Shown here: positions 1-35,722 of the stretch, in pieces
How positions within the stretch are numbered: the stretch's first letter is position 1
Layout of the letters: each line of letters opens with the position of its first letter
From: an uncultured Opitutia bacterium
GTDB taxonomy: Bacteria; Verrucomicrobiota; Verrucomicrobiia; Opitutales; UBA953
Direction of reading: 5' to 3'
Assembly: GCA_903925205.1 (NCBI GenBank)
Contig: CAIYEN010000232.1
Span: 1 to 35,722, forward strand
Length of the DNA stretch: 35,722 nt
The notes under the pieces: generated by a model
The model's database searches: none
What the model was told of the DNA's origin: nothing
Seen by the model: the letters and a program-made list of their open reading frames with translations, nothing else
Position numbers and translations under genes: made by a program

Positions 1-16
1 CCCTACCCAAGCCCTC

Positions 17-109
17 TAGGGACAGCACGCAGTGCTACCCCTACCCCGAGGTAAAAGGACAGCACGTGGTGCTGCCCCTACCCGAGGCAAGTGCTGTGCC
101 ACCCCGAGG
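17..109. repeat. Cluster of REP-like palindromic repeats
   Basis: Three imperfect copies of a short unit follow one another at about 17-51, 53-86 and 90-109. Each copy carries an AGCAC...GTGCT palindromic core, or half of one, and ends in a CCCGAGG box. The middle copy pairs GGACAGCAC with GTGCTGCCC. A related palindrome stands alone at 11720-11744, so this looks like a dispersed intergenic repeat family. No coding capacity is apparent. The function is unknown; REP-like elements often sit at gene ends, where they can affect mRNA stability or termination. Confidence 0.6.
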
Positions 110-111
110 CA

Positions 112-128
112 GGCGGGCGAAGCCCGCC
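112..128. other. GC-rich stem-loop upstream of nuoG
   Basis: GGCGGGC and GCCCGCC form a perfect 7-bp stem around a GAA loop. It is followed by a C-rich tract and not by a T-run, so it is not a classical intrinsic terminator. It may mark the end of a gene left of the window or belong to the adjacent repeat cluster. The rest of the leader up to nuoG is a pyrimidine-rich stretch in which I see no clear promoter. Confidence 0.35.
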
Positions 129-235
129 GCACAACCCCTTGTCCCCCTGTCCCCTGGCCAACCTGTCCCCTTTTTTGCCCTTTCCCCTTGCGGCAGGTAG
201 GGGGTGTCCTAACTTGCGGTTAACTTTCCAGACGC

Positions 236-1894
236 ATGGTCACGGACAACAAACCTTCTTTGGTCACCCTCAACGTCGATGGCGTCGAACACCAGGTCCC
301 CGCCGGGGCCAATCTGGTCGATGCGCTCGCCAAAATCGGCAAGGAAGTCCCCCACTATTGCTACCACCCGAAGCTCCCGGTGGCCGGCAACTGCCGCATG
401 TGCCTCGTGGAGCTGGGCTCCCCCCTCCGCGACCGTGCCACGAACGAGTTAGTCCTGGAGAATGGTAAGCCGAAGATCGGTTGGCAGCCGAAGCCGGCCA
501 TCGCCTGCGCCACCACGGTTTCCCCGGGTCTACACGTCCGCCTCGAGTCGCCCGGCGTCAAAGCCTGCCGCGAGGGCGTGACGGAGATGCTCCTGCTCAA
601 CCACCCGCTGGATTGCCCGATCTGCGACCAAGCCGGGGAGTGTAAACTACAAGAATATTCTGCGGAATACGGCCGTGGCGCCTCCCGCTACGTCGACGAA
701 AAGAACGCCAAGCCGAAGCACACCCGCCTCGGGCCACGCGTCACCCTCGACGACGAACGCTGCATCCTCTGCTCGCGCTGCGTGCGCTTCACCGCCGAGA
801 TCGCCAAGGACCCCGTCCTCGGCTTCGTGAACCGCGGTTCCTATAACACGCTGACCTGCTTCCCGGGCCGCGAGCTGGCGAACAACTACTCGCTCAACAC
901 GGTCGATATCTGCCCAGTGGGCGCGCTCACGAGCACCGACTTCCGCTTCAAGATGCGCGTCTGGTTCCTCAAGCAGACGGCGAGCATCGACACCGAATCC
1001 TCCGCGGGCGCCAACACGACCGTCTGGTCGCGCGAAGGGAAAATCTACCGCATCACCCCGCGCCAGAACGATGCCGTCAACGACACGTGGATGGCCGACT
1101 CCGGCCGCGAACTCTTCAAGGCCGTCGAGGCCCCGAACCGCATCACGCGCGCGACGGTAAAGACGTCCGCCGTGACGCTCGAAGCCGCCCTCACCGCCGC
1201 GGCCGAAGCGCTCGCCGCGGGCCCGCTCGCCATCGTCGGTTCCGCCCACGCTTCCGTCGAGGAACAGCGTACACTCGCGCACCTCGCCAAGCAGAAGGGC
1301 GCCAAGGTCTACATCCCCGCCCACCGCGGCGAAGGCGACGGCTTGCTGGTGTCCGCCGACCGCTCCCCGAATTTCCGTGGTGCCCTCGTCACCGGCCTCA
1401 CCGACCACGCCGCCGATGCGGACCTCAAGGCCCTCGCCGCCGACATCGACGCCGGCAAGGTGAAGTCCGTCCTCATCGTCCGCGAAGACGTCACCGCCTT
1501 CGGCCTGCCCGCTTCGACGCTCGCGAAGGTCCGTAGCGTCGTCCTCGCCACGCACCACGACGTCACCACCGCCGCCGCCGAGATTGTGCTACCGGTGCTG
1601 TCCGTCTTCGAACGCAGCGGGACTTTCGTGAACTGCCAGTTCCGCCTACAGGCCTTCGCCCAAGCCGTCCCCGGCCCGGCAGGCGTGCTACCCGACCTCC
1701 TCGTCCTCGCGAAGCTTGCGGGCGCCGACGCGGCCAGCATCTGGTCCGACCTCGCCGCCAACGTCCCTGCCCTCGCCGGCCTCAACGGTGCACTCCTCCC
1801 TGCGGGTGGCGTGCAACTCGACGGCACTGCTTGGTCCGCTCTTTCCTTCCCGGAAGGTAAACTGCTGAAGTTCGCCCCGGTCGCCCAAGCCTAA
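236..1894 (+). CDS. nuoG: NADH-quinone oxidoreductase subunit G (NuoG), short form
   Basis: This is the large iron-sulfur subunit of the peripheral arm of complex I, passing electrons from the NADH site towards quinone. The 552-residue protein starts with a 2Fe-2S ferredoxin domain (Cys42, Cys53, Cys56, Cys91). The His-Cys3 N5 cluster motif follows (His123, Cys127, Cys130, Cys136), then the N4 motif (Cys176, Cys179, Cys182, Cys226). The rest resembles a reduced molybdopterin-oxidoreductase-like domain. No cysteines suitable for an N7 cluster follow residue 226. The protein is much shorter than E. coli NuoG (about 900 aa) and Thermus Nqo3 (about 780 aa). The ATG at 236 has no evident Shine-Dalgarno sequence. 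nuoH starts 7 nt after the stop. Confidence 0.96.
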   Translation: MVTDNKPSLVTLNVDGVEHQVPAGANLVDALAKIGKEVPHYCYHPKLPVAGNCRMCLVELGSPLRDRATNELVLENGKPKIGWQPKPAIACATTVSPGLHVRLESPGVKACREGVTEMLLLNHPLDCPICDQAGECKLQEYSAEYGRGASRYVDEKNAKPKHTRLGPRVTLDDERCILCSRCVRFTAEIAKDPVLGFVNRGSYNTLTCFPGRELANNYSLNTVDICPVGALTSTDFRFKMRVWFLKQTASIDTESSAGANTTVWSREGKIYRITPRQNDAVNDTWMADSGRELFKAVEAPNRITRATVKTSAVTLEAALTAAAEALAAGPLAIVGSAHASVEEQRTLAHLAKQKGAKVYIPAHRGEGDGLLVSADRSPNFRGALVTGLTDHAADADLKALAADIDAGKVKSVLIVREDVTAFGLPASTLAKVRSVVLATHHDVTTAAAEIVLPVLSVFERSGTFVNCQFRLQAFAQAVPGPAGVLPDLLVLAKLAGADAASIWSDLAANVPALAGLNGALLPAGGVQLDGTAWSALSFPEGKLLKFAPVAQA

Positions 1895-1901
1895 GCCGAC
1901 C

Positions 1902-3002
1902 ATGGAACAGCTGCTCAACGACTTCCTCCTCTCGAAGGCTTGGTACTTCATCGCGGCCCGCGGGCTCACCGCGATTGTCATCCTGATGTCGATCGCCGCC
2001 TACGCGGTGCTCCTCGAACGCAAGGCCTCGGCGTGGATTCAAGGCCGGGTGGGCCCGAACCGCACCAACCACCCGCTCATCGCGTGGATTCCGTTCGTCG
2101 GCACGTTCCTCCAAAAGGGCGGCTTCATCCAGCCGGCGGCGGACGGACTTAAGTTCCTCTTTAAGGAAGACCCACTGCCTGGCCACGTCCGCAAGACGAC
2201 CTACATCCTGGCACCGATCGTCGCGCTCGCCCCTGCCCTCTTGGCACTCGTCATGTTGCCGTTCGGTCGCCTGCCGACCGGCGAAGTGATCACGCTCTGT
2301 CCCGGCGCCGACATCGGCGTCCTCTTCATGTTCGCGATCAGCTCGCTCGGCGTCTACGGCATCGCGCTCGCCGGGTGGTCTGCTAACTCGAAGTACCCCT
2401 TCCTCGGCGCCGTCCGCGGCTCGGCCCAGCTCATCTCCTACGAACTCGCGATGGGCCTCTCGGTGCTCACGGTCTTCCTGGCGACCGCCAAGCCCGACCA
2501 AGATAACGCACTGAGCCTCGTCTCGATGGTGGATGCTCAAACGGGTGTCTGGAATATCTTCTACCACCCGATCGCCGCGCTGGTCTTCCTCATCTGCATC
2601 TTTGCCGAAGCGAATCGCCACCCCTTCGACATGCCGGAATCCGAGACCGACCTCGTCGGCGGCTTCCACACCGAATACGGCTCGTTCAAGTTCGGCCTGT
2701 TCTTCGTCGCCGAGTACAGCCACATGATCATCGGCTCCTCGCTGTTCATCGTGATGTTCCTGGGCGGTTGGCACTTCGTACCAGGCGTACCGACCGTGGG
2801 CAGTGGCCTGATCGCATCCCTCTTCGGCGTGGCGTGGTTCTTCTTCAAACTCTGCGCTTTCCTCTTCTTCTTCGTCTGGGTTCGCTGGACGATTCCTCGC
2901 TTCCGTTATGACCAAGTCATGCGGATTGGCTGGCGCGTACTCCTACCCGTCGCCGTCCTCAACCTCCTCGCCTACTTCCTCTGGTACGCCGTCAAAGGCT
3001 AA
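1902..3002 (+). CDS. nuoH: NADH-quinone oxidoreductase subunit H (NuoH)
   Basis: This membrane subunit of complex I joins the peripheral arm to the proton-pumping arm and lines the quinone chamber. The 366-residue protein is strongly hydrophobic with about eight or nine transmembrane helices. It has the family signatures ERKASAWIQGRVGPNR near residue 40, RGSAQLISYE in the middle, and the acidic quinone-site loop EANRHPFDMPE with the following GFHTEYGS segment. The length is slightly above the usual 325-350 aa. It lies between nuoG and nuoI with gaps of 7 and 8 nt, so the three genes are very probably cotranscribed. Confidence 0.97.
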   Translation: MEQLLNDFLLSKAWYFIAARGLTAIVILMSIAAYAVLLERKASAWIQGRVGPNRTNHPLIAWIPFVGTFLQKGGFIQPAADGLKFLFKEDPLPGHVRKTTYILAPIVALAPALLALVMLPFGRLPTGEVITLCPGADIGVLFMFAISSLGVYGIALAGWSANSKYPFLGAVRGSAQLISYELAMGLSVLTVFLATAKPDQDNALSLVSMVDAQTGVWNIFYHPIAALVFLICIFAEANRHPFDMPESETDLVGGFHTEYGSFKFGLFFVAEYSHMIIGSSLFIVMFLGGWHFVPGVPTVGSGLIASLFGVAWFFFKLCAFLFFFVWVRWTIPRFRYDQVMRIGWRVLLPVAVLNLLAYFLWYAVKG

Positions 3003-3010
3003 ACACACCC

Positions 3011-3556
<546 letters not shown>

Positions 3557-3694
3557 GTTCTCTCTGTGCGTACCAGCGCTGCGCGGTCAGGTGACCAAGC
3601 GACCGCGTGCACGTTGCCCATTTGTCACTCTCCCACGCCTTCCCCGCGACAGGCGTAGTTTGCTTTTCAGAACCTTCTCCCTTTTATCACCCGC

Positions 3695-4774
3695 ATGTCC
3701 TCTCTCTTTTCTCCGCTTAAAGTCGGTGCCCTCACGCTCCCGAACCGCGTGCTGATGGCCCCGCTCACGCGTTGCCGCGCCGAAGGCGCCAACGTTCCGA
3801 CCGCCCTGATGGCTGAATACTACGCCCAGCGGGCGTCCGCCGGCTTGATCATCGCCGAAGCGACGACCGTGAGCCCCCGCGGCCACGGCTACCCGAACAC
3901 CCCGGGCATCTACACCGACGAACAGGTCGCCGGCTGGAAACTGGTCACCGATGCCGTGCACGCCAAGGGCGGCCGCATCTTCCTGCAGCTCTGGCACGTC
4001 GGCCGCATCTCGCACCCAGACTACCAGCCCAACGGCGAACTCCCGGTGGCCCCTTCGGCCATCGCGCCGAAGGGCCAGCTCTGGACCGGGAAGGCCATGG
4101 CCGACTATGTCGTACCGCGCGCCCTGCGCACCGAGGAAATGCCTGGTATCGTGGCCGAATACGTCCGCGGGGCTCGCCTCGCCAAGCAGGCCGGCTTCGA
4201 CGGCGTCGAAATCCACAACGCCAACGGCTACCTCCTCGACCAGTTCCTGCGTGATGGTACCAATAAGCGTGCAGACGGTTACGGTGGCTCGGTCGAGAAC
4301 CGCGCCCGCCTCACCTTGGAAGTCACCGCCGCCGTCGTCTCCGTCTGGGGCTCCGACCGCGTCGGCATCCGTCTCTCCCCCGGCGGCGTGTTCAACGATA
4401 TGCATGACTCCGACCCGCAGCGCACCTTCAGCTACGTCCTCGGCGAACTCTCCAAACTCGAGCTCGCCTATGCGCACGTCACCCGCGTGACGGCTCAGGA
4501 CATCGCGCACGGCGCCAAGGACGGCGTCGGCCCCAAGGAGCTGCGTCATTGCTTCAAGGGCGTGCTCATCACGGCGGGCGGCTTTGACCGCCCCCAAGGC
4601 GATGCGGCCATCCACGAGGGCTGGGCGGATGCGATTGCCTTCGGTGTCCCCTTCCTGTCCAACCCCGATCTCCCGAGCCGCCTCGAAAAAGGCCTCGGGC
4701 TGAACACCCCCGACGAAGGCACCTTCTACGCCTCCGGCGCTAAAGGCTATACCGACTACCCGTTCGCCCAGTAG
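3695..4774 (+). CDS. Alkene reductase, Old Yellow Enzyme family (NemA-like)
   Basis: This is a probable FMN-dependent, NAD(P)H-using ene-reductase that reduces activated C=C bonds or nitro compounds in the cytoplasm. The 359-residue protein matches the single TIM-barrel domain length. Visible motifs are PLTRCR with Thr25 near the flavin, QLWHVGR around residues 98-104, and the substrate-anchoring His174 and Asn177 with proton-donor Tyr179 in HNANGYLLDQF. DGYGGSVENR follows at 194-203, and Arg225 and the AGG at 294-296 lie at the FMN phosphate site. Residue 318 is Val in FGVPFLSNPDLP, where many relatives have Arg. The C-terminal TFYASGAKGYTDYPF is typical of NemA-like enzymes. It appears monocistronic, with a hairpin just downstream. 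The physiological substrate cannot be read from the sequence. Confidence 0.93.
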   Translation: MSSLFSPLKVGALTLPNRVLMAPLTRCRAEGANVPTALMAEYYAQRASAGLIIAEATTVSPRGHGYPNTPGIYTDEQVAGWKLVTDAVHAKGGRIFLQLWHVGRISHPDYQPNGELPVAPSAIAPKGQLWTGKAMADYVVPRALRTEEMPGIVAEYVRGARLAKQAGFDGVEIHNANGYLLDQFLRDGTNKRADGYGGSVENRARLTLEVTAAVVSVWGSDRVGIRLSPGGVFNDMHDSDPQRTFSYVLGELSKLELAYAHVTRVTAQDIAHGAKDGVGPKELRHCFKGVLITAGGFDRPQGDAAIHEGWADAIAFGVPFLSNPDLPSRLEKGLGLNTPDEGTFYASGAKGYTDYPFAQ

Positions 4775-4781
4775 CCGGGCA

Positions 4782-4801
4782 GGCGACCCAGGGTCGTCTT
4801 T
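4782..4801 (+). terminator. Probable intrinsic terminator of the alkene reductase gene
   Basis: GGCGAC and GTCGTC can form a 6-bp stem (one G-T pair) around a 5-nt loop, followed by TTT. It begins 8 nt after the stop codon of the upstream gene. The T-run is short, so the strength is uncertain. Confidence 0.45.
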
Positions 4802-4923
4802 CATGAACGGATTTGAAGCCGCCACACCTACGGTCGACTCCGCGTCCGGCCACTTCCCTCTTCCCTCCCCGCAAGGTCAGGGCTAGAAGTGCTTGAGCAC
4901 CTCCGGGTGCCCTCCGAGTCCAC

Positions 4924-6633
4924 ATGTCCGTCCCTCCCCCCATTCCGTCCCCGACCGACCGTCCGCTCGCTCCGACCTACATCATCGGACATAAGAACCC
5001 GGACGCGGATGCGATTTGCTCGGCGATGGCTTATGCGGCCTTCAAGGAAGCGTCGGGTCAGACCGGTTACGTCGCCGCCCGTTGCGGCAATTCCAACGCG
5101 CGCATCGATGCCATCCTGAATCGCTTCGGCGCGACGCTGCCGGAATTCGTCGGCGACGTCACCCCGCGCGTCGAAGACATCATGCAGCGCAACCCGTATG
5201 TCGTCTCCGTCGACGACACCTGCGCCCGCGCCCTCGAGCTCCTCGACTTGCACGACGTCCGGGCCCTGCCGGTCCTCGACCGTGAAGGCCGCCTCGACGG
5301 CTACGTATCTATCTTCGGCCTGGGCGACTACTTCATCCCGAAGCCCAAGCGTGCGACGTCGATGCGCAAGGTGCAGAGCTCGATTGCCGCCATCATCCGT
5401 TCCATCGGTGGCACCGAGGTCATCGCCTTCGACCAAGCCGCCGTCGATGAGCTCTATGTGCGCGTCGCCGCCATGGAACTCGAGTCCTTCGGCAAGTCCG
5501 CGACCGCGGAAGGCATCCCGAACAACAAGAGCATCATCGTCGTAGGCGACCGAGACGACGTGCATCGCCGGGCTATCAGCATGGGCGTGCGTCTCATCAT
5601 CGTCACTGGCGGCCACCGCATGAAGCCCGAGACGCTCGCCCTCGCCCAAGACGCCAAGGTCTCCGTCGCCTATGCCGACACCGACAGTGCCACGACGGCT
5701 TGGGCCGTGCGCGCCGCCACCCTCATCGGCGGCCTCGTCCAGCGCGATGCCCCGCGCTTCAGTCCACAGGAGAAGCTCGGCGTCATCCGCCGACGCATCA
5801 TCCAGTCCAACGCGCTAATCTACCATGTCATCGACGAGGACGCCCGCCTCGTCGGCGTATTCTCGAAGTCCGATATCCTGAAGCCGGTACGGACCCGCTT
5901 GGTGCTGGTCGACCACAACGAGCTCTCGCAGGCCGTCGATGGCGCCAACGAAGTCGAGATTGCGGAAGTCGTCGACCACCACCGCCTCGGCAACCCGCAC
6001 ACCACGCAGCCGATTCTCTTCCTGAACCGTCCGCTCGGCTCCACCTGCTCGATCGTGGCCGACATGTTCCGCACCGCGGGGCTCACGCCGAACCCGCAAA
6101 TCGCGGGGCTGATGATGTGCGGGATTATTTCGGACACGCTCCTGCTGCAAAGCCCGACGACGACGCCGCTGGACGTCTCGCTGCTCGCTTGGCTGACCCG
6201 TATCGCCGACGCCGATCCGCGCGCGCTGGCCGACATGATCTTCAACGCGGGCTCGGTGCTCTCGACGCTCTCGCCCGACGCCGCGGTCCGCGTCGACTGC
6301 AAGCTCTACAACGAAGGCGACAAGCGCTTCTCCGTCGCCCAGGTCGAAGAACTCGGGTTCAATAACTTCTGGAAGTGCAGCGATAGCCTACTCGAGTCCC
6401 TCGAGAAATATCGCCGTGAAAACGGGTTACACTTCACCTGCCTGCTCGTGACCGACATCGACACGCAAGGGTCGCTCTTATTAGTCCGCGGCGACCCCGA
6501 CATCCTCCAAGGGATCACGTATTCACCCAAGACCCCGCCGTATATCTTCGACTTGCCTGGCATCGTCAGCCGAAAGAAGCAGCTCATGCCCTTCTTGGCC
6601 GGCTTGCTGAACCAGTCCGCGAACCAAGCATGA
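4924..6633 (+). CDS. Putative manganese-dependent inorganic pyrophosphatase with CBS and DRTGG domains
   Basis: This is a family II (DHH) pyrophosphatase, hydrolysing PPi to phosphate in the cytoplasm, with a built-in nucleotide-sensing module. The 569-residue protein begins with the DHH metal motif GHKNPDADA (His23, Asp27, Asp29). This is interrupted by CBS domain 1 (about 80-130), a DRTGG domain (about 150-260, including GDRDDVHRRAISMG) and CBS domain 2 (about 275-322). The catalytic part resumes with the DHH triad Asp351-His352-His353, RPLGSTCSIVADMF and CGIISDTLLLQSPTTT, and ends in a DHHA2 domain. In this family the CBS pair binds adenine nucleotides to tune activity. The stop codon overlaps the RNase R start by 4 nt (ATGA), implying translational coupling. 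Upstream, small hairpins occur around 4889-4910. Confidence 0.94.
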   Translation: MSVPPPIPSPTDRPLAPTYIIGHKNPDADAICSAMAYAAFKEASGQTGYVAARCGNSNARIDAILNRFGATLPEFVGDVTPRVEDIMQRNPYVVSVDDTCARALELLDLHDVRALPVLDREGRLDGYVSIFGLGDYFIPKPKRATSMRKVQSSIAAIIRSIGGTEVIAFDQAAVDELYVRVAAMELESFGKSATAEGIPNNKSIIVVGDRDDVHRRAISMGVRLIIVTGGHRMKPETLALAQDAKVSVAYADTDSATTAWAVRAATLIGGLVQRDAPRFSPQEKLGVIRRRIIQSNALIYHVIDEDARLVGVFSKSDILKPVRTRLVLVDHNELSQAVDGANEVEIAEVVDHHRLGNPHTTQPILFLNRPLGSTCSIVADMFRTAGLTPNPQIAGLMMCGIISDTLLLQSPTTTPLDVSLLAWLTRIADADPRALADMIFNAGSVLSTLSPDAAVRVDCKLYNEGDKRFSVAQVEELGFNNFWKCSDSLLESLEKYRRENGLHFTCLLVTDIDTQGSLLLVRGDPDILQGITYSPKTPPYIFDLPGIVSRKKQLMPFLAGLLNQSANQA

Positions 6634-8912
6634 ACGCCGAAGAAGCGATGCTGGAGTTCATGGGACGGCCCGAGTACGTCCCCATGAAGCTCGAAGCCAT
6701 CATGCAGGCCATCGGCGGCGATAAGTCCGACCTCCGCCAGATGCGGAAGGTGATTCCCGGCCTCATCCGCTCAGGCGCCATCGCCGTCAAGGACCGCGAG
6801 CTCCTCATGTTGCCTTCGGGCAAGCTGCTCCCCGAAGGCACGATTCTGTTCCGCCAAAGCGGCTCCGCCCGCGTGGTCTTCACGCCGGAACCTGGCCAGA
6901 AGGCCCGCGACCCCGTCCATATTGAAGCCAAGGACACTGGCGTCGCCCTCCACGGCGACAAAGTCGTCATCAAGCTCAACCAAACCCGCCGCGAACGCGA
7001 CCACGAGGATTGGGGCACAGGCACGGTCGTCCGCGTCACCAAGCGCGCGCTCACGTCCCTGACGGGCACCTTGCGCCGCACGCGCTTGGTTTGGTTCGTC
7101 GTCCCCGATGATCCCCGCATCTCGCGCGACATCGTCGTCCGCGACCCGATCCGCGCTGGCCTCAAGCCCGTGCCCAAGGAAGAAGATAAAGTCGTCGTCC
7201 GCCTCGACGCCTGGGAGCGCCGCAACATGAGCCCCACCGGCACGGTGACCGAAGTGCTGGGCGTCACCCACACGCCGATGGCCGAGTACCTCGCCATCCT
7301 GCGTCGCTATAGCCTCAACCCCGAATTCCCGCCGGCCGTCTCTTCGGAGGCAAACTCCTTCGGCTCAAAGGTCCGGGCCGACGACCTCTCCGGCCGCGAA
7401 GACTTCCGCACCATCCCGACGATCACCATCGATCCGGATGACGCGAAGGACTTCGACGACGCGCTCTCAGTGCAGCGTCTGCCGAACGGGAACCTGCGTT
7501 TCGGCATCCACATCGCGGATGTGTCGCACTACGTGAAGCCCGGCTCGCCACTCGACACCGAAGCCAAGGAACGCGGCAACTCGACCTACCTCGTCGGTAC
7601 GGTGATCCCGATGCTCCCGCACGCCCTCTCCAGCGGCCTCTGCTCACTCGTCGAAGCGGAAAATCGCTTGGTCAAGACGGTCATCTGCGAATTCTCGCCT
7701 GACGCCAAACTCGTGAAGACGGAGTTCGCGAACTCGGTCATCTCGAGCCGCAAGCGCCTGACGTATAAGCAAGCCTACGCGTTCCTCCGCGGCGACACCA
7801 ACGAGGCCATTCGTGCCCTCCCCGCCCCGCCGCCGCACCAGACCGGTTCGCCCGGCCGGCCGCTGGCCGAACTCACCGACGCCGAACTCGACCTCATCCG
7901 CACGATGATTGCGGACCTCTGGTCCGTCGGTAAGGTCCTCCGCGCCGAACGCTTCCGCATCGGGGCCCTCGACCTCGACATGAAGGAGATCAAGATCTAC
8001 TGCGATAAGGATGGCTGGGCCGACCGCACCGTGGTGGTCGAGCACGACGAGTCCCACCAACTCGTGGAAGAGTTCATGTTGCTCGCCAACGAGACGGTCG
8101 CCAAGGCCCTCGACCAAGCGAAGATCCCCCACGTTTGCCGAGTCCACGACGAACCCGACCCCGAAAAGCTGCAGGCCCTGCGCGACCAACTCGCGGTCGA
8201 TGGACTCAAGGTCGGTGACCTCACCGAGCGCAAGGAGATGGTCAAGCTGCTCGCGCTGCTCAAGACGCGCGAAGACGGCTATACGATTCGCATCCAACTG
8301 CTCCGCTCGCTCAAGCAAGCCTGCTACCGCGCTTCGCCCGACGGCCACTTCGGCCTCGCCAAGCGCCACTACTCGCACTTCACGTCACCGATCCGCCGCT
8401 ACGCCGATCTCCTCGAACACCGCATCTTCGACGCCTATATCGCCAAGCACGGCGTCCCCTCCGCACCGAAGGACCCGATTCGCTCGCCCGGCATCGGCGA
8501 ACTCGCACGTGCCTGCGAGCACATCTCCATCACCGAACGCAATAGCTCCGAAGCGGAACGCGACTCCGTGAAGATCAAGCTCCTCGAACTCTTCGAGCGG
8601 GAAGTCGAGCGCAAGGACAAGCGCCCCTTCGAGGCCATGATTACCGAGGTCAAGCCCCATGGCCTGATGGTCGAACTGACCGCCTCGCAGGCCTATGGCC
8701 TCGTGCACATGTCGACCCTGACGGACGACTACTACCGCATGAACGACGCCGGCACCGCCTTGCGGGGCAGCCGGACTGGCCGCGTCTTCATGGCTGGCGG
8801 CACGATTCAAGTCACCGTCGACCGCGTCGACCGCTTCAAGCGCCAGGTGGACTTCCGCCTCTACGACGACCGCCAGCCGAAAGTCCGCCCGCCCGACCGT
8901 CGACGCGGCTGA
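6630..8912 (+). CDS. rnr: Ribonuclease R (RNB-family 3'-5' exoribonuclease)
   Basis: RNase R is a processive hydrolytic 3'-5' exoribonuclease that degrades structured RNA. The 760-residue protein has an N-terminal winged-helix-like region, cold-shock-like RNA-binding domains, the RNB catalytic domain and a C-terminal S1 domain (about 665-745, followed by a short basic tail). The four metal-binding aspartates are seen in DPDDAKDFDDA: Asp268, Asp274, Asp276, Asp277. The conserved FTSPIRRYADL segment lies at about 584-594. The length fits RNase R (about 700-810 aa) better than RNase II (about 640 aa). The ATG overlaps the stop of the upstream pyrophosphatase, so the two genes form an operon. Confidence 0.95.
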   Translation: MNAEEAMLEFMGRPEYVPMKLEAIMQAIGGDKSDLRQMRKVIPGLIRSGAIAVKDRELLMLPSGKLLPEGTILFRQSGSARVVFTPEPGQKARDPVHIEAKDTGVALHGDKVVIKLNQTRRERDHEDWGTGTVVRVTKRALTSLTGTLRRTRLVWFVVPDDPRISRDIVVRDPIRAGLKPVPKEEDKVVVRLDAWERRNMSPTGTVTEVLGVTHTPMAEYLAILRRYSLNPEFPPAVSSEANSFGSKVRADDLSGREDFRTIPTITIDPDDAKDFDDALSVQRLPNGNLRFGIHIADVSHYVKPGSPLDTEAKERGNSTYLVGTVIPMLPHALSSGLCSLVEAENRLVKTVICEFSPDAKLVKTEFANSVISSRKRLTYKQAYAFLRGDTNEAIRALPAPPPHQTGSPGRPLAELTDAELDLIRTMIADLWSVGKVLRAERFRIGALDLDMKEIKIYCDKDGWADRTVVVEHDESHQLVEEFMLLANETVAKALDQAKIPHVCRVHDEPDPEKLQALRDQLAVDGLKVGDLTERKEMVKLLALLKTREDGYTIRIQLLRSLKQACYRASPDGHFGLAKRHYSHFTSPIRRYADLLEHRIFDAYIAKHGVPSAPKDPIRSPGIGELARACEHISITERNSSEAERDSVKIKLLELFEREVERKDKRPFEAMITEVKPHGLMVELTASQAYGLVHMSTLTDDYYRMNDAGTALRGSRTGRVFMAGGTIQVTVDRVDRFKRQVDFRLYDDRQPKVRPPDRRRG

Positions 8913-8962
8913 GCCGACCGTTTTGGGATTGCCTGAGGGTTGGTACAAGAAACGCTCAAGGC

Positions 8963-10036
8963 ATGCCCCTGCCCCGCCCCCTCATCCTGGCGTGCCTCTT
9001 GCTACTCGGCCTCCGGCCGACCCCTGCGTCCGCCCAAGCTACGCCGACGACGGGGCAGCCAGCCGTCACGACGGAGGCCGCCAAAGCCCAAGCGGAGGCC
9101 GAGAAGAAGGAGGAGGAACGCTTCCTGGCGATGGTCAAGCGCTTCAAGGAGATGCCCCAGCTCGAAGGCAAGGTGACGTTGACGAAGGCCAAGGCGACCT
9201 TGCAGCTCAAGGAAGGCTATCGGTTCATCGGCAAGGACGACGCAGCCTTCATCCTCTCCGACATCTGGCGCAACCCGAAGGAAGCCATCCGCGGCGTCGA
9301 CGGTATCATCGTGCCCAAGGGCTTCAACCCCTTCCGAGAGGAGGCCTGGTGCGTGGTCGTCTCCTACGACAAGTGCGGTTACGTGAAGGACGACGACGCA
9401 GCGGAGATCGATGCGAAGAAGTTGCTCAGCGCTTTCCATGAACACGAAGAAGAAGTCAACGAAGCCCGTAAAAAACGCGGTTACGACGAACTCTGGTGTG
9501 TGGACTGGGCCGAGAACCCCCATTACGACAAGGCCCGTCACATCATCTTCTGGGCCAAGCGGCTCTCGTCGGTGCGCGCCGGTACCGACCACGACACGCT
9601 GAACTACGACGCCCGTTGCCTCGGCCGCCGCGGCCTGCTCTCGCTCAACGCGGTCGCGAGTATGAAGCAGCTCCCCGAGATCAGGGCAGCGATGGAAGGC
9701 ATTATTCCGCAGGCCAACTTCGACGCTGGGGAGACGTACGCCGACTTCAACGCGAGCACCGACCATGTCGCCGAATACACCGTCCTCGGCATCGTCGCCG
9801 CCGGCGCGGCCGCCAAGCTCCTCGGCAAGGGCGCTTTCCTCGTGGTGCTGCTGAAGTTCGGCAAGTTCCTGCTCATTCCGGTCATCGCTGGCTGGAAATA
9901 TATCGTGCAAGGGAGCCGCTGGGTCTGGGCGAAAATCACCGGAACCAAGCCCGTGCCGCCAGCGGCAGCCGAGACCAAGGCCTTGGATGCGCCCGCCGCC
10001 GCGGAACCACCCAAGCAAGATCCACCCGCGAATTGA
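8963..10036 (+). CDS. DUF2167 family predicted membrane-anchored protein
   Basis: The 357-residue product has an N-terminal signal peptide ending near PASAQA (residues 1-26), a charged Ala/Glu/Lys-rich linker, and a domain with DUF2167 hallmarks. These are EGYRFIGKDDAAFIL near 83, WCVVVSYDKCGYVKDDDA near 128, WAENPHYDKARHIIFWAKRL near 181, and LNYDARCLGRRGLLSLNAVA near 213. A hydrophobic stretch around 270-315 probably anchors it in the membrane. The tail is Pro/Ala-rich. The family has no established biochemical function. It starts 50 nt after rnr and ends 12 nt from a convergent glycosyltransferase gene. The family call is from remembered motifs. Confidence 0.85.
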   Translation: MPLPRPLILACLLLLGLRPTPASAQATPTTGQPAVTTEAAKAQAEAEKKEEERFLAMVKRFKEMPQLEGKVTLTKAKATLQLKEGYRFIGKDDAAFILSDIWRNPKEAIRGVDGIIVPKGFNPFREEAWCVVVSYDKCGYVKDDDAAEIDAKKLLSAFHEHEEEVNEARKKRGYDELWCVDWAENPHYDKARHIIFWAKRLSSVRAGTDHDTLNYDARCLGRRGLLSLNAVASMKQLPEIRAAMEGIIPQANFDAGETYADFNASTDHVAEYTVLGIVAAGAAAKLLGKGAFLVVLLKFGKFLLIPVIAGWKYIVQGSRWVWAKITGTKPVPPAAAETKALDAPAAAEPPKQDPPAN

Positions 10037-10048
10037 GCCGGGCCGACC

Positions 10049-10759
10049 TTAACCCCGCAACAAGCGCCACCAGGTGGCGGCGTATTCGCGGCCCGTCTTC
10101 CCGAGGCGAATTCGGCCAGCGTCGTCATCCGTCCAGACGACTGGGATTTCTTGGATGCGCCCACCGGCACGGGCCAGCCGCACGAGCACTTCGGCCCCGA
10201 ACGAAAATCCGCGGGCCGCCGCCGGCAAGGCCAGCGACGTATAGCTGGAACGACGCACGAGCTTCAGGCCACAACCGGGATCGGTGATGGTAGCGCCTGG
10301 CAACCATCGCCAAAAAAAGGACAGCAGACTCGAAATGAACGTGCGGGCGAGCGAGCGGCCACGCACTTCCGAGTCGTCATGCCAGCGCGACCCCGCGACC
10401 GCGTCACACACGCCCGAACGAATCAACGCAGCGCCTAACCCGAGGGCCTGCGGGTCGGTCGCCATGTCGGCATCACAATAGGCGAAGACGTCACAGTCCG
10501 CCGGGGCGGACTCCCAACCGCGCCGAATCGCTAGCCCCTTGTCGCCGGTTTCCGCCGCGCGTAAATAAATGAGTGGGCGAGCGAACAGTCCGGCCGACGC
10601 TTCGGCAACCGTGCGGGTGGCATCGGTTGACCCGTTATCCGCGACCAACACCTGGGCATCATGCAAGCCCTGCGCGCGGAGGCTATCCGCCAACAGCCGC
10701 AACCCAGCCCCGAGGCGGGCCACTTCATTGCGGGCGGGGATGACGATGAGCAGGGCCAT
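10049..10759 (-). CDS. Family 2 glycosyltransferase (dolichyl-phosphate-mannose-synthase-like)
   Basis: This is a GT-A fold glycosyltransferase that probably transfers a sugar from a nucleotide-sugar to a lipid carrier or glycan at the inner face of the membrane. The 236-residue protein starts with MALLIVIPARNE, the canonical GT2 opening. It then has VLVADNGSTDAT (nucleotide-binding), the metal-binding acidic motif YCDADMATD, and TDPGCGLKLVRRS. No C-terminal transmembrane segments follow, so it is a soluble single-domain form. It stands alone on the minus strand, convergent with the DUF2167 gene and divergent from the outer-membrane gene at 10887. The acceptor and sugar cannot be inferred. 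Confidence 0.88.
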   Translation of the reverse strand: MALLIVIPARNEVARLGAGLRLLADSLRAQGLHDAQVLVADNGSTDATRTVAEASAGLFARPLIYLRAAETGDKGLAIRRGWESAPADCDVFAYCDADMATDPQALGLGAALIRSGVCDAVAGSRWHDDSEVRGRSLARTFISSLLSFFWRWLPGATITDPGCGLKLVRRSSYTSLALPAAARGFSFGAEVLVRLARAGGRIQEIPVVWTDDDAGRIRLGKTGREYAATWWRLLRG

Positions 10760-10810
10760 GCTTAAGCCGAAAGTGCCTAATCATGAGCGACTTTCAACCC
10801 AGCATCACCC

Positions 10811-10875
10811 TTATCGAGACCTTATTGAGAACACGTCTCATTAATTAATTGACTAGTGAGACTCGTTCTCAATAA
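10811..10875. promoter_or_regulatory. Candidate Fur-like operator: large inverted repeat plus a third half-site
   Basis: Two 21-nt arms at 10822-10842 and 10855-10875 are inverted repeats matching at 18 of 21 positions across a 12-nt AT-rich spacer. Each arm is itself palindromic, with a TGAGA...TCTCA core (ATTGAGA/TCTCATT and AGTGAGA/TCTCAAT), like metal-regulator boxes of the Fur/Zur type. A third half-site TTATCGAGAC at 10811 repeats TTATTGAGAA at 10822 in direct orientation, 11 bp away. The array ends 11 bp before the ATG at 10887. A -35-like TTGACT at 10849-10854 lies between the arms. Fur is suggested by the half-site only. Confidence 0.6.
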
Positions 10876-10886
10876 AACCCGTTCCT

Positions 10887-11693
10887 ATGCGTACTACCCT
10901 CCTCACGCCCTGCCTGTTGATTGCTGCCGCCGCCTCTGCCTGTGAAAACCCGTTCGGCTATTCCTACCTCGCCGAAACGCTGAAGCCTGGGAAATTCGAG
11001 TTCGAGCAGTATGTCACCGGTCGTTTTGGCAAGGACCTCGGTGCCGGCTACGAAGCGGGCTACCGCGCCTTCGACCTCCGCACTGAGATGGAGTTCGGCC
11101 TCTCGCCCACCGAGCAAATCGCCGTCGAGGTCAATCAGTCCTACTTTGATTCCTCCGCCCGCCAGGGCCTCCGCTTTGATGGCATCAACGTGGAATACAT
11201 CAAGATGCTAGCCAACCCTGACAAGGAAGACTGGGGTCGGGCGCTCTACCTCGAAGCGGGCTACTCACAAATCAGTAAGCATGACGGACACCTCCGCGAC
11301 CGCTGGATTCTCGAGTCGAAATACATCCTCCAGCACAACTTCGGCGCGGACAGCCGTTGGCTCTACGTCGCCAATCTCGGACTCGAGCTCATGCACACCC
11401 AAGGGGGCGAAGACGCCTTCGAAGTTTTCGCCACGCAGGGCCTCTCCTACCAACTGACCAAGGACTGGACCGTTGGCGTCGAATCCTTGGCTGCAGCTGA
11501 ATGGATCGAAGGGGGAGACTTTGAGGAATCTGGCGTGTTCGTCGGCCCCTGCCTCAACTACCGCAAGGACAACCTCTCGGTCGCGCTCACGGTGCTCGCC
11601 CAACTCACAGGCGCGCCGGCCAACAAAGGTAGTTTGAACGTCAGCGAGTACAGCCCTTACGAAGCCCGCCTCAAGGTGTCTTGGGAGTTCTGA
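10887..11693 (+). CDS. Predicted outer-membrane beta-barrel protein (resembles DUF6662)
   Basis: The 268-residue product has a signal peptide (about residues 1-18, ending near AAASA). The mature part begins with ENPFGYSYLAETLKPGKFE. The rest is rich in alternating hydrophobic/polar strands with aromatic girdle residues, and the protein ends in Phe (KVSWEF), a feature of outer-membrane barrels recognised by BamA. The length fits a 10- to 14-strand barrel. I recall similar ENPFGY...YRTE proteins as DUF6662, with moderate certainty. No function is established. The strong double inverted repeat immediately upstream suggests metal- or stress-responsive expression. It is monocistronic, ending in a REP-like palindrome shared with convergent dxs. 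Confidence 0.8.
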   Translation: MRTTLLTPCLLIAAAASACENPFGYSYLAETLKPGKFEFEQYVTGRFGKDLGAGYEAGYRAFDLRTEMEFGLSPTEQIAVEVNQSYFDSSARQGLRFDGINVEYIKMLANPDKEDWGRALYLEAGYSQISKHDGHLRDRWILESKYILQHNFGADSRWLYVANLGLELMHTQGGEDAFEVFATQGLSYQLTKDWTVGVESLAAAEWIEGGDFEESGVFVGPCLNYRKDNLSVALTVLAQLTGAPANKGSLNVSEYSPYEARLKVSWEF

Positions 11694-11719
11694 GCGAAGG
11701 CGGACCACCATTAACAGGC

Positions 11720-11744
11720 AGGGACCGCAGCACGTGCTGTCCCT
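11720..11744. repeat. REP-like palindrome between convergent genes
   Basis: An AGGGAC...CAGCAC arm is followed directly by GTGCTGTCCCT, giving a near-perfect palindrome with a 2-nt irregularity. It shares the core and the CCCTACC flank with the repeats at 17-109. It fills most of the 54-nt gap between the outer-membrane gene and dxs, so it could serve as a bidirectional transcript-end hairpin, although there is no T-run. Confidence 0.6.
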
Positions 11745-11747
11745 ACC

Positions 11748-13631
11748 TCAGCGAAGCGCCGCCTTGACCGTCGCGAGCATCTGCTCCGGCGAAAGGCCGT
11801 TGGCGGCACGCAAGGTCTTCACATCCGTGGCGTGGCCCACGAAACGATCGGGCCAGCCGAGGCGAACGATCGGGGTGCGCACGCCGTATTCGGCGAGCGT
11901 CTCGAGCGCACCCGTCCCGAAGCCGCCAGTGACGGCCCCGTCTTCCAGGGTAACGATGAGTCGGGCCACCTTGGCCTGTTCGACGAGCAACGTCGCGTCG
12001 ATGGGCTTGGCGAAGCGGGCGTTAACCACGCCGACCGAAAGGCCGGTTTCGGCCGCAAGTTTTTCGGCGAGCGCTTGGGCTTCGGGCACCATCGTGCCGA
12101 GCGCCCACAACTGAATGTCGGCACCGGGCTGCAGTACCTCCGCCTTACCGAGCGGAATCAGGGCGGGCTGAGCCTTGATGGCCTTACCGGCGGCGGGACC
12201 ACGCGGGTAACGAATAAACATGGGCGCCCCCGACTGCAGCGCTGTGTGCAACATGTCGGAGAGTTCATCCTCATCCTTCGGCTGCATCAGCGTGACGTTC
12301 GGAACGCACCGCAGGTAGGCGATATCGAAGAGACCGTGGTGCGTCGGGCCATCGCTCGGGGAGACCCCGGCGCGATCCATGCAGAAAGTCACCGGCAAGC
12401 GCTGCAGGCAGACGTCATGGATGACCATATCGTAGGCGCGCTGCAGGAAGGTAGAGTAAATCGCACAGACCGGCCGAAGGTCGCGCGCGGCTAAGCCGGC
12501 GGCGAAGAGGGCCGCGTGTTCCTCGGCGATGCCGACGTCGTGATACTGCCCCGGCAAGGCCTGCTTCAATTGATTGAGCCCCGTGCCCGAAGGCATCGCC
12601 GCGGTCACGCCGACGACTTTCGCATCGGCCTTGGCTTCGCGGACCAGCAAGGCACCGAAGACGTCCTGCCAAGCCTTGGGCGCCCCCGGCTTACCGGTGG
12701 CCAAGCTGTCGCCGGTCTCTGGATCGAAAGCGCCCGTGCCGTGGACTTTTTCCGGATTCTGGAGCGCGGCGCCGAGGCCCCGCCCTTTTTCGGTGCGGAC
12801 GTGCAGCAGCACCGGGCCTTTCGCATCCTTGCAGAAGCGAAGGTATTTTTCGAGCGTTGGGAGGTCGTGCCCATCGATGGGTCCGATGTAACGAATCCCG
12901 TACTGCTCGAAGAGCGACGAATTACGCGTGTACCAATTCTTGACGTGCCGCTTGAAGCTGCGTCCGAAATCGAGGAGCTTGGTGCCGACGCGGGTCCGGC
13001 CCAGCAGGCGCTTCAAGCCTTGCTGCGACTGGTTATACGGACGGGTGACGATCAACTTGTTCAGGATGTCAGCAATCGCCCCGACGTTACGGTCAATCGA
13101 CCACTCATTGTCATTGAGGATGATGACAAGGCGCTTGGTCGAATTGGCGGCGTTATTCAGGGCCTCCATCGTGACACCGCAGGTCAGCGCCGCGTCGCCG
13201 ATGAGCGCGACCACATGCGCGTCTTCGCCGAGGCGGTCGCGGGCGTTGGCCAAGCCCACGGCGGCGGACAAAGCCGTCCCCGCATGGCCGGCGCCAAAGA
13301 CGTCGTGCAGGCTCTCCTCTCGATTGAGGAATCCAGATAAACCGCCCGTGGTGCGGATACCGTCAAAGTCAGCGCCGTTGCGACCGGTCAGTAACTTGTG
13401 GACGTAGCCTTGGTGGGCGACGTCGAAGACGAATTTATCTTGGGGCGTATTAAAAACGCGGTGGAGTGCAATGGAGAGCTCGACGACGCCGAGGTTAGGG
13501 CCGACGTGGCCGCCGTTCTTCGCCGTGACGGCGATGAGGCGTTCGCGGATTTCTTGGGCCAGCAACGGCAACTGGGCTGGTGCCAAGGCTTGGACGTCCT
13601 GCGGCCCGCGGATTTGAGGAAGCAAGGCCAT
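11748..13631 (-). CDS. dxs: 1-deoxy-D-xylulose-5-phosphate synthase (divergent DXS)
   Basis: DXS condenses pyruvate and glyceraldehyde 3-phosphate, using thiamine diphosphate, in the first step of the MEP isoprenoid pathway. The 627-residue protein has the usual three-domain order. The ThDP-binding stretch starts with GDAA at residues 145-148 and ends at LNDN (172-175). The pyrimidine-binding domain includes DVGIAEEHA, and DGPTHHGLFDIAYLR is intact. It departs from the common DXS consensus in several places: GDAALTCG instead of GDGALTGG, GHAGTALS instead of GHSSTS, and AHQGY instead of GHQAY. I take these as lineage variation. It is the last gene of a six-gene minus-strand operon, 3 nt after xseB. 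A different ThDP transketolase-like enzyme is possible but less likely. Confidence 0.9.
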   Translation of the reverse strand: MALLPQIRGPQDVQALAPAQLPLLAQEIRERLIAVTAKNGGHVGPNLGVVELSIALHRVFNTPQDKFVFDVAHQGYVHKLLTGRNGADFDGIRTTGGLSGFLNREESLHDVFGAGHAGTALSAAVGLANARDRLGEDAHVVALIGDAALTCGVTMEALNNAANSTKRLVIILNDNEWSIDRNVGAIADILNKLIVTRPYNQSQQGLKRLLGRTRVGTKLLDFGRSFKRHVKNWYTRNSSLFEQYGIRYIGPIDGHDLPTLEKYLRFCKDAKGPVLLHVRTEKGRGLGAALQNPEKVHGTGAFDPETGDSLATGKPGAPKAWQDVFGALLVREAKADAKVVGVTAAMPSGTGLNQLKQALPGQYHDVGIAEEHAALFAAGLAARDLRPVCAIYSTFLQRAYDMVIHDVCLQRLPVTFCMDRAGVSPSDGPTHHGLFDIAYLRCVPNVTLMQPKDEDELSDMLHTALQSGAPMFIRYPRGPAAGKAIKAQPALIPLGKAEVLQPGADIQLWALGTMVPEAQALAEKLAAETGLSVGVVNARFAKPIDATLLVEQAKVARLIVTLEDGAVTGGFGTGALETLAEYGVRTPIVRLGWPDRFVGHATDVKTLRAANGLSPEQMLATVKAALR

Positions 13632-13634
13632 CGC

Positions 13635-13871
13635 TTAGCCCTGCTCAGAGTCAGCCGCCTTCTTGCCCAACTGCTCGATCCGCAACTCGGCGGCCTGGAG
13701 GCTGGACTGACAGGACTTCAGCAAACGCATCCCCTCTTCATACTTAGCGACCAGTTCATCGAGCGAAACCGTGCCGGACTCCAGCGAGTCGACGAGCTTC
13801 TCCAGCTTCGCCATCTCGACTTCAAAGGACTCCTTGCCGGAGGCAGGGCTAGCTTTTTTATCCGCGCTCAT
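13635..13871 (-). CDS. xseB: Exodeoxyribonuclease VII small subunit (XseB)
   Basis: XseB is the small partner of XseA in exonuclease VII, which degrades single-stranded DNA to oligonucleotides. The 78-residue protein shows the family pattern FEVEMAKLEKLVDSLESG, then LDELVAKYEEGMRLLKSCQSSL and a C-terminal helix AELRIEQL. It is almost entirely helical. Pairing of xseB with isoprenoid genes such as dxs is a familiar arrangement in bacteria. No xseA is present in the window. It lies 53 nt after the YggU gene and 3 nt before dxs. Confidence 0.93.
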   Translation of the reverse strand: MSADKKASPASGKESFEVEMAKLEKLVDSLESGTVSLDELVAKYEEGMRLLKSCQSSLQAAELRIEQLGKKAADSEQG

Positions 13872-13924
13872 GGACGATGACTGTCGGCCGAGTTGCCCGG
13901 GCTCTCAAGCGGATTGTGCAGGAA

Positions 13925-14197
13925 TCAAAACGGGAGCCGGGCCCGCAAGGCGACCGCATCCAAGCCTTGAAAGGCCACCACCTTGGAAGACGAAGCTTGG
14001 CCGGAGACCACGGAGACGGCGGCGCACGGCAGGCCCACCTTCGCCGCCAATAAAGCCACCACTTCACGGTTGGCCTTGCCGCCCTCAGGGGGGGCCGCGA
14101 CACGAACCTTCAAGGCCTCGCCGAGGCGACCAACGATCTCGGTGCGGGACGCCCCGGGGACGACCTTCACCTTAAGCCGGGCCGCACCCACGCTCAC
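13925..14197 (-). CDS. DUF167 / YggU family protein
   Basis: This small 90-residue protein has the YggU-family core: LKVKVVPGASRTEIVG near residue 8, then LKVRVAAPPEGGKANREVVALLA near 29, and a lysine/serine segment SGQASSSKVVAFQG near the end. Structures of the family show a small alpha/beta fold, but the function is unknown. It starts inside the stop codon of the M42 peptidase gene (4-nt overlap) and precedes xseB, consistent with one transcript. Confidence 0.9.
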   Translation of the reverse strand: MSVGAARLKVKVVPGASRTEIVGRLGEALKVRVAAPPEGGKANREVVALLAAKVGLPCAAVSVVSGQASSSKVVAFQGLDAVALRARLPF

Positions 14198-15267
14198 AGC
14201 ACTTCCGTCAAAGCGGCCACTGTCTTTGCGTCGAGCTTACGCACCAACGCCACCGCCAGATCCACGCAGGCCTTGAGGTCGGCGACGTCGATGACGGCGT
14301 TGTGGGTGTGGATGTAACGTGCGGGTACGCCCAACACGATGACGGGGATACCCAACTCATGGGCTTGGAAGGAACGGGCGTCGGTACCGCCCGTGCGGCG
14401 CACCGCGAGCTGGCACGGAATCCCGCGTTCGGCGGCGACCTGCAGCGTCAGATCCACGAGCCGAGGATTCATAATCGCGGTGGGATCGAACGCGCGCACC
14501 TGGACACCCGCGCCGAGCGAGCCTTGCGACTCGGAGGGATTCATCCCGGGGACATCATCGGCGGGCGGCCCTTCGAGGACGATGACTACATCAGGCTTGG
14601 CCAAACGGGCGGCAACCGTTGCGCCGCGGCAACCCACTTCTTCCTGGACCGTCGCGAGGGCGAGATACTGATTCGGCGTCGGCTTTGCCTGCAACTGGTG
14701 CGTCGCCAAAGTCAAAGCCGTCATGCCGACGCGGTTGTCAAAAGCCTTGGCGGCATAAAGCCCAGGCTCGGCCAGCGGGGTAAACGGGCCGTCGGGAGCA
14801 ACGGGGTCGCCCGGACGAATACCCAGTTGCAAGACGGCCTCACGGGAACGGGCGCCGATATCGACGTAGGCTTTATCCACGGTCGCCGCTTGGGCGCCGC
14901 CTTGATGCGGAGGCAACGCGACGACGATGCCGATGAACTCACGCTGCGGGGCGCGAGCCCACACGCGGAGACGCTGGGCCGACAGCACGCCATCCGGCCA
15001 ACCCCCGATGGGCACTAAGCGCAGAAAGCCGTTCGGCGTGATTTCCTGCACGAGAAAACCAATCTCATCCATGTGGGCCGTCAGCACGACGCGCGGCCCC
15101 TTCGTGGCTTTGGCCGGGGCAGCGAGCACGCCACCGAGGCCATCGGCGCTCAAGGTGCGGCCGCGCATCTCGCGGACAAAGATGGCGCGCACGGCGTCTT
15201 CATGGCCAGAAATACCGTGGGCTTGGGTGTACTCCTCGAGGAGAGAAAGCGACTTATCGGCGGGCAT
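14194..15267 (-). CDS. M42 family metallopeptidase (cellulase M / glutamyl aminopeptidase type)
   Basis: This is a cytoplasmic co-catalytic two-metal aminopeptidase of the tetrahedral TET type. The 357-residue length is standard for the family. Probable metal and catalytic residues are His65 and Asp67 in TAHMDEIG, Asp177 in AKAFDNRVG, Glu209-Glu210 in VQEEVG, Glu232 in VIVLEGPP, and the His in ARYIHTHNAV near the C-terminus. Glu232 may stand in for the Asp or Glu ligand seen in relatives. The substrate specificity is unknown. It lies 14 nt after exbD and overlaps the YggU gene by 4 nt. Confidence 0.93.
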   Translation of the reverse strand: MPADKSLSLLEEYTQAHGISGHEDAVRAIFVREMRGRTLSADGLGGVLAAPAKATKGPRVVLTAHMDEIGFLVQEITPNGFLRLVPIGGWPDGVLSAQRLRVWARAPQREFIGIVVALPPHQGGAQAATVDKAYVDIGARSREAVLQLGIRPGDPVAPDGPFTPLAEPGLYAAKAFDNRVGMTALTLATHQLQAKPTPNQYLALATVQEEVGCRGATVAARLAKPDVVIVLEGPPADDVPGMNPSESQGSLGAGVQVRAFDPTAIMNPRLVDLTLQVAAERGIPCQLAVRRTGGTDARSFQAHELGIPVIVLGVPARYIHTHNAVIDVADLKACVDLAVALVRKLDAKTVAALTEVL

Positions 15268-15281
15268 AGGGGAGAAAAAGC

Positions 15282-15683
15282 TTAGCGATTGGGGCGCGTC
15301 AACAAACGCGGACGCAGGCCGGACTTCGCCACGGCGTCGAGGGCGGCGATGGCGGCACCCGTCAACGAGCGCTCGTCCGCAATGATGAGCACTTCGGCGC
15401 TGGGGGACTGGAGAGCCTTGGCCGCCAAGGCCTGCTCAAGGGCCGCGCGGGTGATCGGCTTACCTTCCAGGAAAAGTTTTCCTTCGCGATCCACCGCGAC
15501 GACCAAGCTCGCCGCCGTCGTGCTCGCCCCGCCGGCATCGGCCGCGGGAGGCACGATGGCCAACGTTCGAGCTTCCTCAAAACGCCCCGCCAACAGCAAG
15601 AAGAAGACCAAGACGACCATCACGTCGATCAACGGAATCACGTTGATATCGGCACGCCGGCGACGGGGAACGACCAGACTCAT
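15282..15683 (-). CDS. Biopolymer transporter ExbD
   Basis: ExbD/TolR-type proteins work with ExbB/TolQ in the inner membrane to convert proton-motive force into motion of a TonB- or TolA-like partner. The 133-residue protein has a short basic cytoplasmic N-terminus (PRRRRADINVIPLID), one transmembrane helix with the essential acid at Asp20, and a periplasmic domain with the usual beta-alpha pattern (VDREGKLFLEGKPI, VLIIADERS). Its start overlaps the exbB stop by 4 nt. No tonB-like gene is adjacent. Confidence 0.93.
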   Translation of the reverse strand: MSLVVPRRRRADINVIPLIDVMVVLVFFLLLAGRFEEARTLAIVPPAADAGGASTTAASLVVAVDREGKLFLEGKPITRAALEQALAAKALQSPSAEVLIIADERSLTGAAIAALDAVAKSGLRPRLLTRPNR

Positions 15684-16231
15684 CGCGGGTTTTTTTCTAA
15701 GCCTTCGACGAGCACATCGAGCTGCGAAGACATGACTTCCACCCGACGACCGAGCCAGTTAGCGCCAATGAGTGCCGGGATGGCGATGCACAAGCCGATC
15801 ATGGTCGTGCTCAACGCCAAGCCGACCCCACGTGTGAGCGTCTGCGAATCGGGCAGGCCGTGGTCAGGAAAAAGCGTGGCGAGCCCCGTGACCGTCCCGA
15901 GCAGGCCGAGGAGCGGGGCACCAGCGACAATGCTATCGATCAGGAAGAAGCCGCGTTGCAGGCGGACCAGTTCAGCGCGCGCGTGGGCCTTGAGCACCTC
16001 GCCCGTGGCCCCCTCTTTCCAGCGCAGCACCAAACGCCCCGCGACCGAATCGGCGGCCTCCGAGTTCAGTTCCTTGGCGCGACCTTCTCGGACCAGCTTA
16101 AGCACGGCGGCCGGGGCGACTTTGCCAGGCATCAGGGCCAGGGCGCGTTCGATCACGAGAAAAACGACCAAAATGGAGCAAACTCCCAGCGGCCAGATAA
16201 AGAGACCAGCACCTTCGAGAAGGGTATTCAC
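15680..16231 (-). CDS. MotA/TolQ/ExbB proton channel family protein
   Basis: This is the ExbB-type inner-membrane proton channel component pairing with the ExbD encoded just downstream. I choose the GTG at 16231 (183 residues). An AGGG lies 8 nt upstream, and the protein then begins VNTLLEGAGLFIWPLG directly before the first transmembrane helix. The reading frame is open back to an ATG at 16375, but that extension runs through the AT-rich palindrome and has no ExbB-like character. Three hydrophobic segments are seen, including IVAGAPLLGLLGTVTGLATLF and GVGLALSTTMIGLCIAIPALI. The last two form the conserved channel pair. It is the first gene of the six-gene minus-strand operon. Confidence 0.9.
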   Translation of the reverse strand: MNTLLEGAGLFIWPLGVCSILVVFLVIERALALMPGKVAPAAVLKLVREGRAKELNSEAADSVAGRLVLRWKEGATGEVLKAHARAELVRLQRGFFLIDSIVAGAPLLGLLGTVTGLATLFPDHGLPDSQTLTRGVGLALSTTMIGLCIAIPALIGANWLGRRVEVMSSQLDVLVEGLEKNPR

Positions 16232-16285
16232 AGAAGAAACCCTGAACGCCGCCCTCCAATCGGCAAGCCCACTCTCCTTATGCCC

Positions 16286-16334
16286 ATTATATGAATGGAT
16301 ACATTCATATAATACTCTAAATCGCTCATATAAT
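16286..16334. promoter_or_regulatory. AT-rich perfect palindrome with outward TATAAT boxes (divergent exbB / A1 control region)
   Basis: ATTATATGAATG at 16286-16297 and CATTCATATAAT at 16302-16313 are a perfect 12-bp inverted repeat around GATA. Each outer end reads TATAAT outward, so it can serve as a -10 box for the minus-strand exbB operon and for the plus-strand cassette. Recognisable -35 boxes at 17 bp are missing on both sides. A third CATATAAT half-site at 16327-16334 is exactly 21 bp (two helical turns) from the one at 16306. A regulator-bound divergent promoter is the simplest reading. Confidence 0.55.
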
Positions 16335-16353
16335 TCGGCAATACACTGCCGAA
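16334..16353 (+). other. Stem-loop in the A1 leader region
   Basis: TTCGGCA and TGCCGAA form a perfect 7-bp stem around a 6-nt loop. It is next to the third CATATAAT half-site and about 75 nt before the A1 start. It lacks a T-run, so I do not call it a terminator. A TTGACA at 16380-16385 with TTTAAT at 16406-16411 (20-bp spacing) is an alternative weak promoter further down. Confidence 0.35.
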
Positions 16354-16426
16354 ACTTCGTAAGGCGAGTACCCAATCTTTTGACAACAGAAACCCCGATG
16401 CCACATTTAATATATACCCCATTTCA

Positions 16427-19400
16427 ATGCGTCGCCCCCGCAAAGGTTTCTCCCTCGTTTTATCCCTCACCATCATGGCTGGCATGGTGATGTTGGTCAT
16501 CGTCCTCGCCGCTTTCCTGCAGGTCGAAAGCAAGCTGGCGCTCGCGCACAACGGCTACATGCGGGCCCGTTTCAACGCCCTCGTCGCCGCGAAAATCGCC
16601 ATCGGCCAACTGCAGCAACTCGCCGGCCCCGACCAACGCGTGACCATGCGGGCCGACCTCTATGCGGATGACAGCATCGCACCCGGTCCGCTTGACGCGA
16701 CTACCATCGCGAACACGGTCAACCCTTCCGCCCCTGTCGGGCGTAAACTTTCCCACCAAAAACGCTACTGGACCGGCGTCTGGGCCACCGGTGGCGTCAA
16801 TAGCACCAAAGTCCGCGACTGGAACGTCATGGACCCGCACAGTTCGCGACTCTTCCTGGGCTGGCTCACCTCCCCCGGCGTCATCAGCACGACCGACCCC
16901 GAAGCCCCGGACGCCACCAAGCTGCCGAACTACCTCGCGAACCGTTCGTACTTCGATAACTTCGGCAAAGTTCTCAATCCCGCTACCTACGACGGGCAAA
17001 AGCTCATTGATGACTTAGCCAACCCGATTGCCGCCGCACCGGATGGACTCCTCGTCCCGTTAGTCGGGCGCGGCTCCGTGCAGCTGCCCGGCAGCGTTAA
17101 CCGCTTCGGTCTCGAATATTCCGGTCAGATTGACGCCCTCCCTGTCCCCCTTCCGGGTGCGACCACCGCGGGTGGCATTTCTACTGGCATCAACGGACGC
17201 TACGCTTTCTGGGTCGGCGACGAAGGCCTCAAGGCCAAGGCCAACCTCCCCGACGCCTACGCCGTCACCGCGACTGGGGCCAGTTTCTCTTCGGTCACCG
17301 ATTGGGATGCCGGCTTCCGTGCCTCCGCCGCGCAACGCAGCGCCATCGAAGCCATCAAGCCAGCCGATAAGACTGACATCACCGGTGCCACGCTTCTGCC
17401 CACGGCCTTCACTTTCGGCCTCTGGCGCGATGCGGACACCACGACCGCCAGTAAGTGGGACGCCCTGTTGATGCGCACGGTCAAGGACCGCACTGCCCTC
17501 ACGCTCTGGGCAAACAAAGTCGGTAACACCTCCGCCGGCGAGGCGATGATCACCGCGAGTAAAGCTTTGTGGCATGACGTCACCCCGTGGTCGTTCTCGA
17601 CCCTGACCGACACCTATAACGGCGGCATCAAGATGGACCTCTCGACGGCCTTTGAAATCCCCTACGCGGATTACCGGGCGCTCGAAACCTACGCCGGCCA
17701 GAAGAACGCCACGATCACGACCGACCCGAAACTCCGTCGCCCCTCCCTCTTCCATGATGCGGCGGGGCCGACCGACCTCGACTTCAACCGCCCCAACATG
17801 CTCGACTACTTGGGCTCGGCGAGCGACTTGCTGAAATCGGCGCCGCGTTCCCCGGAATGGGCTCCGCGCTTCATGCAAGGCACGCTCGGTTCTGGCTATG
17901 CGACCCTGAAGAACCTGAACGGCGGCGAAACGCCAGAGCGCATGGGCTTTGTCTACGAAATCCCCTTGCGGGGTAATTTCTTCGGCGGGGTCGTCCAACG
18001 CCCCTCCGCGTTCTCCGGCCTCGGCGCCGGGGACGTCGACAACCTCAACAACCGGATCGTGCGCGGCCCGACCTGGGACTTATACCGCAACTATTACCGC
18101 ATGTACAAGCGCGAGCTCGAAACCGCCGGCGCAGCGAATAAGATTCTCGGGCAGAACGCCGTCGCCGACGCCACCACGGTGATGGCTCGGGGCGTCGAAC
18201 CCCTCTCCTACGCTGCTGGCGACCGCGGCACGCCCGTCGCCAAGCAAGGCACTGGCACCTTCTCCGTCAGCCCACCCGGCTTCTACGGCGCGTATCCCGG
18301 CAGCGGCACCTCCAACGACTACCACTACCGCAACAACTACAGCTCGGTTGTCGGTCCGAACTACCGCGCCCAAGGCGGCTACATGAACCCCACGACCTCG
18401 TCGACGGCCGGCATCGGCACACCGACCGGCCGCACCGGTTCAGAGGCCGCCGATTCGAGTTACGATCAGCCACGCCTCGCCACGACGCGCCTCTGGCCGA
18501 CTTCCATGAAGGTCGCGCCCAGCATCATCCGTTTCTCGTTAATGTATTCGGTAGTCTGGAACGACGACATGCTCGGCATCGCCGTCGACCCGCTCATCAC
18601 GGTGCACAACCCCTACGATTGCGCCATCGAGTTCCAAGGCATCGCGATGCTGATGAATGCCTACTCGCTCTCGCACCTCTTCGAATTCTACGCGGGCAAT
18701 CAAATCATCGGGGACGTCTTCCCGGGCACGAGCTTCGAAGAAGGCCGCGAATTCTCCTTCCGCGCCGTGGCTGGATCCAGCAACGGCACCTCGCCGAGCA
18801 GCGTCTTCCGACTCGAGCCGGGCGAAGTCCGCGTGCTGAGTTCGACCAAAGGCCCATTGCGCAAATTTGATACCAACGGCAACAACCAGGTTCCTGGCGA
18901 CTTCGTCTACGAAGAACAAAGCCGCATGTTCTTCCCCATCGACGCGTACGCGGGTCTCCGTAATTCCTCGGGCGCCGCCATCGCCGCCACGAGCAACGCG
19001 ACCCTGCAGGCCGTCCAAACCGCCCTCCCTGGCTGGGATGGCACCATCCCCTCGCTCAACTCGATTATCGCACAGCGCGGGCTCTCGCTCAACGTCCGCG
19101 TCCGTAATGAAGGCGGCGTGGCCCTCGGCGGAAACATGTTCCTGAACAACAGCATCCGCGGCGGCGGCCACGTCGTCGATGGCGGCTACCAAACCTGGAA
19201 CTTCTACCTGCTGAACAAGTACAGCCATGACAACCAGCAACTCAGCTGGGGCCGGCGCTGGTTCGGCACGACCGACGACACGCGCCAAGCCGGCGGCACG
19301 GGGGCCGTCATGGGCGTTGAACTCGTCAACGAACCGCTGCTCCTGAACTTGCGCTGCATGACCACGGGGTGGCCGATGTACGGCAACGCGAACAGCGGCT

Positions 19401-21364
19401 ATACCGTGAACAGTGACCCGGAATTCGGCGCCGCCCAAGGCTTCGGCAGCCAATGGTCGCGCTCGCTCCAGCTGGCGCCCGTCACCATCCTACGGTTTGC
19501 CGGCCAAAACCAAGACGCGTGGGCCAATGCGGGCAGCGCGGTCGACAAGCAGAAGTTCTTCATCTTGGACATCCTCGCCCGCGGGGCCAAAGAAACCTAT
19601 GCGGGCAATAACTGGTATCCGCAGAACAGCAGCTATGTGCCCAGCGGCGACTTCGACCGCATGAAGACCCCCGAAGAGATGCGCTCCGCCCCGATGTCTC
19701 CCTACGTCTTCAGCACGCGGGCCTCGCAGGCGTTCATGTTGGGCTACGATGGCAAGACGCACGCCCCGGCCGGCTGGATTATGAGCCAACGCGCGGTCGA
19801 CCAACTCGGCGTCAACAAGATGTACGACATCGACAACTCCGGCCGCAACCGTGGCTACTGGGGTAAGAGCGTCCTCGTTGGCCAAGGCGGCAACAATAAC
19901 GTCATCCTCTTCCCCATCCCGCGTCGTCCCTTGCTCTCGCTCTCGCAGCTCGGGGATGCGGCGACTGCGCAGACCGACACGGAAGCGGACCTCACCGTCG
20001 GCGCCTCCTTCGCCCACCCGGGCATCAAGAACCTCACCAAGGTCTGCGACTGGCCCGGCACCAAAGGCGGCGAGGAACCCGTTATCGAACACGGCTACGT
20101 CGCCAAGGCGATGGGCTCAAACGTCATCCGCCATAACGCCAACATCCGCACCGACGATGCCTTTGCGGCCAACCTCGCGCTCTGGGACAGTTACTTCTTC
20201 AGCGGACTCAACGCCCAAGTCGCCTCCTACAGCGACGCCGCCTCGACGTGGCCGAGCGGCCCGAACCTACCAACCGACGCCAAGGTCAAGGCCGACCAAG
20301 CCCTCGCGCTCACCGCTAACGGCGTCACGGACCTCACGAAGATCGCTGGCATCAAGGACGCCCTCGACAAGGGGAGCAATCCACTGGCGAACAAACGGGT
20401 GGCTTATGCGCCGACCACCGGCGGCCAGCCGTTCACGTTCCCTCACCCCGGCTACATTCCAACGAACGCGCTCTACGATGGCGGCTTCAACGTGAACTCG
20501 ACCTCCAAGGCGGCGTGGAAGGCAGTCCTTGGCTCGTTGCGCGGACAGAAACTCCCAGACGCGTCGGGCGTCTCCACGGGCACCGCGCTTACCCGGTTTG
20601 CGCGGGCCTTCGGCAATAGCGACGGCGCCACCGCCCCGTGGACGGCCTACCGTGAACTCACGGACACAGAAATCGATACCCTCGCCGCCGCCGTCGTGAA
20701 AGAAGTCCGGAAACGCGGTCCGTTCATGTCGCTCTCCGACTTCATCAATCGGCGCTTGGTGGCCTCGGATAATTTTGGCCTGAAGGGCGCGCTCCAAGCG
20801 GCCATCGACTCGACCAACATCAACGATCAGGCCATCACCAACGCCGGCGGGACGTTCGCCGCGGTGCCCGGCCAGCCACTGTCCGACCCCTACCTCCCGC
20901 TCCCCGCCCAAGACCGCTTCCCCACGCTGCGCTCGCTCAGCAAAGACAGCAGCCAAGGCTCGGCCATCGCTGGTCTGGGCGCCCCGGGCATCGTGACCCA
21001 GAAGGACGTTCTTAATTCCATCGGACCCAACCTCACCGCCCGTTCGGACACCTTTGTGGTCCGCGCCTACGGCGAAGCCCTCGACAACGCCGGCAACCCG
21101 ATCGGCAAAGCTTGGGTGGAAGTGGTTGTCCAACGCACCACGGAATTCGTCGGCCCCGCCTGGGTCGAACCGAACCGTCGGAAACAGAACTACCGTAACA
21201 ACGACGGCACCACGACGTCCGAATACGACACCAAGCCCATTGTGGACCACTTCGAACGTAACCCGCTCGCCACTGGCACCGCCCAGACGGGCAACATCAA
21301 CCGCCTCTTCGGCCGTCGCTTCAAGGCAACGTCGACCCGCTGGCTGAGCGGCAACGAAATCTAA
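16427..21364 (+). CDS. Verru_Chthon cassette protein A-like giant pseudopilin-like protein (A1)
   Basis: The 1645-residue protein begins with a basic leader MRRPRKG followed by FSLVLSLTIMAGMVML, a class III (prepilin-type) signal with a G/F cleavage site and one hydrophobic helix to about residue 32. The Glu5 of true pilins is replaced by Leu, as tolerated in GspK and PilX types. A long beta-rich exported region follows, with NPYD and LEPGEVRVL motifs and FNVNSTSKAAW. Near the C-terminus are GPFMSLSDFINRRL (about 1430) and a GspK-like block, LTARSDTFVVRAYGEA (about 1535), with WVEVVVQR. The last residues (RRFKATSTRWL) recur in A2. I recognise the family as TIGR02600-like; its function is unestablished. 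S1 follows after 4 nt. Confidence 0.85.
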   Translation: MRRPRKGFSLVLSLTIMAGMVMLVIVLAAFLQVESKLALAHNGYMRARFNALVAAKIAIGQLQQLAGPDQRVTMRADLYADDSIAPGPLDATTIANTVNPSAPVGRKLSHQKRYWTGVWATGGVNSTKVRDWNVMDPHSSRLFLGWLTSPGVISTTDPEAPDATKLPNYLANRSYFDNFGKVLNPATYDGQKLIDDLANPIAAAPDGLLVPLVGRGSVQLPGSVNRFGLEYSGQIDALPVPLPGATTAGGISTGINGRYAFWVGDEGLKAKANLPDAYAVTATGASFSSVTDWDAGFRASAAQRSAIEAIKPADKTDITGATLLPTAFTFGLWRDADTTTASKWDALLMRTVKDRTALTLWANKVGNTSAGEAMITASKALWHDVTPWSFSTLTDTYNGGIKMDLSTAFEIPYADYRALETYAGQKNATITTDPKLRRPSLFHDAAGPTDLDFNRPNMLDYLGSASDLLKSAPRSPEWAPRFMQGTLGSGYATLKNLNGGETPERMGFVYEIPLRGNFFGGVVQRPSAFSGLGAGDVDNLNNRIVRGPTWDLYRNYYRMYKRELETAGAANKILGQNAVADATTVMARGVEPLSYAAGDRGTPVAKQGTGTFSVSPPGFYGAYPGSGTSNDYHYRNNYSSVVGPNYRAQGGYMNPTTSSTAGIGTPTGRTGSEAADSSYDQPRLATTRLWPTSMKVAPSIIRFSLMYSVVWNDDMLGIAVDPLITVHNPYDCAIEFQGIAMLMNAYSLSHLFEFYAGNQIIGDVFPGTSFEEGREFSFRAVAGSSNGTSPSSVFRLEPGEVRVLSSTKGPLRKFDTNGNNQVPGDFVYEEQSRMFFPIDAYAGLRNSSGAAIAATSNATLQAVQTALPGWDGTIPSLNSIIAQRGLSLNVRVRNEGGVALGGNMFLNNSIRGGGHVVDGGYQTWNFYLLNKYSHDNQQLSWGRRWFGTTDDTRQAGGTGAVMGVELVNEPLLLNLRCMTTGWPMYGNANSGYTVNSDPEFGAAQGFGSQWSRSLQLAPVTILRFAGQNQDAWANAGSAVDKQKFFILDILARGAKETYAGNNWYPQNSSYVPSGDFDRMKTPEEMRSAPMSPYVFSTRASQAFMLGYDGKTHAPAGWIMSQRAVDQLGVNKMYDIDNSGRNRGYWGKSVLVGQGGNNNVILFPIPRRPLLSLSQLGDAATAQTDTEADLTVGASFAHPGIKNLTKVCDWPGTKGGEEPVIEHGYVAKAMGSNVIRHNANIRTDDAFAANLALWDSYFFSGLNAQVASYSDAASTWPSGPNLPTDAKVKADQALALTANGVTDLTKIAGIKDALDKGSNPLANKRVAYAPTTGGQPFTFPHPGYIPTNALYDGGFNVNSTSKAAWKAVLGSLRGQKLPDASGVSTGTALTRFARAFGNSDGATAPWTAYRELTDTEIDTLAAAVVKEVRKRGPFMSLSDFINRRLVASDNFGLKGALQAAIDSTNINDQAITNAGGTFAAVPGQPLSDPYLPLPAQDRFPTLRSLSKDSSQGSAIAGLGAPGIVTQKDVLNSIGPNLTARSDTFVVRAYGEALDNAGNPIGKAWVEVVVQRTTEFVGPAWVEPNRRKQNYRNNDGTTTSEYDTKPIVDHFERNPLATGTAQTGNINRLFGRRFKATSTRWLSGNEI

Positions 21365-21368
21365 TTCC

Positions 21369-22178
21369 ATGTCCTGGCTCCGTTTTTGCTTCGCCCTGCT
21401 TTGCCTGGGCGCCCTCCCCTTGCCTGCGGCCGACGCGCCGAAGGTGGAATCACGCCACTGCGCCCTCCGCTTTGCTTGGTGGAATTTCCCGCGCAAGGTG
21501 CCGGAACTCGCCCTGCAGATGGGCCGCGAACGCATCCCCGTCTCGCCGAACCCGATGTCACTGAGCAACCCCATCGACTACAAAGGCGACGTGAACGCGG
21601 TGCTGCTCAAGAAGGTCACCACGGGAGAGACGGAGAAGGACGGTAAGCCCAAGTTCGGCTGGGTGCCTTATGCGACCATCGCCTTAAGTCCCACGGACAC
21701 GGACATGGGCGTCTTGCTGATCCCCAATGAGGCGGACGATACTTGCATCACTCGGACGTTCGACTTTGGCCTGGAAGCATTCCCTTACGGAACGCTCAAA
21801 CTCGTGAACTTTTCGCGCGCGCGGATTGCCTGCAACTTAGACGGGGCCGTGTTCATGACGGAACCTGGCCAGACCGCCCAATGCCCGAAAAAGTTTGAGG
21901 AGCGTACCATCGCCTCCATTGCGGTCGCCGCCCTCGAAGCCGACGGCCAACAACGCGTGCTCTACTCAACCAAGGTCATTCTTAATAAAACGTTCCGCAC
22001 CCTGTTCTTCATCATCGAAAAGAACGGGGCTTCCGAGGATGAGCGCTACCAGAGCCAGTGCATCTTGGACGTGAACCCTTATCCGAACGGCGTGCCCCCG
22101 CCACCCGTCGCTCCCGCGAACAACGGCAAGGGCACCGGGAAAGCTGAAGCGAAGACCCCAGGCAAGGCGGCGAAATAG
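21369..22178 (+). CDS. Secreted partner protein S1, unknown family
   Basis: I do not recognise a named family. The 269-residue protein has a Sec signal peptide (about 1-22, ending near LPAA). It shares blocks with the two small proteins at 26677 and 27495: C-A-L-R-F-A-W-W near residue 31, a central PYATIALSPTDTDMGVLLIP, DDTC..RTFDF, FPYGTLKLVNFS, and a C-terminal strand region before a Pro/Lys/Ala-rich tail. Conserved cysteines in the first and third blocks could form a disulfide. It starts 4 nt after A1, is followed by a terminator, and is probably translated together with A1. A periplasmic or surface partner or chaperone for A1 is only inference. Confidence 0.8.
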   Translation: MSWLRFCFALLCLGALPLPAADAPKVESRHCALRFAWWNFPRKVPELALQMGRERIPVSPNPMSLSNPIDYKGDVNAVLLKKVTTGETEKDGKPKFGWVPYATIALSPTDTDMGVLLIPNEADDTCITRTFDFGLEAFPYGTLKLVNFSRARIACNLDGAVFMTEPGQTAQCPKKFEERTIASIAVAALEADGQQRVLYSTKVILNKTFRTLFFIIEKNGASEDERYQSQCILDVNPYPNGVPPPPVAPANNGKGTGKAEAKTPGKAAK

Positions 22179-22197
22179 TACAAACACAGTGCTATAT

Positions 22198-22235
22198 GAC
22201 GGCCTTCACGCATTAGCCTGAAGACCGTCTTTATT
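22198..22235 (+). terminator. Intrinsic terminator after the A1-S1 module
   Basis: GACGGCCTTCA and TGAAGACCGTC pair over 11 positions with one C/A mismatch around a 10-nt loop. They are followed by TTTATT. It lies 20 nt after the S1 stop and before the A2 start, separating the two modules into distinct transcripts. A weak TTGTAT (22241) and TAATTT (22263) pair with 16-bp spacing could be the A2 promoter. Confidence 0.75.
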
Positions 22236-22274
22236 ACCGATTGTATCAATTGGGTGACTGGCTAATTTCACCCC

Positions 22275-25200
22275 ATGCCCCCCACGCACAAGCGAGGATT
22301 TTCGCTCGTCCTATCTCTTACCATCATGGCTGGGATGGTGATGCTGGTGATTGTGCTCGCCGCCTTCCTGCAAGTCGAGGGACGCCTCGCCACCACGCAT
22401 TCGGCTTACCTGCGCGCCCGCATGAACGCTGCCGTCGCCGGCCGCCTCGCGGTCGCCCAACTGCAAACCCTGGCGGGGCACGATCAGCGCGTGACCGCCC
22501 GCATGGACTTGCTCGACGGCACGAAGCAAGGGACCTCCCTCAACACCTATCTGCAAAGCAAGGCCGCCCTCACGGTGGCTGAAGATAAACGGACCTGGAC
22601 CGGCGTCTGGTGTACCGGCGGCGCTGACCAATCGAAGATCCGCGACTGGCTGGTCACCGACCCGGATAAGCGCCTCTTCCTCGGCTACCTCGTCTCCGCC
22701 GACCCGAGCACTGGCCAGGCCGTGGCGAACATGGTGCCGAACCGCCAGCTAAAGATTGGTGAAGCACTCTCGATGGACCAGTTGCTGAAGAGCGCCGCGA
22801 CGGCTGCGAGCACTTCGGTCCGCACCGTTCCTTTGCTCGCTTACGGCACCATTGCCCGCGACGCTAAAACCGATACCCGCGTCAAGATTCCGCCACTCCC
22901 CCTGCCCGGCGTCGGTACCAACGACGCCCCGCTTGGCAACTATGCTTGGTGGACCGGGGACGAAAGCATCAAGGCAAAGGTCAATCTTTCCGAAGCCTAC
23001 ACAACATCGCCGAACGTCTGGGACAAGGGCTTCCTCTACAGTGCCGCCCGGCGCACGGGCCAGGAAACGCTCGGCGGCAGCACTTCCCTGGCGTGGCCTA
23101 ACTTCAAGCTCTGGGCCGACGCCGACATCGCGTCAATCGGCGGCTCCAAACTTTCCTACGTCTCTTCCGGGGGCGACCTCGGCGCTTGGGCGGCCGGCAT
23201 CACCGCCAATGCGGCCAACGGCACGCTCGCAGCCGACACCGTCGCCAAGTACTACAACGACATCACGCTCCGCTCCTATGGCGTGCTCTCGGACACCTAT
23301 AACGGCGGGCTCCGCACGGACCTTTCCATCGCCTTCGAGTTGCCGCACGAAGACTTCAAACTACTGGGCGAATTCCATGACAGCCCAGGCTCTCCAGGCG
23401 ACCGTAACGTGATTAACCTCGCGGGTAATTTCGGATTCTCCGCCGCCAACACGCCGTCGTTTGCCGAATGGGGCGACACGAGCAATAAGCTCGGCTTCGT
23501 CTTCGAGGCTCCGATTCCGAACAACACGAGCGGCCCGTCGGCCGTCCCACCAGCGATGGGCACGAACCAAGCCCTCATCGACCAAGGCCCGCGCTCGGTG
23601 CCCTCTTCCGGAACCTATGCGAATGGCTCCAAGGATTACAGTGGCGACGACTGGACCGTCCGAGGTCCAACGTGGCTACTGATGCGTAACTTCTATCGCC
23701 TGTATAAGCGTGAGCTCGAAACGACCGGCGCGCGTGGCCAGCCGGCCAGTGCCGCCGATGCCTGGTTTGCCCGCACGGCCGAACCGTTCACTTATAGCTC
23801 AGGCGTGACGGGTTGGAGCTGCGTGGGCGATCCCGCGGGCCCCACCTACCTGGGCGAGAAGTACAACGCCGGCATCCTCCACCGCAAAGCACGCATGCTC
23901 AATTACGGCGGCGGCAATTGGGTCCGCACCACCTACCAGCCGCATCAATTCTCGAAGGTCTCTTGGTCGACCGCAGGCGGGCAGTTCCCGCAACCCACGG
24001 CGATGAAGCTCGCGCCCACCATCCTGCGCCACACCCAGCGCTGGGGCGTGATCTATAATCAGGACACCCTCGGCGTGACCTTCGACCCAATCATCACGTT
24101 ACATAACCCTTACAATGTCGCGCTCGAGTTCACAGGCTTTGGGGCGTACTTCAATAAATACTACCCCTTGGCGCTGACCTTCTCGCGCGTCAACACGAGC
24201 ACGGGCGTCGAAGAGCCGCTCAACCTCAGCGGTGTAAACACGAACGGGCTCTCCTTCACCAACGGCGTCTTCTACCCGCAGACCAACGGCTTCAACCGCT
24301 CGTTCGCCATCCGCTGGGTTGCCAACGAGGGGGGCGTGCTGCGCATGAACCCGGGCGAAGTAGTCGTCATCGGCTGCGAAGGCTCCACCAACACCGGCCT
24401 CTCCAACAACGGCGCCTCCATCATCAAATCGGGGCGCAGCTACGACCCGGATAAGGCCCGCCACTTCTACCGCATCCTCGGCGACGGCGGCAGCGTCTCG
24501 ACGGCCACCAACGGACTGCCCATCATCAGCCGAATGTATGCCGCGTGGGTGCCGACGTCGGGCTCAAACGCAAACGGTAATGACTCCTCCGGCGGCTACT
24601 GGGACGGCCTCTTCATCCAGTACAACCTCATGCATTATAAGCGGGACAATGGGTCGACGACCTACCCGCTCGCCAAAATCTGGGGCGGCGAGAACTACGC
24701 CGAGTGCGACGGCTCCGACGAAGGGCTTATTAATCGGACGGGTTTCTTCACCTGCTTCTACCCCGACGCCGTCACCGCCCGCAAGGTGCTCGCCCAAAAG
24801 ACGATCACCCGCACGGGAGAATCCTCCTCCGCCGCCTTCATCGAACGCACGTTCGTCGGCGTCATGGACCTACGCTGGCGCTCGCCCGCGGATGCGCGGA
24901 CCGTCGATAACCTCGCCCTCGGCGACGCGCGCGGCGTCGGTGCGGGCACGGGCTCACCGCTCGTCGCCGACATGCGCTACGATGCCACGGACCCGCGCGA
25001 CTGGGATGCCGACTCGCTGCAGTCGCCGCCGATGATCCTAAGTTTCTACCAAGACCCGGGCTCCTTCACGCCAGTCGACATGACGTCGAACAATAAAGGC
25101 TACTACGGCAACAGCTACAAATTGAACGAAGGCCGCACCGAAACGGTACTCTTCGAGGTTCCCCAGCGCCCGATGCTTTCCCTGACCGGGCTCGGCCATG

Positions 25201-26672
25201 TGCAGTTCGGCACCTTTGCGACGCAACCCGCCTACACCGTCGGCAATAGCTTCCCGCACATTGGCCTGCCGAACACGACCATGACGCTCTTCTGGCCGAA
25301 TTCGTGCGTCAGTCCCATGGCCCGCGTCGACAACGGCACGGCGGACTTCGGCACGGATAATGGCAACACGTCGACCATCCGAACGGACAGCGCCTTCCTC
25401 GCCAACTTGGCGCTCTGGGATCGCTACTTCTTCTCTGGCGCCAACGCCGCCATGCCCAACATCGCGCGCAATACCTTCTCAGGCGGCGTCTCCACGCGCA
25501 ATCCCGCCGCCGCCGTGGTGACGGCCGGCAACCAGAAGCCGAGCCTAGCCGACGTCTGGGACGAACTCGCCCTCGGGAATAAGCCGCTGGCCAACAAACG
25601 CCTGACCTGGGGCCGCTTCAGCGATGGGCGCAGCGACACCGAACTGAAGAACGATTTCTACCGCAAGCCGACCTCCACGCCGCGCCCCGCTGGTGAAGTC
25701 CCCGCCCGCCCTGAGCGCGTCGCAAAACAGTTCCTGTACGAAGGTGCCTTCAACGTAAACTCGACCTCCAAGGAAGCGTGGCGCCTGATGCTCACGTCAC
25801 TCCGGAGCGTTGACACACCCAATTCCTCCGTCTTCAGCCGCTTCGGCATCCCACCCAACACCACGGACACGCAAGGCGCGGGCTCCTATTGGGGTTTAAA
25901 ATTCCATAGCCTGACCGACGCCGAAATCGATAAGCTCGCCGATAACATCGTGATCGAGGTCCGCCGCCGCGGGCCGTTCATGAGCATCGCCGACTTTGTC
26001 AACCGCCGCCTCACCAACCAAGCCACGGGCCTCAAGGGCCCCCTCCAGGCGGCCATTGACGCCTCTGGCCTGAATGATTACGCCGTGGCTTCAGGCAAGA
26101 TGAAGGAAGGCTTCGCCACGAAAGTCACGACCGACGGCGGACGTTTCCCACAGGCGAAGGCCTTTGACCCAGCGGCTTATTCCATGTCGTCCAACGCCCA
26201 AGGCACGGGCGCCTTCCCCTCGCAAGCTGGCTCCCACTCGCACCTCCTCCAGATGCAAGTCCTCAACGCCATCGGCCCTTCCCTGACCGTCCGCGGCGAC
26301 ACGTTTGTCGTCCGAGCGTACGGCGAAAGCCTCAGCGCCAATGGCGAAGTCGCAGGCAAAGCTTGGGTCGAACTCACCGTCCAGCGCATGCCCGAATTAC
26401 TAATCGCGGACGACAAGGAGCCCACCGTGGCCATCGGCGCCCTCCCTGTCGGCAGCAGCATCACGGTGCCAGCGGGCGGCAGCTCCGCCGGCGATAACTT
26501 CGGCGGTGGCGGTGGCTTCGGCGGCTACCGCGCCCCTTCCATCACCAACTACGCGACCTCGCCCATCATGGAACGCTGGGTGCGCAATAAGGATGCCAGC
26601 CGTATCAATAACTTGCTCGGTCGCCGGTTTAAGATCACTTCCGTCCGCTGGCTCCGCGATTCCGACATCTGA
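22275..26672 (+). CDS. Verru_Chthon cassette protein A-like giant pseudopilin-like protein (A2)
   Basis: This 1465-residue paralogue of A1 has the leader MPPTHKRG and then the same prepilin-like helix; 28 consecutive residues are identical to A1. The helix runs into a conserved stalk with an LAGHDQRVTAR segment. Shared later blocks are NPYNVALEF, MNPGEVVVIG, ALWDRYFFSG, NKPLANKR and FNVNSTSKEAW (about 1160). GPFMSIADFVNRRL follows near 1231, the GspK-like LTVRGDTFVVRAYGES near 1333, and the terminal RRFKITSVRWL. A Gly-rich insertion (DNFGGGGGFGGYR) sits near residue 1410 and is absent from A1. The middle regions diverge strongly, which suggests distinct binding surfaces. S2 begins 4 nt after the stop, the same spacing as A1-S1. 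Confidence 0.85.
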   Translation: MPPTHKRGFSLVLSLTIMAGMVMLVIVLAAFLQVEGRLATTHSAYLRARMNAAVAGRLAVAQLQTLAGHDQRVTARMDLLDGTKQGTSLNTYLQSKAALTVAEDKRTWTGVWCTGGADQSKIRDWLVTDPDKRLFLGYLVSADPSTGQAVANMVPNRQLKIGEALSMDQLLKSAATAASTSVRTVPLLAYGTIARDAKTDTRVKIPPLPLPGVGTNDAPLGNYAWWTGDESIKAKVNLSEAYTTSPNVWDKGFLYSAARRTGQETLGGSTSLAWPNFKLWADADIASIGGSKLSYVSSGGDLGAWAAGITANAANGTLAADTVAKYYNDITLRSYGVLSDTYNGGLRTDLSIAFELPHEDFKLLGEFHDSPGSPGDRNVINLAGNFGFSAANTPSFAEWGDTSNKLGFVFEAPIPNNTSGPSAVPPAMGTNQALIDQGPRSVPSSGTYANGSKDYSGDDWTVRGPTWLLMRNFYRLYKRELETTGARGQPASAADAWFARTAEPFTYSSGVTGWSCVGDPAGPTYLGEKYNAGILHRKARMLNYGGGNWVRTTYQPHQFSKVSWSTAGGQFPQPTAMKLAPTILRHTQRWGVIYNQDTLGVTFDPIITLHNPYNVALEFTGFGAYFNKYYPLALTFSRVNTSTGVEEPLNLSGVNTNGLSFTNGVFYPQTNGFNRSFAIRWVANEGGVLRMNPGEVVVIGCEGSTNTGLSNNGASIIKSGRSYDPDKARHFYRILGDGGSVSTATNGLPIISRMYAAWVPTSGSNANGNDSSGGYWDGLFIQYNLMHYKRDNGSTTYPLAKIWGGENYAECDGSDEGLINRTGFFTCFYPDAVTARKVLAQKTITRTGESSSAAFIERTFVGVMDLRWRSPADARTVDNLALGDARGVGAGTGSPLVADMRYDATDPRDWDADSLQSPPMILSFYQDPGSFTPVDMTSNNKGYYGNSYKLNEGRTETVLFEVPQRPMLSLTGLGHVQFGTFATQPAYTVGNSFPHIGLPNTTMTLFWPNSCVSPMARVDNGTADFGTDNGNTSTIRTDSAFLANLALWDRYFFSGANAAMPNIARNTFSGGVSTRNPAAAVVTAGNQKPSLADVWDELALGNKPLANKRLTWGRFSDGRSDTELKNDFYRKPTSTPRPAGEVPARPERVAKQFLYEGAFNVNSTSKEAWRLMLTSLRSVDTPNSSVFSRFGIPPNTTDTQGAGSYWGLKFHSLTDAEIDKLADNIVIEVRRRGPFMSIADFVNRRLTNQATGLKGPLQAAIDASGLNDYAVASGKMKEGFATKVTTDGGRFPQAKAFDPAAYSMSSNAQGTGAFPSQAGSHSHLLQMQVLNAIGPSLTVRGDTFVVRAYGESLSANGEVAGKAWVELTVQRMPELLIADDKEPTVAIGALPVGSSITVPAGGSSAGDNFGGGGGFGGYRAPSITNYATSPIMERWVRNKDASRINNLLGRRFKITSVRWLRDSDI

Positions 26673-26676
26673 TCGT

Positions 26677-27498
26677 ATGCGTCTCTTCCTTTTCCTAGCC
26701 ACCGCTCTCTCGCTGGTGGCTGCCCCCGAACCGCCCCCCGAGCGTCGGTGTACCTTACGGCTGGCTTGGTGGGCGAACCCAACGGAGCGCGTAGAATTGG
26801 CCATCGTCCAGGGCAAGGAAATCGTCCCCGTCGTGGCGCTCGAAATGAACCTCGACCTCTCGAAGGAATACCGCGGCCCCGCGCAGCTGGTCCTGGTGCG
26901 TAAAAAGGGAGACGTGCAAAAGGTGGAGGCCTTTGACCCCGATAAACTCTACGCCCAAGGCGCTTCCCCGCCCCCGAAGCCAGACGCCAAGGCCAAGCCC
27001 GAACCCGTAAAAAAAGAAAAGGCGGACGACTGGGCCCCTTTCGCCACGGTGGCTTTGCCCGATTCGCCCGATGTCGGCGTAGTGCTGCTCATGGCTCCCG
27101 ACGGCACCTGCGCCGGCCGGTCCTTTGATTACGAGGCGGGGCGCTTTCCGTATGGCTCCATTCGCGTGGTCAACCTTTCGGCGGCCACTTTGGCCGGTGA
27201 AATCGATGCCAAGGGCTTCCGCTTGGCCCCCGGCAGTTCCGACCTCCTCCCCGTCATTTTCCGGGAACGCGTGACGAGCCACATCAAGCTGGCGGCCCTG
27301 CTCCCGAACAACGGCCTCGAGCCGATTTTGGGCACTAAGATTGCAGGTCGACCCAACCGCCGCTCCTTAGTTTTCGTGCTGCAGACGGGTGTCTCGACGG
27401 ATGGCCGACCGCTCTTTGAAAGCCGTAGCATCGAAAGTGTGGAGCCTGTCGCCCCAGTCGTCGTACCGCCCCCCAACGGCAAGCCCGCGGTCAAATGA
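26677..27498 (+). CDS. Secreted partner protein S2, same family as S1
   Basis: I take the ATG at 26677 (273 residues), 4 nt after A2, because it gives a clear signal peptide MRLFLFLATALSLVAA. The open frame extends further upstream inside A2 but without sense. Shared blocks with S1 are CTLRLAWWANP near residue 24, PFATVALPDSPDVGVVLL, DGTCAGRSFDY, and FPYGSIRVVNLSAATLAGEID. A Lys/Pro-rich stretch (about 95-115) is inserted between the first two. No enzyme motif is visible. The stop overlaps the start of S3 by 4 nt (ATGA), indicating coupled translation. The function is unknown. Confidence 0.8.
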   Translation: MRLFLFLATALSLVAAPEPPPERRCTLRLAWWANPTERVELAIVQGKEIVPVVALEMNLDLSKEYRGPAQLVLVRKKGDVQKVEAFDPDKLYAQGASPPPKPDAKAKPEPVKKEKADDWAPFATVALPDSPDVGVVLLMAPDGTCAGRSFDYEAGRFPYGSIRVVNLSAATLAGEIDAKGFRLAPGSSDLLPVIFRERVTSHIKLAALLPNNGLEPILGTKIAGRPNRRSLVFVLQTGVSTDGRPLFESRSIESVEPVAPVVVPPPNGKPAVK

Positions 27499-28217
27499 GG
27501 CAGCTCTGGCTCAGCCTCTGCGTGCTGACCCGCCTGGTGGCACAAGAACCCGCCACGCCAACGCAGGTCGCGGCGACAACTCCCCCCGGAAGCATCTTGG
27601 TGCAAGCCTGCTGGGCCGGCCCGCCCGGAGGGAAAGTTCACCTCGTCACAAAGCCCTCGAATCAGGCCATCCCCTTACAGGCGCAAGCCAGCGCCATCGT
27701 CGCCAACTCCATCGTGCCCCCGTGTGAAGGCTTTGAACTGTGGGTCGCGAGCGCCCCGCAAGCCAAGCGGGTGGCGGAGTTCCCTCTCCCCAAGTCTGGC
27801 CAGCGTTTCATCTTGGTGCTGCAAGGCGAACACCCTGCCTCCATGCGGGCCTGGCTCGTGCCCGCGGACCTCGAGGCCTTTCCTTGGGGGTCAGCTTGCC
27901 TGCTCAACCTTTCGGACAAACGCCTCCGGTGTCGCCTCAACGACCAAGCCGGCGAAGTGGATCCGGGGAAATCCGGCGTCATCCCCTTCATCGCCACGGA
28001 CCGGACCAGCGCTCACCTCACGCTCGATTACCAGGAGGGAAAGCAGTGGTTACCTGATTGCTCGACGAAGACGATCCTCTCGCCGGCACGCCGCTTCATC
28101 CTGGTCGTTGGTCCGGGCCTCGCCGCGCAGGGCCCCTTGCCCAAGGAAACAGTCGTCGAAACGAACCCGGCTCCGCTTATAGCGCCGCCGCCGCTGCCGC
28201 ATCCGCCAGCCAAGTAA
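27495..28217 (+). CDS. Secreted partner protein S3, divergent member of the S family
   Basis: The 240-residue protein has a short signal peptide ending near RLVAQ. It retains the first-block pattern as ILVQACWAGPPGGK and the third as LEAFPWGSACLLNLSDKRLRCRLN, which aligns with FPYG...VN.S in S1 and S2, then a PG turn and a closing RRFILVVG strand. It is shorter because the middle is reduced. The tail is Pro-rich. It overlaps S2 by 4 nt at its start and the convergent 6-phosphogluconolactonase gene by 41 nt at its end. Homology to S1/S2 is by eye and weaker than between those two. Confidence 0.7.
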   Translation: MRQLWLSLCVLTRLVAQEPATPTQVAATTPPGSILVQACWAGPPGGKVHLVTKPSNQAIPLQAQASAIVANSIVPPCEGFELWVASAPQAKRVAEFPLPKSGQRFILVLQGEHPASMRAWLVPADLEAFPWGSACLLNLSDKRLRCRLNDQAGEVDPGKSGVIPFIATDRTSAHLTLDYQEGKQWLPDCSTKTILSPARRFILVVGPGLAAQGPLPKETVVETNPAPLIAPPPLPHPPAK

Positions 28218-28896
28218 CCTTGTGCGCCATGGCGCGCAGGACTTGGCCAGGATAGCGGGCGGGGTCGAATTCGCCGGCGCAGACGCTGAGCAAGGCCGCC
28301 GCCTTGGACGGACCGTTGACGAGTACGACCACGGACCCGCACTGCGCCAAGCCGACTTCGGTAATGGTCAGGCGCCAACCACGGCCTGGCCACTCGGTCG
28401 CAACGAAACGCGGCAGGCCGGGAGCCCCGATGAGGGGGCACTGCGGCCAGAGCGAGGCAATATGGCTGTCATCCCCCAAGCCGAGGATACAAAGGTCGTA
28501 GGCTTGATGGGGCTGGGCTTGCCAGGCGGCCTCATAGGCCGCGGCCGCCGCGGCGGGTGCCAACTCCACGGGCCAAGGCCGGCGATGCGCGGCGGGCACT
28601 TGCAAGGGATCGAGTAAGCCGCGGACGGCATGCCCAAAATTAGAGTCCTCGGACGCGAGGGGCACGCACCGCTCATCGCTGACGTGCCAGGTGATGCGCT
28701 CCAAGGCTTGGGGCGATAACGCCCCCGTCGCCACCGCCCAAGCGTAGAAAGCCTTGGGCGTGGAGCCACCGCTGAGCGCCACCGTCGCGGGACCGCGCGC
28801 CGCCAAAGTATTGATGCGGTGCGCGAGCTCGGCGAAGGATTCCTCACGCGTACGCACGAGGACTTCGCCAGCAGAAGTCAGCAGGGAGGAAGCCAT
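28177..28896 (-). CDS. pgl: 6-phosphogluconolactonase
   Basis: This enzyme hydrolyses 6-phosphogluconolactone in the oxidative pentose phosphate pathway, in the cytoplasm. With the start at 28896 the protein has 239 residues, the normal length. Motifs are VALSGGSTPKAFY (39-51), WHVSDERCVPLASEDSNFG (70-88) and GLGDDSHIASLWP (139-151). In the last, Ser144 replaces the usual Gly. A longer open frame reaches an ATG at 29001 but would run through the nrdA terminator hairpin, so I reject that start. The gene lies downstream of nrdA on the same strand. Its 3' end overlaps S3 on the opposite strand. Confidence 0.88.
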   Translation of the reverse strand: MASSLLTSAGEVLVRTREESFAELAHRINTLAARGPATVALSGGSTPKAFYAWAVATGALSPQALERITWHVSDERCVPLASEDSNFGHAVRGLLDPLQVPAAHRRPWPVELAPAAAAAAYEAAWQAQPHQAYDLCILGLGDDSHIASLWPQCPLIGAPGLPRFVATEWPGRGWRLTITEVGLAQCGSVVVLVNGPSKAAALLSVCAGEFDPARYPGQVLRAMAHKVTWLADAAAAAAL

Positions 28897-28952
28897 CCCG
28901 CGATGGAAGTCGGCCGGCTTGAAAAAGCAACCTTGCGCACGCCCCCAAACAG

Positions 28953-28978
28953 CAAGGGCGGCCGAACGGCCGCCCTTG
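28953..28978 (-). terminator. Intrinsic terminator of the nrd genes
   Basis: CAAGGGCGGCCG and CGGCCGCCCTTG form a perfect 12-bp stem with a 2-nt loop, starting 23 nt after the nrdA stop. On the minus strand it is followed by a moderately T-rich GCTGTTTGG. It separates nrdA from pgl. Confidence 0.75.
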
Positions 28979-29001
28979 GAAGGACCCTGCAGCGCTGGCA
29001 C

Positions 29002-32202
<3,201 letters not shown>

Positions 32203-32370
32203 GGGACGGTTGAGTTAACGGGAGCGGGAAGGAAAGATGGAGGGAGGTCGCTGCGGGCGTGGGCCAACGGCGGATGCGGTGAGTACGGAGGGAGTTAGGG
32301 GCGTAAGAACAGGAACTATGCCAAGGCCGACGCGCGAGGGGGTACGTCCGCTTTTTGGCGAGAAATCGGC

Positions 32371-33462
32371 TTAGAGCTCGTCGTCGCTGACGGTTTCTAG
32401 GTTGGCCGACTTCTGGTATTCGGTGACGCGGCCTTCGAAGAAGTTTTGCTCCTTCTTCAGGTCCATCATCTCGGATAGCCACGGGAAAGGGTTGACCGGG
32501 TCGGTCGTGAGCGGTTCGAGGCCGCAGTTACGGAGGCGACGGTCCGCGATGAAGTCGATATACTGCTCAAACTCTTTGGAGGAGAGCCCGAGGCCGTTGA
32601 TCGGGAGGCAATCGCGGATGAAGTCCTTCTCGAGCGCCACGGCGGTGGCCATGAGCTGACGGAGCTCCTCGCGGAAGGCCGGCGTCCAGATGTCGGGATT
32701 TTCCTCCACCAGCGCCAGCAGCAGGCGACAGAAAAGGTCGATGTGGTTCGATTCGTCGCGCAGGGTGTACTTGAACATGTTGCCGATGCCCGGGAACTTG
32801 TTCTGACGTGCCAAGGAGAGCACCATGCCGAAGAGGCCGTAGAACTGGGTGCCTTCCATGCACTGGCCGAAGAGGAAGATATTGTGCGCTAGGGCCTGCT
32901 TGTCCTCGAGCTTCGTGAGGTCGAGCTTACGGCGGAGCGCGCGGGAATTATTGACGACGAACCCCGCCTTCTTGGCGATCGTCGGGATGTCTTCAAACAT
33001 CGCTTCACACTCGTGCGGGTTGATGCCGAGGGAGGAGATCATGTACACCAGGGAGTCGGCGTGGATGTTCTCTTCATGCGCATGGCGACCGAGGACGAGT
33101 TTGAGCTCGGGCGCAGTGACGACCTCGCGCACGACGTGGATGATATTGTCTCCCACGATGCCTTCGGCGGCCGAGAAATAGCCGATGGCCATCTTGATGA
33201 TCCAGCGGTCAATGTCGGTGATGTTGCCGTTGGTGTCGCGCCACTGCTGGCAGTCTTCCTGCATCGGGATCTCTTCGGGCTCCCAATGATTGGCCTTCAT
33301 CGTCTTGTAGAGGTCGTAGGCCCACTGATATTTCAGCGGCAGGATGTTGAAGAACATCGTCTGGCGGCCGTTGATGACTTTCTTGCTGTTGAAGGCTTCT
33401 TCAGCCTTCGACTTATCAAGGACGAAGGTTTTTTTACCGACGGTTATCGTAATGGTTTCCAT
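32371..33462 (-). CDS. nrdB: Ribonucleoside-diphosphate reductase, beta subunit (class Ic-like, Leu at the radical-Tyr site)
   Basis: NrdB holds the dimetal cofactor that generates the radical for NrdA. The 363-residue protein shows all six metal ligands: Glu100, Glu131, His134, Glu203, Glu237 and His240. The first ligand is Glu, not Asp. The residue four after His134, where tyrosyl-radical enzymes have Tyr, is Leu138. The spacing of the first four key positions (31, 3, 4) and the last pairs (34, 3) matches Chlamydia trachomatis NrdB, where the site is Phe. A Mn/Fe class Ic cofactor is therefore likely. The C-terminal tail (TEYQKSANLETVSDDEL) carries the conserved acceptor Tyr. No Shine-Dalgarno sequence is visible before the ATG. 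Confidence 0.95.
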   Translation of the reverse strand: METITITVGKKTFVLDKSKAEEAFNSKKVINGRQTMFFNILPLKYQWAYDLYKTMKANHWEPEEIPMQEDCQQWRDTNGNITDIDRWIIKMAIGYFSAAEGIVGDNIIHVVREVVTAPELKLVLGRHAHEENIHADSLVYMISSLGINPHECEAMFEDIPTIAKKAGFVVNNSRALRRKLDLTKLEDKQALAHNIFLFGQCMEGTQFYGLFGMVLSLARQNKFPGIGNMFKYTLRDESNHIDLFCRLLLALVEENPDIWTPAFREELRQLMATAVALEKDFIRDCLPINGLGLSSKEFEQYIDFIADRRLRNCGLEPLTTDPVNPFPWLSEMMDLKKEQNFFEGRVTEYQKSANLETVSDDEL

Positions 33463-33800
33463 GGAGGAGAGTGGGAGAAAAGGGCTTAGTTAGTGGCCGG
33501 GGAAGGCCGCTAGGAAGGAGGTATTTGCCGAAATTAATACTAGATGTAGGGGGTGCAAATGAAAACCGACACTAAATGTAGCGTTCTGATGCAAATCACT
33601 GACATTTCGGTACTTGGGGAACTAACTTTATTCACAATCGCTGTTTTTAACGAATAATTGATAAAGAAAGCCCCTGGGAACACGCCCCAGAGAAAATCGG
33701 CGGCCCGTTCCGGCGCAAACGCCAGTTGTTAGTGTTGCTCACGCTGTTCACTCCCACCCACGGGGTTGCCCCGGAGCCCGAGCTCGTCCACCCTGCCCGC
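33463..33800. other. Divergent nrdB / yihY intergenic region
   Basis: This 338-bp gap is AT-rich in its centre compared with the neighbouring genes. It contains the NrdR-like box pair described separately. It also has a possible plus-strand promoter for the YihY gene, TTCACA at 33631-33636 and ATAATT at 33654-33659 with 17-bp spacing. A minor stem (CTGGG/CCCAG) lies near 33672-33690. A perfect AAGGAGGT at 33515-33522 on the plus strand has no start codon at a suitable distance. I see no convincing gene. Confidence 0.5.
33537..33584 (-). promoter_or_regulatory. Pair of candidate NrdR boxes upstream of nrdB
   Basis: Two 16-bp sites at 33537-33552 and 33569-33584 resemble the NrdR consensus ACACTATATATAGTGT at about 11 and 13 of 16 positions. 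Both contain ACTA-N-ATGTAG. They are 32 bp apart, about three helical turns, which is the classical spacing for NrdR box pairs. They lie 75-122 bp upstream of the nrdB ATG. A -10-like TATTAAT on the minus strand touches the proximal box, as expected for repression by the ATP/dATP-sensing regulator NrdR. The regulator gene is not in the window. Confidence 0.65.
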
Positions 33801-35267
33801 ATGGAACCAGGCCTGCCCGCAGAAACCTCCCCCCCGCCCCCGCGCCCGGCCCTGCTCGCCTCCTGCTGGACGCCGGCGGCGCTCGCGGAACAAGGCTGGC
33901 GCGGAGCCCTGAAGACCGGGTGGCGCGTCTTAGCCACCTGCTGGCATGGCACCGTCAGCAATCGCCTGCCGCAACAATCGGCGGCGCTGACCTACTACAC
34001 ATTGATGTCCGTGGGGCCGATCCTCGCGCTCGCGCTCACGGTTTCTGGATACATCCTCACGCGCTCGGGCAGCCAAGGCGATAACCCGGCGAAGCAAGCG
34101 ATTGTCGCCGGCATCGAATACGTCGTCCCCCAAGTCTCCGCCAAGGCCACGAATGGCACGGGCACGAGCACCGTCGCGGCCGGCCCCAAACAACTGCGCG
34201 ACATCAACGTCGAGCTGGATGCGTTCGTCGACCACTTGCTCGCCAATGCCGCGAATGGCCAAGCGGGCGTGGTCGGATTAGGCCTCATCCTCGTCCTCGC
34301 CGTGCTCATGCTGAGCCGTGTGGAAGATGCGCTCAACGGCATTTGGGGCGTTCGCTACGGCCGGAGTTGGCGGGACCGTTTTGCAAACTACCTACTCTTC
34401 CTCGTGCTGTTCTTCCTGATTGGCGCGACGACCGTCACGATGCTTTCGATGGCGGCTATCGCCAAAATGTTTGGCGACAGCACCAATTGGCTTGGCGACT
34501 GGCTGATCCGGTTACCTTGGGGCGAAGAGCTCATCGGCTTCGTGGCGGGCAATGGTCCTTTCTTTGTCTCCCTCGGCTTGCTGGCCCTGGCGTTTGCTAT
34601 CTTCAATCGGATGATGCCGAACGTGGGCGTGCGCTGGAGCGCTGCCTTCATTGGCGGCACCACCATCGCGCTCCTCATCACCGCAAACCACCACCTCGCC
34701 GCGCTGTACGTCGGCAAAGTGACGCAATTCCAGGACCTCTACGGAGAGCTTAGCATCATCTTGGTACTCATGTTCGGCACCTACCTTTCTTGGCTTTTCG
34801 TGCTGCTAGGGGGGCAGGTCGCCTACGCCTACCAACACCGCCGGGCACTCGCACGGCATAAGGCGTGGGAAAGCCTGAGCCACCGGGCTCGCCGTACCCT
34901 CGCCTTCGTGTGCGCGGCGGAGACGCTGCGGCGCTATCGCGGGGGCTTAGCTGGCCCCCGGGCCGAAGATATTGCAGAAATCGCCCGCATCCCAGCAACG
35001 GTCGCCGATGGTTGCCTCCAGATGCTGCGTGACGCGGGCCTCCTCGCCATGGAAAGCCGCACCGAAGGACACCGCCCTGCCCGCCCGTTGGAGTCGATGA
35101 CGGTCGGACAGCTCTGGGGCGTCGTAGACCTGCATTCCGACAATAACGCCGGCGAACCGGACCTACGCAGCGATCCCGCGGCCAAGGAACTCTCCCTCAT
35201 CGAGCAGCGCCTGATGCAAACGCCCGAGTCACAAGTCACGCTCGGCGAACTCGCGGCCCGCAACTAA
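33801..35267 (+). CDS. YihY/virulence factor BrkB family inner-membrane protein with C-terminal winged-helix-like domain
   Basis: This is a polytopic inner-membrane protein of the family once mislabelled RNase BN; the function is still unclear. The start at 33801 (MEPGLPAE, 488 residues) is the first ATG; a TTG start at 33726 is possible but gives no extra domain. The core begins with LPQQSAALTYYTLMSVGPILAL and includes SRVEDALNGIWGVR, several transmembrane helices, and a late YGELSIILVLMFGTYLSWLF segment. Residues from about 390 onward are soluble, with a helix-turn-helix-like stretch (DIAEIARIPATVADGCLQML). It is transcribed away from nrdB. Confidence 0.9.
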   Translation: MEPGLPAETSPPPPRPALLASCWTPAALAEQGWRGALKTGWRVLATCWHGTVSNRLPQQSAALTYYTLMSVGPILALALTVSGYILTRSGSQGDNPAKQAIVAGIEYVVPQVSAKATNGTGTSTVAAGPKQLRDINVELDAFVDHLLANAANGQAGVVGLGLILVLAVLMLSRVEDALNGIWGVRYGRSWRDRFANYLLFLVLFFLIGATTVTMLSMAAIAKMFGDSTNWLGDWLIRLPWGEELIGFVAGNGPFFVSLGLLALAFAIFNRMMPNVGVRWSAAFIGGTTIALLITANHHLAALYVGKVTQFQDLYGELSIILVLMFGTYLSWLFVLLGGQVAYAYQHRRALARHKAWESLSHRARRTLAFVCAAETLRRYRGGLAGPRAEDIAEIARIPATVADGCLQMLRDAGLLAMESRTEGHRPARPLESMTVGQLWGVVDLHSDNNAGEPDLRSDPAAKELSLIEQRLMQTPESQVTLGELAARN

Positions 35268-35297
35268 ACCGAGCGGGCCCTCGCCAGCGGGCTCGGT
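35268..35297 (+). terminator. Possible terminator stem-loop after the YihY gene
   Basis: ACCGAGC and GCTCGGT form a perfect 7-bp stem around a 16-nt GC-rich loop, directly after the stop codon. No T-run follows, so it may be a 3' stabilising hairpin instead of an intrinsic terminator. Confidence 0.4.
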
Positions 35298-35660
35298 GGT
35301 ATCCGCTGCTGCGCCCACGGAGGACGAATCATCTCACCGGCAGGGCCAATCGGCCCAAGGCCTCAAGATCCCCACAAAGGAGGACGCAGGCCGAAGACGA
35401 GCCTGACCCAAGCCAAGGACTAGGGGACCGCCGTACGGCGCACGACAACGAAGGGAATCCAGGCAACCCAGCGACCGATCAGGGTAAGACGACGAACCCG
35501 GCGGAGCACGGGGAAAGAGCCAATGGGCCCAGCGACGCCCGCGGACGAATCCACCCCGTCGCAAACCTTGCCTACGCCGTGCGAGGCGCGTGCGCGGCTT
35601 AGAATAAGCTGGGCACGCGCCTCGGTGGGCGGGGGTCGCGGGCGACCCCTGGAAATAAGA
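35298..35660. other. Gene-poor, hairpin-rich stretch between the YihY gene and the rRNA operon
   Basis: No open frame here has recognisable homology. A 76-codon minus-strand frame (35334-35564) is Arg/Pro/Gly-rich and looks like chance in GC-rich DNA. Secondary structure is plentiful: GGGCC/GGCCC near 35343, the 12-bp palindrome CGCCGTACGGCG near 35429, a two-stage hairpin at 35582-35624 (12-bp outer and 5-bp inner stem), and an 8-bp hairpin at 35632-35649. I compared it mentally with RNase P RNA, tmRNA and SRP RNA and saw no match. Confidence 0.4.
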
Positions 35661-35692
35661 GGACCCCGGCCACCTTGCGGTGACCGGGGTCC
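35661..35692 (-). terminator. rRNA operon terminator
   Basis: GGACCCCGG-C-CACC and GGTG-A-CCGGGGTCC pair over 13 bp with one mismatch around a TTGC loop. Read on the minus strand the hairpin comes just after the 5S rRNA end and is followed by TCTTATTT. This is the expected intrinsic terminator of the rRNA transcription unit. Confidence 0.85.
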
Positions 35693-35697
35693 GTAAA

Positions 35698-35722
35698 CCT
35701 GGCGACGACCTACTCTCGCACA
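35698..35722 (-). rRNA. 5S ribosomal RNA, 3' end (partial)
   Basis: The minus strand from the window edge contains GCGAGAGTAGGTCGTCGCC followed by AGG, the typical 3' portion of bacterial 5S rRNA (loop E side, then the 3' strand of helix I). The 5' part lies beyond position 35722. The terminator hairpin follows 5 nt later. A 23S and 16S rRNA gene are presumably further right. The exact 3' end is uncertain by a few nucleotides. Confidence 0.8.

Follow-up and report, generated by a model that had tools for sequence, protein, structure and literature searches.

The window, by which we mean the whole 35,722-nucleotide stretch of DNA analysed here, carries two gene modules, each of which would encode one giant minor pseudopilin of the GspK type (hereafter A) together with its own small exported partner or partners (hereafter S). 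Pairing of A with S is spread across the phylum Verrucomicrobiota, and the reading that we find probable is that A is a giant subunit of a pseudopilus tip and S its dedicated exported tip subunit, with the motor encoded elsewhere. The computed support for this reading comprises the GspK fold of an A homologue, the S family and its predicted fold, the near-obligate adjacency of the two genes, their co-diversification, and secretion machinery located elsewhere in the genome. The parts belong to known machinery, and the combination of a giant GspK with a partner family of its own appears to be undescribed in the databases and papers searched.

Layout of the two modules and their genome

The modules, A1-S1 and A2-S2-S3, form a compact set of five genes on the forward strand between positions 16427 and 28217, and the reading frames bear out this arrangement as given in the preliminary description of the window. 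The features are as follows.

16427..21364, + strand: A1, putative giant GspK-type minor pseudopilin, 1645 aa (from the reading frame, the A1/A2 alignment and the fold of the homologue L144 A)
16427..16540, + strand: prepilin signal of A1, RRPRKG/FSLVLSLTIMAGMVMLVIVLAAFL, with Gly at -1, Phe at +1 and no Glu at +5, as in GspK
20468..21361, + strand: C-terminal GspK-like block of A1, FNVNSTS ... RGPFMSLSDF ... RSDTFVVRAYG ... GRRF
21369..22178, + strand: S1, predicted exported two-domain beta-sandwich partner of A1, 269 aa; starts 4 nt past the A1 stop
22198..22229, + strand: terminator-like hairpin, then a short U run (UUUAUU), between the modules
22275..26672, + strand: A2, putative giant GspK-type minor pseudopilin, 1465 aa
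25731..26669, + strand: C-terminal GspK-like block of A2
26677..27498, + strand: S2, predicted exported partner of A2; starts 4 nt past the A2 stop
27495..28217, + strand: S3, second S-family protein, 240 aa; its start overlaps the S2 stop by 4 nt

The start of S2 was read from the sequence as the ATG at 26677, the longer listed frame from 26506 overlapping A2. With gaps of 4 nt between A1 and S1 and between A2 and S2, and an overlap of 4 nt between S2 and S3, the genes are arranged as in a translationally coupled unit. The terminator claimed between the modules is matched by the hairpin and its U run (folding energy of the region between S1 and A2 −23.9 kcal/mol, z −3.1), though a simple terminator scan did not list it. 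From the translations, we take the flanking genes to be ExbB/ExbD, an M42-type peptidase, 6-phosphogluconolactonase and NrdA/NrdB; the ExbD/ExbB-type pair (15282-16375, − strand) is divergent from A1 and about 50 bp away from it. No B, C or D pseudopilin gene adjoins A1 or A2 among the flanking translations read in the window, as had been claimed.

Judged by their alignment, A1 and A2 are paralogues that are alike at both ends and diverge in between, sharing the prepilin-like N-terminus and GspK-like C-terminal block originally described for them: identity is 33% in the N-terminal half and 35% in the final ~510 residues (E 3e-94 and 3e-74), with no match across A1 residues about 838 to 1134. 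The named relatives of A1 are metagenome-assembled genomes (MAGs) labelled Opitutae or Verrucomicrobiota. By sequence similarity S1-S3 are likewise one family, S1 and S2 being 33% identical (2e-34) and S3 a weaker relative of both (4e-9 and 5e-9). Of the two motifs previously assigned to all three proteins, the FPYG/FPWG block is present throughout and the WW block is confined to S1 and S2, S3 having a single W. The Sec signals hold up as N-terminal hydrophobic segments of the Sec type, seen in S1-S5; such a segment occurs in 89 of 93 S proteins, and a lipobox-like motif in 3 of 93.

The source genome, a draft assembly of 2.47 Mb with 282 contigs, holds about eight A genes or fragments, including a second tandem A-S-A-S layout on contig C215 (locus L021). 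A type II secretion system (T2SS) and further pilus-type machinery lie on contigs other than that of the window: the one prepilin peptidase found is on C233, ATPases of the T2SSE family (PilB/PilT-type) are on C184 and C125, and a canonical GspK-like gene is on C267. A well-assembled sister genome has a full T2SS-like cluster of GspD-E-F and the pseudopilins H-I-J-K-L-M, in which the gene letters other than K are our assignment from reading. The earlier view of a self-contained system is not supported, as neither a peptidase gene nor genes for an ATPase or a platform protein form part of the pair and the machinery is found on other contigs. The separate GspK-like gene on C267 means that A supplements, and does not replace, ordinary GspK.

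A as a probable giant GspK-type subunit

The fold of A was analysed on a full-length homologue of 1156 aa from Roseibacillus persicicus (L144 A) rather than on A1 itself, using an AlphaFold model with a pLDDT of 82.7 and a pTM of 0.86. With a structural aligner, only 2 of 995 PDB chains reached Z >= 5, and both are GspK: Pseudomonas aeruginosa XcpX (5vtm_X; Z 12.1, 220 of 259 residues) and Escherichia coli GspK (3ci0_K; Z 11.4, 239 of 280 residues), with the next best match at 3.8. This agrees with the GspK-like architecture of the preliminary description. Since the alignment covers model residues 38-1147, an insertion of several hundred residues sits within a complete GspK scaffold; the model also has an N-terminal helix of 58 residues. 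At the level of the prepilin signal, Phe+1 occurs in 71 of 73 A proteins and Glu+5 in 1 of 73, as expected for GspK. For A1, we estimate from the motifs WVGDEGLKAKANL near residue 260 and FNVNSTS at 1354 that the insertion would span roughly 1000 residues. The paired Asn motifs of A (..KxN.. and FNVNST) resemble, in our assessment, the NLN/NINTA motifs of GspK.

Sequence comparison by itself does not assign A to GspK, and its GspK identity comes from the structural aligner applied to the homologue model. A scores far below the cut-off of 130 bits for NF037980 (GspK), the best match being one paralogue in the source genome at E 6.5e-4, with 13-16 bits in other genomes; hhalign of a profile of the A C-terminal block against one GspK sequence gave no support; a Pfam search of A1, A2 and S1-S3 gave no match, and neither did a PDB sequence search with the A C-terminal and S profiles. 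Foldseek alone, run with the full homologue model, placed GspK only at rank 7 with an E of 0.22, which is not significant by itself. On the strength of the model, A is a giant GspK-type minor pseudopilin with an insertion in the GspK scaffold. It resembles GspK/XcpX (NF037980, PF21687; PDB 3CI0, 5VTM) in an N-terminus without Glu+5 and in an alpha-beta core and C-terminal half that superpose (Z 11-12), and differs from it in length (987-2045 aa against about 300 aa for GspK), in carrying the giant insertion, in adjoining S among unrelated genes outside any gspH-I-J-K operon, and in coexisting with an ordinary GspK in the source genome.

In the reading that we favour, A would be processed by the single prepilin peptidase of the cell and would enter the tip of a pseudopilus of the T2SS or type IV pilus type via its GspK scaffold, with the large, mainly beta insertion projecting outwards as a variable part that does the work of the tip. 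Between near-identical orthologues the insertion does not evolve faster (about 90% identity throughout), and it does so only between distant orthologues. The very large and variable insertions, the up to about 20 A copies per genome and the weak resemblance of the beta-rich insertion to beta-sandwiches of sugar enzymes and CBMs would also suit a giant adhesin, displayed on the surface or secreted, that uses its pilin-like segment only as a membrane anchor, with S as a cap or anchor and no pseudopilus at all. Such an anchor would not need the complete GspK scaffold that A retains, including the C-terminal half past the insertion, and we consider this explanation unlikely.

Verru_Chthon cassettes combine an A protein with B, C and D pseudopilins. 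The A proteins of the window had been described as related to Verru_Chthon A yet distinct from it, and both parts of that claim are supported. A1 and A2 score 12.1 and 11.2 bits against TIGR02600, about 320 bits below its cut-off of 332.3 bits, and a TIGR02600 search of their own genome gave no match at E 0.001; hhalign of A with TIGR02600 proteins nevertheless returned homology with 98.1% probability (E 9.8e-14) over 201 columns, confined to the N-terminal part and including the FWxxDE..K.N motif. Both are thus large pseudopilin-like proteins of Verrucomicrobiota with a homologous N-terminal stretch of ~200 columns, and by these scores A is a distant relative of Verru_Chthon A and not a member of it. 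We infer that A and the TIGR02600 proteins are two branches of one giant-GspK group, the fold having been seen on the A side only. That A might instead be a divergent cassette A using B, C and D pseudopilins encoded elsewhere is in keeping with the N-terminal homology (E about 1e-13) and with the GspH/I/J-type pseudopilins found elsewhere in the genus. We hold this to be very unlikely in view of the scores of A1 and A2 (12 and 11 bits, with the cut-off at 332), of the 2 of 145 phylum genomes that pass this cut-off whereas A-S is widespread, and of the true cassette loci (L079-L086), which have next to their A what we read as B, C and D-type pseudopilins and which contain no S; in the window, S stands in place of adjacent B, C and D.

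The S family and its partnership with A

The model of S1 (pLDDT 91) has two beta-sandwich domains, an N-terminus of the Sec type and a loose tail rich in proline. Its top fold match is the extracellular Ig-like domain pair of PepT1/PepT2 (5A9I, 7PMY; Foldseek E 1.7e-6 to 8e-4, Z 12.5), which has the same two-domain arrangement; S differs in being a separate secreted protein without the transporter part, at 8-13% identity, and we read the similarity as a common fold that probably carries no functional meaning. AlgF of alginate acetylation (6D10, 6CZT) is likewise small, exported and built of two beta-sandwiches; both of its domains align with the second S domain only (Z 8.7 and 7.7, a range common among beta-sandwich matches), and there is no sequence match to S. 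A search with 43 diverse S proteins found none in Pfam-A at E 0.01 and one chance-level match in NCBIfam (E 0.0093). S is thus a secreted protein that, as modelled, consists of two beta-sandwich domains, and it has no family in Pfam or NCBIfam.

S was found in 53 of 61 genomes of the family to which the window belongs. To assess its genomic context, A was located by its C-terminal block and S searched separately in 18 of these genomes, where each of the 48 S places listed has an A next to it in the same orientation, S being downstream of A in 42 of them and directly upstream (S-A order) in 6. In 18 S-bearing genomes of a phylum-wide sample, with A found by a broad profile and S searched independently of A, 98 of the 104 S places among the matches listed adjoin an A. 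Conversely, 97 of the 113 A genes in these phylum genomes have an S; the remaining share of about 14% is higher in the window's own family, and such genes mean that A can exist without S. Starting from A in 79 loci of named records, S was seen beside A in 91 of 92 cases, with a median gap from A to S of 4 nt (79 cases). These loci come from Opitutia, Akkermansiaceae, Verrucomicrobiaceae, Haloferula, Roseibacillus, Rubritalea, Prosthecobacter, Coraliomargarita and one member of Kiritimatiellota; a few of the record names (such as Polynucleobacter, and MAGs labelled Akkermansia muciniphila) may reflect mislabelled MAGs. Since the S search scored no more than 19 candidates in any genome, its S copy numbers are lower bounds. 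Long S-containing frames that were opened as possible natural A-S fusions (G018, G028, G034) proved to be out-of-frame GC-rich frames or adjacent genes.

The evolutionary distances between A proteins are a good guide to those between their S partners, with a correlation of 0.92 (53 pairs). Co-inheritance alone yields correlated distances, and to this extent the adjacency might be a hitch-hiking of two unrelated genes. That explanation is hardly credible, being already contradicted by the adjacency counts (94-100% observed against a chance level of about 0.4% per S), by the retention of the pair while other neighbour genes change, and by shuffling S within the 14 genomes that hold two or three pairs, after which a correlation that had been 0.90 averages 0.30 (p 0.0006). 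The drop on shuffling indicates that the two genes are duplicated and relocated together. Taken with the counts of 48 of 48 in the family and 98 of 104 in the phylum, this shows a dedicated partnership in evolution, inherited as a unit, which by itself is no proof of contact. The dedicated exported partner postulated for each A is upheld in this sense: S homologues are not found mostly away from A, and their adjacency is not limited to one genome.

In our preferred tip-subunit reading, S would be exported by Sec, fold into two Ig-like beta-sandwiches and dock on the insertion of A. A somewhat different possibility, to which we give an appreciable but minor chance, is that S is a periplasmic assembly chaperone that holds or folds the insertion after translocation and is then released, being absent from the finished structure. 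In favour of this, S is a small exported protein whose production keeps pace with that of A (a gap of 4 nt) and which co-diversifies with A, and its Ig-like fold is common among pilus chaperones. The occurrence of A genes without S, and of some A genes carrying two different S genes, is unexpected for a simple obligate chaperone, and no known pilus chaperone is among the listed fold matches of S, which is weak evidence.

Further arrangements of A were observed in individual lineages. Three genomes of one order (G099, G105, G108) each hold about 20 A and at least 18 S genes, a strong lineage-specific expansion. In L023 (1-8673, contig C109 of the source genome), L170 and L169, A is directly followed by an ABC importer set (ATPase, solute-binding protein and permease, presumably of an iron/polyamine type), and S lies upstream of this A in two relatives. 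In L020 (3977-10428, contig C113 of the source genome) and L172, an A without S keeps a conserved position between genes for an ABC ATPase and a MATE-type exporter. A short A of about 860 aa (L024, 548-3130; L240, 3845-6433) is divergent from two LuxR-type response regulators and has no S beside it in this genus; a short A of about 1000 aa occurs with S in other Opitutales-level relatives (G078, G120, G151, G199). In a Kiritimatiellota locus (L135, 5845-10622), the place of S after A is taken by an SGNH-type esterase, past which lies a gene that we take to encode a GH2-like enzyme.

Possible link to polysaccharides and comparison with known systems

At hand-picked loci of the Akkermansiaceae and Coraliomargarita type, sulfatases, heparinase-like lyases and rhamnosidases are found among the neighbours, along with members of GH2, 10, 20, 81, 94, 106 and PL4, and a sulfatase directly follows some A-S pairs (G083 C5 and C44). 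A rule-based sample of 83 neighbours, which has no matched control, contains about 12 carbohydrate enzymes, a count that includes enzymes recognised from the hand-picked loci; housekeeping genes are also frequent in it. In a set of three genomes with 27 A loci, 9 of these loci have a sulfatase no more than 10 kb away, against an expectation of 4.1 (p 0.016); the proximity is also seen at 15 kb (p 0.007) and is not significant at 5 kb (3 of 27 against 2.3 expected). A role of A-S in polysaccharide handling is suggested by this weak signal. Since the pairs stand amid housekeeping genes in the window's own genus, we offer the polysaccharide reading as a hypothesis. In its fullest form, which we regard as speculative and rather doubtful, the pairs would be pseudopilus tips, each specific to a substrate, that capture polysaccharides or pull these across the outer membrane; with one pair for every glycan, they would be the Verrucomicrobiota equivalent of SusC/D.

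Pseudopilus tips normally consist of few, small and conserved subunits. In Verrucomicrobiota, what appears to be a giant tip-type subunit has multiplied time and again, reaching up to about 20 copies in a genome, and in most cases it comes with a partner of its own from a protein family that has no name. If A does sit at the tip, this would be a modular means of adapting a single secretion or pilus machine to many targets. It would also make A-S a candidate for the handling of large polysaccharides by Verrucomicrobiota, which bears on carbon turnover in the ocean and the gut.

Comparable cases are found within the phylum. In Verruconatronum alginivorum, a pseudopilin is over-expressed on alginate, and the PulG-like pseudopilin from its alginate cluster has 67 homologues (PMC13274419). 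In Akkermansia, according to a review that covers the pili of mucin-utilization loci, mucin accumulation needs pili and periplasmic complexes (PMC12418764). The published pseudopilin family of V. alginivorum is PulG-like, unlike A, and the portions of these two sources that we draw on describe no A-S pair (PMC13274419, PMC12418764). The likeness of both systems to A-S, as far as those portions go, lies in pseudopilin or pilus genes that are tied to glycan use in the same phylum (PMC13274419, PMC12418764).
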